Positions 1-64,000 of a stretch of DNA of 64,000 nt are shown piece by piece. The translations under genes were made by a program, and so were the position numbers. Within the stretch, counting starts at the first letter, position 1. The number at the start of each line of letters is the position of its first letter. The notes under the pieces are model-generated. The model was not told where the DNA came from. It did not search any database and saw only the letters and a program-made list of their open reading frames with translations. Location: positions 3,658,001-3,722,000 of the forward strand of contig NZ_CP035913.1 of assembly GCF_004209755.1 (NCBI RefSeq). Direction: 5' to 3'. This DNA is from Pseudoduganella lutea (GTDB lineage Bacteria; Pseudomonadota; Gammaproteobacteria; Burkholderiales; Burkholderiaceae_D).

Positions 1-1
1 G

Positions 2-340
2 CCGAGTTCCGTCGCCAGCGGCCGCGAAGGCCTGCGGGCGCTGCTCGCGAAAGATCCGTCGCTCGACGCGATCTTCTGCAGCTCCGACATGGTGGCACTC
101 GGCGTGCTGACGGAAGCGCAGGCGCAGGGCATCAGGGTGCCCGAGCAATTGGCCATCATCGGCCTGGGCGACCTGGCCATGTCGCGCGAACTGCACCCCG
201 CGCTCACGTCCGTGCGCGTCGACGGCACGCTGATCGGCCATACGGCCGCGCAGTACATCATGCAGCGGGCCGACGGGCTGACGGTGGCCGAACCGGTGTG
301 CGACGTGGGGTTTACGATCGTGGAGCGGGCGACGACGTGA
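2..340 (+). CDS. LacI/GalR-family transcriptional regulator, C-terminal part (5' end outside window)
   Basis: The frame is open from base 2 and ends in TGA at 338-340, leaving 112 residues. They match the C-terminal half of a LacI-type periplasmic-binding-like effector domain: 'DAIFCSSDMVALGVLTEAQAQG', then 'PEQLAIIGLGDL', then the 'HPALTSVRVDG' stretch typical of the last subdomain. The DNA-binding N-terminus lies outside the window, so the operator and regulated genes cannot be inferred. The 'LGDLAMSREL' version resembles regulators of the GntR/gluconate branch of the LacI family, but this is weak. The gene ends 6 bp from the convergent YkgJ-like gene. Confidence 0.85.
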   Translation, partial: PSSVASGREGLRALLAKDPSLDAIFCSSDMVALGVLTEAQAQGIRVPEQLAIIGLGDLAMSRELHPALTSVRVDGTLIGHTAAQYIMQRADGLTVAEPVCDVGFTIVERATT

Positions 341-346
341 TCAGGT

Positions 347-604
347 TCAAGCCGGGGCGGTCAGCCGCTCCAGCTCCGCCAGCCACACCATCGCCTGCTC
401 GCGGGTTTCGCCGCACATCTCGGCCGAAGGCTGCAAGCCGCCGCAAAACGCCGGCCGCTCCGGTTTGCCGAACACGCGGCAGCGGTTGTCGTCGTCGAGC
501 TGCACGCAGCGCACGCCGGCCGGTTTGCCATTCGGCATGCCGGGAATCGGGCTGGTGATCGAAGGGGCGGTGCAGCAGGCACCGCAATGGTCGCGGCAGT
601 TCAT
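347..604 (-). CDS. YkgJ-family cysteine cluster protein
   Basis: An 85-residue protein rich in cysteine. Cysteines fall at 3, 7, 10, 11, 33, 42, 54 and 64, with the family signature 'CRDHCGACC' at the N-terminus and a C-x8-C pair in the middle. Such proteins (UPF0153/CxxCxxCC) are thought to bind zinc or an Fe-S cluster; their function is unknown. I chose the ATG at 604 because it begins directly before the cysteine motif, and longer versions would run into the upstream gene. It lies 43 bp downstream of the DUF445 gene on the same strand, so the two may be cotranscribed. Confidence 0.8.
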
Positions 605-647
605 GGGCGGGCAACAGTGCGGGGGAAAGCCGGCTATTGTACCCCGC

Positions 648-1889
648 TCAATGCCCGCCCAGCACCAGTGAGATGGCATACAGCAGCACGCCCACCACAC
701 CGCCGACCAGCGTGCCGTTGATGCGGATGAACTGCAAATCACTGCCCACCTGTGTTTCCAGCTTTGCCGAGATCGTCTCCGCATCCCACTTGTCGATCAC
801 CTTCCGCACCACGGCCACGATCAGGCTGCGCCGTTCAACAATCGCCTCGGTGGCGAAACTTTTCAGCCACTCGTTCAGTTTCGTCCTTACCGTGTCGTTC
901 TTTTCAAGCGCCGTGCTGAAGATGCGCAGCGCGCCCTGCGTGCGCAGCAGCAGGCGCGATTCGGGCGATTCGCTGGCGGCCAGGAGCCGGCCACGGATGT
1001 CCGCCCACACGCCGGCCACATACTCTCGGAACAGCGGGTGCGTGATGCCCCGGGCCAGCAAGCCGCGCAGCCGGGCCTCGTACTCGGGCGATTCCTCCAG
1101 CTTTTCGATCAGCTCCATGATCGCCGTGTGGAAACGCTCGCGCCATGCGCCGTTTTCGTCGGCCATGTCGTCGAGAATGCTCTGGATGCCATCCATCAGC
1201 CGTTCATAGAATTTTTCATCGACCATCTTCGGCATCCATTTCGGGCTGTGGTCATGCACCTTTTGCCGGATGTAGCCGCGGTTTTCTTCCAGCGCGCTGC
1301 CCACGAGTCCCAGCACCTTCTGCAGCAGCCGGATGTGCTGGCCATTCGCCACCAGTACCGACAGCACTTGCCCCGTCAACGGCGCCAGCTTCACGTCCTT
1401 CATGCCCGACGCCAGCGTGCCGCCGAAAAAAGCGGCGGCATCGCGGTCTTCGATCATGTTCAGCACGGCGGGGATGGTGCCGACGATGCGTTCGGCCACG
1501 GCGCGGTTGTTGGCGTCGTCCGCCAGCCAGCGCGCGCCGATGCCGGCCAGGTCCACATCCTTCAGTTCATTACGCACCACGTCGGGGGTGATGAAGTTAT
1601 GTTCGAGGAATTCGGCGATGTTGGCGCCGATACGATCCTTGTTGCGGGGGATGATCGCCGTATGGGGGATCGGCAGGCCGAGCGGGTGGCGGAACAGGGC
1701 GGTGACGGCGAACCAGTCGGCCAGGCCGCCCACCATGGCCGCTTCGGCGAACGCGGCCACGAAGCCCAGCCACGGGTAATCCGGCTGCAGCAGCCTCGCG
1801 GCAACGAACACGGCGGCCATCGCGGCCAACAGGCTGGTGGCGATGCGGCGGATGCGGCGCAGCCGCACGAGCGGATCCCTGGACGGCAA
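648..1889 (-). CDS. DUF445 domain-containing membrane protein
   Basis: A 413-residue protein of the DUF445 family. A basic N-terminus precedes a hydrophobic helix at about residues 15-32. The conserved '[24 protein letters not shown]' region follows around residue 55, then '[14 protein letters not shown]'. A second hydrophobic segment at the C-terminus ('[21 protein letters not shown]') suggests a protein anchored at both ends with a long cytoplasmic or periplasmic helical middle. No biochemical role is established for this family. It is probably the first gene of a two-gene unit with the YkgJ-like gene. Its divergent neighbour is the small DUF2158-like gene. Confidence 0.85.
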
Positions 1890-2023
1890 AGCGATTCTCC
1901 CGGTAAAGACTAGCCCGATGATACGTCGGTGGCGCCCGGCAATACCGTTCGGTACGTCACGATGCGGGCGGCTGGATTAGCATGAGGCACCCAGGCGAAA
2001 TGCCACGAACGGAGGAGATGAGC

Positions 2024-2245
2024 ATGGATCGCGAACGACCGAAAGCGGGCGACGTGGTGCGGCCGATCGGCTGGCACCAGCAGATGATCGTCATCGGCAC
2101 GCGCGGCGACGATATCCGCTGCCGCTGGAACGATGACGATGGCGAACACGAACAGGCGTTCCCCTCCGGGCAACTGGAAACCGTGCACCGCGGCGCCGAG
2201 TATTCGGCCACGCCGGAGCGCAGCCGGGTCACCCATCGCCCATGA
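2024..2245 (+). CDS. YodC-like (DUF2158) small protein
   Basis: A 73-residue protein with the YodC/DUF2158 pattern: 'AGDVVRPIGWHQQMIV', then 'IRCRWNDDDGEHEQAFPSGQL'. Family members are small SH3-like barrels of unknown function. In-frame ATGs lie at 1982, 2018 and 2024. A clear GGAGGA at 2011-2016 sits 7 nt before the ATG at 2024 but only 1 nt before 2018, so 2024 is preferred. It is a single-gene unit divergent from the DUF445 gene. Confidence 0.65.
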   Translation: MDRERPKAGDVVRPIGWHQQMIVIGTRGDDIRCRWNDDDGEHEQAFPSGQLETVHRGAEYSATPERSRVTHRP

Positions 2246-2262
2246 GGGAGGGCGTGCGCGCC

Positions 2263-2292
2263 TTGACGTTGCTATAGGGCAGGTCTATTATT
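2263..2292 (+). promoter_or_regulatory. Candidate sigma70 promoter for the TetR-type gene
   Basis: TTGACG at 2263-2268 and TATTAT at 2287-2292 are separated by 18 bp. Transcription would start near 2299, about 80 nt before the ATG at 2380, just upstream of the simple repeats at 2305-2345. This is a consensus match only. Confidence 0.5.
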
Positions 2293-2304
2293 TGCTGACC
2301 CGCG

Positions 2305-2345
2305 AGTAAGTAAGCAGGTAAGCAAGTAGGCAAGCAAGTAACACG
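2305..2345. repeat. Degenerate tandem 8-mer repeats in the TetR-gene leader
   Basis: Variants of the unit GTAAGCAA follow one another (GTAAGCAG, GTAAGCAA, GTAGGCAA, GCAAGTAA). They fall between the proposed promoter and the start codon, so they would lie in the 5' untranslated region. TetR family members often bind close to their own promoter, so an operator role is possible, but the unit is not a palindrome. Confidence 0.6.
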
Positions 2346-2379
2346 CAACGCGTCATACGCACTACGTCACAACCCTCAT

Positions 2380-3012
2380 ATGCAATCCGACACGAAACCG
2401 CGCTGGGAGCGCCGCAAAGACGCCCGGCCGCAGGAACTGCTGGCCGCCGCGCTGGACCTGTTCGTGGACCGCGGCTATGCCGCCACCCGCCTGGAAGACG
2501 TGGCCCGCCGCGCCGGCGTGTCGAAAGGCACGCTATACCTGTATTTCGAAAACAAGGAAGAGCTGTTCAAGGCTGTTGTCCGCGACAACATCGTGGCCGT
2601 GATCGGCCGGGCGGAAATCGATGTCGCCGCCGCCGACAGCACGTCGTGTAATGAATTGCTGCGCGCGATGCTGCGCCGGTGGTGGGCGGACGTCGCCTCC
2701 ACGCGCGCTTCCGGCCTGGCCAAGCTGATGGTGGCCGAAGCGGGGAACTTTCCTGAAATCGCCCGCTTCTATAACGAGGAAGTCATCTCGCGCGGCCATG
2801 CGCTGATCGGCTCGATCGTGCGGCGCGGCGTGGAGCGGGGCGAATTCATGCCTGTCGATCCCGAGATGATGACACGCGTGCTGACCGCCCCGGTCACGAT
2901 GCTGATGTTGTGGGCGCACAGCTTCGACCCCTGCTGCGGGCCGGTGGACGCCGAAGCCTTCCTGGATACCTGGCTGGGCCTCGTCGAACGCGGCATGGCA
3001 CGTCCTGTCTGA
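2380..3012 (+). CDS. TetR/AcrR-family transcriptional regulator
   Basis: A 210-residue protein. Residues about 14-60 form a TetR helix-turn-helix domain: 'AALDLFVDRGYAATRLEDVARRAGVSKGTLYLYF', with the expected 'KGTLYLYFENKEELF' recognition-helix and exit segment. The remainder is an all-helical ligand-binding and dimerisation domain. No efflux or enzyme gene lies next to it in the same direction, so the regulated gene and ligand are unknown. It has its own likely promoter upstream and is followed by a 145-bp gap before pcm. Confidence 0.88.
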   Translation: MQSDTKPRWERRKDARPQELLAAALDLFVDRGYAATRLEDVARRAGVSKGTLYLYFENKEELFKAVVRDNIVAVIGRAEIDVAAADSTSCNELLRAMLRRWWADVASTRASGLAKLMVAEAGNFPEIARFYNEEVISRGHALIGSIVRRGVERGEFMPVDPEMMTRVLTAPVTMLMLWAHSFDPCCGPVDAEAFLDTWLGLVERGMARPV

Positions 3013-3157
3013 AACACAACGATTTCGCGGGTTCAACCCCGTGAAACTGCAGGCTGTCGCAATTTTCCGCCTTATACCGTCGTTATCGTTAATATCCCTT
3101 CCAGACCAGTTCAACGATAAAATGACGGATTCTTATTCCTTCACTAAAGTCTAAAAG

Positions 3158-3811
3158 ATGAATATCGAACAAGCCCGATTCAACATGATCGAACAGCAGA
3201 TTCGTCCCTGGGACGTGCTGGACACCGATATCCTCGATCTGTTGATGGTCGTCAAACGCGAGAATTTCGTGCCGGAAGCCTACCGGAAGCTGGCTTTTGT
3301 CGACACGTCGATTCCGCTGCCGGGCGGCGCATCGATGCTGAACCCGAAGATCGAAGCGCGCATCGTGCAGGACGTGCACGTGAAGAAGCATGAGAACGTG
3401 CTGCTGGTCGGTGCCGGCAGCGGCTACGTGGCCGCACTGCTGGCGCACCTGGCCCGCCATGTCACCGTGGTCGAGATCGACCCAACGCTGAAGGAAATGG
3501 CGCAGAAGAACCTGGCCGCCAACGGCGTCACCAACGTCACCGTGGAACTGGGCAACGGCGCACAGGGCTGGGCCAACGGCGCGCCGTTCGACGTGATCGT
3601 GTTTGCCGGCGCGCTGCCTGTGCTGCCGGAAACGGTGCTGCAGCAAGTGAAGCCGGCCGGCCGCATCCTGGCGATCATCGGCGAATCGCCCGTCATGTCC
3701 GCGCACCTGATCACCCGCACCGGCGACAGCGGCTACGCTACAAAGAAGCTGTTTGAAACCGACGTGCAGCCGCTGCAGGCCGCCGTCACGCCGTCGCACT
3801 TCACGTTCTGA
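3158..3811 (+). CDS. pcm: Protein-L-isoaspartate O-methyltransferase-like protein
   Basis: A 217-residue SAM-dependent methyltransferase. The N-terminus 'RFNMIEQQIRPWDVLD' is characteristic of the PCMT family. Motif I 'VLLVGAGSGYVAALLAHL' lies near residue 85-100, followed by 'VTVVEIDPTLKEMAQKNL'. PCMT proteins methylate isoaspartyl residues in aged proteins using SAM. This is the shorter betaproteobacterial form, in which the classical motif is replaced by 'RENFVPEAYRKLAFVD'; activity on isoaspartate is therefore assumed from the family. The gene is 8 bp upstream of the rhodanese gene and close to the TolC gene, an arrangement common in Burkholderiales. Confidence 0.85.
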   Translation: MNIEQARFNMIEQQIRPWDVLDTDILDLLMVVKRENFVPEAYRKLAFVDTSIPLPGGASMLNPKIEARIVQDVHVKKHENVLLVGAGSGYVAALLAHLARHVTVVEIDPTLKEMAQKNLAANGVTNVTVELGNGAQGWANGAPFDVIVFAGALPVLPETVLQQVKPAGRILAIIGESPVMSAHLITRTGDSGYATKKLFETDVQPLQAAVTPSHFTF

Positions 3812-3819
3812 GGCCGGCG

Positions 3820-4143
3820 ATGCAGCAGATTACCGCTCCGGAGCTGGCCGCCTGGCTGGCCGATGAAAAACGCACGCGCCCGTTCCTGCTGGACGTGCGC
3901 GAGAACTGGGAATACGACACCTGCCATATCGAAGGTGCCACCCTGATGCCGATGCAGACCATCCCGGCCCGCATCGACGACCTCGACGAAGAAGCGGAAA
4001 TCGTCTGCATCTGCCACCACGGTGCGCGCAGCCTGCAGGTGGCGGCGTTCCTGGAGCGGCATGGCTTCGGCAAGGTCACCAACCTGACGGGCGGCGTGCA
4101 TGCCTGGGCACTGCAGGTGGACGAATCGATGCCGAAGTACTAG
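3820..4143 (+). CDS. Single-domain rhodanese-like sulfurtransferase
   Basis: A 107-residue rhodanese domain: 'PFLLDVRENWEYDTCHIEGA' near the N-terminus and the active-site loop 'CHHGAR' with the expected catalytic cysteine at residue 65, followed by 'GGVHAWALQVD'. Such proteins (GlpE/YgaP type) transfer sulfane sulfur to cyanide or thiol acceptors; the physiological acceptor here is unknown. The GAGG upstream of the ATG and the 8-bp gap from pcm indicate cotranscription with pcm and probably with the TolC-like gene downstream. Confidence 0.88.
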   Translation: MQQITAPELAAWLADEKRTRPFLLDVRENWEYDTCHIEGATLMPMQTIPARIDDLDEEAEIVCICHHGARSLQVAAFLERHGFGKVTNLTGGVHAWALQVDESMPKY

Positions 4144-4217
4144 TGAGGCTTCGGCAGGCGCGGCCGGGAAAACAAGAAAACAACTGTCCAAACTTTACGA
4201 GTCCAACGGAGAACGCA

Positions 4218-5528
4218 ATGCAGAGACCCCTTATCGCCGTGTTGATCGCCAGCGCGATCTCGATGGCCGCACCCGCGGCACAGGCGGCCGATCTGATCCA
4301 GGTTTACCAGCAGGCGCTGGCGAACGATGCCACGTACGCCAGCGCACGCAATGCGCTGACGGCGGGGCAGGAGCGGAGCACCCAGGGGCGTTCTCAGTTG
4401 CTGCCGGGTATTTCGCTGCAGGGCAGCCATTCGCGCTTCTATGGTTCGAGCACGCCGCCGGTTGGCGTGAAGGTCGATAACGACACCCACCAGAACGTCT
4501 ATACGCTGGCGCTGTCGCAGCCGCTGTTCGATTATGCCGCCTGGCAGTCCTACCAGCAGAGCAAGCTGTCGCAGGCGCAGGCCGAAGTACAGTTCGCGCA
4601 GGCGCAGCAGGACGTCCTCTTGCGCGTGGCGCAAGCCTATTTCGACGTACTGACGGCGCAGGACAACCTGTCCTCGATCCAGGCCCAGAAGTCGGCCACC
4701 ACCGAGCAGCTGGCATCGGCCAAGCGCAATTTCGAGGTGGGCACGCAGACGATCACGGACACGCACGAGGCGCAGGCCGCCTATGACCTGGTGGTGGCGC
4801 AGGAATTCGCCGCCATCAATGCACTGGAGGTGGCCCGCACCGCGCTCCAGCAGATCATCGGCACGGCCCCGGCAACGTTGTCAACGCTGCGCGCCGGCGT
4901 GACGATCGCGCCGCCGCAGCCGGCCAATATCGAGCCATGGATCTCGGCCGCCGAAGCCGACAACTTCAACGTGGCGCTGCAGCGGCTGAACGTGGAAATC
5001 GCCAAGCGGGAAATCGCCCGCAACCGCGCCGGCCACCTGCCGACCGTGGACTTCACGGCCAATTCGACCCGCAACAGCCAGCCGGCCGTGGGCATTGCCC
5101 GCGGCACGACGGTGGGCGTGACGTGGACGGTACCGATCTTCAACGGCTTCGCCGTCACCAGCAAGGTGCGTGAAACGATTGCGCTGGAAGAGAAGGCCCG
5201 TAACGACCTGGAGGCGAACCGGCGCGCCGCCTCGCAAAGCGCCCGCCAGGCTTACCTGGGCGTGAACAGCGGCCTGGCCCAGGTGAAGGCGCTGGAAGCG
5301 GCGGAAGTATCGAGCCAGTCCGCGCTGGAATCGAACAAGCTGGGGTACCAGGTGGGCGTGCGGATCAACATCGACGTGCTGAACGCGCAGCGCCAGCTGT
5401 ACTCCACGCAGCGCGACCTTTCAAAGGCGCGCTACGACACGATCATGAATGGCCTGCGACTGAAGGCTGCGGCCGGCACGCTGAAGGAAGACGATCTCGT
5501 GCCGATCAATGCGTTGCTGACGAATTGA
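4218..5528 (+). CDS. TolC-family outer membrane channel protein
   Basis: A 436-residue exported protein. The signal peptide 'MQRPLIAVLIASAISMAAPAAQAAD' has an A-Q-A cleavage site. Two TolC/OEP repeats follow, rich in Q/A/N coiled-coil segments such as 'YQQSKLSQAQAEVQFAQAQQDVLLRVAQAYFDVL'. The end of the second repeat ('NIDVLNAQRQLYSTQRDLSKARYDTIMNGLRLKAAAGTL') is typical of TolC itself. TolC trimers form the outer-membrane exit duct of type I secretion and RND efflux systems. I chose the ATG at 4218 because it starts the signal peptide and has GGAGA at 4208-4212. No inner-membrane pump gene lies beside it, so it probably serves several systems. Confidence 0.9.
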   Translation: MQRPLIAVLIASAISMAAPAAQAADLIQVYQQALANDATYASARNALTAGQERSTQGRSQLLPGISLQGSHSRFYGSSTPPVGVKVDNDTHQNVYTLALSQPLFDYAAWQSYQQSKLSQAQAEVQFAQAQQDVLLRVAQAYFDVLTAQDNLSSIQAQKSATTEQLASAKRNFEVGTQTITDTHEAQAAYDLVVAQEFAAINALEVARTALQQIIGTAPATLSTLRAGVTIAPPQPANIEPWISAAEADNFNVALQRLNVEIAKREIARNRAGHLPTVDFTANSTRNSQPAVGIARGTTVGVTWTVPIFNGFAVTSKVRETIALEEKARNDLEANRRAASQSARQAYLGVNSGLAQVKALEAAEVSSQSALESNKLGYQVGVRINIDVLNAQRQLYSTQRDLSKARYDTIMNGLRLKAAAGTLKEDDLVPINALLTN

Positions 5529-5539
5529 CGGGGGCTTGA

Positions 5540-5579
5540 AAAAAACGCCGGCCCGTGCATTGCACGGCCGGCGTTTTTC
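5540..5579. terminator. Bidirectional rho-independent terminator between tolC-like gene and gloA
   Basis: An inverted repeat (CGCCGGC-C-CGTGCA / TGCACG-GCCGGCG) is flanked by A5 on the left and T5 on the right, so it can terminate both converging genes. It starts 12 bp after the TolC-gene stop codon. Confidence 0.85.
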
Positions 5580-5595
5580 ATTGGGCCCCGTGGGA

Positions 5596-6006
5596 TTACC
5601 GCAGGCCGCCGCCTTCGGCATCGAACGAGCGCTCGATCAGTTCGACCTTGTAGCCATCCGGATCCGTGATGAACGCGATCACCGTGGTGCCGCCCTTCAC
5701 CGGGCCCGGTTCGCGGGTCACGTTGCCGCCACTGTCCTTCGCGGCATTGCAGGCCTCGACGATGTTCTCGGTCGAGATCGCGATGTGGCCGTAGGCATTG
5801 CCCAGGTCATAGCTGTCGACGCCGTAGTTGTACGTCAGCTCCAGTTCCGCGTGGTCCGGGTTGTTGCCGTAGCCGACGAAGGCCAGCGTGTACTTGTACT
5901 CCGGATTGTCGCTGGTGCGCAGCAGTTTCATGCCGAGCACCTTGGTGTAGAAGTCGATGGAGCGCTGCAGGTCACCGACCCGCAGCATGGTGTGCAGGAT
6001 GCGCAT
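5596..6006 (-). CDS. gloA: Lactoylglutathione lyase (glyoxalase I)
   Basis: A 136-residue glyoxalase I. Pattern: '[30 protein letters not shown]', then '[10 protein letters not shown]', 'GHIAIS' and 'KVELIER'. The four expected metal ligands are visible (His5, the Glu of ELELTYN, the His of GHIAIS, the Glu of VELIER). The short length is that of the Ni2+-type bacterial enzyme. It converts the methylglyoxal-glutathione hemithioacetal to S-lactoylglutathione. GAGAGA precedes the ATG. It is a single gene, convergent with the TolC-type gene. Confidence 0.95.
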
Positions 6007-6087
6007 GGTAAATCTCTCGTATCGTGTGCGAAAAGCGCGATTGTAGGCGTTTTCGGCCAGGTTCGCTGGACACGCACGCGCATGGGG

Positions 6088-7026
6088 TCATAACGGCGGG
6101 ACCGTATTCGTGCCTTCGTGCAGCCGGTACCTGCCATTGCCGAAGACATAGCGCGCAGTGCCGGCGAGCGAGCGTTTTTCGACCGCAGTCGCAGGCCCTG
6201 TCTGATCCGGCGTCGCATCTTCCGCATCTTCCGCATCTTCTGCATCTTCCGCATCTTCCGCCTCGCCATTCGAACGTCGCGATTCCTCGCCGCTGATCTC
6301 CAGCACGAGATCGTCGTAGGCCGCGTTACGGGCGTTGCCCGATCCAGGGTCGATGCGCCACTTCGCTTCAGCCGACCAGCAATGTTCCTCGCAATCGCCG
6401 TCGTTGGTCGACTTGATCAACAGGCTGTCGCCATCGTCGGCCAGGTCGGTCATCTTCTCGCTGGCCGGGTCGAACAGGGCCAGCCACGTGCCCATGTAAC
6501 CCCGGCCCATATAGTTGGTCAGCACGGCCAGCCCCGGCTTGCCGTGGCCCAGCGAGATCCAGCGCATCTCGGTTGGAAGGCGGTTTTGTTCCGCGAAGTT
6601 CTCGTGCCTGCGCGTGACATGCCATGTACCGCCCTGCCGGCGTAGCAGGTACAGGTGAATGGGCGCGCCCTGGACTTCCCCGAGCATCGCGTCGTCCGCA
6701 GGGCGCCGGAAGCTGCCTTCGACCACGAGCGCCGTGTCGCCGGAGGGCAGCACCATGCTCGTGGCGGCGGTCAGGATCAGCGGCAGTCCGTCGACCGGCG
6801 CCTCGGCCGCAGCACCACCTTCGATCGCATAGCCTTTCGCGGGCAGGTAGTCGTCGCCGAAGATGGCGCGCATCAGGGGCGCATGCGGATCCTTGCTGGC
6901 GGCGGGCGCCTCGGCTTTCGGCTGCGCCGGCGTTGCTGCCTCGGGCACCTGGGCATCGTCCCGCGAGCAGCTGGCCAGGCCGGTGGCAAGCACCAGCAGT
7001 GCGCCGCACAGTGCAGACTTGTTCAT
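6088..7026 (-). CDS. Putative lipoprotein with an acidic EDA repeat
   Basis: A 312-residue protein beginning with a lipoprotein signal, 'MNKSALCGALLVLATGLASC', with the acylation cysteine at residue 20. The mature part starts with an Ala/Pro/Lys-rich linker. The globular region resembles no family I recognise. Near residue 255 there is a short acidic tract of about five EDA units encoded by a perfect 9-bp tandem repeat. The ribosome binding site sits in the 3' arm of a hairpin just upstream. It follows the sugar dehydrogenase gene by 81 bp on the same strand. Confidence 0.6.
   Translation of the reverse strand: MNKSALCGALLVLATGLASCSRDDAQVPEAATPAQPKAEAPAASKDPHAPLMRAIFGDDYLPAKGYAIEGGAAAEAPVDGLPLILTAATSMVLPSGDTALVVEGSFRRPADDAMLGEVQGAPIHLYLLRRQGGTWHVTRRHENFAEQNRLPTEMRWISLGHGKPGLAVLTNYMGRGYMGTWLALFDPASEKMTDLADDGDSLLIKSTNDGDCEEHCWSAEAKWRIDPGSGNARNAAYDDLVLEISGEESRRSNGEAEDAEDAEDAEDAEDATPDQTGPATAVEKRSLAGTARYVFGNGRYRLHEGTNTVPPL
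6215..6259. repeat. 9-bp tandem repeat, five copies, inside the lipoprotein gene
   Basis: Five consecutive copies of GCATCTTCC on the + strand (one with a single C-to-T change) encode Glu-Asp-Ala on the minus strand. The unit is a multiple of three, so copy-number change would alter protein length without a frameshift. Confidence 0.9.
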
Positions 7027-7028
7027 GG

Positions 7029-7053
7029 TTCCTGCTTTATAAAAAAGCAGGAA
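7029..7053 (-). promoter_or_regulatory. Hairpin overlapping the ribosome binding site of the lipoprotein gene
   Basis: A perfect 9-bp inverted repeat (TTCCTGCTT / AAGCAGGAA) with a 7-nt loop ends 2 nt before the lipoprotein ATG. On the mRNA the Shine-Dalgarno AGGA lies in the 3' arm and would be paired. There is no U-tract in the reading direction, so it is unlikely to be a simple terminator. Confidence 0.5.
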
Positions 7054-7107
7054 TATAGCCCATATACCGTTGGCCGGGCACCGCGGCTCGGCAGGGCTGC
7101 ACCTGAT

Positions 7108-8412
7108 TTATCTGGCTGCCGGCACCACGCGCCAGATCGTGTTGCCCACGTCATCGGCCACCAGCAGGGCGCCATCCTTCGCAACCGCCACGCCGACCGG
7201 GCGGCCCTTGGCACGTTCTTCCTTGCTGAGGAAGCCGGTGAGGATATCCTGCGGCGGGCCGGAGGGCTTGCCGTCGGCGAACGGCACGAACACCACCTTG
7301 TAGCCGCTGTGAGGCTTGCGGTTCCATGAACCGTGCTGGCCGATGAACGCGCCACCCTGGTAGCTGGCAGGGAACAGTTTGCCCTGGTAGAACTCCAGGC
7401 CCAGGGAGGCCGTGTGCGCGCCGAGCGCGTAGTCCGGCACAATGGCCTTTGCCACCAGGTCGGGCCGCTGTTCCTTGACGCGGGTATCGACATGCTGGCC
7501 GAACCAGCTGTAGGGCCAGCCGTAGAAGCCGCCATCCTTCACGGACGTGAGGTAATCCGGCACCAGGTCATTGCCCAGTTCATCGCGCTCGTTGACGACG
7601 GTCCACAGCGTTTTTGTCCTGGGTTCCCACGCCATGCCGTTCGGGTTGCGCAGGCCCGTGGCGAACAGCCGCGACTTGCCGGTGGCGCGTTCCAGCTCCC
7701 AGATCGCGGCGCGGCCTTCTTCCTTGTCGATGCCGTTTTCCGCCACGTTCGAGTTCGAGCCGACCGTCATGTACAGGAACTTGCCGTCCGGGCTGGCGGT
7801 GATGTTCTTGGTCCAGTGATGGTTCAGCGGGCCGGCCGGCAGGCTCATCACTTTTACGCCCGTGGCGGCGATCGAAGTCTTGCCTTCCTCGTAGGGGAAG
7901 CGCACCACGGCATCGGAGTTCGCCACATAGAAGTCCTTGTCGACCAGGACCATGCCGAACGGCGAACTGAGGTTCTTCAGGAAGACGTGGCGCTGCTGCG
8001 CCGCGCCGTTCGCATCCACGCCGCGCAGCAGCGTGATGCGGTTTGCCGACGGCGTCACGGCGCCCGCCTTCTTCTGCATGTGCTTCATGATGGCGCCCTT
8101 GACACCCTTGCTGTCTTCGGGCTTGGGCGGCGCGTTCGTTTCGGCCACCAGCACATCGCCATTCGGCAGCACGTGGAGCCAGCGCGGATGGTCGAGATTG
8201 CGCGCATAGGCCGTGACCGTGAAGCCGGCCGCGGCCACCGGTTTTTCGTCGCCTTTCCACACGTCGGTGGAGGCCACGTTCACGGTGGGGATCAGCGATT
8301 TTTCCGGTGCCGGCAACTGGGGATTCGGGCCCCAGCCCACCGGATACTGCGCATTCTGGGCCAGCGCGGCACCACCAGCCAGCAGGGCGCCAAGGACGAG
8401 GATCGGTTTCAT
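7108..8412 (-). CDS. PQQ-dependent sugar dehydrogenase-like protein (sorbosone dehydrogenase family)
   Basis: A 434-residue secreted protein. The signal peptide '[19 protein letters not shown]' is followed by a six-bladed propeller of the GSDH/sorbosone dehydrogenase type: '[21 protein letters not shown]', '[13 protein letters not shown]', '[16 protein letters not shown]', '[12 protein letters not shown]', 'GWPYSWFG', '[20 protein letters not shown]'. Family members oxidise aldose sugars or L-sorbosone in the periplasm with PQQ, passing electrons to the respiratory chain. No PQQ synthesis gene or cytochrome lies nearby, so the substrate and cofactor supply are unknown. The gene is the first on this strand before the lipoprotein gene. 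Confidence 0.82.
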
Positions 8413-8462
8413 GATTTTCTGGTCGACGTTGAGAGGAAATCGGTCGCGCCTGTCCGGCCGCG

Positions 8463-8490
8463 CTTGTTCAGACGTGCTTGTTCAGACGTG
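8463..8490. repeat. 14-bp perfect tandem duplication upstream of the sugar dehydrogenase gene
   Basis: CTTGTTCAGACGTG occurs twice without spacer (8463-8476 and 8477-8490), followed by several TGATCA/GATC-rich short motifs. It lies between the hypothetical gene's stop and the dehydrogenase start, in the likely dehydrogenase promoter or leader region. Confidence 0.8.
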
Positions 8491-8537
8491 CAGAAGCGAT
8501 CCTGCCTGATCGATGCTGCGTGATCAGGCCCGCTGGA

Positions 8538-8816
8538 TCAGTCCCGCTTGATCACCGGCAGCGGGTCCGCTTCCGCCGTTTCGCCGGCCGGCACGGGTTT
8601 CTGGATGCCGGCATCGCGCCCGTAATTGTCCGTGTCGACGAGGCCCTGTTCGATGTCGCGCCCGGCCTGCTCGATGCGCGTGCGCTCCTTCTGGTGCTCC
8701 GCGCCCTCGGGCGACTGGTCGCGCTCGTGCGGCAGGCGCTTGCCGGCCGTGTCGTCGATGTGCACGTTGGTGTTGACCTGGCGGTCCTTCGAGTTCGGTT
8801 CCCGTGATTCGTTCAT
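8538..8816 (-). CDS. Small hydrophilic protein of unknown function
   Basis: A 92-residue, highly charged protein with no cysteine, no membrane segment and no family I recognise. It contains an E/R/Q-rich stretch ('HQKERTRIEQAGRDIEQGL') that could be helical and a Pro-rich end. The composition resembles small stress-induced hydrophilins, but this is only an impression. The ATG at 8816 is preceded by GGAG at 9 nt spacing; a TTG five codons upstream overlaps that site and is less likely. Confidence 0.5.
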   Translation of the reverse strand: MNESREPNSKDRQVNTNVHIDDTAGKRLPHERDQSPEGAEHQKERTRIEQAGRDIEQGLVDTDNYGRDAGIQKPVPAGETAEADPLPVIKRD

Positions 8817-8983
8817 GATGCTTTTCTCCAATACTTAACTGAATCTCATCATATCGGCTACTTTCAATCACAGTCGCCCGCTTGGATCGCCCGCCATCGT
8901 GTTGCAAATTGCTATTATTCTTGTGCATTTTTGGCAAGGAATCGGTAGCATGGATGGCTGGAGCCGCCACCGAGAGGCATTGC

Positions 8984-9877
8984 GTGAAACCCGTCCTCAA
9001 CCATGCACCCGACCACCACGCCATGCCGGCGAATTGCCGAAACTGCGGCAGCGCCGCCAGCGGAAACTACTGCGCGCAATGCGGCCAGGAAACACGGCTG
9101 CACATGCCCAGTTTCACCGAGTTCGCCCATGAATTCATCACCCACTACGTGGCGCTGGAAGGCAAACTGTGGGGCACCTTCGCCCGGCTGCTGTTCCGGC
9201 CTGGCGCGCTGACGAACGAATACCTGGCGGGCCGGCGCCGGCGCTACGTGGAACCGCTGCGTGTGTACCTGACGCTGTCGATCCTGTTCTTTGCGCTGGT
9301 CAAGTTTTCAGGCGTCGACATTTACCGCGAAAACGATGCTGCCGTTGCCGGCAGCGCGGCACATGGCACGGCGGCGCACACGGTGGCAAGCGAAAACCGC
9401 GTGCGACTCGGCGCCGCGCTGGCGCCGGACGTGTCACGCTGGGCGCCCGGCGTGCGGGCGGCGGCCGACCGGTTCGACGCCCTCGACAGCGAAGCCAAGG
9501 GGAGGGTGCTGAAGGATGGCTTCTTCCGTTACGCGCCCTACGCGATGTTCTGCCTGATGCCGGTGTTTGCGCTGTACCTGAAAGGCTTGTACGCCGGCAC
9601 CGGCCGGCGCTATGGCGAGCACCTGCTGTTCGCGCTGCACAGCAATGCGTTTGCCTTTGCGATGTTTTCCGCCTTCCTGCTGGTGCCGGATGGATTCTTC
9701 AAGTTCGTGCTGTTCTGCTGGCTGATCGGCTACCTGCCGTGGGCCATGCAGCGCGTGTACCGCAAGGGCCTGTTCGGCACCGCCTGGCGCTGGGCGGTGC
9801 TGATGGCGCTGCATCTGATGTCGATGGCGCTTGCGATCCTTGGCGCGGCGTTCCTCGGCGTCGCACTGGCGCACTGA
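8984..9877 (+). CDS. DUF3667 domain-containing membrane protein
   Basis: A 297-residue protein. Near the N-terminus is a zinc-ribbon-like pair 'CRNCG' ... 'CAQCGQ', then the DUF3667 signature 'FTEFAHEFITHYVALEGKLWGTFARLLFRPGALTNEYLAGRRRRYVEPLRVYLTLSILFF'. Several C-terminal hydrophobic segments (about residues 190-295) indicate an integral membrane protein. The function is unknown. The start is uncertain: GTG at 8984 has GAGAGG 8 nt upstream, while ATG at 9023 sits directly before the cysteine motif but lacks a clear ribosome site. It precedes the nadK promoter. Confidence 0.75.
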   Translation: MKPVLNHAPDHHAMPANCRNCGSAASGNYCAQCGQETRLHMPSFTEFAHEFITHYVALEGKLWGTFARLLFRPGALTNEYLAGRRRRYVEPLRVYLTLSILFFALVKFSGVDIYRENDAAVAGSAAHGTAAHTVASENRVRLGAALAPDVSRWAPGVRAAADRFDALDSEAKGRVLKDGFFRYAPYAMFCLMPVFALYLKGLYAGTGRRYGEHLLFALHSNAFAFAMFSAFLLVPDGFFKFVLFCWLIGYLPWAMQRVYRKGLFGTAWRWAVLMALHLMSMALAILGAAFLGVALAH

Positions 9878-9879
9878 TC

Positions 9880-9908
9880 TTGCACAACCGTTCATCGCCG
9901 CTTATACT
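9880..9908 (+). promoter_or_regulatory. Sigma70 promoter of nadK-recN, overlapped by a LexA box
   Basis: TTGCAC at 9880-9885 and TATACT at 9903-9908 are separated by exactly 17 bp. Transcription would begin near 9915, giving a leader of about 200 nt before the nadK ATG. The -10 hexamer runs into the LexA box. Confidence 0.7.
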
Positions 9909-9924
9909 GTTTAAATATACAGTA
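9905..9924. promoter_or_regulatory. LexA box (SOS operator) upstream of nadK-recN
   Basis: TACTGTTTAAATATACAGTA contains the LexA core CTGT-N8-ACAG with an AT-rich centre and matching outer TA/TA, very close to the Escherichia coli consensus. It overlaps the -10 element and the start point, so LexA binding would block RNA polymerase. recN is a classical SOS gene, which supports the assignment. Confidence 0.85.
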
Positions 9925-10120
9925 ATCGTGAGCGTACTTTGTTGGCAAAGGAGCGGCAGGCTGCTTGCATGAAACAGCGGGTGCATGGCGAAACGGCATC
10001 GAAATGGGTTACCCTTCGCCGTGCACGCAGCTGAAGTAAACCGATAAGCAACCAATGAACCACGCAGATGAACGACCAGCGTGCATGAACCGGTCCCGTT
10101 TGCCCGTCAAAGAGCTCCCT

Positions 10121-11020
10121 ATGCCTGCCACTCCTGCCATGTACAACACGATCGCGCTGGTCGTCCGGCCCAATACGGCCGGCATCGAAGATTCCGTGCG
10201 CGACGTGCTCGCCTTCCTGCACGAGGGTGGTTACAGCGTTGTGTTCGATACCGACACGGCGGATCACCTGAACATGCCCGAGATTCCCGCCATGAGCGCG
10301 CAGGGCATCGGCGAGAAATGCGACTGCGCGATCGTGATGGGGGGCGATGGCACGATGCTGGGCATCGCCCGCCAGCTGGCGCCGTTCGAGGTGCCGCTGA
10401 TCGGCATCAACCAGGGCCGGCTGGGCTTCATGACCGATATCCCGCGCGACGGCATGCTGCCCGTGCTGGCGCGCATCCTGGCCGGCACGCACAAGGCCGA
10501 GCGCCGCACCCTGCTCGAAGGGCGTGTGCTGCGTGAAGGCAAGGCGATCCACGTCGGCCTGGCCGTCAACGACGTGGTCGTGGCGCGCGGCGCCGGTTCC
10601 GGCATGGTGGAACTGCGCGTCGATGTCGACGATCACTTCATGTACAACCAGCGTTCCGATGGCCTGATCGTTTCCACGCCCACCGGCTCCACGGCCTATG
10701 CGCTGTCGGCCGGCGGTCCGCTGCTGCACCCCACGCTGGGCGGCATCGTGATGGTGCCGATCGCGCCGCACGCGCTGTCGAACCGCCCGATCGTGCTGCC
10801 CGATTCGAGCGAGATCGTCATCGAGATCAACCGCGGGCGCGACATCACGGTGAACTTCGACATGCAGACGTTCGCCAGCCTGATGCCGCAAGACCGCATC
10901 CACATCCGCCGTTCACCGCACGCGATGACCTTCCTGCATCCGGAAGGCTGGAGCTACTACAACACGCTGCGCGAGAAACTGCACTGGAACGAGTATCCGT
11001 CCACGGACGGAAGAATCTAA
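10121..11020 (+). CDS. nadK: NAD kinase
   Basis: A 299-residue NAD kinase, which phosphorylates NAD+ to NADP+ in the cytoplasm. The diagnostic 'GGDGT' is present in 'VMGGDGTMLGIARQ', followed by 'GINQGRLGFMTD', 'NDVVVARG' and 'STPTGSTAYALSAGGP'. The ATG at 10121 gives the usual family length; in-frame ATGs further upstream (10055, 10085) would add a non-conserved extension. It is 24 bp upstream of recN and shares its SOS-type promoter. In many Burkholderiales hrcA precedes this gene; here a DUF3667 gene does. Confidence 0.95.
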   Translation: MPATPAMYNTIALVVRPNTAGIEDSVRDVLAFLHEGGYSVVFDTDTADHLNMPEIPAMSAQGIGEKCDCAIVMGGDGTMLGIARQLAPFEVPLIGINQGRLGFMTDIPRDGMLPVLARILAGTHKAERRTLLEGRVLREGKAIHVGLAVNDVVVARGAGSGMVELRVDVDDHFMYNQRSDGLIVSTPTGSTAYALSAGGPLLHPTLGGIVMVPIAPHALSNRPIVLPDSSEIVIEINRGRDITVNFDMQTFASLMPQDRIHIRRSPHAMTFLHPEGWSYYNTLREKLHWNEYPSTDGRI

Positions 11021-11044
11021 CAAGAAGGCCTTCAAGCGAGACCT

Positions 11045-12691
11045 ATGCTGCGTACATTGTCCATCCGCGATTTCGTCATTGTCGATTCCATCGAACTGGA
11101 GTTTTCCGCCGGCTTCACGGTGTTCACAGGCGAAACGGGCGCCGGCAAGTCGATCCTGATCGATGCCCTGACACTGGCGCTGGGCGGGCGGGGCGATGCG
11201 AGCGTGGTGCGCGAAGGCGCGGCCAAGGCCGACATCACGGCCGATTTCGCGATCACTGAAGCGGCGCGCCAATGGCTCGAGGCGAACGAGTGCGCCTCCG
11301 AGGATGGCGGTGCGCTGCTGCGCCGCGTGATCGACAACGCCGGCCGCTCCAAGGCCTACATCAACGGTATCGCCGCCACCGCCGCCCAGCTGCGCGAACT
11401 GGGCGACCTGCTGGTGGACATCCATGGCCAGCACGCCCATCAGTCGCTGCTGAAGGCGGATGCGCAGCGCGAACTGCTCGACAGCCAGGCCGGCGCGAAC
11501 GGCAAGGAAGTGACGGTCGCCTACAAGGCCTGGCGCGCGCTGGCCAAGCAGCTGGAGGAATTCGAAACCAATGCCGCCAACGTGCTGCTCGAACGCGAGC
11601 GCCTGGAGTGGCAGGTGAGCGAGCTCGACAAGCTGGCGCCGAAGCCGGGCGAGTGGGCCGAGATCGGCAACGAGCACAGCCGGCTGTCGCATGCGGCCAG
11701 CCTGCTCGAAGGCGCGCAGGAGGCGCTGTCCGTGATTTCCGAATCGGACGAGCAGCCGATCGTGTCGCAGCTGTCGTCGCTGAACCAGAAGCTCGCCAAG
11801 CTCGTGTCGGTGGATACGGAATTGCAGCCGGTCGTCGACCTGATCGAATCGGCGCGCATCCAGCTGCAGGAATCGGCGTATGCGCTGAACACCTACCTGG
11901 ATCGCGTGGAGCTCGACCCGGAACGCCTGCGCGTAGTCGATGCGCGCATGGAAGCGCTGCATTCATCGGCGCGCAAATACCGCGTCGACCCCGACGACCT
12001 GCCGGCCGAACATGCACGGCTGGTCGCGCAACTGGCCCAGCTGGCCGATGCCACGGATATCGAAGGCTTGCGCAAGCAGGAAGCAAAACTGAAGGATGAT
12101 TACCTGGCGGTGGCGCGCAAGCTGTCCGCCACGCGCGCCACGGCGGCGCGCGCGTTGAGCGACGCCGTCACGAAGGCGATGCAGGACCTGAACATGACGG
12201 GCGGCCGCTTCGAGGTGGCGCTGCATCCATGCGAGCCTTCCGCCAAGGGGCTCGAACAGGTGGAATTCCTGGTGGCCGGCCACGCCGGCGTGGCGCCGCG
12301 GCCGCTGGCCAAGGTGGCTTCCGGTGGTGAACTGGCGCGCATCTCGCTGGCCATTTCCGTCATCACGTCGAACGCCACCACCGTGCCCACGCTGATCTTC
12401 GACGAGGTCGACAGCGGCATCGGCGGCGGCGTCGCCGAAGTGGTGGGGCGGCTGCTCAAGCGCCTGGGCCAGGAGCGCCAGGTGCTGTGCGTGACCCACC
12501 TGCCGCAGGTGGCCAGCCAGGGCAACAGCCACTTCCAGGTGGCGAAAAGCACGCTGGCTAACGGCAAGACCGCTTCGCGCATCGAAGTCCTCGATGCCAA
12601 GGCCCGCGTCGAGGAAGTGGCCCGCATGCTGGGCGGCCTCGAGATCACCGCCACCACCCGCAAGCACGCCCGCGAATTGCTGGCTTCCTGA
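11045..12691 (+). CDS. recN: DNA repair protein RecN
   Basis: A 548-residue SMC-like ATPase acting in recombinational repair of double-strand breaks. Walker A 'GETGAGKS' is at residues 29-36 after 'MLRTLSIRDFVIVDSIELEF'. A long coiled-coil middle contains the Q-loop-like 'LVDIHGQHAHQSLL'. The C-terminal ABC half has 'ASGGELARISLAI', Walker B 'TLIFDEVDSGIGG' and 'CVTHLPQVA'. It lies immediately behind nadK under a LexA-box promoter, so strong DNA-damage induction is expected. NadK coexpression would raise NADP+ supply at the same time. Confidence 0.96.
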   Translation: MLRTLSIRDFVIVDSIELEFSAGFTVFTGETGAGKSILIDALTLALGGRGDASVVREGAAKADITADFAITEAARQWLEANECASEDGGALLRRVIDNAGRSKAYINGIAATAAQLRELGDLLVDIHGQHAHQSLLKADAQRELLDSQAGANGKEVTVAYKAWRALAKQLEEFETNAANVLLERERLEWQVSELDKLAPKPGEWAEIGNEHSRLSHAASLLEGAQEALSVISESDEQPIVSQLSSLNQKLAKLVSVDTELQPVVDLIESARIQLQESAYALNTYLDRVELDPERLRVVDARMEALHSSARKYRVDPDDLPAEHARLVAQLAQLADATDIEGLRKQEAKLKDDYLAVARKLSATRATAARALSDAVTKAMQDLNMTGGRFEVALHPCEPSAKGLEQVEFLVAGHAGVAPRPLAKVASGGELARISLAISVITSNATTVPTLIFDEVDSGIGGGVAEVVGRLLKRLGQERQVLCVTHLPQVASQGNSHFQVAKSTLANGKTASRIEVLDAKARVEEVARMLGGLEITATTRKHARELLAS

Positions 12692-12719
12692 TCCCCACAG
12701 TCATCCCGTCACGGTACAG

Positions 12720-12865
12720 CTCGTGTCCACCTTGGGGTCAACCCCAGAATTGGACACGAGCACGGCCTTTAACGCTGATGGAACCCTGATACCAGGCACA
12801 AGCACACGAAGCCATCGCACAGTAGAGGCCGTGTCCGATTTCAGGCCTGACCCCACGGTGGACAC
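12720..12865. repeat. Pair of GTGTCC/GGACAC hairpin repeats between recN and hemH
   Basis: The first unit is an inverted repeat with arms CTCGTGTCCA and TGGACACGAG at 12720-12760, enclosing GGGGTCAACCCC. The second has arms GTGTCC (12831-12836) and GGACAC (12860-12865), enclosing a TGACCCC segment. The shared GTGTCC/GGGGTCA words show that both belong to one intergenic repeat family. They may also serve as the recN transcript end; no U-tract follows. Confidence 0.7.
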
Positions 12866-12916
12866 GAACTCGGCAGTAGCGGCACGGGAGCCGCAGCGGC
12901 ACGGCGGCGAGCCGCA

Positions 12917-12922
12917 TATAAT
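12917..12922 (+). promoter_or_regulatory. Candidate -10 element for hemH
   Basis: A perfect TATAAT lies 33 bp before the hemH ATG. The -35 position (around 12894-12899) is weak, so this is a partial match. It suggests hemH has its own promoter after the repeat pair. Confidence 0.4.
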
Positions 12923-12954
12923 CTACGTCTACCTCCAATGATGACAAAGATTCC

Positions 12955-14064
12955 ATGGCTTTCGCGAAAGAACCTCCTCACCAGCACGGCACCGTCAGCG
13001 GCAGCGCGATCGTGCTGGTCAATCTCGGCACGCCCGATGCGCCCACGCGTGGCGCCGTGCGCCGCTATCTGAAGCAGTTCCTGTCCGACCCGCGCGTGGT
13101 CGAGATCCCGCGAGCGGTGTGGTGGTTCATCCTGCACGGCGTGATCCTGCCGTTCCGTTCCGGCCAGTCGGCGAAGAAATATGCGTCGATCTGGACGGAA
13201 GACGGCTCGCCGCTGCGCGTCCACACGCAGAACCAGGCAATGCTGCTGCACGAGGCGCTGCAGGCGCGTGGCCACCAGGATGTGACGGTGGCGATGGCCA
13301 TGCGCTACGGCACGCCGGCGCTGCCGGACGTGCTGGCCCGCCTGAAGGCCGACGGCTGCGACCGTATCGTCGTGCTGCCGGCCTATCCGCAATATTCCGG
13401 CACCACCACCGGTTCGATCTGGGATGCCGTGTTCAAGCATTACCGGAAAATCCGCAATATTCCTGAACTGCGGCTGGTCAAGAACTACCACGACCACGAA
13501 GCCTATATCGAGGCGCTGCGCCAGAACGTGCTGGCACATTGGGAACAACATGGCCGCGCGAAAAAGCTCGTGATGAGTTTCCACGGCGTGCCGAAGCGCA
13601 CGCTGCTGCTGGGCGACCCGTACCACTGCGAGTGCCACAAGACGGCGCGCCTGCTGGCCGCCGCGCTGAAGCTGCGCGACGAAGATTACATCGTCACGTT
13701 CCAGTCCCGCTTCGGCAAGGCCGAATGGCTGCAGCCCTACACGGCCCCCACCGTGCAGAAGCTGGCGCAGGAGGGCGTGCGCAGCATCGACGTGATCTGC
13801 CCGGGCTTTACCAGCGACTGCCTGGAAACGCTGGAGGAAATCGCCATGGAAGTGCGCCACGATTTCCTCACGGCTGGCGGCAAGGAATTCCACTACATCC
13901 CCTGCCTGAACGAGAGCCCGGCATGGATTGCCGCGCTGGCGGAAATTGCCGAGCAGCACATGATCGGCTGGCCGGCGATGGTGTCGCCATCACAGCGCGC
14001 CATGCGCCAGCACGACGCCGCCCGCGGCCGCGAGCGCGCGATCGCGCTTGGCGCAGCCGACTGA
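12955..14064 (+). CDS. hemH: Ferrochelatase
   Basis: A 369-residue ferrochelatase, which inserts Fe2+ into protoporphyrin IX in the last step of heme synthesis. Diagnostic stretches: 'IVLVNLGTPDAPT', 'LKQFLSDPRVVEIPR', 'AMRYGTPALPDVL', 'VLPAYPQYSGTTTGSIWDAVF', 'MSFHGVPKRTLLLGDPYHCECHKTARLLA', 'TFQSRFGKAEWLQPYTAPTVQKLAQEGV' and 'CPGFTSDCLETLEEI'. The conserved active-site His of 'SFHGVP' and the Glu in 'CLETLEEI' are present. The sequence after the enzyme core is short and does not show a cysteine cluster. It is placed between recN and grpE as in related genomes. Confidence 0.96.
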   Translation: MAFAKEPPHQHGTVSGSAIVLVNLGTPDAPTRGAVRRYLKQFLSDPRVVEIPRAVWWFILHGVILPFRSGQSAKKYASIWTEDGSPLRVHTQNQAMLLHEALQARGHQDVTVAMAMRYGTPALPDVLARLKADGCDRIVVLPAYPQYSGTTTGSIWDAVFKHYRKIRNIPELRLVKNYHDHEAYIEALRQNVLAHWEQHGRAKKLVMSFHGVPKRTLLLGDPYHCECHKTARLLAAALKLRDEDYIVTFQSRFGKAEWLQPYTAPTVQKLAQEGVRSIDVICPGFTSDCLETLEEIAMEVRHDFLTAGGKEFHYIPCLNESPAWIAALAEIAEQHMIGWPAMVSPSQRAMRQHDAARGRERAIALGAAD

Positions 14065-14108
14065 GCCCGGTCGCGGCGAGTTCGCAACATAAGCATCCTG
14101 ATACGTTG

Positions 14109-14135
14109 TTAGCACTTGCCGTCGGTGAGTGCTAG
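14109..14135. promoter_or_regulatory. CIRCE element (HrcA operator) upstream of grpE
   Basis: TTAGCACTT, nine bases, then GAGTGCTAG: the CIRCE inverted repeat (consensus TTAGCACTC-N9-GAGTGCTAA) with only two changed positions. It lies about 185 bp before grpE, implying repression by HrcA. No hrcA gene is in the window. Confidence 0.85.
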
Positions 14136-14236
14136 CCTGTTAAAATAACAGGTTGTCGGGCCACGCCCGGCCATGATTTGCCAGCCGTTTGTCAAGCGCT
14201 GTCCGAACAAAGGGTTTGTTTCAACGCCATAAATCC

Positions 14237-14264
14237 CTTGAAATAGTAGGGGATAGCCCCAGAT
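14237..14264 (+). promoter_or_regulatory. Sigma32 (heat-shock) promoter of grpE
   Basis: CTTGAA at 14237-14242 and CCCCAGAT at 14257-14264 are separated by 14 bp. The sigma32 consensus is CTTGAA and CCCCATNT, so only one position differs. Transcription would start near 14271, about 50 nt before the grpE ATG. The CIRCE element lies upstream, so grpE appears to have both HrcA and RpoH inputs. Confidence 0.75.
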
Positions 14265-14319
14265 TCGGCCAGTGCAGCAAGGGCAATGTCAAACAAACAC
14301 GATTTTCAGGAGTCAAACG

Positions 14320-14901
14320 ATGCAAGACCAGGAAAACCAGGCCAGCCAGAATCCCGAGGAATTGCAACAGGATGCCCAAGCGCAGCAACAGGCGTCGCAG
14401 CAGCAGCCTTCGCAGCAGGCTCCTTTCGAGTCCGCAGCCAATCCGAGCCTGGAAGAGCAACTGTCCGCCGCGGAAGCCAAGCTGGCTGAAATGCATGACG
14501 CCTTCATGCGCGCCAAGGCCGAGGGCGACAATATCCGCCGCCGTGCCCAGGATGACGTGGCCAAGGCCCACAAGTTCGCCGTCGAGAGCTTCGCCGAGGC
14601 GCTGCTGCCGGTGAAGGACAGCCTGGAAATGGCACTGAAGGTGGAAGCGCCATCCATCGAGTCGCTGAAGGAAGGCGTGGAAATGACGCTCAAGCAGCTG
14701 ACCTCCGCGTTTGAACGCAACAAGCTGCTCGAAGTGGTGCCTGCCGCCGGCGACAAGCTGGACCCGAACCGTCACCAGGCCGTGGCCATGGTGCCGGCCG
14801 AGCAGGAAGCCAATACCGTCGTTGCCGTACTGCAAAAGGGTTACACGATCGCGGACCGCCTGTTGCGCCCCGCCATCGTCACGGCTGCCCAGCCGAAGTG
14901 A
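14320..14901 (+). CDS. grpE: GrpE, nucleotide exchange factor of the Hsp70 system
   Basis: A 193-residue GrpE that releases ADP from DnaK. The N-terminus is a Gln-rich acidic coil with many Q repeats. A long coiled coil ('[36 protein letters not shown]') follows, then the C-terminal beta domain with '[45 protein letters not shown]'. The ATG at 14320 has CAGGAG upstream; an in-frame start at 14272 would lie at the predicted transcription start. It is followed by dnaK after 80 bp. Confidence 0.95.
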
Positions 14902-14910
14902 TCGCAAGCA

Positions 14911-14938
14911 CTTGAAAAGCAAGAGCTTTTCCGCATAT
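14911..14938 (+). promoter_or_regulatory. Sigma32 (heat-shock) promoter of dnaK
   Basis: CTTGAA at 14911-14916, a 14-bp spacer, and CCGCATAT at 14931-14938. The match to CTTGAA/CCCCATNT has one mismatch in the -10 element. The start would be near 14945, 37 nt before the dnaK ATG. The spacer length is identical to the one at grpE. Confidence 0.75.
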
Positions 14939-14981
14939 AAGACTTATTCAGAAACTAATCCGTTACGAGGAAGAACAAACC

Positions 14982-16934
<1,953 letters not shown>

Positions 16935-17001
16935 TCCGGCGCGTGCCGTCAAGACCGGCCAGGAGCATCCGGCGCATCCAAGCGCCGGGCGCTCCCGGTC
17001 C

Positions 17002-17045
17002 CGCCGAGCGGAGCGGCCGTAGCACGGTGCCCGCTCGGCGTTTTT
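17002..17045 (+). terminator. Rho-independent terminator after dnaK
   Basis: A perfect 10-bp stem (CGCCGAGCGG / CCGCTCGGCG) with a 19-nt GC-rich loop is followed by TTTTT. It ends about 110 bp after the dnaK stop, suggesting that dnaJ is at least partly transcribed separately. Confidence 0.85.
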
Positions 17046-17192
17046 GCATAATCGGCAGGGTTTTGAGGTTGTTTCACAACGCCAATGTTGCCCGGATCGT
17101 CGGGCGGTGGCGGCAGTGGCGGCCGCAGGTAGCGACAACCCCGTCGTCCTGCTACAGTCTCCCTTCTATACAGTTCAGTTAGGTGCCTGCAT

Positions 17193-18317
17193 ATGGCAAA
17201 GCGTGATTTTTACGAGATTCTCGGCCTGGCAAAAAATGCCTCGGAAGACGAGATCAAGAAGGCTTATCGCAAGCTTGCGATGAAGTACCACCCGGATCGC
17301 AACCCGGACAACAAAGAGGCGGAAGAGAAGTTCAAGGAAGTCAAGGAAGCCTACGAGATGCTGACCAATCCGGAAAAGCGCGAGGCGTATGACCGCTATG
17401 GTCACGCCGGCGTGGATCCGAACATGGGCGGCGGCGGCTTTGGCGGCGCCGGTGGCTTTGGCGATGCCTTCGGCGACATCTTCGGCGATATCTTCGGCGG
17501 TGGCGGTGGCCGGCGCGGCGGTGGCCCGCAGGTGTACCGCGGCGCCGACCTGCGCTACAACCTCGAGATCACGCTGGAGCAGGCCGCGCACGGCTTCGAC
17601 ACGACGATCCGCGTGCCGGCCTGGGACAAGTGCGATTCGTGCCACGGCTCGGGCGCCAAGCCGGGCACGTCGCCGGTCACCTGCTCGACTTGCGGCGGCC
17701 ATGGCCAGGTGCGCATGCAGCAGGGCTTCTTCAGCATCCAGCAAACCTGCCCGAAGTGCCACGGCACCGGCAAGATCATTCCGGAACCGTGCCCTGCGTG
17801 CTCGGGCGCTGGCCGCATCAAGCGCAACAAGACGCTGGAAGTGAAGATCCCGGCGGGCATCGACAACGGCATGCGCATCCGCTCGTCCGGCAACGGCGAG
17901 CCGGGAACGAATGGCGGGCCGCCGGGCGACCTGTATGTGGAAATCCACATCAAGGCGCACCCGGTGTTCCAGCGCGAAGGCGACGACCTGCACTGCGAAA
18001 TGCCGATCTCGTTCGCGAAAGCGGCACTGGGCGGTGAAATCGAAGTGCCCACGCTGTCCGGCAAGGTGTCGTTCACCGTGCCCGAAGGAACGCAGTCCGG
18101 CAAGACGTTCCGCCTGAAGGGCAAGGGCGTGAAAGGCGTGCGCTCCGGCTACCCGGGCGACCTGTTCTGCCACGTGGCCGTTGAAACGCCGGTCAAGCTG
18201 ACCGACAAGCAGAAGGAACTGCTGCGTGAATTCGAACGTGCCACGGTCGAAGGTGGGTCCAAGCACAGTCCGCAATCGAAGGGCTGGATGGACAAGGTGA
18301 AGGATTTTTTTGAATAA
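17193..18317 (+). CDS. dnaJ: Chaperone protein DnaJ
   Basis: A 374-residue type I DnaJ, the Hsp40 that delivers clients to DnaK and stimulates its ATPase. The J domain is at residues 1-70 with the HPD motif in 'YHPDRNPDN'. A Gly/Phe-rich linker follows ('[22 protein letters not shown]'). Four CxxCxGxG-type zinc-binding repeats follow ([32 protein letters not shown]). The C-terminal substrate domain includes '[12 protein letters not shown]'. It follows a terminator, so it has a separate promoter that I could not define. Confidence 0.97.
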
Positions 18318-18417
18318 GCTTTTGGGAGCGGGCGAAAGCCTGCGCCAAGAGACCGCTACCAAAAAAGTACGTTCGGCCGACAGCACCCGGATCGGGTAAA
18401 CTGGCAGCTGATTCTAC

Positions 18418-18450
18418 GGCCGCCGCGTTGCAAGGCAGCAACCGGCGGCC
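18418..18450 (+). promoter_or_regulatory. Stable hairpin between dnaJ and the carbonic anhydrase gene
   Basis: Stem GGCCGCCG/CGGCGGCC is extended by GTTGC/GCAAC after a single bulged base, with a 6-nt loop. It ends 23 bp before the can ATG and is followed by TTGTTA rather than a run of T. It could end dnaJ transcripts weakly or form a 5' leader structure on can mRNA. Confidence 0.45.
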
Positions 18451-18473
18451 TTGTTACGTCTGAAAGGAGCATC

Positions 18474-19142
18474 ATGAACGATACCAAGCCCTCCGACCTG
18501 CGGGAACTCCTCAACAACAACCGCCGCTGGGCCGACTCGATGGTCCAGCGCGACCCCGAGTTTTTCCACCGCCTCGCCAACCAGGCGTCGCCGGAATACC
18601 TGTGGATCGGCTGTTCGGACAGCCGCGTCCCCGCAAACGAACTGCTCGGCCTGCTGCCGGGCGATGTGTTCGTGCACCGTAACATCGCCAACGTCGTTGT
18701 CCACTCCGACCTGAACTGCCTCTCCGTGCTGCAGTTCGCGATCGAAGTGCTAAAGGTGAAACACGTGATCATCGTGGGCCACTATGGCTGCAAGGGCGTG
18801 CATGCCGCGCTGACCGGCGCCCGCGTGGGCCTCGTCGACAACTGGCTGCGCCACGTGCAGGACGTGAGCCAGAAGCACGAGCGCTACCTGGGCAGCGTGC
18901 TCGACGAGCGCGTGCGCAGCGAAAAGCTCGTGGAGCTGAACGTGGTGGAGCAGGTCGTCAACGTGTGCTCGACGACCATCGTGCAGGACGCCTGGGACCG
19001 CGGCCAGCAATTGTCCGTGCATGGCTGGGTCTACGGCATCAATGACGGCCACCTGCTCGACCTGGAAATGACGATCAGCGAACTGCCCCAGCTGCAAACC
19101 AGGCTGAAAGACCGGCTGGCCAACCGCTACAGCGCCGCCTGA
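18474..19142 (+). CDS. can: Beta-class carbonic anhydrase
   Basis: A 222-residue beta carbonic anhydrase, a zinc enzyme interconverting CO2 and bicarbonate in the cytoplasm. The zinc-ligand motifs are visible: 'CSDSRVPANELLGLLPGDVFVHRNIANVV' (Cys and the Asp/Arg dyad) and 'HYGCKGV' (His and Cys). Downstream comes 'LDLEMTISELPQL'. AAGGAG lies 6 nt before the ATG. It stands alone between dnaJ and an intergenic hairpin repeat that probably acts as its terminator. Confidence 0.95.
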   Translation: MNDTKPSDLRELLNNNRRWADSMVQRDPEFFHRLANQASPEYLWIGCSDSRVPANELLGLLPGDVFVHRNIANVVVHSDLNCLSVLQFAIEVLKVKHVIIVGHYGCKGVHAALTGARVGLVDNWLRHVQDVSQKHERYLGSVLDERVRSEKLVELNVVEQVVNVCSTTIVQDAWDRGQQLSVHGWVYGINDGHLLDLEMTISELPQLQTRLKDRLANRYSAA

Positions 19143-19163
19143 AGAAAAGCCAGCGTCAAAAAT

Positions 19164-19216
19164 TGGGGACGGACCCTGTTTTCCAGGAAATTTCTTGGAA
19201 AACAGGGTCCGTCCCT
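19164..19216. repeat. Long hairpin repeat (unit 1) after can
   Basis: An inverted repeat of about 26 bp per arm with few mismatches: GGGACGGACCCTGTTTTCCA on the left and its complement on the right, around a short AGGAAATTTCTT centre. It is followed by ATTTTTG, so it can also terminate can. The same TTTTCCAGGAAATTTC core occurs at 48390-48441. Confidence 0.8.
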
Positions 19217-19260
19217 ATTTTTGTATTTGTGAGCCCGCACACGCTATGTGCTCGGCAATA

Positions 19261-19299
19261 TTGCCCGGAAAATGGAGACGTACCCCATTTTCCGGGCAA
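19261..19299. repeat. Second hairpin repeat (unit 2) before the radical SAM gene
   Basis: Arms TTGCCCGGAAAATG and CATTTTCCGGGCAA enclose GAGACGTACC. The same GACGTACCCC centre occurs in the hairpin at 48474-48504, again as the second of a pair, showing that the two hairpins form a composite repeat. Confidence 0.8.
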
Positions 19300-19369
19300 C
19301 TTTTGCCTGAACCGCGGCTGACCCGCTAATCACCGCTGCTTGTACCGTGTCCTGAACAGGCTTCCGTTA

Positions 19370-19389
19370 TACTGTATATCTGTACAGTT
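19370..19389. promoter_or_regulatory. LexA box (SOS operator) at the start of the radical SAM-UdgX operon
   Basis: TACTGTATATCTGTACAGTT contains CTGT-N8-ACAG with an AT-rich centre. It overlaps a TATACT -10 hexamer at 19368-19373, the same geometry as at nadK-recN, and ends 11 bp before the ATG at 19401. The -35 region (around 19345-19350) is weak, so the promoter itself is less certain than the operator. Confidence 0.85.
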
Positions 19390-19400
19390 GGGTGCCAATG

Positions 19401-20630
19401 ATGGAGCTGAACGACAAGCTGGAAATCCTCGCCGATGCGGCGAAATACGATGCCTCCTGCGCCAGCAGCGGTGCGCCGAAGCGTTCGTCCGAGGGCAAGG
19501 ATGGGCTGGGCGCCACCAATGGCATGGGCATCTGCCACAGCTATACGCCGGATGGCCGTTGCGTCTCGCTGCTGAAGATCCTGCTGACGAATTTCTGCGT
19601 CTACGATTGCCAGTATTGCGTCAACCGCCGCACGTCGAACGTGCCGCGGGCCCGTTTCACCGTGCAGGAAGTGGTGAAGCTCACCGTCGATTTTTACCTG
19701 CGTAACTACATCGATGGCCTGTTCCTCAGTTCGGGCATCATCCAGTCCGCCGACTACACGATGGAGCAGCTGGTCGCCGTGGCGCGCGAATTGCGCGAGG
19801 TGCACCAGTTCCGCGGCTACATCCATTTAAAAACGATTCCCGATGCCGACCCGGCCCTGATCGAAGCGGCCGGCCGCTATGCCGACCGCCTTTCCGTCAA
19901 CATCGAATTGCCCACGCAGGACAGCGTGCAAAGGCTGGCGCCGGAAAAGAACGTCCACACGATCAAGCTGGCGATGGGCAATATCCGCCTGAAGCTGGAC
20001 GAGAAGGAAAACGAGCCGAAGGCACCGAAGTTCGCGCCGGCCGGCCAGAGCACGCAGATGATCGTGGGCGCCGATGCCAGCGACGATGCGCGCATCCTCA
20101 CCACGGCCGAAACGCTGTACGGCAGCTACAAGCTCAAGCGCGTCTACTACAGCGCGTTCAGTCCGATTCCCGAAAGCCCGAAGAGCGTGCCGCTGGCACC
20201 GCCGCCGCTGCTGCGCGAGCATCGGCTGTACCAGGCCGACTTCCTGTTGCGCAGCTATGGCTTCCAGGCGAAGGAACTGTTGCCGGATTCCGGCAACCTG
20301 CCACTCGACATCGACCCGAAGCTGGCCTGGGCACTGACCCATCGCGAGCATTTTCCGATGGACCTGAACCGCGCCGAGCCCCAGATGATCGCGCGCATTC
20401 CGGGCATCGGCATCCGCAACGCGCAGCGCATCGTCGAGTTGCGCCGCATGCGGCAGGTGCGGTGGGCCGATCTCGCGCGCCTGCGTTGCAGCATGAAGAA
20501 GGTGGCGCCGTTCATCGTCACCGCCGACTACCGCCCGGCGCAGGACACCACGCCATCGGACACACTGCGCAAAGCCATGGCCGACGTGCCGCAGCAGATG
20601 GCGCTGTTCCCCGAGCTGCAGGCGGCATGA
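19401..20630 (+). CDS. Putative DNA modification/repair radical SAM protein linked to UdgX
   Basis: A 409-residue radical SAM enzyme. The cluster-binding motif C-x3-C-x2-C is at residues 66, 70 and 73 ('NFCVYDCQYCVNRR'). The N-terminal 'EILADAAKYDASCASSG' is characteristic of the family annotated as UDG-linked radical SAM proteins. Near residue 333 is a helix-hairpin-helix, 'IPGIGIRNAQRIVELRR', which usually binds DNA backbone. The reaction is not known; a repair or base-modification role is inferred from the HhH, the SOS box and the UdgX partner. Start: ATG at 19401 fits homologue starts; ATG 19398 and GTG 19392 are alternatives. Its stop overlaps the next start by ATGA. Confidence 0.85.
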   Translation: MELNDKLEILADAAKYDASCASSGAPKRSSEGKDGLGATNGMGICHSYTPDGRCVSLLKILLTNFCVYDCQYCVNRRTSNVPRARFTVQEVVKLTVDFYLRNYIDGLFLSSGIIQSADYTMEQLVAVARELREVHQFRGYIHLKTIPDADPALIEAAGRYADRLSVNIELPTQDSVQRLAPEKNVHTIKLAMGNIRLKLDEKENEPKAPKFAPAGQSTQMIVGADASDDARILTTAETLYGSYKLKRVYYSAFSPIPESPKSVPLAPPPLLREHRLYQADFLLRSYGFQAKELLPDSGNLPLDIDPKLAWALTHREHFPMDLNRAEPQMIARIPGIGIRNAQRIVELRRMRQVRWADLARLRCSMKKVAPFIVTADYRPAQDTTPSDTLRKAMADVPQQMALFPELQAA

Positions 20631-22339
20631 CGAACCAGCGGGACGTGGGGGCGCAGGTACTGTCCGGCCAGCCCGTGGTGGTCACGTCGTTCGGCGAGTG
20701 GCGGGCCGCCGCGCGGGATCTGATCGTGCGCCGCATCCCGCCCGAATACGTACAATGGGTCATGCAGGATGGCGGCGGAGACCTGCTGAGTGCAATGCCT
20801 CCAACGGCTGTAGGTGAGCTGGTGAATGACTCGGGAAGCAAGGTAGTAAAGGAAGTTGAAGTAGCAAGTGCAGTTGAAGTAGCAAGTGCAGTTGAAGTTG
20901 AAGTTGAAGTTGAAGTTGAAGTTGAAGCAGCAAGTGCAGTTGAAGTAGCAAGTGAAGCAGGAAGCAAGGCAGTAACCGAGTCAGCAAGTGAAACAGCAAG
21001 TAAGTTGGCCAGTGAGGAAACTCATAACCCCGATGAGCGATCGGACCCGCCGCCCTCGAATTTCCAGCCAGGCGCGCAGCCGCGTATCTCCCGCAAGCTG
21101 ATGGAGATGCTGCAAGGCGCCGCCTGCTATCGCGCCCACGACCGCTGGGCCTTTCTGTACCGCGTGCTGTGGCGCTGGCACAGTGGCGAACACGACGTCA
21201 TCTCGATGGCCGACGTCGATGGCACCCGCCTGCACCACATGGTTCGCGCGGCGCGGCACGAGGAACACGACATGCATGCCTACCTGCGCTTTCGCGAGCG
21301 CCCCGAGGAAGCGGGCGCGCCCCGTTTCGTTGCCTGGTTTGAACCTGCGCATGATGTGCTGCCGCAGGTTGCCCAGCATTTCGCAAAACGCATGGGCAAG
21401 ACAAGCTGGATGATCGCCACGCCCGAAGCCACCGTGCTGTGGGACGGCGCCAGGCTGCATACCGGCGAAGCGCTGGCGCGCAGCGCGGCGGACTTCGACG
21501 ATGCCGGCGAATCGTTGTGGCTCACCTACTATCGCAGCATCTTCAATCCCGCTCGCCTGAATGCGGACATCATGCACGGCCATATCCGCCAGCGGTTCTG
21601 GAAGAACCTGCCCGAAGCGGCGGTGGTGCCGCACATGGTCACGCAGGCCGCGGCCGGCGCGCGCAAGGTGGGGCAGCTCGATACCGTCGGCAAGCGTGGC
21701 GGCACCACCATTCCAATTTCTTCCGAAAAGGCGGCGCCCGAGCGCCAGCAACCGAGTTCGCTCGACGAGTGCCGCCGCTGCGACCTGTGGCAGAACGCCA
21801 CGCAGGCCGTGGCGGGGCAGGGCGCCCGCCGCGCGAAGATCATGCTGGTGGGCGAACAGCCGGGCGACCAGGAAGACCTGGCCGGCAAACCATTCGTGGG
21901 CCCGGCCGGCGACCTGCTCGACAAGGCGATGGATGAAGCGGCACTCGACCGCCGCACGGTGTATGTGACCAACGCCGTCAAGCACTTCAAATGGGAACCG
22001 CGCGGCAAGCGCCGCCTGCACAAGACGCCCGCGCAAAAGGAAGTGATGGCCTGCCGCTACTGGCTCGAAACGGAACTGGAAACCGTGGCGCCCGATGTTC
22101 TCGTGGCACTCGGGAGCACGGCGCTGAAATCGATCCTGCAGACCGGCAGCGTGACGATGAAGGACTACATGGGCGCGCCGTTCGAGCATGAAGGGCGCTG
22201 GGTCGTGGTCACGTATCACCCCGCCTACGCGCTGCGGGTGCCCGACCGCGAGTCGCGCCAGGCGGCGTTCGCGGCGATCGTCGAGGCATTGAAAACGGCG
22301 CAGCAACTGGCCAGCGGCGGCACCGCGCCAGGCTTGTAA
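20627..22339 (+). CDS. DUF4130 (radical SAM-linked) domain fused to a UdgX-type uracil-DNA glycosylase
   Basis: A 570-residue two-domain protein. The N-terminal half resembles the DUF4130 'SAM-linked' family ('VTSFGEWRAAARDLIVRRIPPE' at the start; later 'YRVLWRWHSGEHDV' and 'YYRSIFNPARLNADIMHGHIRQRFWKNLPEAA'). The C-terminal 180 residues are a family-4-like UDG with 'GEQPGDQED' at 409-417, 'KRRLH' at 461-465 and 'YHPAYALR' with His531. KRRxH is the UdgX signature, in which the His covalently traps the abasic site after uracil removal. A low-complexity insert at about residues 70-131 interrupts the N-terminal domain. The start overlaps the upstream stop (ATGA), so the two are translationally coupled and share the SOS operator. 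Confidence 0.88.
   Translation: MTNQRDVGAQVLSGQPVVVTSFGEWRAAARDLIVRRIPPEYVQWVMQDGGGDLLSAMPPTAVGELVNDSGSKVVKEVEVASAVEVASAVEVEVEVEVEVEAASAVEVASEAGSKAVTESASETASKLASEETHNPDERSDPPPSNFQPGAQPRISRKLMEMLQGAACYRAHDRWAFLYRVLWRWHSGEHDVISMADVDGTRLHHMVRAARHEEHDMHAYLRFRERPEEAGAPRFVAWFEPAHDVLPQVAQHFAKRMGKTSWMIATPEATVLWDGARLHTGEALARSAADFDDAGESLWLTYYRSIFNPARLNADIMHGHIRQRFWKNLPEAAVVPHMVTQAAAGARKVGQLDTVGKRGGTTIPISSEKAAPERQQPSSLDECRRCDLWQNATQAVAGQGARRAKIMLVGEQPGDQEDLAGKPFVGPAGDLLDKAMDEAALDRRTVYVTNAVKHFKWEPRGKRRLHKTPAQKEVMACRYWLETELETVAPDVLVALGSTALKSILQTGSVTMKDYMGAPFEHEGRWVVVTYHPAYALRVPDRESRQAAFAAIVEALKTAQQLASGGTAPGL
20831..21010. repeat. In-frame simple repeats inside the UdgX fusion gene
   Basis: Six perfect copies of GTTGAA at 20891-20926 are flanked by repeats of the 18-bp unit GTTGAAGTAGCAAGTGCA and by degenerate AGCAAGT copies. 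They encode a Val-Glu/Ala-Ser tract. All units are multiples of three, so length variation stays in frame. The base composition is visibly less GC-rich than the surrounding gene. Confidence 0.9.
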
Positions 22340-22346
22340 AAACCGC

Positions 22347-22356
22347 ATATCGATAT
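22347..22356. promoter_or_regulatory. Palindrome in the promoter region of the dioxygenase-ABC operon
   Basis: ATATCGATAT, followed by an AT-rich stretch (AAAAAGCATTCGTTTTC), marks the only AT-rich part of the 139-bp gap before the dioxygenase ATG. This is the likely promoter or activator-binding region. CysB/Cbl-type regulators control many sulfonate operons, but no specific motif can be assigned. Confidence 0.3.
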
Positions 22357-22478
22357 CAAAAAGCATTCGTTTTCATCATGATGCGCGAGGCCTAGACTGG
22401 CTTCACTCGTTCGATACCGTGGCCGTGGAAAGCGCGGTGCCGGGCGAGCTTCCGACCCCGTCAGCTGGAGCGCATCAC

Positions 22479-23378
22479 ATGTCCGCAGTATTGAGTGCTG
22501 TTGTAGAGAATGCAGTTTCCCCGGATGGCACCCTGCGCATTCGCCCGTTCGAAGGCCCCGTTGGCGCTGAAGTGATTGGCCTCGGCCTGGCACAGCCGCT
22601 CTCCCGCAAAGCCCTGTTGCAACTGCATGCCGCCCACCTCGAACACCATGTACTGGTGTTCCGGGACCAGCGCATCACGCCGCAACAGCAGGTGAATTTT
22701 TCCCGCCTGTTCGGTCCCTTGCAAATTCATGTGCTGAGAAATTTCCAGCTGGCGGGGCACCCGGAAGTCCTCGTCGTGTCGAACGTCGTTGAAGACGGCA
22801 AGCCGATCGGTCTCGGCGACGCCGGCCATTTCTGGCACTCCGACCTGTCGTACAAGGAAAAGCCCAGCCTGGGCTCGATGCTGCACGCGCAGGAATTGCC
22901 GGCGCAAGGCGGCGACACGCTGTTCGCCAACATGCACCTGGCCTGGGACACGCTGCCCGAGGCGGTAAAAAGCCAGGTCCGCTACGCCAGGGCGGAACAC
23001 AGCTACCTGAAGCAGTATTCCGAACTCCAGCGCCGCAGCCCCTGGCGCCCGAACCTCACGCAGGCGCAGATCGATGAAGTGAAACCGGTCGTGCATCCGG
23101 TGGTGCGCACGCACCCTGAAACGGGGCGCCAGGCGCTGTTCGTCAGCGAGCATTTCACCACGCGGATCGTCGGCATTCCCGAAGATGAAAGCGCCTCGCT
23201 GCTCAAGGAGCTGTTCGCGCACAGCGTGCGGCCCGAGCATGTGTACCGCCACCAGTGGCAGCCGCACGACATGGTGTTCTGGGATAACCGCTCGCTGATG
23301 CACCTGGCCGCCGGCTGCCCGGCCGACCAGCGCCGCAAGCTGTATCGCACCACCATCGAAGGCGACGTGCCTTACTGA
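22479..23378 (+). CDS. TauD/TfdA-family Fe(II)/2-oxoglutarate dioxygenase
   Basis: A 299-residue dioxygenase of the TauD superfamily. The Fe(II) facial triad is visible: His120 and Asp122 in 'HFWHSDLSY' and a distal His275 in 'NRSLMHLAAG'; the 2-oxoglutarate-binding Arg lies in 'RRKLYRTTIEG'. Such enzymes hydroxylate taurine, other sulfonates or related compounds, releasing sulfite for growth. The start at 22479 has GGAG 8 nt upstream. It is 20 bp upstream of an ABC importer, which points to an imported organosulfur substrate, but the exact compound is not shown by the sequence. Confidence 0.85.
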   Translation: MSAVLSAVVENAVSPDGTLRIRPFEGPVGAEVIGLGLAQPLSRKALLQLHAAHLEHHVLVFRDQRITPQQQVNFSRLFGPLQIHVLRNFQLAGHPEVLVVSNVVEDGKPIGLGDAGHFWHSDLSYKEKPSLGSMLHAQELPAQGGDTLFANMHLAWDTLPEAVKSQVRYARAEHSYLKQYSELQRRSPWRPNLTQAQIDEVKPVVHPVVRTHPETGRQALFVSEHFTTRIVGIPEDESASLLKELFAHSVRPEHVYRHQWQPHDMVFWDNRSLMHLAAGCPADQRRKLYRTTIEGDVPY

Positions 23379-23398
23379 CACCTACCAGAACAGAGACA

Positions 23399-24394
23399 AT
23401 GAAACCACTGAAGATCGCCGCAGGCGCGCTTGCGCTCGTCCTCGCCACGGGCGCCCATGCCGAAGGCACCATCCGCATCGCCCAGCAATTCGGCATTCCG
23501 TTCCTGATACTGAACATCGCCCAGGAGCAGAAGCTCATCGAAAAATACGCCAAGCAGAACGGCGTGGACGTGAAGGTCGAATGGACGCAGCTCTCGGGCG
23601 GCGCGGCCATCAACGATGCGCTGCTGGCAGGCAGCGTCGACATCGCCGGCGCCGGCGTCGGTCCGCTGATCACCGTCTGGGACCGTACGAAGGGGCGCCA
23701 GAACGTGAAGGGCGTGGCATCGCTGGGCAGCTTCCCGTACTACCTGGTCACCAACAACCCGAAAGTAAAATCGATCGCGGACTTCACCGAGAAGGACCGC
23801 ATCGCACTGCCTGCCGTCACGGTCTCCGTGCAATCGCGCATCCTGCAACTGGCGGCGGCGCAGAAATGGGGCGACAAGGAATTCGCCCGGCTGGACAAGT
23901 TCACGCAGACGCTGCCGCACCCCGATGCCGCCGCGGCCATCATTTCAAATGGCACCGAGATCACGACCCACTTCGCCACGCCACCGTTCCAGGAGCAGGA
24001 ACTGGCCCAGAACCCGAATGCCCGCGTGATCCTGAAATCGTATGAAGTGCTGGGCGGTCCGTCATCGGCCACGCTGCTGTACGCCACCGAGAAATACCGC
24101 AAGCAGAACCCGAAGACGCTGCGCTCCTTCGTGCAGGCACTGGCCGAGGCGGCCGACTACGCGGCAAAGAACCCGGAAGGCGCGGCCGACATCTACCTGA
24201 AGGCGAACAAGAGCAGTATCGATCGCGCCCTGCTCGTGAAGATCTTCAGGAACCCCGAAGTGCAGTTCAACATCGCGCCACAGAACACGCTGAAGATCGC
24301 GCAGTTCATGCACCGCGTGGGCGCCGTGAAGAACAAGCCGGCCACGTGGCGCGATTACTTCTTTGAAGAGCCGCTGGTGGCGAAGGGGAGCTGA
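23399..24394 (+). CDS. ABC transporter substrate-binding protein (SsuA/TauA/NMT1-like)
   Basis: A 331-residue periplasmic binding protein. The signal peptide 'MKPLKIAAGALALVLATGAHAEG' is followed by a type II binding fold of the nitrate/sulfonate/taurine class: 'IRIAQQFGIPFLILNIAQEQKLIEKYAKQ', 'GAAINDALLAGSVDIAGAGVGPL', 'VKGVASLGSFPYYLVTNNP'. It should deliver substrate to the ATPase and permease encoded next. The order dioxygenase-binding protein-ATPase-permease supports a sulfonate-like substrate. The last codon is followed by the next ATG after 1 bp. Confidence 0.88.
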   Translation: MKPLKIAAGALALVLATGAHAEGTIRIAQQFGIPFLILNIAQEQKLIEKYAKQNGVDVKVEWTQLSGGAAINDALLAGSVDIAGAGVGPLITVWDRTKGRQNVKGVASLGSFPYYLVTNNPKVKSIADFTEKDRIALPAVTVSVQSRILQLAAAQKWGDKEFARLDKFTQTLPHPDAAAAIISNGTEITTHFATPPFQEQELAQNPNARVILKSYEVLGGPSSATLLYATEKYRKQNPKTLRSFVQALAEAADYAAKNPEGAADIYLKANKSSIDRALLVKIFRNPEVQFNIAPQNTLKIAQFMHRVGAVKNKPATWRDYFFEEPLVAKGS

Positions 24395-24395
24395 C

Positions 24396-25232
24396 ATGGC
24401 ACCGCTGCAGGTCGTTCGCCCTTCCTCGCCCCCGGGCGCGCTGCTGAGCGCCCGCGGCGTCACCCTCGAATACCGCAGCGGCGGCAATGCCGTGCGTGCC
24501 ACGCAAGGCGTCGACTTCGACGTGTTCGCCGGTGACCGCTTCGTGCTGCTGGGGCCTTCCGGCTGCGGCAAGTCGTCGCTGCTCAAGGCCGTCGGCGGCT
24601 TCATCGAACCCGCCGCGGGCACGATCACGCTGAACGGCCAGGCCATCACGAAGCCGGGGCCGGACCGCATCTGCGTCTTCCAGGAATTCGACCAGCTGCC
24701 GCCATGGAAGACGGTGCTGGAAAACGTGATGTTCCCGCTGCTGGCGTCGAAAAGCTGCGGCCGCGCCGAAGCCCGGGAACGCGCGCGCCACTGGATCGCC
24801 CGCGTGGGACTGGACCGTTTCGAGAACGCGTACCCGCACACGCTGTCCGGCGGCATGAAGCAGCGCGTGGCCATTGCCCGCGCGCTGGCGATGCAACCGG
24901 CCGTGCTGCTGATGGACGAGCCCTTCGCCGCGCTCGACGCCCTCACGCGTCGCACGATGCAGGAAGAGCTGACGAAACTGTGGGAGGAATCGCCGTTCAC
25001 GCTGCTGTTCGTCACCCACTCGATCGAGGAAGCGCTGGTGGTCGGCAACCGCATCCTGCTGCTGTCGCCGCATCCGGGCCGCGTGCGCGCGGAGCTGAAC
25101 AGCCACCAGTTCGGCTTGCACAGCGGTGGCGGCGCCGAATTCCAGCAGGCCGCGCAGCGCATCCACCAGCTGCTGTTCGGCCAATCCCCGGCGGCGCAGC
25201 CCGCCCATGACGATGAAAGGATCGCCCTGTGA
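24396..25232 (+). CDS. ABC transporter ATP-binding protein (SsuB/TauB-like)
   Basis: A 278-residue ATPase. Walker A 'GPSGCGKSS' is at about residues 53-61. The Q-loop lies in 'VFQEFDQLPPWKTVLENV', the signature is 'LSGGMKQRVAIARAL', Walker B is 'AVLLMDEPFAALD' and the switch His is in 'FVTHSIEEAL'. It energises the importer with the adjacent permease. The ATG at 24396 has GGGGAG upstream. The end overlaps the permease GTG start by four bases (GTGA). Confidence 0.92.
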   Translation: MAPLQVVRPSSPPGALLSARGVTLEYRSGGNAVRATQGVDFDVFAGDRFVLLGPSGCGKSSLLKAVGGFIEPAAGTITLNGQAITKPGPDRICVFQEFDQLPPWKTVLENVMFPLLASKSCGRAEARERARHWIARVGLDRFENAYPHTLSGGMKQRVAIARALAMQPAVLLMDEPFAALDALTRRTMQEELTKLWEESPFTLLFVTHSIEEALVVGNRILLLSPHPGRVRAELNSHQFGLHSGGGAEFQQAAQRIHQLLFGQSPAAQPAHDDERIAL

Positions 25233-26104
25233 GCAATCTGGCCCCACCGATCCGGCAAGAGTTTCAATATGACCTGGCGCCCGCCGCGCCGGCATCGCTG
25301 CAGCGGCGGCTCCCGCTGGTGCAGCGCCTGTGGCAGCAGGGCTGGCTGCGCAAGACCGTGGTGCTCGCGGTGCTGGCGCTGCTGTGGGAACTGGCCGCGC
25401 GCTGGCAGGACAACGACCTGCTGTTGCCCACGTTCGTGCAGACGGCGCGCGCTTTCTTCGAAGGCCTCGCCAACGGCGAGCTGGTCGAGAAAATCCACGT
25501 TTCGCTGACCGTGCTGGTGCAGGGCTACGTGGCCGGCATCGCCCTGGCGTTCGTGCTGACCGCGCTGGCCGTCTCCACGCGCCTGGGTCGCGACCTGCTG
25601 GAAACGCTCGTCGCCATGTTCAATCCGCTGCCGGCCATCGCGCTGCTGCCACTGGCCATGTTGTGGCTGGGCCTCGGCAACGCCAGCCTCGTGTTCGTCA
25701 TCGTGCATGCGGTGCTCTGGCCGCTCGCGCTGGGCACCTACGCCGGCTTCCAGTCCGTGCCGGCCACGCTGCGCATGGCGGGCCGCAATTATGGGCTCGG
25801 CGGGCTGCCGTTCGTCATCCAGATCCTGGTGCCCGCTGCGCTGCCGGCGATCGTGTCCGGACTGAAGATCGGCTGGGCCTTTGCTTGGCGCACGCTGATC
25901 GCCGCGGAACTTGTGTTCGGCGCCTCGTCCGGCAAGGGTGGCCTGGGCTGGTACATCTTCCAGAACCGCAACGAGCTGTATACGGACAAGGTCTTTGCCG
26001 GCCTGGCGGCCGTGATCCTGATCGGGCTCGCCGTCGAACACCTGCTGTTCGCCGCGCTCGAGCGCACTACCGTGCAGAAGTGGGGCATGCGTTCAAATAG
26101 TTGA
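25229..26104 (+). CDS. ABC transporter permease (SsuC/TauC-like)
   Basis: A 291-residue integral membrane protein with about six hydrophobic segments. The BPD_transp_1 EAA loop reads 'AGRNYGLGGLPFVIQILVPAALPAIVSGLKIG', the contact site for the ATPase. The N-terminal region contains 'LWELAARWQDNDLLLPTFVQTARAFFEGLANGEL', typical of sulfonate/nitrate permeases. GTG start overlapping the ATPase stop. It is the last gene of the operon; a MITE-like element begins 7 bp after its stop. Confidence 0.92.
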   Translation: MSNLAPPIRQEFQYDLAPAAPASLQRRLPLVQRLWQQGWLRKTVVLAVLALLWELAARWQDNDLLLPTFVQTARAFFEGLANGELVEKIHVSLTVLVQGYVAGIALAFVLTALAVSTRLGRDLLETLVAMFNPLPAIALLPLAMLWLGLGNASLVFVIVHAVLWPLALGTYAGFQSVPATLRMAGRNYGLGGLPFVIQILVPAALPAIVSGLKIGWAFAWRTLIAAELVFGASSGKGGLGWYIFQNRNELYTDKVFAGLAAVILIGLAVEHLLFAALERTTVQKWGMRSNS

Positions 26105-26110
26105 GGGTCT

Positions 26111-26434
26111 GTTCCTAATGCCGTTCGGTTAGCGGAATTCGACCTAGCTCGCGACGCTAGCGTATTGGTGGCTTCACAGGGGTTTCGTGGAGCCTGCTCC
26201 ACGCCTGGGAAGCGGTGATGGCATGCATGCCATCACTCCTCCCGGACACCGGTTTATGGTGTCGGACCGCTGCGGCGGACCGACCGGTTTTCGCATGATG
26301 TCGCCGATTTCCTGAACGGAAAACCGGTGTCCGACACATTTTCCGGATAAAGCGCCCGGAAAAAATGTCCGACACCAAGCATGCTAGTGCCAACCCAAAT
26401 GGTCACGTCGCTTTAACTGAACGGCATTAGGAAC
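26111..26434. mobile_element. 324-bp MITE-like element with IS4-type terminal repeats
   Basis: Terminal inverted repeats of 21 bp (26111-26131 and the complement of 26414-26434) differ at one position. They contain TAATGCCGTTCAGTTA, which resembles the ends of IS4-family elements (from memory: TAATGCCGATCAGTTA). There is no transposase gene inside. The interior contains a perfect 20-bp palindrome (TGATGGCATGCATGCCATCA, 26216-26235) and nested GGTGTCGGACACC-type hairpins. It fills the 382-bp gap between the ABC permease and nasT. No direct target duplication was found. Confidence 0.6.
26325..26376. repeat. Internal hairpin of the MITE-like element
   Basis: Arms GGTGTCCGACACATTTTCCGG and the near-complement CCGGAAAAAATGTCCGACACC form a long imperfect stem around ATAAAGCGC. 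A shorter relative, with CGGACACCGG and GGTGTCGG arms, lies at about 26242-26264. These words are typical of nested non-coding repeats. Confidence 0.65.
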
Positions 26435-26458
26435 TGTCCCGGGTTTTGCTCACCACTC

Positions 26459-26474
26459 TGGCACATTTATTGCT
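26459..26474 (+). promoter_or_regulatory. Sigma54 (-24/-12) promoter of nasT-nasS
   Basis: TGGCACATTTATTGCT matches the sigma54 consensus TGGCACG-N4-TTGCW with GG at 26460-26461 and GC at 26472-26473, exactly 10 bp apart. The predicted start is 26485, two bases before the nasT ATG, so the mRNA would be nearly leaderless. Confidence 0.75.
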
Positions 26475-26486
26475 CTGCAATAGGGC

Positions 26487-27086
26487 ATGAGCCGTCATCT
26501 CCGCATCGTCGTAGTTCACCCTCCTCACGAAAGTGATGCGTCGCTGCGTGCCGCCGCGCTGCACGAAGGCCTTCACGAGGCCGGATACGAGCTGGTGGCA
26601 TCGCTGCCGGCCGATTTTCATCTGCCCGAGGAGATCGCCCGCCTGCAGCCGGACATGATCATCGTCGATGCCGAGTCCGATGCGCGCGACGTGCTGGAAC
26701 ACATCGTCGTGGCCACCCGCGACGAGCGCCGCCCCATCGTCATGTTCACAGAGGACGACAAGCAGTCGTCGATGGACGCGGCGATGGAGGCGGGCGTCTC
26801 GGCCTACATCGTCGCCGGCCTGAAGCCGGAGCGCATCAAGCCGGTGCTCAGCGTGGCGCTGGCGCGCTTTCGCAAGGAGCAGAAGCTGCTGGACGAGCTG
26901 CAGGACACGAAACTCAAGCTGGCCGAGCGCAAGGTCGTCGACCGTGCCAAGGGCCTCCTGATGAGCCGCCACGGCATGACGGAGGAGCAGGCCTACCAGC
27001 GCCTGCGGACGATGGCGATGAACAAGAACCTGAAGCTGGCCGAGATCGCCCAGCGGATACTGGATGTGGAGGACTTGCTGGGTTGA
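26487..27086 (+). CDS. nasT: NasT-type response regulator with RNA-binding ANTAR domain
   Basis: A 199-residue protein. An N-terminal pseudo-receiver domain ('MIIVDAESDARDVLEHI', Asp at about 61; 'PIVMFTEDDKQSSMDAAMEAGVSAYIVAGL') is followed by a helical linker and a C-terminal ANTAR domain at about residues 135-199: 'LKLAERKVVDRAKGLLMSRHGMTEEQAYQRLRTMAMNKNLKLAEIAQRIL'. ANTAR domains bind paired hexaloop RNA hairpins and prevent terminator formation. NasT is held inactive by NasS without nitrate. The expected target lies in the narK leader 1.4 kb downstream. It has a sigma54 promoter and precedes nasS by 33 bp. Confidence 0.92.
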   Translation: MSRHLRIVVVHPPHESDASLRAAALHEGLHEAGYELVASLPADFHLPEEIARLQPDMIIVDAESDARDVLEHIVVATRDERRPIVMFTEDDKQSSMDAAMEAGVSAYIVAGLKPERIKPVLSVALARFRKEQKLLDELQDTKLKLAERKVVDRAKGLLMSRHGMTEEQAYQRLRTMAMNKNLKLAEIAQRILDVEDLLG

Positions 27087-27119
27087 CGCGCTGTCAATGC
27101 GCACCTGGCCGGAGCAGTC

Positions 27120-28265
27120 ATGCAAATCGAAAAAACAACCGTCAACATAGGCTTCAACCCGCTGACCGACTGCGCCTCGGTCGTCATGGCATCGATGCTG
27201 GGCTTCGACGAGAAGCACGGCATCCGCATCGTGCTGTCCCGCGAAACGTCGTGGGCCGGCGTGCGCGACAAGCTGATGACCGGCGAACTCGATGCCGCGC
27301 ACGCCCTGTATGGCCTTGTCTACGGCACCCAGCTGGGCATCGGCGCGCAGCCGCGCGACATGGCCGTGCTGATGAACCTGAACCGCAACGGGCAGGCCAT
27401 CACGCTGTCGCGCCGCCTGGCGGAGCAGGGCGCCACCGATGGCGCGTCGCTGGCCACGTTGATGGCCAGGGACGTTGGCGAGCCCCGGCGCAAGTATGTC
27501 TTTGCCCAGACTTTCCCGACCGGCACGCATGCGATGTGGCTGTATTACTGGCTCGCCGCCCATGGCATCCATCCCATGCAGGACGTGCGGGCGATCACCG
27601 TGCCGCCATCGCAGATGGTCTACAACCTGGCCGAGGGCCATATGGACGGCTTCTGCGCCGGCGATCCCTGGGGCCACCAGGCCGTCATCGACGGCGTCGG
27701 CGTCACCGCCGCGGCCAGCCAGGAGATCTGGCCCGACCACCCCGAGAAAGTGCTGGGTGCCTCCCTCGACTTCGTCCAGGCGCACCCGAACACGTGCCGC
27801 GCGCTGATCGCCGCCGTGCTGGAGGCCAGCCGGTGGATCGACGCGAGCGATGAAAACCGCCGCGCCACGGCCGAAATCATCGCCGCCGTGCCGTTCGTGA
27901 ACACCGACAAGGCGGCGATCCTGCCCCGCATGCTGGGCCGCTACGACAATGGCATCGGCCGCGAGTGGCAAGACGAGCACCCCATGTGCTTCCACCAGGA
28001 TGGCCAGGCGAACTACCCGTGGCTGTCGGACGGCATGTGGTTCATGACCCAGTTCCGCCGCTGGGGGCTGCTGAAAACCGACCCGGATTACCAGGCGGTG
28101 GCGCAGTCCGTCACCCAGCTGCGGCTGTACCGCGAGGCGGCCGAATTGGCCGGCGTGGCAGTGCCGGCCGGCGTGCTGCGCAGCTCGACGCTGGTCGATG
28201 GCCACACCTGGGATGGCACGGACCCGGCCCGCTACGCGGCCTCCTTTGCCATCCACCAGCGCTGA
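27120..28265 (+). CDS. nasS: NasS-type nitrate sensor (NrtA/CmpA-like, cytoplasmic)
   Basis: A 381-residue protein of the NrtA/CmpA nitrate/bicarbonate-binding family: 'VNIGFNPLTDCASVVMASMLGFDEKHGI', 'YNLAEGHMDGFCAGDPWGHQAVIDGVG', 'HPMCFHQDGQANYPWLSDGMWFMTQFRRWG'. It lacks any signal peptide, which separates NasS sensors from periplasmic NrtA transport proteins. With the adjacent NasT this is the nitrate/nitrite-responsive pair: nitrate binding to NasS frees NasT for antitermination. Gene order nasT-nasS is the reverse of some alphaproteobacterial clusters. Confidence 0.9.
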   Translation: MQIEKTTVNIGFNPLTDCASVVMASMLGFDEKHGIRIVLSRETSWAGVRDKLMTGELDAAHALYGLVYGTQLGIGAQPRDMAVLMNLNRNGQAITLSRRLAEQGATDGASLATLMARDVGEPRRKYVFAQTFPTGTHAMWLYYWLAAHGIHPMQDVRAITVPPSQMVYNLAEGHMDGFCAGDPWGHQAVIDGVGVTAAASQEIWPDHPEKVLGASLDFVQAHPNTCRALIAAVLEASRWIDASDENRRATAEIIAAVPFVNTDKAAILPRMLGRYDNGIGREWQDEHPMCFHQDGQANYPWLSDGMWFMTQFRRWGLLKTDPDYQAVAQSVTQLRLYREAAELAGVAVPAGVLRSSTLVDGHTWDGTDPARYAASFAIHQR

Positions 28266-28274
28266 ACGCTGCAT

Positions 28275-28312
28275 TGCACCATAAGCGGGCGGCGCTGCAC
28301 CGCAAACTTGCA
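28275..28312. promoter_or_regulatory. Two candidate NtrC-like enhancer sites upstream of narK
   Basis: TGCACC-ATAAG-CGGGCG (28275-28291) and TGCACC-GCAAA-CTTGCA (28296-28312) fit the enteric NtrC consensus TGCACC-N5-GGTGCA at 9 and 10 of 12 positions. Their centres are 21 bp apart (two helical turns), about 110-130 bp before the predicted start, the usual enhancer distance for a sigma54 promoter. Confidence 0.4.
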
Positions 28313-28386
28313 CGCCGCTCCCCATTTGCCTCCCCAATCCCCCGCGTCGCTGCGTCGCTCCCTCTGTAACGAGCTGATAAGACAGC

Positions 28387-28402
28387 TGGCACGCCTCTTG
28401 CA
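28387..28402 (+). promoter_or_regulatory. Sigma54 (-24/-12) promoter of the narK-nirBD-nasBC operon
   Basis: TGGCACGCCTCTTGCA is a full match to TGGCACG-N4-TTGCW, with GG at 28388-28389 and GC at 28400-28401, 10 bp apart. Transcription should start near 28413, giving a 160-nt leader before narK. Dependence on RpoN and an enhancer-binding activator such as NtrC would follow. Confidence 0.88.
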
Positions 28403-28447
28403 AAGTACAGGGCAAGAGGTCAATGACGATCTCCCGAACATTGCATG

Positions 28448-28487
28448 GCCGTCCCAATGGCGGGGCGGCATCAGGACAACGGCGTCC
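28448..28487 (+). promoter_or_regulatory. Tandem ANTAR-type hexaloop hairpins (NasT binding site) in the narK leader
   Basis: Hairpin P1 at 28448-28469 has an 8-bp stem GCCGTCCC/GGGGCGGC (one G-U pair) and the six-base loop AATGGC. Hairpin P2 at 28474-28487 has stem GGAC/GTCC and the loop AACGGC. Both loops have A at position 1 and G at position 4, the known ANTAR recognition rule, and they are separated by 4 nt. P2 uses bases 28481-28487 that also form the terminator's 5' arm. Confidence 0.88.
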
Positions 28488-28541
28488 GAGCAGTACTCAC
28501 GAAACATGTTTTCGCGGGACTGCCCGGGCGCCTTTTTTTTT
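28481..28541 (+). terminator. Regulated intrinsic terminator in the narK leader
   Basis: Left arm GGCGTCCGAGCAGT (28481-28494) pairs with ACTGCCCGGGCGCC (28519-28532) with one mismatch and one G-U pair. Nine T follow at 28533-28541. Its left arm overlaps hairpin P2, so the two structures are mutually exclusive: NasT binding to P1-P2 would disable termination and let RNA polymerase reach narK at 28574. Confidence 0.85.
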
Positions 28542-28573
28542 GCTTTGTAGCCTACAACAACAGGGATCACAAA

Positions 28574-29887
28574 ATGACCAGCGACCTGACCCGCAAAGCT
28601 GACAGCATCAAGCTCTTCTCGCTTGCCACGCCGCAGATGCGTGCATTCCACCTGGCGTGGCTGGCGTTCTTCGCCTGCTTCTTCGCCTGGTTCGCCTGCG
28701 CCCCGCTGATGCCGGTGATCAAAGGCGAATTCGGCCTGACGGCCGCACAAATCGCCAACATCAACATCGCCGCAGTGGCGATCACGATCGTGGTGCGCAT
28801 GATCATCGGTCCGATGTGCGACCGTTACGGCCCACGCAAGGCCCACACCGCGCTGCTGATCTTCGGCTCGATCCCCGTGTTTGGCGTGGCCGCATCGCAA
28901 AGCTACGAGAGCTTCCTGTTCTTCCGCATGCTGATCGGTGCGATCGGCGCCAGCTTCGTCATCACCCAGTACCACACGTCGGTGATGTTCGGCCCGCGCG
29001 TGGTGGGTACCGCCAACGCGGCCACCGCGGGCTGGGGCAATGCGGGCGGCGGTGTCACGCAAGCCACCATGCCGCTGATCCTGGCCGCGATCCTGATGCT
29101 GGGCGTGTCGGAAACGATGGGCTGGCGCCTCGCGCTGATCGTGCCGGGCGTGCTGATGATCGTCGTGGGCGCGCTGTACTGGAAGTTCACGCAGGATTGC
29201 CCGCAAGGTAACTACGCCGAGCTGCGCAAGGCGGGCATCGAACTTGAAGGCGGCAAGAAGGGCGGCTGGGAAAGCTTCAAGCTGGCCGCCGCGAACTATC
29301 GCGTCTGGCTGCTGTTCATCACGTATGGCGCCTGCTTCGGCGTGGAACTGTTCATCCACAACGTGGCCGCCACCTACTACGTCGACCAGTTCGACATGTC
29401 GCTGAAACAGGCCGGCCTGGCCGCCGGCAGCTTCGGCCTGCTGGCACTGTTTGCCCGTGCCCTGGGCGGCATCGTGTCCGACAAGATGGCCCTGCGCGGC
29501 AGCCTGAATGCCCGCGTCACGCTGCTGTTCATCCTGATGCTGGGCGAAGGCGCTGGCCTGATCTGGTTCGCCAAGGCCGATACCGCCACGGTCGCCATCT
29601 TCGCCATGCTGTCCTTCGGCATGTGCGTGCACATGGCCTGCGGCGCCACCTACGCGCTGGTGCCGTTCATCGACAAGCGGGCGCTGGGTGGTGTCACCGG
29701 CATCATCGGCGCGGGCGGCAATGTGGGTGCCGTCGCCGCCGGCTTCCTGATGAAGGGCGTGGGCAGCACGCAGCAGACGCTGTCGATCCTGGGCTTCCTG
29801 GTGCTGATCTCGGCCGCCTGCGCCATCGCGCTGCGGTTCTCGGCCGCCACCAACGAAGAACATGCGCTGGCCCGCGCCGCCGCCTGA
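28574..29887 (+). CDS. narK: Nitrate/nitrite transporter, NarK/NasA type (MFS)
   Basis: A 437-residue major facilitator with about 12 membrane segments. The nitrate signatures are visible: 'GWGNAGGGVTQATMP' in the first half and 'GIIGAGGNVGAVAAGFLM' in the second, each within a transmembrane helix; charged motifs such as 'MIIGPMCDRYGPRK' lie in the cytoplasmic loop. It imports nitrate, probably as nitrate/proton symport or nitrate/nitrite exchange. AGGGA precedes the ATG at 28574. It is the first gene of the assimilation operon and lies behind the NasT-controlled leader. nirB follows after 41 bp. Confidence 0.93.
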   Translation: MTSDLTRKADSIKLFSLATPQMRAFHLAWLAFFACFFAWFACAPLMPVIKGEFGLTAAQIANINIAAVAITIVVRMIIGPMCDRYGPRKAHTALLIFGSIPVFGVAASQSYESFLFFRMLIGAIGASFVITQYHTSVMFGPRVVGTANAATAGWGNAGGGVTQATMPLILAAILMLGVSETMGWRLALIVPGVLMIVVGALYWKFTQDCPQGNYAELRKAGIELEGGKKGGWESFKLAAANYRVWLLFITYGACFGVELFIHNVAATYYVDQFDMSLKQAGLAAGSFGLLALFARALGGIVSDKMALRGSLNARVTLLFILMLGEGAGLIWFAKADTATVAIFAMLSFGMCVHMACGATYALVPFIDKRALGGVTGIIGAGGNVGAVAAGFLMKGVGSTQQTLSILGFLVLISAACAIALRFSAATNEEHALARAAA

Positions 29888-29928
29888 TTTGAACATTGAA
29901 TACTGATTACTGAGTCCCGGAGCACAAA

Positions 29929-32454
29929 ATGAAAATCGTCGTCATCGGTCATGGCATGGTTGGCCACAAATTCCTCGAAAGCCTGGCGGACAATCCCGTC
30001 GCCGACATGCATGTCACGGTGCTGTGCGAAGAACCACGGCCGGCCTACGACCGCGTGCACCTGTCGGAATTCTTCAGCGGCAAGAGCGCGGACGACCTGT
30101 CGCTGGTGAAGCCGGGCTTCTTCGATCGTTCCGACATGGTGCTGCGCCTGAATGCGCGCGCCGAGTCGATCGACCTGCAAGGCAAGACGGTGACCGCCAG
30201 CACCGGCGAAGTGCTCCCTTACGACAAGCTCGTCATGGCCACCGGGTCCTTCCCGTTCGTGCCGCCGATCGAAGGCCGCGACCGCAAGGACTGCTTCGTC
30301 TACCGCACCATCGAAGACCTGGAAGGCATGGCCGAAGCGGGCGCGCGCCTGAAGACGGGTGTCGTCATCGGCGGTGGCCTGCTGGGCCTGGAATGCGCGA
30401 AAGCGCTGCGCGACCTGGGCCTGATCACGCACGTGGTCGAATTCGCGCCGCGCCTGATGGCCGTGCAGGTCGACGATGGCGGTGGCCGCATCCTGCGCAA
30501 CAAGATCGCCGAACTGGGCGTAACCGTCCACACGGGCAAGAACACCACCGCCATCGTCGATGGCGAAGAGGGCGCCCACCGCATGCAGTTCGCCGACGGC
30601 ACGCACCTGGACGTGGACATGATCGTGTTCTCCGCCGGCATTCGCCCGCGCGACCAGCTGGCCAAGGAAGCCGGCCTGGCCGTGGGCCCGCGCGGCGGCA
30701 TCACGATCGACAACCAGTGCCGCACCTCCGATCCGGATGTGTACGCGATCGGCGAATGCGCGCTGTGGAACGGCATGATCTACGGCCTCGTCGCGCCGGG
30801 CTACGACATGGCCCGCGTGGTGGCGAAGCAGCTGTCTGGCCAGGCCGCCGAATTCGCCGGCGCCGACATGAGCACGAAGCTGAAGCTGATGGGCGTGGAC
30901 GTGGCCTCGATCGGCGACCCGCACGGCAAGGTGGAAGGCGCGCGCAGCTACCAGTTCACCGACGAGCGCAAGCAGGTCTACAAGAAGATCGTCGTGTCCG
31001 ATTGCGGCAAGTACCTGCTGGGCGGCGTGATGGTCGGCGACGCCGGCGAATACGGCACGCTGCTGCAGATGATGCTGAACCGGATCGAGCTGCCCGAGTC
31101 GCCCGAATTCCTGATCCTGCCGCAATCCGATGGCAAGGCGAAACCGGGCCTGGGCGTGGATTCGCTGCCGGACGCCGCGCAGATCTGCTCGTGCAACAAC
31201 GTGACCAAGGGCGCGATCTGCGCCGCGGTGGCAGACGGCGCCACGTCGATCGGTGCGCTGAAGAGCTGCACCAACGCCGGCACCTCGTGCGGCGGCTGCG
31301 TGCCGCTGGTCACGCAGGTCATGAAGGCCGAGATGAAGAAGCAGGGCATGGATGTCAACAACCATGTCTGCGAACACTTCCCGCACTCGCGCCAGGAACT
31401 GTTCCACATCATCCGCGCCGGCAATATCAAGACCTTCGACGAACTGCTGGCCCAGCATGGCAAGGGCCTCGGTTGCGACGTTTGCAAGCCGCTGGCCGGC
31501 TCGATCCTGGCCACGTGCTGGAACGATTTCGTGCTGAAGAAGGAACACGCCAGCCTGCAGGACACGAACGACTACTACCTGGGCAACATCCAGAAGGATG
31601 GCACGTACTCGGTGGTGCCGCGCATGCCGGGTGGCGAAGTGACGCCCGACGGCCTGATCGCCGTGGGCCAGGTGGCCAAGAAATATGGCCTGTACACCAA
31701 GATCACGGGCGGCCAGCGCGTCGACCTGTTCGGTGCCCGCGTCGATGAACTGCCATCGATCTGGGAAGAGCTGATCGCCGCCGGCTTCGAGACCGGTCAC
31801 GCCTACGGCAAGTCGCTGCGCACCGTGAAGTCGTGCGTGGGTTCCACCTGGTGCCGCTATGGCGTGGACGACAGCGTGGGCCTGGCGATCGAACTGGAGA
31901 ACCGCTACAAGGGCCTGCGCACGCCGCACAAGATCAAGTTCGGCGTATCGGGTTGCACCCGCGAGTGCGCCGAGGCGCAAGGCAAGGACGTGGGCATCAT
32001 CGCCACCGAAAAGGGCTGGAACCTGTACGTGTGCGGCAACGGCGGCATGAAGCCGCGCCACGCCGAACTGTTCGCCTCCGACCTGGACAAGGAAACGCTG
32101 ATCAAGTACGTCGACCGCTTCCTGATGTTCTACAGCCGCACGGCCGACCGCCTGCAGCGCACCAGCACGTGGCGCGACAACCTGGAAGGCGGCCTGGAAT
32201 ACCTGCAGGACGTGGTCATCAACGACAAGCTCGAACTGGCTGCCGAACTGGAAGCGGACATGCAGCGCGTGGTCGATACCTACCTCTGCGAGTGGAAGGA
32301 AGCCGTGAACAATCCGGAAACGCGCGCCCGCTTCCGTCACTTCGTCAACAGCGAGAAGAAGGACGAGAACGTGGTGTTCATCGAGGAGCGTGGCCAGATC
32401 CGGCCCGCCACCGTGCAGGAAAAGAAGCGCGTCATTCCCATCAAAGCCGCTTGA
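29929..32454 (+). CDS. nirB: Assimilatory nitrite reductase [NAD(P)H], large subunit
   Basis: An 841-residue enzyme reducing nitrite to ammonium in the cytoplasm. Domain order: FAD/NAD-binding oxidoreductase (residues 1-about 300; 'VVIGGGLLGLECAKALRDLG'), a C-terminal reductase domain, a BFD-type [2Fe-2S] domain ('QICSCNNVTKGAICAAV', 'TSCGGC'), then the siroheme/[4Fe-4S] nitrite reductase region with 'KSCVGSTWCRYG' and 'FGVSGCTRECAEAQGKDVG' supplying the cluster cysteines. GGAG lies 9 nt before the ATG. NirD is the next gene and the partner subunit. Confidence 0.96.
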   Translation: MKIVVIGHGMVGHKFLESLADNPVADMHVTVLCEEPRPAYDRVHLSEFFSGKSADDLSLVKPGFFDRSDMVLRLNARAESIDLQGKTVTASTGEVLPYDKLVMATGSFPFVPPIEGRDRKDCFVYRTIEDLEGMAEAGARLKTGVVIGGGLLGLECAKALRDLGLITHVVEFAPRLMAVQVDDGGGRILRNKIAELGVTVHTGKNTTAIVDGEEGAHRMQFADGTHLDVDMIVFSAGIRPRDQLAKEAGLAVGPRGGITIDNQCRTSDPDVYAIGECALWNGMIYGLVAPGYDMARVVAKQLSGQAAEFAGADMSTKLKLMGVDVASIGDPHGKVEGARSYQFTDERKQVYKKIVVSDCGKYLLGGVMVGDAGEYGTLLQMMLNRIELPESPEFLILPQSDGKAKPGLGVDSLPDAAQICSCNNVTKGAICAAVADGATSIGALKSCTNAGTSCGGCVPLVTQVMKAEMKKQGMDVNNHVCEHFPHSRQELFHIIRAGNIKTFDELLAQHGKGLGCDVCKPLAGSILATCWNDFVLKKEHASLQDTNDYYLGNIQKDGTYSVVPRMPGGEVTPDGLIAVGQVAKKYGLYTKITGGQRVDLFGARVDELPSIWEELIAAGFETGHAYGKSLRTVKSCVGSTWCRYGVDDSVGLAIELENRYKGLRTPHKIKFGVSGCTRECAEAQGKDVGIIATEKGWNLYVCGNGGMKPRHAELFASDLDKETLIKYVDRFLMFYSRTADRLQRTSTWRDNLEGGLEYLQDVVINDKLELAAELEADMQRVVDTYLCEWKEAVNNPETRARFRHFVNSEKKDENVVFIEERGQIRPATVQEKKRVIPIKAA

Positions 32455-32498
32455 TCGAGTTGTCGAAATCAAACCTGAACAGCTGACTAGGAGCCATC

Positions 32499-32849
32499 AT
32501 GAAACGTGAAAACGAAGCCGCCAACTGGACCGCGATCTGCGGCGTGGAAGACATCGTGCCGAACACCGGCGTGTGCGCCCTGCTGAACAACGAGCAGGTG
32601 GCCGTGTTCCGCCTGCATGACGGCACCGACACGCGTGTGTTCGCCATCGGGAACTACGATCCGAACTCGGAAGCGTCCGTGCTGTCGCGCGGCCTGGTGG
32701 GCAGCCTGGGCGAGCGCCTCGTCGTGGCTTCGCCGATCTACAAGCACCATTTTGACCTGCAGACGGGCGAATGCCTGGAAGCGCCGGAAAACTCGGTACC
32801 CACCTGGCCGGCACGGATCGAAGCCGGCAAGGTATGGGTCGGGGCCTGA
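32499..32849 (+). CDS. nirD: Nitrite reductase [NAD(P)H], small subunit
   Basis: A 116-residue NirD, the Rieske-like-fold partner of NirB: 'WTAICGVEDIVPNTGVCALLNNEQVAVFRLHDG', 'FAIGNYDPNSEASVLSRGLVGSLGERLVVASPIYKHHFDLQTGECLEAPENSVPTWPARIEAG'. As usual for NirD, the Rieske cluster ligands are missing. TAGGAG lies upstream, and the gap from nirB is 44 bp. The stop precedes the nasB ATG by 10 bp. Confidence 0.95.
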   Translation: MKRENEAANWTAICGVEDIVPNTGVCALLNNEQVAVFRLHDGTDTRVFAIGNYDPNSEASVLSRGLVGSLGERLVVASPIYKHHFDLQTGECLEAPENSVPTWPARIEAGKVWVGA

Positions 32850-32859
32850 GGCAGACATC

Positions 32860-34065
32860 ATGAAACCCGCCCTGGTCGTCATCGGCAACGGCATGGCCGG
32901 CATGCGCACGGTCGAGGAGCTGCTCGCGCTGGCCCCCGACCTGTACGAGATCACCGTGTTCGGCGCCGAACCGCACGGCAACTACAACCGAATCCTGCTG
33001 TCACCCGTGCTGGCCGGCGAAAAGTCGGTCGACGACATCATGCTCAACACGCGCGAATGGTATGACGCGAACGGCATCACGCTGCACGCCGGCGACCCGG
33101 TGGTGCACATCGACCGCCGCCGCCGCATCGTGCGTGCGCAGTCCGGCCATGAAGTGCGCTATGACCGGCTGCTGATTGCGACCGGGTCGAAGCCGTTCAT
33201 CATTCCCGTGCCGGGCCACGAGCTGCCCGGCGTGCTGGCGTTTCGCGATATCGCCGACGTCGAGGGCATGATGGCCGCCGCGCGCGACCACAAGCACGCC
33301 GTCGTCATCGGCGGTGGCCTGCTGGGGCTGGAGGCCGCCAACGGCCTGCTGAAGCAGGGCATGGCGGTCACGGTGGTGCACGTGACTGATGCGCTGATGA
33401 ACCAGCAGCTCGACAAGCCGGCCGCGCAACTGCTGCAGCGCGCGCTCGAGGCACGCGGCCTCACATTCATGCTGGAAGCGCAGACCGCCGAGATCGTCGG
33501 CCCCGACCGCGTCACAGCCGTGCGCTTCAAGGATGGCACCGAAATCCCGGCGGACCTGGTGGTGATGACGGCCGGCGTACGCCCGAACATCGAGCTGGCG
33601 AAATCGGCCGGCCTGCATTGCGAGCGGGCCATCGTGGTCGACGACACGCTGCAATCGTACGATCCGCGCGTGTACGCGGTGGGCGAGTGCGTGCAGCACC
33701 GCCGTGCCACGTTCGGCCTCGTCGCGCCGATCTGGGAGCAGGCCAAGGTCTGCGCCGCCCACCTGGCCGGCGCCGGCCACCGCCGCTATGTGCAGCAGGC
33801 GTCGCCCACGCGGCTGAAAGTGACCGGCATCGAGCTGTATTCGGTGGGCGACTTCATCGGCGCCGAAGGCAGCGAAGACCTGGTGCTGCGCGACGCCCGC
33901 CGCGGCGTCTATAAACGGCTGGTGCTGGATGGTCCGTGCCTGGTGGGCGCCGTGCTGTATGGCGACGTGCAGGACGGGCCGTGGTATTTCGACCTGATCC
34001 AGCGCGGCGCCGACATCAGCGCGATGCGCCACCAGCTGCTGTTCGGCCCCGCGCTCGCCGCATAA
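32860..34065 (+). CDS. nasB: FAD/NAD-dependent oxidoreductase, probable nitrate reductase electron-transfer subunit (NasB-like)
   Basis: A 401-residue pyridine nucleotide-disulfide oxidoreductase-fold protein: 'PALVVIGNGMAGMRTVEELL' (FAD), 'HAVVIGGGLLGLEAANGLLKQG' (NAD), 'GVRPNIELAKSAGL' and 'YAVGECVQHRRATFGLVAPIWEQAKV'. It closely resembles the N-terminal FAD module of NirB encoded just upstream but lacks the Fe-S and siroheme domains. Position between nirD and the nitrate reductase indicates that it passes NAD(P)H electrons to NasC. A function with NirBD cannot be excluded. ATG at 32860, 10 bp after nirD. Confidence 0.8.
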   Translation: MKPALVVIGNGMAGMRTVEELLALAPDLYEITVFGAEPHGNYNRILLSPVLAGEKSVDDIMLNTREWYDANGITLHAGDPVVHIDRRRRIVRAQSGHEVRYDRLLIATGSKPFIIPVPGHELPGVLAFRDIADVEGMMAAARDHKHAVVIGGGLLGLEAANGLLKQGMAVTVVHVTDALMNQQLDKPAAQLLQRALEARGLTFMLEAQTAEIVGPDRVTAVRFKDGTEIPADLVVMTAGVRPNIELAKSAGLHCERAIVVDDTLQSYDPRVYAVGECVQHRRATFGLVAPIWEQAKVCAAHLAGAGHRRYVQQASPTRLKVTGIELYSVGDFIGAEGSEDLVLRDARRGVYKRLVLDGPCLVGAVLYGDVQDGPWYFDLIQRGADISAMRHQLLFGPALAA

Positions 34066-34087
34066 AATCTCAAGTATTGGAACCATC

Positions 34088-36757
34088 GTGAACCTGTCCC
34101 AGCAACATCTGTCCATCGCCACCACCTGTCCCTATTGCGGCGTCGGCTGCGGCGTCAAGGCCGTGCCGCAGGGGCCGCAGGCGGCCACCGTGTCCGGCGA
34201 TCCCGACCACCCGGCGAACTTCGGCCGGCTGTGCGTGAAGGGATCGGCGCTCGGCGAAACGCTGGGCCTCGATGGGCGGCTGCTGCATCCACAGGTCCGT
34301 GAAGATGGCCAACTGCGGCAGGTGTCGTGGGACGAAGCGCTGGACCGGGCCGCCGGCCAATGGCGCGCGATCGTCGACGAGCACGGGCCCGACGCGGTGG
34401 CGCTGTATGTGTCCGGCCAGTTGCTGACGGAAGATTATTACGTCGCCAACAAGCTGATGAAGGGCTATGTCGGCAGCGCCAACATCGACACCAACTCGCG
34501 GCTGTGCATGTCGTCCGCCGTGGCGGGGCACAAGCGGGCATTCGGCGAAGACATGGTGCCGGTGAACTACGACGACCTGGAAAGCGCCGACATGATCGTG
34601 CTGGTCGGCTCGAACCTCGCATGGTGCCACCCGATCCTGTTCCAGCGCATCACGCGCGCGAAGGAAGCCCGGCCGGAGATGAAGCTGGTCGTCATCGATC
34701 CGCGCCGCACCGCCACGTGCGAACTGGCCGACCAGCACCTGCCGGTGAAGCCGGGCACTGACGTCTGGCTGTTCAATGGCTTGCTGGCCTACCTGTCGCG
34801 CGGCGATGCGGTCGATGCGGCATTCATCGCCAACCACACGCGCGGCCTGAACGAAGCCCTGGAAGCGGCCGACCTCACGCCCGAAGCGGTGGCCAAGGCG
34901 TGCCGGCTGCCGCTGGAAGACGTGCTGGCGTTCTATGAATCGTTCGCCGCCACGCCGAAAGCGATCACCGGCTTTTCAATGGGCGTGAACCAGTCGTCCG
35001 CCGGTACCGACAAGGTCAACGCGATCATCAACTGCCACCTCGTCACGGGCCGGATCGGCAAGCCGGGCATGGGGCCGTTCTCGATCACGGGCCAGCCGAA
35101 CGCGATGGGCGGCCGCGAGGTCGGGGGGCTTGCCAATATGCTGGCGGCCCACCTGGACCTGGACAAACCCGAACACCGCACCGCCGTGCGCGAGTTCTGG
35201 GATTCGCCGCGCATCGCCGACAAGCCGGGCCTGAAGGCCGTGGACCTGTTCCAGGCTATCGAATCCGGTAAAGTCAAAGCGGTGTGGGTGATCGCCACCA
35301 ATCCGATGGTCAGCCTGCCGGATGCCGACCAGGTACGCCGCGCGCTGTCCAAAGCCGAGCTGGTGATCGCCAGCGACGTGGTGCAGGAGACCGACACGAA
35401 CGCCTTCGCCCACGTGCTGCTGCCGGCGTTGGCCTGGGCCGAAAAGGATGGCACGGTCACCAATTCCGAGCGCCGCATCTCGCGCCAGCGCGCCTTCCTG
35501 CCGGCGCCGGGCGAGGCGAAGGGCGACTGGCAGATCCTGTGCGAGTTTGCGCAGCGCCTCGGCTACGCCGGCTTCGATTTCAAACACCAGTCCGAGATCT
35601 TTGCGGAACATGCGCGGCTGTCGGCATGGCGCAATACGCAGGAAGAGCTGCCGCGCCTGTTCGACATCGGCGCGCTGGCCACGCTCGACCGTGCCGGCTA
35701 CGACAGCCTGCAGCCGGTGCAGTGGCCGCTGGGCCGCCGCGTCTTCGCCGACCACCGCTTCTCGTTCCCGGACGGGCGCGCCCGCTTCGTGCCCACGGTG
35801 CCGCGCCTGCCCGTCAATACGGCCGGCGGCGAATATCCGCTGGTGCTGAACACGGGCCGCGTGCGCGACCAGTGGCACACCATGACGCGTACTGGCCGCG
35901 CGCCCAAGCTGGCCGAGCACACACCGGAATCGTTCGTCGACCTGCACCCGCAGGATGCGCTGCTGTGCGGCGTGCGCGACGGCGAGCTGGCGCGCATCTC
36001 GTCGCAGTGGGGCAGCATGGTGGCGCGCGTGCGCCATGGCGGCGGCATTGCCCGCGGCAGCGTGTTCGTGCCGATCCACTGGAACGGGCAGACGGCGTCG
36101 GACGCGCGCGTGGGCGCCGTCGTGAACCCGGTCGTCGATCCCGTGTCGGGCGAGCCGGAATTCAAGCACACGCCGGTGGTGGTCGACCGCTTCCCCGTGC
36201 AGTGGCACGGCTTCGTGCTGTCGCGTACAGCGCTCGACCTGGACAAGGTGGCGTACTGGACCCGCGCCCAGGGCGCCGGTTTTACCCGCTATGAAATGGC
36301 GGGCCGCAACCGCATTGCCGATTTCGGCACCTGGGCACGCGAACTGCTGGGCGTCGACGACGACGATGCCGACTGGCTCGAATACGCCGACCGCAGCGCC
36401 GGCGTGTACCGCGCCGTGCACATCGTCGACGACCGCATTGCGAAGTGTATCTTCGTGTCGCCACGGCCCGACCTGCCCGAGCGGGCCTGGCTGGCCGGCC
36501 TGTTCTCGAACGCGGCACTGGCCGATGCCGAGCGCGCCGGCGTGCTGGCCGGCCGCCCGCTGGCGCAGGGCGCCGATACCGGGCCGACCGTGTGCTCGTG
36601 CTTCGGCGTGGGCCGCAACACGATCTGCAACGCGATCCGCGACAAGGACCTCAAGACGACCGCCGAGGTCACCGCCTGCGTGAAGGCGGGCGGCAATTGC
36701 GGCTCGTGCGTGCCGGAGATCCGGCAGTTGCTGGCCGAGGTGCGGGTGCCGGCGTAA
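34088..36757 (+). CDS. nasC: Assimilatory nitrate reductase, catalytic subunit
   Basis: An 889-residue molybdopterin oxidoreductase reducing nitrate to nitrite in the cytoplasm. The N-terminus holds a [4Fe-4S] site, 'TTCPYCGVGCGV' plus a distal Cys in 'GRLCVKG'. The bis-MGD domains follow ('IDTNSRLCMSSAVAGHKRAFG', 'GPFSITGQPNAMGGREVGG', 'NTGRVRDQWHTMTRTGRAPKLAEHTPE'). The C-terminus adds a BFD-like [2Fe-2S] domain, 'VCSCFGVGRNTICNAI' with 'GGNCGSC', that should receive electrons from the NasB-like protein. GTG start. It is the last gene of the operon. Confidence 0.96.
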   Translation: MNLSQQHLSIATTCPYCGVGCGVKAVPQGPQAATVSGDPDHPANFGRLCVKGSALGETLGLDGRLLHPQVREDGQLRQVSWDEALDRAAGQWRAIVDEHGPDAVALYVSGQLLTEDYYVANKLMKGYVGSANIDTNSRLCMSSAVAGHKRAFGEDMVPVNYDDLESADMIVLVGSNLAWCHPILFQRITRAKEARPEMKLVVIDPRRTATCELADQHLPVKPGTDVWLFNGLLAYLSRGDAVDAAFIANHTRGLNEALEAADLTPEAVAKACRLPLEDVLAFYESFAATPKAITGFSMGVNQSSAGTDKVNAIINCHLVTGRIGKPGMGPFSITGQPNAMGGREVGGLANMLAAHLDLDKPEHRTAVREFWDSPRIADKPGLKAVDLFQAIESGKVKAVWVIATNPMVSLPDADQVRRALSKAELVIASDVVQETDTNAFAHVLLPALAWAEKDGTVTNSERRISRQRAFLPAPGEAKGDWQILCEFAQRLGYAGFDFKHQSEIFAEHARLSAWRNTQEELPRLFDIGALATLDRAGYDSLQPVQWPLGRRVFADHRFSFPDGRARFVPTVPRLPVNTAGGEYPLVLNTGRVRDQWHTMTRTGRAPKLAEHTPESFVDLHPQDALLCGVRDGELARISSQWGSMVARVRHGGGIARGSVFVPIHWNGQTASDARVGAVVNPVVDPVSGEPEFKHTPVVVDRFPVQWHGFVLSRTALDLDKVAYWTRAQGAGFTRYEMAGRNRIADFGTWARELLGVDDDDADWLEYADRSAGVYRAVHIVDDRIAKCIFVSPRPDLPERAWLAGLFSNAALADAERAGVLAGRPLAQGADTGPTVCSCFGVGRNTICNAIRDKDLKTTAEVTACVKAGGNCGSCVPEIRQLLAEVRVPA

Positions 36758-36867
36758 GGCGCTGGCAAGGTTAGCGGACTGGCCGCCGACCCGACTGTGA
36801 TCGGCACCGGTCTTTGCCGGGAATCCGCAATCAACGACACCAGCATCGAGCTGGCTGGCGCCGACGC

Positions 36868-37374
36868 CTAGCCCGGTGCCGCGGATTGCTGCTGGCGTGG
36901 ATGGTTCCGGACCACCATATGCGGCCCCGTGCGTCGATGCCGAAACCACTCCTGCAGTTCTGGAAAGAGGCCCAGCAGTTCATCCACGACGCAGGCCGCC
37001 GAACGCGGCTTCTGTCGAAGCACGACGCGACGAAAAAAGGAGTGGTCCTGGGAAAACCAGCAATGCGTTCCAGAGCCTTTTCTCGGTTGCAAGCGGCCAG
37101 AAGAAGATCCCATATAGGAAAGCACCTTGTCGGGCGGAACCCGTTCACCGTAGTGAATCACACCGCTTGCTGAACAATGCCCGAAGTTCACCACAAAGCG
37201 CGGTGTGCCGTGTTTTTCCCACTGCAGGTCGAAGACATCGATACCGTCGGCCGTGATGCGGCGGAAGTCGACGCTGAACGGGCTATGCGCCGTGTCGATC
37301 TGAAATCCTTGCAGGACGACAAACGGATAGAAGCGCTTCTTCAATTCCCTGCGCAGGTCCGTCGTCTTACCCAT
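36868..37374 (-). CDS. DUF4304 domain-containing protein
   Basis: A 168-residue protein matching the DUF4304 pattern: 'MGKTTDLRRELKKRFYPFVVLQGFQID', 'FRRITADGIDVFDLQWEKHGTPRFVVNFGHCS', then a basic middle region and 'LGLFPELQEWF'. Function unknown. The ATG at 37374 is preceded by GGAGG at about 12 nt. It is convergent with nasC, with 110 bp between the two stops. I see no partner gene. Confidence 0.7.
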   Translation of the reverse strand: MGKTTDLRRELKKRFYPFVVLQGFQIDTAHSPFSVDFRRITADGIDVFDLQWEKHGTPRFVVNFGHCSASGVIHYGERVPPDKVLSYMGSSSGRLQPRKGSGTHCWFSQDHSFFRRVVLRQKPRSAACVVDELLGLFPELQEWFRHRRTGPHMVVRNHPRQQQSAAPG

Positions 37375-37543
37375 GGCGGGGACGTCCTCCCGCGGAATAC
37401 CCCAAAATTGCTGGCAAAGTTTTTGTCTCCGATAGAAAGATGGTGAACTTTCGCTGGCGCCTGCGGGCCAAGCGACGACGAGCGCCTCCGTTGAATGTTC
37501 AGGGGCAGACGACTGTGAAAACGTCAGAGCGGGTTCCGCAACG

Positions 37544-38095
37544 TTACGCTGCCTCGTCAGGCGGTTTGAACCCTTTGCTGTAATAACCGGACGGGTCGAA
37601 ACAGCAAACCCGCTTCTTGCCGGCAGCAAGCATGTCGCACGCACCGGCGATGCGGCTCAGGCGGGTTTTTTCCTGCTTGGCCGACACGATCCAGTGGATC
37701 CAGTCGATGCGGGCGATGGTCGTGGTGGCAGCCCAGGTCGCCCTCGCTTCCGGCGAAGCTGCAAGCGCTGCGCGGAAGTCCGGTGGCAGTTGCGGTTCCA
37801 GTTCGTTCGCCAGCGGCTGGACCTCGAGTGCAACAGGGCTTCCTGCCTCGGCGCCTGAACTTTCCAGCAGGGCGCGGGGAATCTTGAGCCAATGGCTTAA
37901 CTGCCCGTCGGGCTCGAGCACGGCCTGGAATGGATGACCGTTGATCGTGCCTTCCACACTCGTCCTGCCCCGCCTCGGCAGCTTGTCGCTTTCCGACTTT
38001 GGCAGGATGGCGAAGGCCCAGGGCTCCTCGCCCTGCATGTCGGCGGGGCGGCGTAATTCGACCTGGAAGCATGCGTTGGCAAGGTCTGGCTTCAT
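37544..38095 (-). CDS. YdeI/OmpD-associated, DUF1905-containing protein
   Basis: A 183-residue protein. The N-terminal part resembles DUF1905 ('ACFQVELRRPADMQGEEPWAFAILPKSESDKLPRRGRTSVEGTINGHPFQAVLEPDG'). The C-terminal part resembles bacteriocin-protection YdeI domains ('LPPDFRAALAASPEARATWAATTTIARIDWIHWIVSAKQEKTRLSRIAGACDMLAAGKKRVCCFDPSG'). The biochemical role is unknown; resistance to bacteriocins is reported for some relatives. The ATG at 38095 has CGGAG six nt upstream. Confidence 0.75.
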   Translation of the reverse strand: MKPDLANACFQVELRRPADMQGEEPWAFAILPKSESDKLPRRGRTSVEGTINGHPFQAVLEPDGQLSHWLKIPRALLESSGAEAGSPVALEVQPLANELEPQLPPDFRAALAASPEARATWAATTTIARIDWIHWIVSAKQEKTRLSRIAGACDMLAAGKKRVCCFDPSGYYSKGFKPPDEAA

Positions 38096-38369
38096 CTGTG
38101 CTCCGTTCAGTGAAGTGGCGGTGTTCAAACGCTGTGTGCAGGGGGGCCGTGGCCTTCCTCATGCATGCAGGCGGGTTGTTTCAGGTCCTTCCGCTGCCAG
38201 CCCGATTGCGGGCATCAGCCAGCGCAGTGTACGAGGCCAGTTGTCCCGATGGCAAGCACTGGCCTTTACCAAGCGTTCCGGGCCGGCATCGCGATCCTCC
38301 CGTGTCGCAGCATCTTCACTTGCACGGCTAGAATTGTCGGCATCGAAATGCAATCGAGGAATCGCGATC

Positions 38370-38783
38370 ATGGAGAACTGCCCAGAATGCGGCGCATCGG
38401 ACCTGGTGCATGACACGCATGGCGTGTCGTACACCTACAAGCACCGCCACACCACGATCCCGGCCGTTTCCGGTTATCACTGCGCGCAGTGCGGCGGCGT
38501 CGCGCTGGACCGTGCCGCCATCGACCGCTATGACGAGCTGGTGAGCCAGTTCCATCGCCGCGTCGATCACGAGCTTGTCGAGCCCGCATACATCCGGGCC
38601 GTGCGCAAGAAACTGCGGCTGGACCCGCGCGAGGCCGATGAGCTGATCGGCAGCGGCGGCAATGAATTCGCCTGCTATGAAGCGGGCAGGGTGCAACCGC
38701 ATCCATCCACTGTGAAGCTGCTCAGGCTGCTCGACCGGCATCCGGATCTGCTGGCGGAATTGCGGCTGGACGAAAACGCGTAA
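38370..38783 (+). CDS. MqsA-type zinc-finger/HTH regulator, apparently without its toxin
   Basis: A 137-residue protein with the MqsA architecture: an N-terminal zinc ribbon ('CPECGASDLVHDTHGVSYTYKHRHTTIPAVSGYHCAQCGG') and a C-terminal XRE-type helix-turn-helix ('LRLDPREADELIGSGGNEFACYEAGRVQPHPSTVKLLRLLDRHPDLL'). MqsA proteins are antitoxins or autorepressors paired with the RNase MqsR. No mqsR-like gene lies in the 274 bp before it or in the opposite strand, so it may act only as a transcription regulator. GAGGA lies 9 nt before the ATG. Confidence 0.8.
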   Translation: MENCPECGASDLVHDTHGVSYTYKHRHTTIPAVSGYHCAQCGGVALDRAAIDRYDELVSQFHRRVDHELVEPAYIRAVRKKLRLDPREADELIGSGGNEFACYEAGRVQPHPSTVKLLRLLDRHPDLLAELRLDENA

Positions 38784-38893
38784 GCCGCGTCAACGGCTGA
38801 GTTCGCCGCAGTTATGTACGCGACCGAACAGTCGAATATTTCGCTTTGTGTTACATTAAAAACATCGGTCACCAACGTTCATGGAGCCGCCTT

Positions 38894-39658
38894 ATGCGCC
38901 GTCCTATCGTCCTCGTACCAGCGTGCACCCGGCAGATCGGGCATTTCCCGAATCATGCCGCCCAGAACAAGTATGTGAACGCCGTCGTTCTCGGCGCGCG
39001 CTGCATGCCCCTGGTATTGCCCGCGCTGGCCGAACTGACGGACATGGAAGCGGTGCTGCACGTGGCGGACGGGATCATGCTGACCGGGTCGGCATCGAAC
39101 GTGCATTCCGACCTGTATGGCCAGCCGATCCGTAATCCTTCACTGCCGCTGGATGCGGCGCGCGATGCCACCACGTTGCCGCTGATCCGCGCGGCCGTGA
39201 AGCGGGGCATTCCGATCCTGGGCATCTGCCGCGGCTTCCAGGAAATCAACGTGGCGCTCGGCGGCACGCTGCACCAGGCCGTGCAGGAACTGCCGGGCAT
39301 GATGGACCACCGCGACCGTGAAGACGATTCGCTCGAAGTGCAGTACGGCCCGGCCCACCCGATCTACCTCACGAAAGGGGGCAAGTTCGCGGAAATGCTG
39401 GGCAACCCGGAGGAAATTACCGTCAATTCCCTGCACGGCCAGGGGATCGACGTGCTGGCTCCCGGCCTCACCGTGGAAGCGGTGGCGCACGACGGGCTGG
39501 TGGAAGCTTATACCGTGGATGCCGCGCACGGTTTCACGCTGGCGGTGCAGTGGCACCCCGAGTGGCGCATCACGGAAAACCCCGACTCCATGAAGATGTT
39601 CCTGGCCTTCGGCAATGCCTGCCGCGAATACCAGGCGCGCCGACAGGAGCGGGGTTGA
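38894..39658 (+). CDS. puuD: Gamma-glutamyl-gamma-aminobutyrate hydrolase (class I glutamine amidotransferase-like)
   Basis: A 254-residue peptidase C26 protein. The nucleophile Cys is in 'ILGICRGFQEINVALGGTLHQ'; the catalytic His and Glu are in 'AVQWHPEWR'. The N-terminus 'RPIVLVPACTRQIG' fits PuuD. It hydrolyses gamma-glutamyl-GABA, the end of the gamma-glutamylated putrescine route. The ATG at 38894 has GGAG 7 nt upstream. The gamma-glutamylputrescine synthetase-like gene follows after 111 bp. Confidence 0.88.
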   Translation: MRRPIVLVPACTRQIGHFPNHAAQNKYVNAVVLGARCMPLVLPALAELTDMEAVLHVADGIMLTGSASNVHSDLYGQPIRNPSLPLDAARDATTLPLIRAAVKRGIPILGICRGFQEINVALGGTLHQAVQELPGMMDHRDREDDSLEVQYGPAHPIYLTKGGKFAEMLGNPEEITVNSLHGQGIDVLAPGLTVEAVAHDGLVEAYTVDAAHGFTLAVQWHPEWRITENPDSMKMFLAFGNACREYQARRQERG

Positions 39659-39769
39659 TGACTACCTACGAGGCCTGGTCGGGCGGAATCCCATAGCTGT
39701 TCTTCCATGTGAAGTTCGAGGGACGCGGCCCGCACCCGGCTGCGCACATTGACTTACTTGGAGCAAAGC

Positions 39770-41140
39770 ATGGCAATCCGCGAAAATTTCACCTACACCG
39801 ACATGGACGAGTGGCTCAATGAAAAACGGGTCACTGAAATCGAATGCCTGGTGCCCGACCTGACCGGCGTCGCCCGTGGCAAGATCCTGCCCCGCGGGAA
39901 GTTCACGCAGGAGCGCGGCATGCGCATCCCCGAGGCAGTGCTGGGCATGACCGTGACCGGCAATTCCCCCACCGACGACCCGGCCTACGACCGCGCAATC
40001 TCGCAGACCGACCGTGACATGATCCTGAAGGCGGACCCCGGCACGATCACGATGGTGCCATGGGCCACCGACCCCACCGCGCAAGTCATCCACGACTGCT
40101 ATTTCGCCGACGGGCGGCTGGTGGACTTCGCGCCGCGTTCCGTGCTGCGCCGCGTGCTGAAGCTGTACGAGGACAAGGGCTGGAAACCGGTGGTGGCACC
40201 CGAGCTGGAGTTTTATCTCACCGCCAAGATCTCCGATCCCGACCTGCCGCTGAAGGCGCCGGTGGGCCGCAGCGGCCGTGCCGAAACGTCGCGCCAGGTG
40301 TACAGCATCGATGCCGTCAACGAGTTTGATCCGCTGTTCGAAGACATCTACGACTATTGCGACCTGATGGGGCTGGACGTGGACACGCTGATCCACGAGA
40401 TCGGCGCCGGCCAGATGGAAATCAACTTCCTGCACGGCGAGCCGCTCGGCCTGGCCGACAAGGTGTTCTTCTTCAAGCGCACCTTGCGCGAGGCGGCGCT
40501 GAAACACAATATGTACGCCACCTTCATGGCCAAGCCGATGGCCGGCGAGCCCGGCTCGGCAATGCACATCCACCAGAGCATCGTCGATTCGAAAACGGGC
40601 TGGAACATCTTCTCGAACGAGGACGGCTCGCCGTCGCAGCTGTTCAAGCACTACATCGGCGGCCTGCAGCGCTACATGCCCTGCGCGCTGGCGATCGTGG
40701 CGCCATACGTGAATTCGTATCGCCGCCTGGTGCGCCACACCGCGGCACCGATCAATATCCAGTGGGGCGTGGACAACCGCACCGTGGGCTTCCGCGTGCC
40801 GGAATCGGGCATCCAGGACCGCCGCGTGGAAAACCGCATCATCGGCTCGGATGCCAACCCCTACCTGGCACTGGCCGTCACGCTGGCGTGCGGCTACCTG
40901 GGCATGACCGAACATCTCGAACCCACCGAAATCACGCACGGCAGCGCCTACGAAATGAAGTACGAGCTGCCGCAAGGGCTGCCGGAAGCATTGGGCCTGC
41001 TGCGCCGCGAAGAAAAGCTGCGCGGGGTGCTGGGCGAGCGCTTCATCGACGTGTATGCTGCCATCAAGGACCTCGAACACCAGGAATTCATGACCGTCAT
41101 CAGCCCCTGGGAACGCGAGCACCTGTTATTGCACGTATAA
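39770..41140 (+). CDS. puuA: Gamma-glutamylputrescine synthetase-like glutamine synthetase homologue
   Basis: A 456-residue glutamine synthetase-fold ligase. Typical segments: 'PDLTGVARGKILPRGKF', 'VVAPELEFYLT', 'HEIGAGQMEINFLHGEPLGLADKVFFFKR', 'FMAKPMAGEPGSAMHIHQS', 'RRLVRHTAAPINIQWGVDNRTVGFRVP'. PuuA ligates glutamate to putrescine (or related polyamines) with ATP. The start at 39770 has TTGGAG upstream, and a TTG further upstream is less likely. It ends in a 12-bp tandem duplication that includes its own stop codon. Confidence 0.85.
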   Translation: MAIRENFTYTDMDEWLNEKRVTEIECLVPDLTGVARGKILPRGKFTQERGMRIPEAVLGMTVTGNSPTDDPAYDRAISQTDRDMILKADPGTITMVPWATDPTAQVIHDCYFADGRLVDFAPRSVLRRVLKLYEDKGWKPVVAPELEFYLTAKISDPDLPLKAPVGRSGRAETSRQVYSIDAVNEFDPLFEDIYDYCDLMGLDVDTLIHEIGAGQMEINFLHGEPLGLADKVFFFKRTLREAALKHNMYATFMAKPMAGEPGSAMHIHQSIVDSKTGWNIFSNEDGSPSQLFKHYIGGLQRYMPCALAIVAPYVNSYRRLVRHTAAPINIQWGVDNRTVGFRVPESGIQDRRVENRIIGSDANPYLALAVTLACGYLGMTEHLEPTEITHGSAYEMKYELPQGLPEALGLLRREEKLRGVLGERFIDVYAAIKDLEHQEFMTVISPWEREHLLLHV

Positions 41141-41152
41141 TTGCACGTATAA
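41129..41152. repeat. 12-bp tandem duplication at the puuA stop codon
   Basis: TTGCACGTATAA occurs twice in a row. The first copy carries the TAA stop of puuA; the second lies in the gap before the aminotransferase gene. This looks like a recent replication slippage event without coding effect. Confidence 0.8.
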
Positions 41153-41246
41153 ACGGTTTATACTGATTCTATGAGCTGAACCCTTTGCCGGCCGGTGGCC
41201 GGCTGTCGCGTGGCCCGCGTGACCGCGCCTTCACCAGGAGGCAACC

Positions 41247-42656
41247 ATGACCACCACCCCGATCGTGCCGGAACTGCCGGACACCAAGGGCTTGCAGCGG
41301 CTCGATGCCGCGCACTACCTGCACCCGTTCACGGACCACGCGGCGCTGGCGCGACAGGGCGCGCGCGTGATGGTGCGCGGCGACGGCATCTACCTGTGGG
41401 ATTCGGACGGGCGAAAGGTGCTCGATGCGATGTCGGGCCTGTGGTGCGTGAACGTGGGTTATGGCCGGCGCAGCATTACCGAGGCGGTGGCGCGGCAGAT
41501 GGATACGCTGCCGTTCTACAACAGCTTCTTCAATACCACCACGATTCCCGCCGTGCAGCTCGCCGCGAAGCTGGCGAAGATCGCGCCCGCCGGCTTCAAC
41601 CACGTGTTCTTCACCGGTTCCGGTTCGGAAGCAAACGATACCAACGTGCGCATGGTGCGCCGCTACTGGGACCTGGCCGGCCAGCCCGAGCGCACGGTCA
41701 TCATCAGCCGCCATAACGCCTACCACGGCAGCACCATGGCCGGGGCGTCGCTCGGCGGCATGAGCGGCATGCACGTGCAGGGCGGCCTGCCGATTCCCGG
41801 CATCGTCCACATCGGCCAGCCGCACTATGCCGACCACGGCGTGGGCATGACGCCGGACGAATTCGGCATCCACGCGGCCGGCTGGCTGGAAGAGCGGATC
41901 AAGGAACTGGGGCCGGGCAAGGTGGCCGCGTTCATTGGCGAGCCCATCCAGGGCGCCGGCGGCGTGATCATTCCACCGGCCACCTACTGGCCGGAAATCC
42001 GCCGCATCTGCGACAAGTACGACGTGCTGCTGATCGCGGATGAAGTGATCACCGGCTTCGGCCGGCTGGGCACCTGGTTCGCATCGGAACTCTATGGCAT
42101 GCGGCCTGACCTGATCACGTTCGCGAAAGGCGTCACCTCGGGCTACGTGCCGCTGGGCGGCGTGCTGGTGGGAGAGCGCGTGGCCGATGTGCTGGTCCGG
42201 GGCGGCGACTTCAATCACGGCTTCACGTATTCCGGGCACCCGGTGGCCTGCGCCGCGGCGCTGGAAAACATCCGCATCCTCGAGGAAGAGGGCGTGGTGG
42301 AACAGGTGGCGCACGATACCGGGCCCTACCTGAAACAGCGCTTTGCCAGCCTGTCCGCCCACCCGCTGGTCGGCACGGCCGACAGCTTCGGCTTCGTGGC
42401 CGGGCTGTCGCTGGTGCGGCGCAAGGCCGCCAACGTGCATTACCAGGTGCGCTTCGACCCGGCGCTGGGCGTGGGCATGGTGTGCCGCGCGCACATGTTC
42501 GAGAACGGCATCATCATGCGCGCGGTGGGCGACAGGATGATCATCGCGCCGCCGCTGGTGACGACGCGCGACCAGGTCGACGAGATGATCCAGAAGATCC
42601 GCCTGTGCCTCGACCTGACGCTGGCCGATGTCACGGCACGGGGCTGGCTCGGCTGA
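41247..42656 (+). CDS. spuC: Class III omega-aminotransferase, putrescine/polyamine:pyruvate type
   Basis: A 469-residue PLP-dependent enzyme. 'GIYLWDSDGRKVLDAMSGLWCVNVGYG' is the entry motif; 'FTGSGSEANDTNVRMVRRYW' binds phosphate; 'DEVITGFGRLGTWFAS' and 'ITFAKGVTSGYVPLGGVLV' hold the conserved Asp and the PLP lysine. SpuC-type enzymes transfer amino groups from putrescine, cadaverine or spermidine to pyruvate; the beta-alanine and GABA transaminases are related alternatives. Together with puuA and puuD this supports a polyamine catabolic unit. GGAGG is just upstream of the ATG. Confidence 0.85.
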   Translation: MTTTPIVPELPDTKGLQRLDAAHYLHPFTDHAALARQGARVMVRGDGIYLWDSDGRKVLDAMSGLWCVNVGYGRRSITEAVARQMDTLPFYNSFFNTTTIPAVQLAAKLAKIAPAGFNHVFFTGSGSEANDTNVRMVRRYWDLAGQPERTVIISRHNAYHGSTMAGASLGGMSGMHVQGGLPIPGIVHIGQPHYADHGVGMTPDEFGIHAAGWLEERIKELGPGKVAAFIGEPIQGAGGVIIPPATYWPEIRRICDKYDVLLIADEVITGFGRLGTWFASELYGMRPDLITFAKGVTSGYVPLGGVLVGERVADVLVRGGDFNHGFTYSGHPVACAAALENIRILEEEGVVEQVAHDTGPYLKQRFASLSAHPLVGTADSFGFVAGLSLVRRKAANVHYQVRFDPALGVGMVCRAHMFENGIIMRAVGDRMIIAPPLVTTRDQVDEMIQKIRLCLDLTLADVTARGWLG

Positions 42657-42710
42657 CCAGGCGCCTGCCGCCCGGTCCCGGGCGCCTTGCTTTCCGCTTC
42701 TCTTCTTGTT

Positions 42711-44174
42711 TTATGCCTTGGCGCCCGCGACGTGCGCCGGCTGCTCCTGCCGGTTCTTCAGCACCTGCGGTGCCAGCGAACCGACGATCATGCCGGCCAG
42801 CGCGGCCAGCAGGCCGGCCAGCTGGCCCGGGAACGCTTCGCCCAGGTCGCTGATCTGCGGGAAGAACAGCACCCACACGAGAATGCCGGCGCCGATCGAC
42901 AGCACCGCGCCCTGCGTGGTGGCGCGCCGCCAGTACAGGCCCATCACCAGGGGGATGAACGCCCCCACGAGCGTTACCTGGTAGGCGGACGACACCAGTT
43001 CATAGATCGACGTGCCCTGCATCACGATCGCATACACCAGCACCAGCGCGGCGAAGATCACGATCGTCACGCGCATCGCCAGCAGTTGCTGGCGGTCCGT
43101 CATGCCCGGGCGCATGTTCTTCAGGATGTTCTCGACAAAGCTCGTCGATGGCGCCAGCAGGGTGGCCGACGACGTGCTCTTGATGGCCGAGAGCAGCGCG
43201 CCGAAGAACAGGATCTGCATGACGAGGGGCATCTTCGTCATCACGAACGTGGGCAGCAGGCGCTGGTAATCGTTCTTGGCCAGTTCCATCGCGCTGTCGC
43301 CCATCACGACGACCGCGGCGGCCACGATGAACATCGGCACGAAGCCGAAGATGATGTAGCTGGCGCCGCCGATCACGGCGCCGGTGCGGGCCGTGGGCGC
43401 ATCCTTGGCGGACATCACGCGCTGGAACACGTCCTGCTGCGGAATGCTGCCGAACATCATCGTGATGGCGGCGGCAAAGAAGAACATGATGTCGGTGAAC
43501 GTGGGTTCGGGCCACAGGCGCCACAGGTCGGCACGCTGCGCCATGTCCAGCACGTTGCCGGCGCCGCCCGCCAGGTCGGCCGCGAAGAATGCGATGACCG
43601 TCATGCCCACCACCAGCACGATCATCTGGATGAAGTCGGTGATCGCCACGGCCAGGAACCCGCCCACCACCACGTAGATCAGCACGGCGAGCGTGCCGAT
43701 CACCATGCCCGCGGCCGGTGCCAGCGCGCCATTCGTCAGCACCGCGAAGACCAGCCCCAGCGCGGTGATCTGCGCGGCCACCCAGCCCAGGTAGCTGAGG
43801 ATGATCGCCACCGAGCAAAACACTTCGATGCCCTTGCCGTAGCGCTGGCGGTAGTAGTCGCCGATCGTCAGCAGGTTCAATTTATACAGTTTCGTCGCGA
43901 AGAACAGGCCAACGAGGATCAGGCAGGTGCCGGCGCCGAACGGGTCTTCGATCACGGCATTCAGGCCGCCCTGCACGAATCTCGCGGGTACCCCCATCAC
44001 GGTTTCGGCGCCGAACCAGGTGGCAAACGTTGTCGTGATGACCATGATCAGCGGCAGGCTCCGGCCCGCAACGGCGAAGTCGCTGGTGTTCTTGACCCGC
44101 GTGCCCGCCCACATGCCGAGGCCCAGCGTTCCCAGAAGATAGAGCGCGACGAAAATGATCAGGGTGTTGTTCAT
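42711..44174 (-). CDS. Sodium:solute symporter family protein
   Basis: A 487-residue SSS-family transporter with about 13 hydrophobic segments. Conserved stretches: 'TSDFAVAGRSLPLIMVITTTFATWFGAETVMG', 'IGDYYRQRYGKGIEV', 'IYVVVGGFLAVAITDFIQMIVLVVG', 'MFFFAAAITMMFGSIPQQDVFQRVMSAKDAPTARTGAVIGG' and 'ALLSAIKSTSSATLLAPSTSF'. The start at 44174 is the first ATG before the hydrophobic core. The substrate is not evident; its position beside polyamine catabolism genes suggests an amine or amino acid but proves nothing. It is convergent with the aminotransferase gene. Confidence 0.88.
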   Translation of the reverse strand: MNNTLIIFVALYLLGTLGLGMWAGTRVKNTSDFAVAGRSLPLIMVITTTFATWFGAETVMGVPARFVQGGLNAVIEDPFGAGTCLILVGLFFATKLYKLNLLTIGDYYRQRYGKGIEVFCSVAIILSYLGWVAAQITALGLVFAVLTNGALAPAAGMVIGTLAVLIYVVVGGFLAVAITDFIQMIVLVVGMTVIAFFAADLAGGAGNVLDMAQRADLWRLWPEPTFTDIMFFFAAAITMMFGSIPQQDVFQRVMSAKDAPTARTGAVIGGASYIIFGFVPMFIVAAAVVVMGDSAMELAKNDYQRLLPTFVMTKMPLVMQILFFGALLSAIKSTSSATLLAPSTSFVENILKNMRPGMTDRQQLLAMRVTIVIFAALVLVYAIVMQGTSIYELVSSAYQVTLVGAFIPLVMGLYWRRATTQGAVLSIGAGILVWVLFFPQISDLGEAFPGQLAGLLAALAGMIVGSLAPQVLKNRQEQPAHVAGAKA

Positions 44175-44457
44175 GCAAGCTTTCGGGAGCGGAAATGAGC
44201 GGGCGGAAAATTCCGGATTATAAAGGCTGGATGCGGCCCCGGGCGCAACTTGCCGGCGATTTGTCGCCGGATGTTGCATGCCGGGACGGCCCATGGTCGG
44301 CGGCCGGCCGTCGGGAAACTTGACGTGCCATGCAAGATGCCAGTGCCATGCGGGGCGTCGTGGGCGTGGCATGGGTTATGCGAGATCAACCTGTAGAAAT
44401 CAGCGCGGTTGCGCCAGCGGCCCGCTGGCCGTCCAGTCATTTCCCAAGGAGCCCGTC

Positions 44458-45102
44458 ATGGAACGATTCTCGCAGTTGATCAGGGCAACGATCCTGTCGT
44501 TTGCCGTGGTGGCCAGCGCGCAGGCGTTACCGCTGTCCACGCTGCTCGCCGGCGGCACTCTGGGCGCAGGCGGCCTCGCGTTCACCCACTTCAGCGCCAG
44601 CTACGCCACGTCGGACCCGTTGCGGGTTTTCAATGCCGGGAATATCGACGTGACCGCCATTCCCGACGGGTCGCCGTTTGGCGCGGGACTGCGATTCATG
44701 GTGAGGGAAGGCGAACTGACGGTGCAGGGCGCGGGCGCCCATGCCTTCATCGACCTGCGGATGGGTTTTCGCGTGGCGGCGCTCGATCCGGCATCGCCCG
44801 CGTCGGGGGTGGCGCTGACGATGACCAGCAACGGGATCGACATGCGGCAGCAGGACCATGGCGTCACCATTGCGCATCATGTGCGCGGTGGCCCCGGCAT
44901 GGCCGGCTTCCTGTCGCAGCCCGAGCTGTGGGTCGCCAGCGACTTGCTGGTGTGGGCGGCCGACCGGGGCGATACGGCCGCGCTGATCGTGTTTTCGCAG
45001 CATTACGACCTGGAAGTGCCGGAGCCCGGCAGCCTGCCATTGCTGGCGGTTGCCGGGCTCGCGGCGATGGCCGTGCTCGGAAAGAGGCGACCCACGTCGT
45101 GA
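44458..45102 (+). CDS. PEP-CTERM sorting domain protein
   Basis: A 214-residue exported protein. A Sec signal ('MERFSQLIRATILSFAVVASAQA') is followed by a beta-rich domain of unknown function. A C-terminal PEP-CTERM tripartite signal ends it: 'VPEPGSLPLLAVAGLAAMAVLGKRR' with the PEP motif, a hydrophobic helix and a basic tail. Such proteins are processed by EpsH-type exosortases and often linked to extracellular matrix. AAGGA precedes the ATG. It lies divergent from the symporter, with a 283-bp promoter gap in which I see nothing distinctive. Confidence 0.85.
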   Translation: MERFSQLIRATILSFAVVASAQALPLSTLLAGGTLGAGGLAFTHFSASYATSDPLRVFNAGNIDVTAIPDGSPFGAGLRFMVREGELTVQGAGAHAFIDLRMGFRVAALDPASPASGVALTMTSNGIDMRQQDHGVTIAHHVRGGPGMAGFLSQPELWVASDLLVWAADRGDTAALIVFSQHYDLEVPEPGSLPLLAVAGLAAMAVLGKRRPTS

Positions 45103-45176
45103 TGCCTCGACGTGGGCGGCGCCGAGCGAGTCAAGCCGTGCCAGGCAAGCCCGGCCCGGCATGTGGTGCCTTGCGC

Positions 45177-46724
45177 TTACTCCTTCAGCGCGGCGGCCAG
45201 GTCGGCCACCTTTGCACCATCGGCACCCACTGCCTTGACGAGGCGCTTGCCGTAGTCGGCATCGGCCCGGTAGAAGTGCGACAGCATCGTGTACAGGCTG
45301 ACCTGGTTCTTCACGCGCTTCAGGTCACCGGACAGGTTGGCGATCAGGTCATCCTTGTCCTGCGCCGACAGGGCGCGGTAGTAGTCGCCGGCCTGCTGGA
45401 AATTCAGCGTCCTGGCGATGCGCTGCTGCTGCGTGGTACCGGCCAGCGGCAGGTTGCTGCTACGGGCGTTCGGATCCTCGGCCAGGTTCGCGATGCGGCT
45501 CGGCTGGTAGTTCACGTGACCCTTGCGGCCATCGATGTTCATCGCGCCATCCTGCTGGTGGTTGCGCACGGGGACCACGGGCTTGTTGATCGGCAGCGAC
45601 TGGAAATTGGCACCCAGGCGGTGGAACTGCGTGTCCACATAGGAGAACAGGCGGCCCTGCAGCATGCGGTCTTCCGACGCTTCGATGCCCGGCACGAGGT
45701 TGCCCGGTGCCATCGCAACCTGCTCGGTCGCTTCGAAGAAGTTCTCCGGCACCTTGTTCAGCACCATCGTTCCCACCTTGCGCTCGGGGACATCCGGCCA
45801 GATCTTGGTGGCGTCCAGCGGGTCGAAGGCGAACTTGTCGAGCTCTTGCGGTTTCAGGATCTGCACCGTCAGGTCCCAGGTCGGGAACTTGCCGGCATTG
45901 ATCGATTCATACAGGTCCACCGTGGCGTGGCTGGTGCTCTTGCCCTGGATGACCGGGATTTCCTGCGGGCGCAGGTTGCGTTCGCCCTGGCGCGATTTCC
46001 ACGCGAACTTCGCGTACACATACTCGCCCTTGGCGTTGACCAGCTTCAGCGCGTGCACGCTGCTGCCGTTCATCTGGCGATAGTTGGCCGGCGTGCCCCA
46101 GTTCGAATACACGCGGGTCAGCATCGCCGTGGCTTCCGGCACGTGGGAGAAGAAGTCGAACACGCGCTCCGGTTCCTGCACATTGGTCACCGGGTCCGGC
46201 TTGAGCGCGTGGATCATGTCGGGGAACTTGATCGCATCGCGGATGAAGAAGATCGGCAGGTTGTTGCCGACCAGGTCCCAGTTGCCTTCCTGCGTATAGA
46301 ACTTGGTGGCGAAGCCGCGCGGATCGCGCGTGGTTTCCGCGCCGGAGCGGCTCGGGATCACGGTGGAGAAGCGCACGAAGACCGGCGTGACGGTGCCCTT
46401 GGCGAACAGCTTTGCCTTCGTCAGGTCGGACAGGTCGTCGGTCGTGGTGAACGTGCCGTGCGCGCCGGTGCCGGTCGCATGCACCACGCGCTCGGGAATG
46501 CGCTCGCGGTCGAAGCGCTGCAGCTTCTGCACCAGGTGCACGTCCTGCAGCAGTGTCGGGCCGCCGGGGCCGGCGGTCTGGCTGTTCTGGTTGTCGCCAA
46601 CAGGGGCGCCGTTATCCTTGGTCAGGGTCTGGGCATAGGCGCCGGTCGACATCGACGTCAGCGCGGATACGATGGCCATTGCGCACAACAGCGCGCGGCC
46701 CGGCTTCGAAGCCATAAACTCCAT
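45177..46724 (-). CDS. Periplasmic heme catalase
   Basis: A 515-residue monofunctional catalase. A Sec signal ('MASKPGRALLCAMAIVSALTSMSTGAYAQT') is followed by the catalase core: distal His in 'RVVHATGTGAHGTF', 'VRFSTVIPSRSGAETTRDPRGFATKFYTQEGNWDLVGNNLPIFFIRDAIKFPD', and the heme-ligating Tyr in 'RLFSYVDTQFHRLG'. Export suggests protection of the periplasm from H2O2, as for KatB-like enzymes. The start at 46724 has AGGTAGAG upstream; ATG at 46715 is a close alternative. A candidate OxyR site lies 68 bp before its start. Confidence 0.92.
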   Translation of the reverse strand: MEFMASKPGRALLCAMAIVSALTSMSTGAYAQTLTKDNGAPVGDNQNSQTAGPGGPTLLQDVHLVQKLQRFDRERIPERVVHATGTGAHGTFTTTDDLSDLTKAKLFAKGTVTPVFVRFSTVIPSRSGAETTRDPRGFATKFYTQEGNWDLVGNNLPIFFIRDAIKFPDMIHALKPDPVTNVQEPERVFDFFSHVPEATAMLTRVYSNWGTPANYRQMNGSSVHALKLVNAKGEYVYAKFAWKSRQGERNLRPQEIPVIQGKSTSHATVDLYESINAGKFPTWDLTVQILKPQELDKFAFDPLDATKIWPDVPERKVGTMVLNKVPENFFEATEQVAMAPGNLVPGIEASEDRMLQGRLFSYVDTQFHRLGANFQSLPINKPVVPVRNHQQDGAMNIDGRKGHVNYQPSRIANLAEDPNARSSNLPLAGTTQQQRIARTLNFQQAGDYYRALSAQDKDDLIANLSGDLKRVKNQVSLYTMLSHFYRADADYGKRLVKAVGADGAKVADLAAALKE

Positions 46725-46791
46725 ATACTCTACCTATCAAGTTAAGTGTTTAAGAAAGGCTTATGCTATCGATCGCGCTGCTATTATGGAA

Positions 46792-46828
46792 ATTCATTGT
46801 AACTATCGTTTCGATAGGTGATTCCTAA
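46792..46828. promoter_or_regulatory. Candidate OxyR binding site between catalase and puuC
   Basis: The OxyR motif is four ATAG/CTAT tetramers with 7-bp gaps. Here ATTC (46792), CTAT (46803), ATAG (46814) and CTAA (46825) match 13 of 16 bases. The inner T and A positions of the gap are conserved in the first half. Catalase genes are common OxyR targets, which supports the reading. Confidence 0.5.
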
Positions 46829-46874
46829 TCGACAAGCCGGCGGTAGAATCGGCTGAAACCATCCGGAGACAGCC

Positions 46875-48362
46875 ATGAACGATTTCGCCAGCTGGCATGA
46901 GCGCGCCCGCGCGTTGTCCATCGACGGCCGCGCCGTCATCGACGGCAAGCGCGTGCCGTCCCGCACGGGGCAGCAATTCGACAACCGCTCACCGGTCGAT
47001 GGCCGGGAGCTCGGCCCCGTCGCGCGCTGCGGCCCGGAAGACGTGGAGGTGGCCGTCGCCAATGCCCGCGCCGCGTTCGACGATGGCCGCTGGGCCAGCC
47101 TGGCGCCGGCGAAGCGCAAGCGCATCCTCATAAAATTCGCCGACCTGATGGAGCAGCACCGCGATGAACTGGCGCTGCTTGAAACGCTCGACATGGGCAA
47201 GCCAATCAAGTACAGCCTGGCCGTGGACGTGGCCGGCGCGGCGAACTGCATCCGCTGGTATGGCGAGGCGATCGACAAGGTGTATGGCGAAATCGCGCCC
47301 ACGCCCGCCGACAGCCTGGCATTGATCACGCGCGAGGCGGTGGGCGTCGTCGGCGCCATCGTGCCGTGGAATTACCCGATGCTGATGGCGTCGTGGAAGA
47401 TCGGCCCCGCGCTCGCGGCGGGCAACAGCGTGGTACTCAAGCCTTCGGAAAAATCGCCATTGAGCGCGCTGCGGCTGGCCGACCTGGCGCTGGAGGCGGG
47501 CATTCCGCCCGGCGTGTTCAACGTGCTGCCCGGCTACGGCAACGAAGCGGGCAGCGCGCTGGCGCTGCACATGGATGTCGACTGCATCGCGTTCACGGGG
47601 TCCACGCGCGTGGGCAAGCAGATCGTGCAGATGGCGGGGCAGTCGAATCTGAAGCGGGCGTGGACGGAACTGGGCGGCAAGTCGGCCAACATCGTGTGCG
47701 CCGATTGCCCCGACCTCGATGCGGCGGTGGCGGCATCGATCGGCTCGATCTTCTTCAACCAGGGCGAGAGCTGCAATGCGCCATCACGCCTGTTCGTGGA
47801 AGAATTGATCCGCGAACGATTCATCGAGAAAGCGCTGGCCATGGTGCCCGCTTTCGCGCCGGGCGATCCGCTCGATGCGGGCACGGTGATGGGCGCGATC
47901 GTCGACGACATCCAGCTGGCCACGGTGATGAAGTACATCGGCGAAGGCAAGGCCGCGGGCGCGCGGCTGCTGGCCGGCGGCGAACGCGTGCGGCTCGACA
48001 CCGGTGGCTACTACGTGGCGCCGACGATCTTCGATGGCGTCGATGCCGGCATGTCGATCGCCCGCGAGGAAATCTTCGGGCCCGTGCTGTCGGTGCTGAG
48101 TTTCACGTCGCTCGACGAAGCGGTGCGCCAGGCCAACGCCACGCCGTATGGCCTGCACGCGGCCGTGTGGACGGCCGACCTGTCGAAAGCCATCCGCACA
48201 TCCCGCGCGCTGCGCGCCGGTACCGTGCACGTGAACCAGTACGACAACGACGACATCACGGTGCCATTCGGCGGCTACAAGCAATCCGGCAACGGCCGCG
48301 ACAAGTCGCTGCACGCGTTCGACAAGTACACGGAACTGAAGACGACCTGGATCCAGGTGTGA
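46875..48362 (+). CDS. puuC: Gamma-glutamyl-gamma-aminobutyraldehyde dehydrogenase (aldehyde dehydrogenase family)
   Basis: A 495-residue NAD(P)+-dependent aldehyde dehydrogenase. The catalytic Cys is in 'FFNQGESCNAPSRLF', the general base Glu is in 'WTELGGKSANIV', and 'VGAIVPWNYPMLMASWKIGPALAAGNSVVLKPSEKSPLSALRLADL' is the NAD-binding segment. The N-terminus 'ARALSIDGRAVIDGKRVPSRTGQQFDNRSPVDGREL' fits PuuC. It would oxidise gamma-glutamyl-gamma-aminobutyraldehyde in the PuuA-PuuD route. It is separated from puuD-puuA-spuC by about 4.2 kb including catalase. Confidence 0.85.
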   Translation: MNDFASWHERARALSIDGRAVIDGKRVPSRTGQQFDNRSPVDGRELGPVARCGPEDVEVAVANARAAFDDGRWASLAPAKRKRILIKFADLMEQHRDELALLETLDMGKPIKYSLAVDVAGAANCIRWYGEAIDKVYGEIAPTPADSLALITREAVGVVGAIVPWNYPMLMASWKIGPALAAGNSVVLKPSEKSPLSALRLADLALEAGIPPGVFNVLPGYGNEAGSALALHMDVDCIAFTGSTRVGKQIVQMAGQSNLKRAWTELGGKSANIVCADCPDLDAAVAASIGSIFFNQGESCNAPSRLFVEELIRERFIEKALAMVPAFAPGDPLDAGTVMGAIVDDIQLATVMKYIGEGKAAGARLLAGGERVRLDTGGYYVAPTIFDGVDAGMSIAREEIFGPVLSVLSFTSLDEAVRQANATPYGLHAAVWTADLSKAIRTSRALRAGTVHVNQYDNDDITVPFGGYKQSGNGRDKSLHAFDKYTELKTTWIQV

Positions 48363-48389
48363 GGGGAAAAAACTGGGGACAGACCGGAA

Positions 48390-48441
48390 CGCCGGACCGC
48401 CTGTTTTCCAGGAAATTTCCTGGAAACAGTGCGGTCCGGCG
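48390..48441. repeat. Long hairpin repeat (unit 1) between puuC and panB
   Basis: Arms CGCCGGACCGCCTGTTTTCC... and ...TGCGGTCCGGCG enclose CAGGAAATTTCCTG. The TTTTCCAGGAAATTTC core is shared with the hairpin at 19164-19216, and it also follows a 'GGGGAC' word. It lies between the convergent puuC and panB genes and can terminate both. Confidence 0.75.
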
Positions 48442-48473
48442 CATAGGGGTACCCGATATTGAAGCAATATTTC

Positions 48474-48504
48474 TCGAAAAATGGGGACGTACCCCATTTT
48501 TCAA
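48474..48504. repeat. Second hairpin repeat (unit 2) between puuC and panB
   Basis: AAAAATGGGG, ACGTA, CCCCATTTTT: arms of 10 bp around a five-base loop. It matches the centre of the hairpin at 19261-19299 (GACGTACCCC), so the two-hairpin order is the same in both places. The following TTTTTT makes it a plausible terminator. Confidence 0.75.
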
Positions 48505-48514
48505 GCAACTTTTT

Positions 48515-49402
48515 TTAGAAGCAGTGCTCGATGGCGGGGAAGCTGCCGTCCTTGACGGCGGCGACGTAGGCGGTAAAGGCTGCCTCGATGGTGGGCTGGC
48601 CATCCATGAAGTTCCGCACGAAGCGCGCCTTGCGGCCGGGGAAGACGCCCAGCAGGTCGTGCATGACGAGCACCTGGCCGGAGCAGTCGGGGCCGGCGCC
48701 GATGCCGATGGTGGGGATGGCCAGCGCTTCGGTGACGGCCTTGCCGACGGTCGAGGGTACCGCTTCGAGCAGCACGATCGACGCGCCGGCGGCTTGCAGC
48801 TTGAGCGCATCGGCCTTCAAGGCGTCGGCGCTTTCCACGGTCTTGCCCTGCACCTTGTAGCCGCCCAGCTGGTGGACGAACTGCGGCGTCAGGCCGATGT
48901 GGGCGCACACGGGCACGCCGCGCTCGACGAGGAAGCGCACCGTGTCCGCCAGCCAGCCGGCGCCTTCGATCTTGACGATGTGGGCGCCGGCCTGCATCAG
49001 CTGCACGCAGCTGGCCAGCGCCTGTTCCGGCGTGCCGTAGCTGCCGAACGGCAGGTCGGCCATGATCATCGCGGACTTGGCGCCGCGCGCCACGGCGGCC
49101 GTGTGGTAGGCCACTTCCTGCACGGTGACGGGCAGCGTGGACGAATGGCCATTGCACACCATGCCCAGCGAATCGCCGATCAGCAGGATTTCAACGCCGC
49201 TCTTGTCCATCAGCGCGGCAAAGCTGGCGTCGTAGCACGTCAGCATGGAGATCTTTTCGCCGGCCGCGCGCAGCGCGCTCAGCGAAGGAATCGTGACGGC
49301 CTTGCTCGCCACCGCTTTTGCCGGTGCCGGCGTGCCGCTCGTCGCTTTTGCAACGCCCTGTGTGGCGCCGGACATATCACTACCCTGCAGATAACCAGAC
49401 AT
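48515..49402 (-). CDS. panB: 3-methyl-2-oxobutanoate hydroxymethyltransferase
   Basis: A 295-residue ketopantoate hydroxymethyltransferase, the first step of pantothenate synthesis, using 5,10-methylene-THF. Family stretches: '[43 protein letters not shown]', '[18 protein letters not shown]', 'KIEGAGW', '[24 protein letters not shown]', '[43 protein letters not shown]'. The ends and metal-binding Asp and Glu residues are present. The N-terminal 40 residues are an Ala/Thr/Ser-rich extension. No panC gene lies beside it. Confidence 0.96.
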
Positions 49403-49487
49403 GGAAGTCCTCTAATAAAATCGTTACGGCGCGTATTCTAAACCCCGCCGCACGACCGTGCAGAAATGTCGGTGGCCAGCCGGCGCT

Positions 49488-49835
49488 TCAGGAACGGAAG
49501 ATGAAGTACACCGCCCCGACGAGGCACAGCCCCGCCCAGATGAAATCGGTCTTGAACGGCTGGTTCATGTAGATCATCGCGAACGGCACGAAGACGACAA
49601 GCGTGATCACTTCCTGCATGATCTTCAGCTGCGCCAGGCTGTATTGCGTGTAGCCGATCCGGTTGGCCGGCACCTGCAGCAGGTATTCGAACAGCGCGAT
49701 GCCCCAGCTGGCGAATGCCGCCACATACCACGCCTTGGTGGAGAAATTCTTCAGGTGGCCATACCAGGCCACGGTCATGAACACATTGGACAGGGTGAGA
49801 AGCCCAACGGTCTGCACGATGACAGGGATCTGCAT
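49488..49835 (-). CDS. DMT-superfamily DUF486 small membrane protein
   Basis: A 115-residue protein with four hydrophobic segments and the DUF486 signature: 'VFMTVAWYGHLKNF', 'AWYVAAFASWGIALFEYLLQVPANRIGY', 'LAQLKIMQEVITLVVFVPFAMIYM', 'FKTDFIWAGLCLVGAVYFIF'. The transport function is unproven. It follows folK by 3 bp on the same strand and may be cotranscribed with it. Confidence 0.85.
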   Translation of the reverse strand: MQIPVIVQTVGLLTLSNVFMTVAWYGHLKNFSTKAWYVAAFASWGIALFEYLLQVPANRIGYTQYSLAQLKIMQEVITLVVFVPFAMIYMNQPFKTDFIWAGLCLVGAVYFIFRS

Positions 49836-49838
49836 GCC

Positions 49839-50321
49839 TTATCCGATGGATTCGATGCGTTCGATGCGCTGGTCGGCCACGCCCGGCGCGAACGATGCAG
49901 CGGCGCCGAGGCCCGGCACGGTGATGGCCGGCGCGATCTCCAGCAGCGGCGCCAGCACGAACGCGCGCTGCGTCATGCGCGGATGCGGCACCGTCAGCGT
50001 GGGCGTGGCGATGATGTCCGCGCCATACAGCAGCAGGTCGAGATCGAGCGTGCGTGGCGCGTTGCGATACGGGCGTTCACGGCCGTGCTCCTGCTCGATC
50101 GCGAACAAGGCCTGCAGCAGCGCCTGCGCATCGAGCGTGGTGTCGATGCGGGCGACGGCATTGATGTAGTCGTCGCCGGATGAATCGATCGGCGCCGTGC
50201 GGTACAGGCTTGAAACGCCGGTCACCGCGATGCCGGGCACGCGCCGCAGGCGCACCACGGCATCGAGCGCATTGGCGCGTGCGTCGCCGAGATTGGCGCC
50301 AATGGCGACGAACGCTTCCAT
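49839..50321 (-). CDS. folK: 2-amino-4-hydroxy-6-hydroxymethyldihydropteridine pyrophosphokinase
   Basis: A 160-residue HPPK of folate synthesis, transferring pyrophosphate from ATP. Diagnostic features: 'FVAIGANLGDARANALDAVVRL', 'SSLYRTAPI', 'YINAVARIDTTLDAQALLQALFAIEQEHGRER', 'NAPRTLDLDLLLYGAD', 'LTVPHPRMTQRAFVLAPL'. The start overlaps the pcnB stop codon, so the two are translationally coupled. Confidence 0.96.
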   Translation of the reverse strand: MEAFVAIGANLGDARANALDAVVRLRRVPGIAVTGVSSLYRTAPIDSSGDDYINAVARIDTTLDAQALLQALFAIEQEHGRERPYRNAPRTLDLDLLLYGADIIATPTLTVPHPRMTQRAFVLAPLLEIAPAITVPGLGAAASFAPGVADQRIERIESIG

Positions 50322-51841
50322 CAGTCGACGGTCGGCGTGGTCGGGGCGCTGTCCGGCGTGCCGCCTTCGTCGCTGCGCTTGCGGCGCGGGCCGCGGCGCC
50401 GGCGTTTCGGTGGCTCCGGCATTGCCGCGTCGTCGCCGTCCGCATGCATTTCCTCGCCGTCGAACTCGTCGTCGGCCGCGGATTCGCCTGGGAATTCGCT
50501 TGAGGATTCACCGGTTTCGTCATGGCGCGTACCGCGGCGAGGCGGGCGCTTGCGCTTGCCCGCGGCACCGCCGCTGGAAATGGCCGTCACCATCTCGGCG
50601 CGGACCGTTTCGTCGGCTTCGTAGAACGCGCTCCACCAATCGCCCAGTTCCTGCTCGGTCTCGCCGGAAGCACAGCGCAACAGCAGGAAATCGTAGCCGG
50701 CGCGGAAGCGCACGTGCTCCAGCAGCTTGTACGGGTTCTTGCCGTTGCGGCGCTCGAAGCGCGGCTGCATGGCCCAGATGTCGCGCATGTCCGAACCGAT
50801 CTTGCGCTGCAGCGCCAGCTTTTCGGTCTGCGATTCCAGCACCTCGTCCGCCGCCAGGTGCAGTGCCGGGATCGGGAATTCGCCGGACGCCTGGTAGGCA
50901 TTCCACTTTTCCAGCACCTGGTGCCACAGCAGCGAGGCGAACAGGAAGCCCGGCGATACGGTCTTGCCCGAAGCGATGCGCTTGTCGGTGGCCTCCAGCG
51001 CCAGCGTCACGAACTTGAAGCCCAGCGGCTGCTCGAGCACCACGTCCAGCAGCGGCAGCAGGCCATGGTGCAGGCCGGCCTTGCGCAGTTGCAGCAGGCA
51101 GGCGAGGGCGCTGCCGCTCATCAGCAGCTTGAGCATCTCGTCGAACACGCGGGCGGCCGGCACGTTGTTGATCAGCGGCGCCATCACGGCAATCGGCGCG
51201 GCCGTGGTGGGCTCGATCTCGAACTTCAGCTTGGCGGCAAAGCGCACCACGCGCAGCATGCGCACCGGATCTTCCCGGTAGCGCGTTTCCGGCTGGCCGA
51301 TGATGCGCAGCAGCTTCGCGCGCATGTCGCGCATGCCGCCGTGGTAATCGAGCACCTGCTGGTTCGCCGGGTTGTAGTACATGGCGTTGATGGTGAAGTC
51401 GCGGCGTTCCGCGTCCTCGGCCTGGCTGCCGAACGTGTTATCGCGCAGCACGCGGCCGTGTTCATCCTTGGGCGCGTTGTCGGTGGCCGTGCCACGGAAC
51501 GTGGTGACTTCGAGCAGGTCCTGGCCGAACATCACGTGCACGATCTGGAAGCGGCGGCCGATGATGAACGCGCGGCGGAACAGCTTCTTCACCTGCTCGG
51601 GCGTGGCATTGGTGGCGATGTCGAAATCCTTCGGCTTCACGCCCAGCAGCAGGTCGCGCACCGCGCCACCCACCACGAAGGCTTCGAAGCCTGCTTCCTG
51701 CAGGGAGGAGGTCACGCGGATTGCGTTCGACGACACCAGTTTCGGGTCGATGCCATGCTGCTCCGGGCCCAGGATTTCGGGTTCGTTGCTGGTGGGGGCG
51801 TCCTTGACGCCCAGGATCTTGCGAATGAATTTCTTAATCAT
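50321..51841 (-). CDS. pcnB: Poly(A) polymerase I
   Basis: A 506-residue class II nucleotidyltransferase adding 3' poly(A) tails to RNA. Catalytic 'GGAVRDLLLGVKPKDFDIATNATPEQVKKLFRRAFIIGRRFQIVHV' with the essential acidic pair lies near residue 55; 'DFTINAMYYNP' and 'RVVRFAAKLKFEIEP' follow. The C-terminal tail is a long basic and acidic low-complexity stretch ending 'PPKRRRRGPRRKRSDEGGTP', a likely RNA-binding appendage. The start is the ATG at 51841, with an 8-bp overlap with the HAD gene. Confidence 0.94.
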   Translation of the reverse strand: MIKKFIRKILGVKDAPTSNEPEILGPEQHGIDPKLVSSNAIRVTSSLQEAGFEAFVVGGAVRDLLLGVKPKDFDIATNATPEQVKKLFRRAFIIGRRFQIVHVMFGQDLLEVTTFRGTATDNAPKDEHGRVLRDNTFGSQAEDAERRDFTINAMYYNPANQQVLDYHGGMRDMRAKLLRIIGQPETRYREDPVRMLRVVRFAAKLKFEIEPTTAAPIAVMAPLINNVPAARVFDEMLKLLMSGSALACLLQLRKAGLHHGLLPLLDVVLEQPLGFKFVTLALEATDKRIASGKTVSPGFLFASLLWHQVLEKWNAYQASGEFPIPALHLAADEVLESQTEKLALQRKIGSDMRDIWAMQPRFERRNGKNPYKLLEHVRFRAGYDFLLLRCASGETEQELGDWWSAFYEADETVRAEMVTAISSGGAAGKRKRPPRRGTRHDETGESSSEFPGESAADDEFDGEEMHADGDDAAMPEPPKRRRRGPRRKRSDEGGTPDSAPTTPTVD

Positions 51842-52502
51842 TGAATAGTTGGAGTAAAGCCCAGCCGCGCTCGTTGGCATGGCGGGTCAGGACGGCATTC
51901 GGGTTGGTGGCGACGGGATGCGAGACGATCGACAGCAGCGGCAGGTCGTTGTGCGAGTCGCTGTAGAAGTACACGTTGTCGAAGTGCTCGAGCGTTTTCC
52001 CCATCTGTTCCAGCCAGGCCTTCGTATGCAGGATCTTGCCTTCGCCCTGCGTGGGCTTGCCGCCCAGCCGCCCGGTGATGCGGCCATCCACGATTTCCGG
52101 CATCGCCGCGATCAGGTGGTCCACGCCGAATGCTTTCGCGATCGGCGCGGTGACGAAGTGGTTCGTCGCGGTCACGATGGCCACCATGTCGCCGGCGTCC
52201 AGGTGCCGTTGCAGCAGGGCGCGCGCCACGGGCTTGATATTCGGTTCGATCACCTCGGCCATGAACTGCTGCTGCAGCGCGGCCAGGTGTTCGGGCTCGA
52301 AGGTGGCCAGCGTGCCGAGCGCGAATTCCAGGTATTCCACCGGGTCCAGCGTGCCGGCCTGGTACTGGGCAAAGAACTGGTCGTTGCGGCGCGCGAAGGC
52401 GGCGGCATCGACGGCACCCTGGCGGCACAGGAACTGCCCCCACTCATAGTCGGAATCGATGGGCAGCAGGGTGTGGTCGAGGTCGAACAGGGCCAGGTTC
52501 AT
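51834..52502 (-). CDS. HAD-superfamily phosphatase (SerB-like, HAD-IB)
   Basis: A 222-residue HAD hydrolase. Motif I 'FDLDHTLLPIDSD' at the N-terminus holds the nucleophile Asp; motif II is in 'MVAIVTATNHF'; motif III/IV is 'YFYSDSHNDLPLLSIVSHPVATNPN'. This is the HAD-IB group related to phosphoserine phosphatase; the substrate is unknown. It overlaps pcnB by 8 bp and precedes it on the same strand, as in many Burkholderiales, where it follows hda. Confidence 0.9.
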   Translation of the reverse strand: MNLALFDLDHTLLPIDSDYEWGQFLCRQGAVDAAAFARRNDQFFAQYQAGTLDPVEYLEFALGTLATFEPEHLAALQQQFMAEVIEPNIKPVARALLQRHLDAGDMVAIVTATNHFVTAPIAKAFGVDHLIAAMPEIVDGRITGRLGGKPTQGEGKILHTKAWLEQMGKTLEHFDNVYFYSDSHNDLPLLSIVSHPVATNPNAVLTRHANERGWALLQLFND

Positions 52503-52520
52503 GGGGTTTTCAATTCGCTT

Positions 52521-53186
52521 CTAATCTTTTGCCGCCTGAAGCCACTCGCGCAGCAGCGGCAGGGTGATCGGGCGTTGGGTTTCCAGGGAATATTGGTCGA
52601 GCGAGTCCAGCATCGAGGACAGCGAGCGCATGTCGCGCCTGAAATGGGACAATAAATAGGGTAACACGCCGGGCGACAAGGTCAAACCGCGGCTCGCGGC
52701 AGCCTGGGACAGCGCCGCCACTTTCTCGTCGTCCGACAGGCCGTGCAACTGGTAGATCAGGCCCCAGCCCATGCGCGTGCGCAAGTCCTCGCGCACCGGC
52801 AGCACGGCCGGCGCCACGGCGCCGCTGCACACCATCCAGGCGCCGCTGGCGCGGATTTCATTGAACAGCGCGAACGCATCGATCTGTGCCACCGGCGAGA
52901 GCTTTTCGCAATCGTCGAGCAGGTACAGGTCCACGTCGGGGGAGTACACGAATTCGGATTCGATCGAGAACGGCGAGATGTAGCGCGCCCGGTCCGTGCA
53001 TGCCAGGGCTTTCAGCAGGTGGGTCTTGCCGGCGCCCATCTCGCCCCACAGGTAGGCGAAGTGTTCGCGCGAGCTGCGGCCGGCGAACTGGCGCATCAGC
53101 GCCGCCACCTCGGCATTGCGGCCCACCTCGAACGATTCGAGCGTGTGGACCGGCTCGGCCCCGAGGTCCAGCACCAGCTGTTTCAT
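52521..53186 (-). CDS. hda: DnaA regulatory inactivator Hda
   Basis: A 221-residue AAA+ protein homologous to the DnaA central domain, without a DNA-binding tail. The N-terminus 'MKQLVLDLGAEPVHTLESF' contains the clamp-binding 'QLVLDL' motif. 'LWGEMGAGKTHLLKAL' is Walker A, and 'LYLLDDCEKL' is Walker B. Hda with the beta clamp stimulates ATP hydrolysis by DnaA to prevent re-initiation. The short ATG at 53186 gives the canonical start; longer in-frame versions read into the divergent promoter region. It forms a run with the HAD gene, pcnB and folK. Confidence 0.93.
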   Translation of the reverse strand: MKQLVLDLGAEPVHTLESFEVGRNAEVAALMRQFAGRSSREHFAYLWGEMGAGKTHLLKALACTDRARYISPFSIESEFVYSPDVDLYLLDDCEKLSPVAQIDAFALFNEIRASGAWMVCSGAVAPAVLPVREDLRTRMGWGLIYQLHGLSDDEKVAALSQAAASRGLTLSPGVLPYLLSHFRRDMRSLSSMLDSLDQYSLETQRPITLPLLREWLQAAKD

Positions 53187-53444
53187 GGCTGCCGCCCCGC
53201 ATTGCTGGTCATTTCGATATCGTTTTCGCTCATCACAATGCGCATTATATAAAAGTGCATTGCGGTCAATGGTTCCGGCCATGCTGCCGCCCTGGATACC
53301 GTTTGTGCTCGTCGTGCGGTCAGGGGAGGGAACATGGAGGCGAAATTTGGGGATTTGGCGGGGCTGTTTTGCTAAAATAGCGGACTTGCTGGCAAAAATG
53401 CAGCAATCCTCTTCTATTCTACCGCCTCCGCCGCGAAATACACC

Positions 53445-54488
53445 ATGAGCCAACCTTCCAACGTTTCCCTGTCCTATCGTGACGCCGGCGTCGACATCGA
53501 CGCAGGCGATGCCTTAGTCGAAGCCATCAAGCCGTTCGCCAAGCGCACCCTGCGTGAAGGCGTGATGGGCGGCATCGGCGGTTTCGGCGCGCTGTTCGAG
53601 ATCAGCAAGAAGTACAAGGAACCGGTGCTGGTGTCCGGCACCGATGGCGTGGGCACGAAGCTGAAGCTGGCGTTCGAGCTGAACCGCCACGACACGGTGG
53701 GCATCGACCTGGTGGCCATGAGCGTCAACGATATCCTCGTGCAGGGCGCCGAGCCGCTGTTCTTCCTCGACTATTTCGCCTGCGGCAAGCTGGACGTGCC
53801 GACCGCGACCGACGTCATCAAGGGCATCGCCCAGGGCTGCGAACAGGCCGGCTGCGCGCTGATCGGCGGTGAAACGGCCGAAATGCCGAGCATGTACCCG
53901 GCCGGCGAATACGACCTGGCCGGCTTCGCCGTGGGCGCCGTGGAAAAGTCGAAGCTGATCGACGGCACGAAGATCGCCCCGGGTGACGTGGTGCTGGGCC
54001 TGGCCTCGTCGGGCGCGCACTCGAACGGTTATTCGCTGGTGCGCAAGATCATCGAAGTGGCCAAGCCGGACCTGGAAGCCGACTTCCACGGCCGCAAGCT
54101 GGCCGACGTGCTGATGGCGCCAACCCGCATCTACGTCAAGCCGCTGCTGGCGCTGATGGAATCGATGGAAGTGAAGGGCCTGGTGCACATCACCGGTGGC
54201 GGCCTCGTGGAAAACATCCCGCGCGTGCTGCAGGATCACCTGACGGCCGAGCTGGATGGCAAATCGTGGACGATGCCGCCGCTGTTCCAGTGGCTGCAGC
54301 AGCACGGCGGCGTGGCCGACGCGGAAATGCACCGCGTGTTCAACTGCGGCATCGGCATGACCGTAATCGTTTCCGCCGAGAACGCGGATGCGGCGATCGC
54401 CCAGCTGACCGCTGCCGGCGAGACCGTCTCGCGCATCGGCACGATCCGCGCCCGCGCGGAAGGCGAGCACCAGACCATCGTCGTTTAA
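53445..54488 (+). CDS. purM: Phosphoribosylformylglycinamidine cyclo-ligase
   Basis: A 347-residue AIR synthetase of purine synthesis: '[26 protein letters not shown]', '[11 protein letters not shown]', '[57 protein letters not shown]', '[14 protein letters not shown]', '[15 protein letters not shown]', '[11 protein letters not shown]'. It closes the imidazole ring using ATP. It is divergent from hda with a 258-bp gap, a conserved layout in the order. A terminator follows. Confidence 0.97.
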
Positions 54489-54536
54489 GCCTGACGGCCT
54501 GCCGCGCGCCGCAGCAGGCGGCTTCTGAGCAATAAG

Positions 54537-54562
54537 CAAAGCCGGTACCTGTGACCGGCTTT
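54537..54562. repeat. Short hairpin of an ACCGG-containing repeat family after purM
   Basis: AAAGCCGGTACCTGTGACCGGCTTT: arms AAAGCCGGT and ACCGGCTTT around ACCTGTG. The same words recur in the purM terminator and in a CCGGTGACAGACACC copy at about 54622-54640 that runs into the 3' end of the next gene. Confidence 0.7.
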
Positions 54563-54573
54563 GTCATATTGAA

Positions 54574-54599
54574 AGCCGGTGACAGTCACCGGTTTTTTT
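54574..54599 (+). terminator. Rho-independent terminator of purM
   Basis: CCGGTGACAGTCACCGG is an inverted repeat with one unpaired central base, preceded by AAAG and followed by seven T. It ends about 110 bp after the purM stop. Confidence 0.85.
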
Positions 54600-54630
54600 G
54601 CAACAGGTGTTCCGGAATAATCGGTGTCTG

Positions 54631-55866
54631 TCACCGGTTCTCGGGTTTCAGGATCTTGGCCACGCGCGCACAGCGCAGCCGGAACGCATCCGGCATGCCG
54701 GAGCCCAGCAAGGGCCGCAGGTAAAGCCGGAACGCATCGGTGACATCGGTGCCGGAAGGGGCGATGAATTCATCCTCCATCGTGCGCGTTTTACCGGCCA
54801 CGTCGGAAAGGGGCAGCAGCGCATAGTCGGCCGAATAGAAGCCGGTGCGGCGGATCGCCACGGAGCCGTCGCGATCGCCCCAGAATGCATACTGCACTGC
54901 CTTTTCGCCCACCTCGCGCGCCTCACGCTGGTCCACGTCGGACACGCAGCCGATGAACGAGCGTTGCAGGTAGCCGAACGTGTCGCCGCGCACGCGCTTG
55001 ATGCCGAGCTTCGCGCGGATCTCGTCGCACAGCAGGTCGGCCAGCGCGCCGGTGCCGGACAGCTGCACGTTGCCGTGCGCATCCCGCTCTATCTCCCGTG
55101 TCGCTTCCTTGGCCAATAGCGTGGCGATCGGCTCGCCGCTCGCGTCGTGGATGCCCTCCGAGACGGCGATCACGCAGCGGCCATGCCGCTCGTACGTGGC
55201 CTTCACGTCCGCCAGGAAGGATTCGATCGAGAAGGTGCGCTCGGGCAGGTAGATCAGGTGCGGGCCGTCGTCCGGAAACTTCTTGCCCAGCGCCGATGCG
55301 GCGGTGAGGAAGCCCGCGTGGCGGCCCATCACCACGCCCACGTACACGCCGGGCAGCGAGGCGTTATCGAGGTTCGCACCGGCGAACGCCTGCGCCACGA
55401 AGCGTGCGGCCGAGGGAAAACCGGGCGTGTGGTCGCTGCCCACCAGGTCGTTGTCGATGGTTTTCGGGATATGGATCGCGCGCAGCGGATAGCCGGCCGC
55501 GCGGGCCTGTTCGCTGACGATGCGCACCGTGTCCGAGGAATCGTTGCCGCCGATGTAGAAGAAATGTTCGATCTCGTGGGCGCGCAGCACGTTGAAGATC
55601 TCGGCGCAGTATTTTTCGTCCGGCTTGTCGCGCGTGGAGCCGAGCGCCGAGGACGGCGTGGCCGCCACCAGCTCCAGGTTATGGCTGGTTTCCTGCGTGA
55701 GGTCGATGAATTCCTCGTTCACGATGCCGCGCACGCCGTGCAGCGCGCCATACACCCGCGTCACGTCGCGAAAGCGCCGCGCCTCGAGCGCCACGCCCAC
55801 CAGCGACTGGTTGATGACGGCGGTCGGGCCGCCTCCCTGTGCCACCAGAATCTTGCCGGAACCCAT
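54631..55866 (-). CDS. pfp: Pyrophosphate-type 6-phosphofructokinase
   Basis: A 410-residue phosphofructokinase. 'MGSGKILVAQGGGPTAVINQSLVG' starts the nucleotide-binding region. The phosphoryl-donor loop reads 'FYIGGNDSSDTV', in the GGDDS/GGNDS class rather than the GGDGS of ATP enzymes, and the 'IPKTIDNDL' motif contains the Lys typical of PPi-dependent enzymes. 'VGVVMGRHAGFLTAASAL' follows. It therefore most likely uses pyrophosphate reversibly. The start at 55866 has GGAGG seven nt upstream. It is convergent with purM. Confidence 0.88.
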   Translation of the reverse strand: MGSGKILVAQGGGPTAVINQSLVGVALEARRFRDVTRVYGALHGVRGIVNEEFIDLTQETSHNLELVAATPSSALGSTRDKPDEKYCAEIFNVLRAHEIEHFFYIGGNDSSDTVRIVSEQARAAGYPLRAIHIPKTIDNDLVGSDHTPGFPSAARFVAQAFAGANLDNASLPGVYVGVVMGRHAGFLTAASALGKKFPDDGPHLIYLPERTFSIESFLADVKATYERHGRCVIAVSEGIHDASGEPIATLLAKEATREIERDAHGNVQLSGTGALADLLCDEIRAKLGIKRVRGDTFGYLQRSFIGCVSDVDQREAREVGEKAVQYAFWGDRDGSVAIRRTGFYSADYALLPLSDVAGKTRTMEDEFIAPSGTDVTDAFRLYLRPLLGSGMPDAFRLRCARVAKILKPENR

Positions 55867-55942
55867 ACGAAACCTCCTGTCGGACGTTGAGCGGATGCGT
55901 GCCAGCTTACTCCTCCTGTTTCCTTTCGGGGCTACTTCGTGC

Positions 55943-56209
55943 TCACCAGCCCTTGTCCTTTGAGCGATCACTGGGCGGAGGAACCTTATACATGTTTCCT
56001 CGGGCCTCTTGTTGCAAGGCTACGCAACGTGGTTCCTCGCTCCTGCGTTCTTCGGAAAGCGGGCGGCACAGATTTACTGCCTCCTGGCGTGCCTGCTCGT
56101 CCTTGGCATTTTCGGCCATGTGCCGCTGTACTTTCTTGCCGAAGTCTTCGTTATTGTCCCCGCATCCGGCAATGAGGCATGAGGCCAGCATGATTGTCAT
56201 CAGTTTCAT
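55943..56209 (-). CDS. Small lipoprotein of unknown function
   Basis: An 88-residue protein with a lipobox ending 'LIAGC' (acylation Cys at 16). The mature part is hydrophilic and charged with two further cysteines at 48 and 62 in 'LCRPLSEERRSEEPRCVAL'. This C-x13-C pattern within a short acidic helix resembles the EexN/TrbK entry-exclusion lipoproteins, but the similarity is weak. It precedes the phosphofructokinase gene on the same strand. Confidence 0.55.
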   Translation of the reverse strand: MKLMTIMLASCLIAGCGDNNEDFGKKVQRHMAENAKDEQARQEAVNLCRPLSEERRSEEPRCVALQQEARGNMYKVPPPSDRSKDKGW

Positions 56210-56269
56210 TCAACGCTCCTTTTTATGCCAGGCGGCGGCAACCCCGTGCCGCCACTATATTGATCGCCG

Positions 56270-58285
56270 CTATTGATTCGCCTGTTCTTGCACGACCGCG
56301 TCAGGACCGATATGCCGGTCCAGGAATTTCTCCACCCGCGTCCAGAAATCGATGCGGTTCTTCGGCAGCCGCCAGCCATGGCCTTCTTCCGGATACTCGA
56401 TCCACTCGACGTTCCTGTTGGTGGCGCTGACCGCATCGCGGAAACGCGTGCCGTGCGCGCGCGGCACGCGGCGGTCCGCGCCGCCGTAGGCCATCAGCAG
56501 CGGCTGGCGCAGGCGGGCGGCCTGCTCGACGGGCGATACGGCCATCAATTGCTCCGCTTCGGTCTCCAGGTCGCCGATCAGCCGCGGCATGCCGTAGCGG
56601 ATGTACTGCGCCGGCAGGTCGGATGTGTGGAACCAGCTGCCGCCGTACATCAGCTTGATGTCGGTGACGCCCACCCAGTTGACGCCGCAGCGGTACAGCT
56701 CCGGTTCCCGGATCAACCCCATCAGCGTGGCATAGCCGCCGTAGCTGGCGCCGGCAATGCAGATGCGCTTCGGATCGGCCACGCCCTGTTCGATCGCCCA
56801 GCGCGTGCCGTCGGTCACGTCGTCCTGCATGGCGCGCCCCCATTGCCTGAAGCCGGCGGTCAGGTGTTTCGCACCGTGGCCGGTGCTGCCGCGGAAATCC
56901 GGTTCCAGCACCGCATAGCCGCGCGAGGCCAGGAACTGCGTATCGGCCGACCATTCCCAGACGGCGCCGCGCACCCACGGCCCGCCGTGCACCAGCACCA
57001 CCATCGGCAGCTTGTCGGTGGCTTTCGCGCCATGCGGCAGCGTCAGGAGGGCAGGGATCGGCATGCCATCGCGCGCCGGGTAGGTAACGAGCTGCTGCCG
57101 GCCCATCTTCGTGGCATCGAGCTTCGGCTGCGACTGGCCGAGCAGGTTCAGGTTGCCGGTGTCGCGGTTGTAGACGAAGTAGGTGCGCGGCTGCATGTCC
57201 GAGTACGTGGTCACCAGCACGAACGGCGATTCGGGCCGGCGCGGCAGCGAGATCAGGTTCACCAGGCCGGGCAGCTGCGCGTCCACTTTTTCCTGCAGCG
57301 CCTTCATGTCCGGATCGAGCCATTCGGTGGCGTAGGTGTCGCCCAGGTAGCGCACGCCCACCAGCCGGTCGCCGCTGCGGATCAGGCGGCCCGAGAAATC
57401 GTAGCGCTGGATGGAAAAGCGGGGCACGGGATCGACCTTGCCGGCAACCAGGTCGAACGTGTGGATGGCGGTCTTGTCGCTGCCGTGGCGTGCCATCACG
57501 TAGAGGCGGCCGTCGGCGTCGAAGTCCAGCGGCGAAAAATCGTCCGTGCTGGATATCCACGCATCGAACGTGGTGATGGCGCGCCACTTGTCATTCTCGC
57601 GAAGCCAGATCGTGCTCTTGCCGTCTTCCAGCGTGGTGGCCATGCGCGGTTCGCCGCGCGCATCGAGCACCCAGCGTCGCACGTTGCCCGGCATCGGCAC
57701 GCCCGTGCTGCGGCCCGTGCGCGTGTCGAGCCGCAACAACTGCTCCGAACGCACGCTGCCGCGCGGCTCGAAGCTCAGGCTGCGCACGTAGACGGCATCC
57801 GAATCCTGCGCGCCCCGCTGCCCGAGCATGTAGGTATGCCAGGGCAGCAGGCGTGCCACGGCCGGCGTGGTGATGAAATTGGAACGCCGCTGCGCGAGCT
57901 GGCGGAAGTTCTTGCCGTCGCGGTCCACCGCGAACAGGCCCGGCGCGGCATTGATGTCGCCCACGCCCACGTCCTTGTCGGTGCTGTCGAACAGCAGCCT
58001 CCCGTCATTGACCCACTGGAAGTCGCCAATGTCGGCATCCGAGAATTCGGCCACCGCCTGGGCCTTCGACGTGGCCAGCTCCACCACGACGAGCCGGTCG
58101 CGCCCGCTCTGGCCAGGCACCTTGGCCGCCACGTACTGGCCATTCGGCGACAGCTGCGCGCCGCCGAACGAGGAGGGGCCGAAGAAATCGGCCACCGGCG
58201 GTGGCGCTGCGTGGGCGGCGCCCAGCATGCCGGCGGCCAGCATGAGCAGGGAAAACAGCGGGGCAAGGCGGGTGCGCAGGAACAT
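56270..58285 (-). CDS. S9 family peptidase (prolyl oligopeptidase/dipeptidyl peptidase type), copy 1
   Basis: A 671-residue exported serine peptidase. A signal peptide ('MFLRTRLAPLFSLLMLAAGMLGAAHAA') is followed by a beta-propeller domain with many 'LVDRDG/AVDRDGKNF'-like repeats and a C-terminal alpha/beta hydrolase. The triad appears as Ser514 in 'CIAGASYGGYATLMGL', Asp604 in 'YGGADRRVP', and His636 in 'EEGHGWRLPKN'. It probably trims peptides in the periplasm or outside. ATG at 58312 is an alternative; neither start has a clear ribosome site. It lies 78 bp after a paralogue on the same strand. Confidence 0.85.
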   Translation of the reverse strand: MFLRTRLAPLFSLLMLAAGMLGAAHAAPPPVADFFGPSSFGGAQLSPNGQYVAAKVPGQSGRDRLVVVELATSKAQAVAEFSDADIGDFQWVNDGRLLFDSTDKDVGVGDINAAPGLFAVDRDGKNFRQLAQRRSNFITTPAVARLLPWHTYMLGQRGAQDSDAVYVRSLSFEPRGSVRSEQLLRLDTRTGRSTGVPMPGNVRRWVLDARGEPRMATTLEDGKSTIWLRENDKWRAITTFDAWISSTDDFSPLDFDADGRLYVMARHGSDKTAIHTFDLVAGKVDPVPRFSIQRYDFSGRLIRSGDRLVGVRYLGDTYATEWLDPDMKALQEKVDAQLPGLVNLISLPRRPESPFVLVTTYSDMQPRTYFVYNRDTGNLNLLGQSQPKLDATKMGRQQLVTYPARDGMPIPALLTLPHGAKATDKLPMVVLVHGGPWVRGAVWEWSADTQFLASRGYAVLEPDFRGSTGHGAKHLTAGFRQWGRAMQDDVTDGTRWAIEQGVADPKRICIAGASYGGYATLMGLIREPELYRCGVNWVGVTDIKLMYGGSWFHTSDLPAQYIRYGMPRLIGDLETEAEQLMAVSPVEQAARLRQPLLMAYGGADRRVPRAHGTRFRDAVSATNRNVEWIEYPEEGHGWRLPKNRIDFWTRVEKFLDRHIGPDAVVQEQANQ

Positions 58286-58363
58286 GATGCGTGGGGAAGT
58301 GGACAAGACCATCAACTTAGCATGGCGGCCCGTGTCACTTTCTCTCGGAATGTCACCGGCGGA

Positions 58364-60355
58364 TCATTTCACGGCGCCTGTGCCGATGTGCCGGTCGAGG
58401 AATTTTTCGACCCGCGTCCAGAAATCGAATCGGTTCTTCGGCAGCGTCCAGCCATGACCCTCGTCTTCGTATTCCACCCACTCGACCTGCTTGTTGGTGG
58501 CGCCGACCGCGTCGCGGAAGCGCACGCCGTGGGCGCGGGGCACACGCCGGTCCGCGCTGCCGTGGGCCAGCAGCAGCGGCTGGCGCAGCCTGGCCGCCTG
58601 TTCGACGGGCGACGTGGCCGTCAATTGCGCGGCATCCTTTTCCAGGTCGCCGATCAGTTGCGGCATCCCGTAGCGCATGTACTGCTTGGGAAAATCGGAG
58701 CCATGCAGCCAGCTGCCATACATCAGCCGCAGGTCGGCCACGCCGGCCCATGCCACGCCACAGCGGTACAGCTCCGGATCGCGGATCAGGCCCATCAGCG
58801 TGGCGTAGCCGCCATAGCTGGCGCCGGCGATGCAGATGCGCTCCGGGTCGGCGATGCCCTGCGCGATCGCCCAGCGCGTGCCGTCGGCCACGTCGTCCTG
58901 CATCGCCAGGCCCCACTGTTTCAGGCCCGCGCCGAAGTGGCGCGCGCCGTAGCCGGTGCTGCCGCGAAACTCCGGCTCCAGCACCGCGTAGCCGCGCGAG
59001 GCAAGGAACTGCGAATCCGCCGACCAGCCCCACGCGGTGCCGCGCACCCATGGCCCGCCGTGCACCAGCACGACCATGGGCAGCTTGCCGGTGCGGCTCG
59101 CGCCGGCGGGCAGCGTCAGCAGTGCGGGAACCGGCAGCCCGTCGCGTGCCGTGTACACCACGTTTTCCTGCGTGCCCATCTGCCGTGCCAGGATGCGGGG
59201 ATGGGACTTGCCAACCTGGCTGAACTTGCCTGTGTCGCGGTTGTACAGCATGAAGACCTTCGGTTGCCGGTCCGAGTAGGTGGTCACGAGCACGAACGGC
59301 GTTTCCGGCCGGCGCGGCACTTCGATGAGGTTGACGTTGCCGGGCAGCTTCTCGTCGATGGCCGCCTGCAGCGCCTTCATGTCGGGATCGAGCCACACCG
59401 TATCTTCCGAGTCTCCCTTGTAGCGGATACCGGCCAGCTTGCCGCGCAGCTGGATCAGGTGGCCGGAAAAATCATGGCGCTGCAGCGAGAACACCGGCGT
59501 GTCGCCGACCTTGCCCGTGGCCGGGTCGAAGACGTGGACGGAACGCAGGTCGCCTTTGCGCTGGGCCGCCACGTACAGCCGGCCATCGGCGGCGAATTCC
59601 AGCGGCTCGAAGCCGTTCGCCGAATCGACATAGCCGTCGAACGTGGTGACGGCGCGCCATTTGTCATTCTCGAGCAGCCAGATGGTGTGCTTGCCATTTT
59701 CCAGCGTGATCGCCATGCGCGGTTCGCCGCGCGCATCGAGTACCCAATGCAGCACGTGGCCCGGCTCCGATACCTGGGTGGTGCGGCCGGTGCGCGTGTC
59801 GAGGCGCAGCAGTTCGATCGCCAGCACGGCGCCACCCGTTTCGAAATGCACGCTGCGCACATAGGCGCTGTCGGAATCCTGGGCACCGGGCTGCGGCAGC
59901 ATGTAGGTATGCCACGGCAGCAGGTTTGCCGAATCGCCGTTGCGCACGAAGCGGCCACGCCGTTCCGCCAGTGCCCGGAAGTTCTTGCCGTCGCGGTCCA
60001 CGGCGTACAGGCCGGGCGCGGCGTTCACCTCGCCCGGCGCCAGGTCCTTGTCGGTGCTGTCGAACAGCAGGCGGTTGTCGCTGACCCACTGGAAATGGCC
60101 GATGTCGCCATCCGCGAACGCCGCCACCACTTTCGCGTCCAGCGTGGCCAGTTCGAGCACGGCCAGCCGGTCGCGTCCACCCTGCGCCCCGGTGACCTTG
60201 GCCGCCAGGTAGCGCCCGCTGGGGGACAGTATCGCGCCGCCGAATTCGGCATTGTCGAAGAAATCCTGCACGGGCGGCGGGGCAGTATCGGCACGGCCCG
60301 GCAGCAGCAGGGTCGCGGCCAGCAGGGCAGCGGTCAGGAAAGTGGAGATCGGCAT
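58364..60355 (-). CDS. S9 family peptidase, copy 2 (tandem paralogue)
   Basis: A 663-residue exported serine peptidase very similar to the following copy. Signal: 'MPISTFLTAALLAATLLLPGRADTA'. Propeller with 'GLYAVDRDGKNFRALAERRGRF'. The triad is Ser513 in 'CIAGASYGGYATLMGL', Asp602 in 'AHGSADRRVPRAHG', His634 in 'EDEGHGWTLPKNRF'. Both copies share 'GHGW.LPKNR.DFWTRVEKFLDRHIG' at the end. The conserved neighbourhood indicates a tandem duplication. Start uncertain: the ATG at 60355 is used; an upstream TTG is unlikely. Confidence 0.85.
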   Translation of the reverse strand: MPISTFLTAALLAATLLLPGRADTAPPPVQDFFDNAEFGGAILSPSGRYLAAKVTGAQGGRDRLAVLELATLDAKVVAAFADGDIGHFQWVSDNRLLFDSTDKDLAPGEVNAAPGLYAVDRDGKNFRALAERRGRFVRNGDSANLLPWHTYMLPQPGAQDSDSAYVRSVHFETGGAVLAIELLRLDTRTGRTTQVSEPGHVLHWVLDARGEPRMAITLENGKHTIWLLENDKWRAVTTFDGYVDSANGFEPLEFAADGRLYVAAQRKGDLRSVHVFDPATGKVGDTPVFSLQRHDFSGHLIQLRGKLAGIRYKGDSEDTVWLDPDMKALQAAIDEKLPGNVNLIEVPRRPETPFVLVTTYSDRQPKVFMLYNRDTGKFSQVGKSHPRILARQMGTQENVVYTARDGLPVPALLTLPAGASRTGKLPMVVLVHGGPWVRGTAWGWSADSQFLASRGYAVLEPEFRGSTGYGARHFGAGLKQWGLAMQDDVADGTRWAIAQGIADPERICIAGASYGGYATLMGLIRDPELYRCGVAWAGVADLRLMYGSWLHGSDFPKQYMRYGMPQLIGDLEKDAAQLTATSPVEQAARLRQPLLLAHGSADRRVPRAHGVRFRDAVGATNKQVEWVEYEDEGHGWTLPKNRFDFWTRVEKFLDRHIGTGAVK

Positions 60356-60437
60356 GGCAGTGATGGAAATCGGCAAGGGCGCGAACTTATCACGCGTCGC
60401 GCCCCAGCTTTCTCACCAAATGTCACAAGATCAATGT

Positions 60438-62488
60438 TTATTTAATTTCGTTAATTTCTGGCGAGCGGATATGGCGCATCAGGGCCGCCTGGCGGGGCCC
60501 CGGCGGGGGCGTCATCAGGCTGACTAGGACCAGGGCGGCCAGTCCGGCCGGCACGCCGAACACGGCGGCGGAAATGGGCGCGATGTCGAACCATTGCGCG
60601 GCGGAGCTGCCGCCCAGCGTGGGATTGGTGCGCACCATGTAGAACTGGCAGACGAGAAAGCCGGTGGCCATGCCGGCAAGCGCCCCCCAATGATTGGCGC
60701 GGCGCCAGAACACGCCCATCACCAGCACGGGGAACAGCGTGGACGCGGCCAGCGAGAACGCGGCACCGACCAGGGAAAGGATGTCGCCCGGCTTCGACGA
60801 TGCCGAGTACGCGGCCACGAACGCCACGCCGAGCAGGATCAGCTTCGAGATCGTCACGCGCTTTTGCGTGGAAGCCTTCGGGTCGACGATCTTGTAGTAC
60901 ACGTCGTGCGACAGCGCATTCGAGATAGCCAGCAGCAGGCCGTCCGCCGTGGACAGCGCAGCCGCCAGCCCCCGGCCGCCACCAGGCCGGAGATCACGTA
61001 GGGCAGGCCGGCGATTTCCGGCGTGGCCAGCACCAGCACGTCGCCATCGATCGCGATCTCGGCCAGCTGCACGATGCCGTCGCCGTTGATGTCGGTGATG
61101 CTGATCAGCGGATTGGCCCGGTCCACGCTGGCCCAGTAGGACACCCACGTGGGCAGCTCGGAGAAATGGCTGCCGGCCAGCGCGCTGTAGATGTCGTATT
61201 TGACGAGCACCGCCAGCGCGGGAATCGTCAGGTAGATCAGCAGGATGAAGAACAGCGTCCAGAATACGGAAACGCGGGTTTCGTCGACCGATGGCGTGGT
61301 GTAGGAACGCATCAGGATGTGCGGCAGCGCGGCGGTGCCCAGCATCAGGCAGAACGCCAGCGCAATGAAGTTGCGGCGCTTGATGTCCGACTGCTCCTCG
61401 GTGGCGCCGGGGAAGGGCACCGCGTGCGGCGTGATGGGCCGCGCGCGCCGCAGGTTGTCGTCGCGCGCGGCGCGCCACGTGGCCACGGCATCCTCCGCGT
61501 TTTTCGGATAGGCGATCAATGCGCGTTCGGCGGCGCGGATTTCCAGCAGCGAGGCATTGCGCCGCCGGACGTTGTCCAGGTAGTGCTGGAGCTCGGCGCG
61601 GCCGGTTTCCCACGACGTGGGCAGGCCGTCCAGTCGCTGCTGGTATTGCGCGGCGCGTGCGCGGAACACGTCGCGCACGGCCGTTTCCCTGGGATCGTCC
61701 GCCAGCGCCGCTTCACGGGCCGACAGTTGCGGCAGCAGCTTGCCATAGGCCACCTGCGGGATCGGGTTGCCGCTGTGCTTCGCGGACAGCCACATGGCCG
61801 GGATCAGGAACGCCACGACGACGATGATGTACTGCGCCACCTGCGTCCACGTGATCGCGCGCATGCCACCCAGGAACGAGCTGACGAGGATGCTGGCGAG
61901 GCCGAGGAAGATGCCGACCGAGAAATCGACGCCCGTGAAGCGCGAGGCGATCAGCCCCACCGCGTAGATCTGCGCCACCACGTAGGTAAACGACACGAGG
62001 ATCGTGGCGGCCACCGCGCACAGCCGCACGGCGCGGCCGTTGGCCGGGCCGCCATAGCGCTCGGCGAGGAAGTCGGGAATCGTGTACTGGCCGAACCGGC
62101 GCAGGTAGGGCGCGATCAGCAGCGCCACGAGGCAGTAGCCGCCGGTCCAGCCCATCACGAAGGCCAGCCCGTCGAAACCGTTCAGGTAGAGCGTGCCCGC
62201 GAGGCTGATGAAGCTGGCGGCCGAGATCCAGTCCGCCGCCGTGGCCATGCCGTTGAACACGGCCGGCACGCGGCGCCCGGCCACGTAGTATTCCGCCACG
62301 TTCGACGTGCGCGACGCCAGCCCGATCGACGCATACAGCACGATGGTGGCGAACAGGAACATGTAGCCGATCCACACGCGCGGCATGCCTTCGCTTTCCA
62401 GCACCGCCAGCGACAGCAGGAACGCGGCAAAGCATGACGTGAAGACGAGGTAGTAGCGCGCCAGGCGCTGCTTGTAGGTGCGTTTCAA
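60438..62488 (-). pseudogene. Sodium:solute symporter, large subunit (VC_2705-type), with apparent frameshift
   Basis: An SSS-family symporter of the long type (about 683 codons) that pairs with DUF4212 proteins. The N-terminal part, from ATG 62488, has 'ASRTSNVAEYYVAGRRVPAVFNGMATAADWISAASFISLAGTLYLNG' and a long charged insert. At about 60969-60973 (five C on the + strand) the frame breaks within what should read G-G-L-A-A-A-L-S-T-A-D-G; one added base restores the family sequence. Downstream, 'SNALSHDVYYKIVDP' and two helices continue in the other frame to 60438. It could be a true pseudogene, a strain polymorphism, or a homopolymer sequencing error. Confidence 0.75.
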
Positions 62489-62730
62489 TCCCGCTCCTGG
62501 TATTGGCGGTCGAGCCGGCGCATGCGCCAGGCATGGATACCGATGATGGCGAGATAGGCCAGCGATGCGCCCTGCGCCGCCAAGTAGAACGACAGCGGCC
62601 AGCCGAAGATCGTCAGGTTGGCCAGTTCGCGGGCGAAGAACACGGCGAGAAAGCCGGTGGCGATCCAGGCCAGCAGCAGGATCGCGGTCAGGCGGCGCGT
62701 GCTGCGCCAGTAGCCTTCATGGTCAGCCAT
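62485..62730 (-). CDS. DUF4212 sodium:substrate symporter small subunit
   Basis: An 81-residue membrane protein of the DUF4212 (TIGR03647) family: 'YWRSTRRLTAILLLAWIATGFLAVFFARELANLTIFGWPLSFYLAAQGASLAYLAIIGIHAWRMRRLDRQYQE', with two hydrophobic helices and a basic tail. Its stop overlaps the ATG of the large subunit by four bases (ATGA) and its start overlaps the kinase stop by eight, so the three genes are tightly coupled. Function: accessory subunit of the symporter. Confidence 0.88.
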   Translation of the reverse strand: MADHEGYWRSTRRLTAILLLAWIATGFLAVFFARELANLTIFGWPLSFYLAAQGASLAYLAIIGIHAWRMRRLDRQYQERD

Positions 62731-64000
62731 AGTGCGGCGGGTCCTGTTCGTCGGCCGCGGCCGGGGGCCGCGCGGGGAAGGTCAGCCGGAACAGGCTGCC
62801 GGGATATTTCGGGTTCGTGGCATGCGGGTTGCTGAAGATGTCGACCTCGGCGCCGTGCTGCTGGGCGATCTCGCGCACGATGGCCAGCCCCAGGCCGCTG
62901 CCCTCGGCGCTGCTGCCCAGGATCCGGTAGAAGCGCTCGAACACGTGCAGCCGCTCGGCCGGCGGGATGCCCGGGCCGGTATCCTCCACTTCGAGTGCCG
63001 GCGATTCGCCGGCGCGCAGGCGCACCGTCACGCTGCCACCCTGCGGCGTGTAGCGCAGCGCATTGTCGACGAGGTTCGACAGCAGTTCGCGCAGCATCAC
63101 GGCGTTGCCGTCGACGAGCACCGGCGCATCCGGCCCTTCGTAGCCGAGATCGATGCGGTAGTTGAACGAGGCCGGCACCCAGTCGCGTACGGCGTTGCGG
63201 GCCACTTCGGCCAGGTCGAGCGTTACAAAGGCGTTGCCGGACTGCGGCTGGTTTTCCGCCCGCGCCAGGGCCAGCAGCTGGTTGACGAGGCGGGTGGCGG
63301 CCTCGGAACTCTTCGCCAGCTGCTCGAGCGAGCGGTGGATCTCATGCTGGTCCGTCTGGCGCAGCGCCAGCTCCGACTGCATGCGCATGCCCGCCAGCGG
63401 CGTCTTCATCTGGTGCGCCGCGTCGGCGATGAAGCGCTTCTGCATGTCGATCGATTGCGACAGCCGCGCCAGCATCTCGTTCAGCGAGCGGACCAGCGGC
63501 GTGATCTCTTCCGGCACCTGGTTCGGCGCGATGGGCGACAGGTCGTCGATCGGGCGGGCGCGGATGCGCTCCTGCAGTTCGGCCAGCGGCAGCAGCCCCC
63601 GCGACAGGGCGAACCACACGAGCGCCAGCACCACCGGCAGGATGATGAACTGGGGCAGGATCACGCCCTTGATGATTTCATTGGCGAGCCGTGCGCGCTT
63701 TTCCAGCGTTTCCGCCACCTGCACCAGCGCCAGGCGGGGCGGCCGTTCGCCGTGCTCTTCCAGGTTGACATAGGCGTAGGCCACGCGGATGGGCGTGCCG
63801 TGCAGGTTGACGTTGCGGAAACTGACGGCGCCCGGGCGCACGATGTCGTCCTCGGGCTGCAGATCGGGGCGGGGCAGGTCGCGGTCGCCGTCGAGATGGC
63901 GGCCCTGCGGACCGAGGATCTGGAAGTAGACGCTGTCGACGTCATCGGCGCGCAGGATGTCGCGCGCCGCACCGGGCAGGCGATGTTCCGCGGTGCCGTT
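62723..64000 (-). CDS. Two-component sensor histidine kinase (TctE-like), 5' end outside window
   Basis: At least 425 residues, open to the right edge. A periplasmic sensor region of the 2CSK_N type ('GAARDILRADDVDSVYFQILGPQGRHLDGDRDLPRPD') is followed by a transmembrane helix ('GVILPQFIILPVVLALVWFAL'), a HAMP-like linker, the H-box 'KRFIADAAHQMKTPLAGMRMQ' with the phosphorylated His, and an ATPase domain with 'NLVDNALRYTPQGG', 'VEDTGPGIPPAERLHVFERFYR', 'GSGLGLAIVREIA'. TctE-type kinases sense tricarboxylates or related acids. It overlaps the DUF4212 gene, so it probably controls the symporter. Its response regulator is expected just outside the window. Confidence 0.9.
   Translation of the reverse strand, partial: NGTAEHRLPGAARDILRADDVDSVYFQILGPQGRHLDGDRDLPRPDLQPEDDIVRPGAVSFRNVNLHGTPIRVAYAYVNLEEHGERPPRLALVQVAETLEKRARLANEIIKGVILPQFIILPVVLALVWFALSRGLLPLAELQERIRARPIDDLSPIAPNQVPEEITPLVRSLNEMLARLSQSIDMQKRFIADAAHQMKTPLAGMRMQSELALRQTDQHEIHRSLEQLAKSSEAATRLVNQLLALARAENQPQSGNAFVTLDLAEVARNAVRDWVPASFNYRIDLGYEGPDAPVLVDGNAVMLRELLSNLVDNALRYTPQGGSVTVRLRAGESPALEVEDTGPGIPPAERLHVFERFYRILGSSAEGSGLGLAIVREIAQQHGAEVDIFSNPHATNPKYPGSLFRLTFPARPPAAADEQDPPHYG

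Follow-up and report, generated by a model that had tools for sequence, protein, structure and literature searches.

The operon examined here, a radical-SAM/helix-hairpin-helix (HhH) gene followed by a DUF4130-UdgX fusion, occurs widely and is not new to the literature. DUF4130, radical SAM, and UDG were linked in a paper of 2013 (PMC3765255, in the part of its text available), and a 2021 paper (PMC8565304), in its available part, predicts SOS control of a UDG/COG4277 operon, placing this COG1573-COG4277 operon in Bacteroidetes and noting that it had been reported before from Verrucomicrobia and Alphaproteobacteria. In the accessible text of two further papers (PMC12700426 and PMC3978071), term searches did not find the operon, and the available LexA table of another (PMC9380542) includes a radical-SAM gene of unspecified family. 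UdgX captures an abasic site covalently, according to the available part of PMC10359453. The three protein families concerned are TIGR03916, TIGR03915, and TIGR03914, named in NCBIfam rSAM_link_UDG, SAM_7_link_chp, and UDG_fam_dom, respectively.

The window analyzed is a 64,000-nucleotide stretch of the Pseudoduganella lutea genome, in which the two genes overlap by an ATGA at 20627-20630 (Table 1). Such coupling is not universal, as about 3 kb separates the radical-SAM and DUF4130 genes in two other genomes (G229 and G241). The inverted repeat upstream likely isolates the operon from the preceding gene; terminator-like sites number 6 in the region versus 3.0 in shuffles, and the 18-mer arm of this repeat is unique in the genome by exact matching. 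A promoter scan at the operon returned no sigma-70-like promoter on the plus strand. A sequence-only reading of the window had pointed to a near-perfect LexA box before the first ATG, a radical-SAM Cys triad, an HhH motif, an ATGA-coupled second gene, and a KRRLH active site, which are borne out by the overlap and by the comparisons below, the HhH motif as a probable one.

Table 1. Features of the operon and its upstream flank (window coordinates; a dot marks a feature without assigned strand)
Feature	Position	Strand	Basis or remarks
Likely terminator, strong inverted repeat with T-rich tail	19167..19214	+	20-pair stem, 3' of preceding gene
LexA box CTGTATATCTGTACAG	19372..19387	.	CTGT-N8-ACAG pattern, comparative support
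Radical-SAM/helix-hairpin-helix protein, 410 aa, TIGR03916	19398..20630	+	Profile match, predicted model
N-terminal region with invariant C21, C46, C55, and H47	19458..19562	+	74/74 aligned proteins
Radical-SAM CxxxCxxC motif (C67, C71, C74)	19596..19619	+	74/74 aligned proteins
C-terminal helix-hairpin-helix (ComEA/RuvA-like)	20361..20450	+	Weak profile matches, PGxG
DUF4130-UdgX fusion, 570 aa	20627..22339	+	ATGA overlap with radical-SAM gene
In-frame simple-sequence repeat, Val/Glu/Ala/Ser-rich insertion before DUF4130 core	20852..20954	+	
DUF4130 (PF13566) core	21140..21616	+	Profile match; 78 sequences aligned
UdgX domain (GEQPG motif A, KRRLH loop)	21722..22297	+	Profile match and alignment
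KRRLH loop, cross-linking histidine H465	22007..22021	+	Alignment of 43 UdgX domains

Two other origins or functions for the locus were considered and found no support. Matches in a phage collection amount to 10 records, of which 4 were inspected: one is a bacterial-looking contig with glyQ/glyS adjoining the operon, and three are unannotated faecal scaffolds; a further search of viral_contigs holds 2 operon loci. An anti-phage defence system likewise found no support, with no match in PADLOC.

The LexA box ends 10 nt upstream of the ATG at 19398 and agrees at 14 of 16 positions with the LexA box consensus CTGTATATATATACAG, placing it joint fourth to sixth among the 46 sites of the genome; a score of 15 is reached at three sites, before FAN1, a PA0069-family radical-SAM gene (presumably kin of SplB), and parE. 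The loose pattern CTGTN8ACAG was rejected as proof in itself, there being 46 genomic sites versus 37 for a reversed-pattern control, and 2 in the window versus 0.57 expected, a number that 10 of 100 shuffles also reach. What is decisive is recurrence: exact LexA-type boxes lie upstream of the operon at 62 of 80 loci (the top 80 by score out of at least 591; mostly alphaproteobacterial and not a random sample) versus 45 of 3,950 control windows, and at 28 of 30 loci of a second set that includes the window's own locus. Another 15 of the 80 have a one-mismatch box only, a match that 20% of shuffles reach as well. The P. lutea genome also encodes lexA (TIGR00498, 233 bits versus a cut-off of 110.95) with two LexA-type boxes upstream of it, and further boxes of this type precede imuA, parE, FAN1, the PA0069 radical-SAM gene, and nadK-recN (nadK being assigned by eye). 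Judged from these sites, the operon appears to be LexA-repressed and switched on by DNA damage. In a family that we take to be Xanthomonadaceae, the operon stands behind a different palindrome that is also found before recA, uvrA, and a DEXH helicase. The operators of the DNA-damage kind that precede the operon fall into at least three sequence types, and such control argues for a damage response. That the operon instead serves regulation or tolerance, by altering nucleic acid or nucleotides (DNA modification or the nucleotide pool), is very improbable; this reading draws on the NCBIfam description of TIGR03916 as "putative DNA modification/repair."

Profile matches in 299 genomes were compared by hand. 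All 53 radical-SAM-positive genomes also encode DUF4130; UdgX exceeds the TIGR03914 cut-off in 40 of these, 38 of which have it in a single open frame together with DUF4130, and is without such a match in the other 13. Caulobacter vibrioides (also called crescentus) matches all three families, with DUF4130 above its cut-off. UdgX occurs without the radical-SAM gene in 12 genomes, and DUF4130 without a radical-SAM match in 3. At the level of loci, 77 of 80 have DUF4130 no more than 1.2 kb downstream, and the remaining 3 end at contig ends. UdgX is found at 60 of these 80 loci, mostly fused, which suggests a role that is more than casual. Seven Pseudomonas loci with DUF4130 (L070-L075 and L077) have no UdgX. 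A LexA box of the published type is present at none of the 10 standalone udgX loci examined, nor is a box found at L166 and L167, where UdgX is accompanied by a short remnant of DUF4130, and a LexA-type box is present at two DUF4130 genes that have no radical-SAM gene. SOS boxes track DUF4130, not UdgX. Because UdgX accompanies the pair in only 40 of 53 genomes, the standalone udgX genes examined are boxless, and the two DUF4130 genes just mentioned are boxed, the conserved, putatively SOS-controlled unit is the radical-SAM/DUF4130 pair, with UdgX as a detachable module; the comparison narrows the question to the pair and leaves UdgX as an optional fused part. FAN1 is present in 15 of 53 pair-bearing genomes versus 23 of 246 others, a difference confounded by phylogeny. 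The ImuA profile was dropped, since it seems tuned to one class: 44 of 299 genomes exceed its cut-off, and none is labelled outside the class of the window.

The UdgX domain itself carries GEQPG and KRRLH, scores 253 bits against the TIGR03914 cut-off of 189.95, and belongs to an alignment in which GEQPG and the cross-linking histidine are kept in 43 of 43 domains. This conservation, together with the placement of UdgX in the DUF4130 frame, is what favors the chemistry proposed in the sequence-only reading, in which it falls to the radical-SAM enzyme to process or resolve either the covalent adduct of UdgX with DNA or the lesion that UdgX marks. Yet the pair does without UdgX in a quarter or so of its genomes and at the Pseudomonas loci, and UdgX exists apart from the pair and from its LexA box, so that we give this chemistry very little credence. 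Of the earlier interpretation as a whole, the SOS-type operon of a radical-SAM/HhH protein and a DUF4130-UdgX fusion stands, as do the strong co-occurrence and the LexA-type boxes across genomes that it had put forward as checks; the adduct chemistry finds no support, and the repair system is not new, its association and predicted SOS control being in print (PMC3765255 and PMC8565304, as far as their available parts go). It was correct that the chemistry is undescribed, insofar as no description was found in the literature searched.

The first protein of the pair matches TIGR03916 with 554.9 bits versus a cut-off of 343.5, over model positions 1-401 of 415, a family that we take to be COG4277-type. 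Beyond the cluster cysteines, the invariant C21, C46, C55, and H47 form a possible second, metal-binding site. The HhH region falls under the Pfam gathering score of 27 (HHH_3, 22.3 bits; HHH_5, 21.4 bits) and matches ComEA and RuvA profiles weakly (E of 0.019-0.045), and its PGxG is invariant in the 74 aligned proteins; this tail probably binds DNA. The predicted model (pLDDT 87.9) has the fold of radical-SAM enzymes in Foldseek, and the matches listed, the best 50 of 1172, include PFL-activating enzyme, HydE, and lipoyl synthase and no spore photoproduct lyase (SPL) structure. That absence bears on whether the operon performs direct reversal of a UV or crosslink pyrimidine lesion in the manner of spore photoproduct lyase, for which a radical-SAM protein in a DNA context, its grouping with SplB-like proteins in 2013 (PMC3765255, available part), and a PA0069-family radical-SAM gene in 51 of 53 pair-bearing genomes might speak. 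However, such near-universal co-presence, although confounded by phylogeny, suggests a different substrate for the pair, and hhalign against the PA0069 protein of the same genome aligns only the 15-residue cluster loop, at a probability of 2%. We regard direct reversal as quite unlikely. Strong kinship with SplB finds no support in this hhalign comparison, in which a single PA0069 sequence, and no true SplB, stands for the family.

The DUF4130 of the second gene is recognized with 178.8 bits by TIGR03915 (cut-off, 112.25) and 113.3 bits by PF13566 (gathering score, 27), and H214, R221, E239, R255, W298, Y301, R310, W325, and E330 are invariant in the 78 aligned sequences. Its predicted model (pLDDT 88) has no fold match at an E value of 0.001 or better, the best being 0.068; below this threshold, DHH-type phosphoesterases and RecJ recur, a weak lead on which we make no claim. 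In view of this lack of a confident fold match, DUF4130 may catalyze a reaction, serve as a scaffold, or be the substrate on which the radical-SAM protein works. The last of these would make the radical-SAM protein a maturase or activase that modifies DUF4130, for instance by a post-translational crosslink or radical, and DUF4130 the protein that acts on DNA. The near-obligate pairing, the fold matches to PFL-activating enzyme and its like, the invariant W and Y residues, and the fact that, in the two genomes inspected that have no radical-SAM gene, the DUF4130 match ends before reaching the conserved C-terminal segment are all consistent with maturation, but fold matches of this kind are common to the whole superfamily, and the invariant HhH hairpin would be superfluous on a pure protein maturase. 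On balance, maturation is unlikely.

The reading that we prefer, with about an even chance of being right, is that of a LexA-repressed repair operon whose radical-SAM/HhH protein and DUF4130 form a two-component unit, with UdgX as an accessory, since several lineages have the pair without it. Upon DNA damage, LexA would be cleaved and both proteins made in step; the HhH tail would carry the radical-SAM enzyme to DNA, where a 5'-deoxyadenosyl radical would attack a damaged or adducted nucleotide in a reaction that requires DUF4130 as partner. A UdgX domain, where fused, would excise uracil there or close by and remain covalently bound, capping the abasic site until it is repaired or recombination takes place. 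More tentatively, and with the chances against it, the pair may be an SOS-induced two-component repair enzyme with undescribed radical DNA chemistry and an unsolved DUF4130 fold, which in many lineages brings along UdgX as its own covalent abasic-site cap; if true, the otherwise puzzling suicide chemistry of UdgX would make sense as the holding step of the pathway. Should the pair act on DNA, it would represent a widespread radical-SAM repair activity with a structurally unsolved partner protein.

Compared with described systems, the operon corresponds to the NCBIfam cassette, whose names state the linkage and whose three cut-offs are all passed, but it differs in having a lengthy stretch of low complexity inserted ahead of the DUF4130 core. 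Spore photoproduct lyase and the PA0069 family share with it the radical-SAM superfamily, the DNA context, and, at this genome's PA0069 gene, a LexA-type box, whereas the PA0069 protein has no profile similarity beyond the cluster loop, and the window protein adds an HhH tail and three extra invariant cysteines. The UdgX of Mycobacterium smegmatis has the same GEQPG and K-R-R-x-H loop (PMC10359453 and PMC10776899, available parts), and the solved structures closest to the window UdgX by sequence are 6ajo, 6iod, 8iie, 6ail, and others; in contrast, the window UdgX forms the C-terminal part of a fusion with DUF4130 and is coupled to a radical-SAM gene, and its motif B reads HPAYALR rather than HPS. 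Like the COG1573-COG4277 operon, in the available account of it (PMC8565304), the operon of the window pairs a UDG with one other gene under predicted LexA control, but its box is of the beta/gamma type and it includes DUF4130, which is unnamed there.

The operon is led by a radical-SAM gene whose product matches TIGR03916 far over the cut-off in a profile search and bears the cluster motif C67xxxC71xxC74, together with three extra cysteines (C21, C46, and C55) and a histidine (H47) that are invariant in 74 of 74 aligned proteins; a helix-hairpin-helix near its C terminus has Pfam scores below gathering, and its PGxG is invariant in the aligned proteins. The spacing ahead of the DUF4130 core, where the window has a tandem repeat, differs among other loci, and in some (L132, at 6231-7426, L082, L105, L106, and L120) the stretch from the radical-SAM gene to this core is longer, at 0.5 to 1.2 kb, and possibly holds an extra gene or an N-terminal extension.

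Features of the operon and its surroundings (window positions)
Feature	Position	Description
LexA-type box	9907-9922	CTGTTTAAATATACAG; second exact box in the window, ahead of a NAD-kinase-like gene (nadK identity by eye) and recN
Inverted repeat	19167-19214	Strong, terminator-like; closes the upstream unit
LexA box of the operon	19372-19387	CTGTATATCTGTACAG; ATG of the first gene 10 nt downstream
Radical-SAM gene	19398-20630	410 aa; TIGR03916
ATGA overlap	20627-20630	Start of the second gene (DUF4130 + UdgX) inside the stop of the first
Tandem repeat	20852-20954	6/18/24 bp, in-frame; Val-Glu/Ala-Ser-rich stretch directly ahead of the DUF4130 core

A loose LexA pattern is, on its own, close to chance, since it finds 46 sites in the 7.5-Mb genome versus 37 for a reversed-pattern control. 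Ranked by likeness to CTGTATATATATACAG, which we take to be the LexA-box consensus, the operon's box stands joint 4th to 6th of the 46, and the three sites outscoring it sit before a radical-SAM gene of another family (PA0069), the FAN1 nuclease gene, and parE; others lie before lexA (two boxes), imuA, and the window's recN region (gene context was inspected for 17 of the 46, in 15 stretches, several without a nameable gene). Loci fetched from this genome (L016, L018, L021, L022, and L029) show LexA-type boxes before FAN1, parE, lexA (twice), the PA0069-family gene, and imuA, and L019 has, by eye, a second short imuA-like frame.

We regard comparison across loci as decisive for the authenticity of the box. 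Relatives number at least 591; in the best 80 of them, four LexA-type operators known from the literature were sought in an interval that starts 150 nt ahead of the radical-SAM match and extends 24 nt into it. An exact operator of one of these types falls in that interval in 62 of the 80 loci, and the control, 3950 windows of equal length taken from other parts of 79 of the loci, gave 45; the alphaproteobacterial type also appears in PMC12700426. Three more loci carry the palindrome GTCTCA-N5-TGAGAC instead (a motif added post hoc, after data inspection), and in the other 15 the best site has one mismatch, a level equaled by 20% of shuffles. A second set of 30 loci, the window's own included, has an exact box within 300 nt in 28. 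These counts bear out the sequence-only reading, which had placed a LexA box just before the radical-SAM ATG.

The palindrome precedes the operon in Xanthomonas, Stenotrophomonas, and Pseudoxanthomonas loci (L082, L090, and L095) and in genome G094, whose family we take to be Xanthomonadaceae because it shares the motif with those loci. Among 25 genomes of that family, 14 contain 28 such sites, and the reversed control matches in none. Behind the 28 sites (L147-L164 and L180-L189, all read) are a DEXH helicase gene (9), the operon's radical-SAM gene (6), recA (2), uvrA, dnaB, and DUF763 (1 each), and something else (8); because the query proteins came from the same locus set, each count of 1 (uvrA, dnaB, and DUF763) is a protein identifying itself. 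The helicase resembles TIGR03817; its partial sequence scores under the curated cut-off. The palindrome looks like a candidate DNA-damage operator, and a search of titles and abstracts turned up no paper on such an operator in Xanthomonads.

Above cut-off, the radical-SAM family is present in 53 of 299 Pseudomonadota genomes, DUF4130 in 56, and UdgX in 52. DUF4130 accompanies the radical-SAM gene in 53 of 53 genomes (lists compared by hand; Fisher statistics without phylogenetic correction), about 3 kb away in G229 and G241, and follows it in 77 of the 80 loci, the other three ending at a contig edge; the co-occurrence anticipated for radical SAM, DUF4130, and LexA boxes thus holds. UdgX, expected alongside them, does so in part: it is found in 40 of the 53 genomes (38 of these 40 encode it and DUF4130 in a single open frame) and in 60 of the 80 loci, is missing from 13 of the 53, and occurs in 12 genomes without the radical-SAM gene, as DUF4130 does in 3. 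Some of the 20 UdgX-less loci are short contigs; seven complete Pseudomonas loci are not. The PA0069-family gene is present in 51 of the 53 operon genomes versus 60 of 246 operon-less ones (no phylogenetic correction), which may reflect nested dependency or shared ecology. A 240-kb record labeled Acinetobacter phage (L143, CAKLQH020000003.1) looks like a bacterial chromosome, since besides the radical-SAM/DUF4130 pair it holds glyQ/glyS and an aidB-named gene.

Fifteen extra stretches around UdgX or DUF4130 genes away from a radical-SAM gene were scanned from 350 nt before the open frame up to the domain. Where UdgX stands alone and no DUF4130 remnant accompanies it, published-type boxes occur at 0 of 10 loci (L168-L177, a small sample in which three are second UdgX copies in operon-bearing genomes); L174 has a GTTC repeat of different spacing within the coding region. 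GTTC-N7-GTTC is present in both sampled DUF4130 loci from genomes without a radical-SAM match (L178 and L179; the third such genome, G200, lies outside the sample), GAAC-N7-GAAC is retained where a DUF4130 remnant is fused to UdgX (L165), and the scanned stretches of two UdgX genes with short DUF4130 remnants (L166 and L167) have no box. The boxes at L178, L179, and L165, against none at standalone UdgX, suggest from this small sample that SOS control follows radical SAM/DUF4130 rather than UdgX. Because the DUF4130 match in L178 and L179 ends at 164-165 of 181 positions in our own model and 227-229 of 243 in TIGR03915, a conserved C-terminal segment appears to be lost in both, and DUF4130 seems, in these few cases, to decay where its partner is missing. 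Both patterns, small as the sample is, speak against the proposal that processing the UdgX adduct is what the radical-SAM enzyme is for.

Foldseek matches the predicted radical-SAM structure (pLDDT 87.9) to HydE, lipoyl synthase, PFL-activating enzyme, and biotin synthase; prediction is poor at residues 47-54, as might be expected of a metal-holding loop. The DUF4130 model (pLDDT 88) has no PDB or viral structure match at E 0.001 or better, and its sequence has no PDB relative at E up to 1; among sub-threshold fold matches, DHH phosphoesterases and RecJ turn up repeatedly, a likeness that we treat as no more than a lead. For the UdgX part, there are matches to solved UdgX structures. All 43 aligned UdgX domains (the window's and 42 of 67 non-redundant ones) retain GEQPG and the cross-linking histidine, and the residues preceding the histidine vary, K[R/K]RxH fitting 34.

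Most likely, LexA cleavage would derepress the operon, the radical-SAM and DUF4130-UdgX proteins would be produced together, and the HhH tail would carry the radical-SAM enzyme to DNA, where with DUF4130 it would attack a damaged or adducted nucleotide; fused UdgX, where present, would excise uracil, stay covalently attached, and cap the abasic site. Direct sequence support is confined to the LexA-type operator and the gene pairing; the whole chemistry is inferred. The main rival holds that the radical-SAM protein matures DUF4130.

The operon had been put forward as the window's best candidate for a new repair system; it is instead of a known kind with uncharacterized function, because NCBIfam already names all three families (TIGR03916, TIGR03915, and TIGR03914) after their linkage, PMC3765255 links DUF4130 to SplB-like radical SAM and UDGs and predicts it to be a mutagenesis-related enzyme, and PMC8565304 predicts LexA control of a COG1573-COG4277 operon in Bacteroidetes, citing prior reports for Verrucomicrobia and Alphaproteobacteria. 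Our literature search found no paper joining UdgX with radical SAM or with DUF4130. Relative to the literature searched, our analysis contributes the two-component core, UdgX as an independent part, and an alternative Xanthomonadaceae operator.
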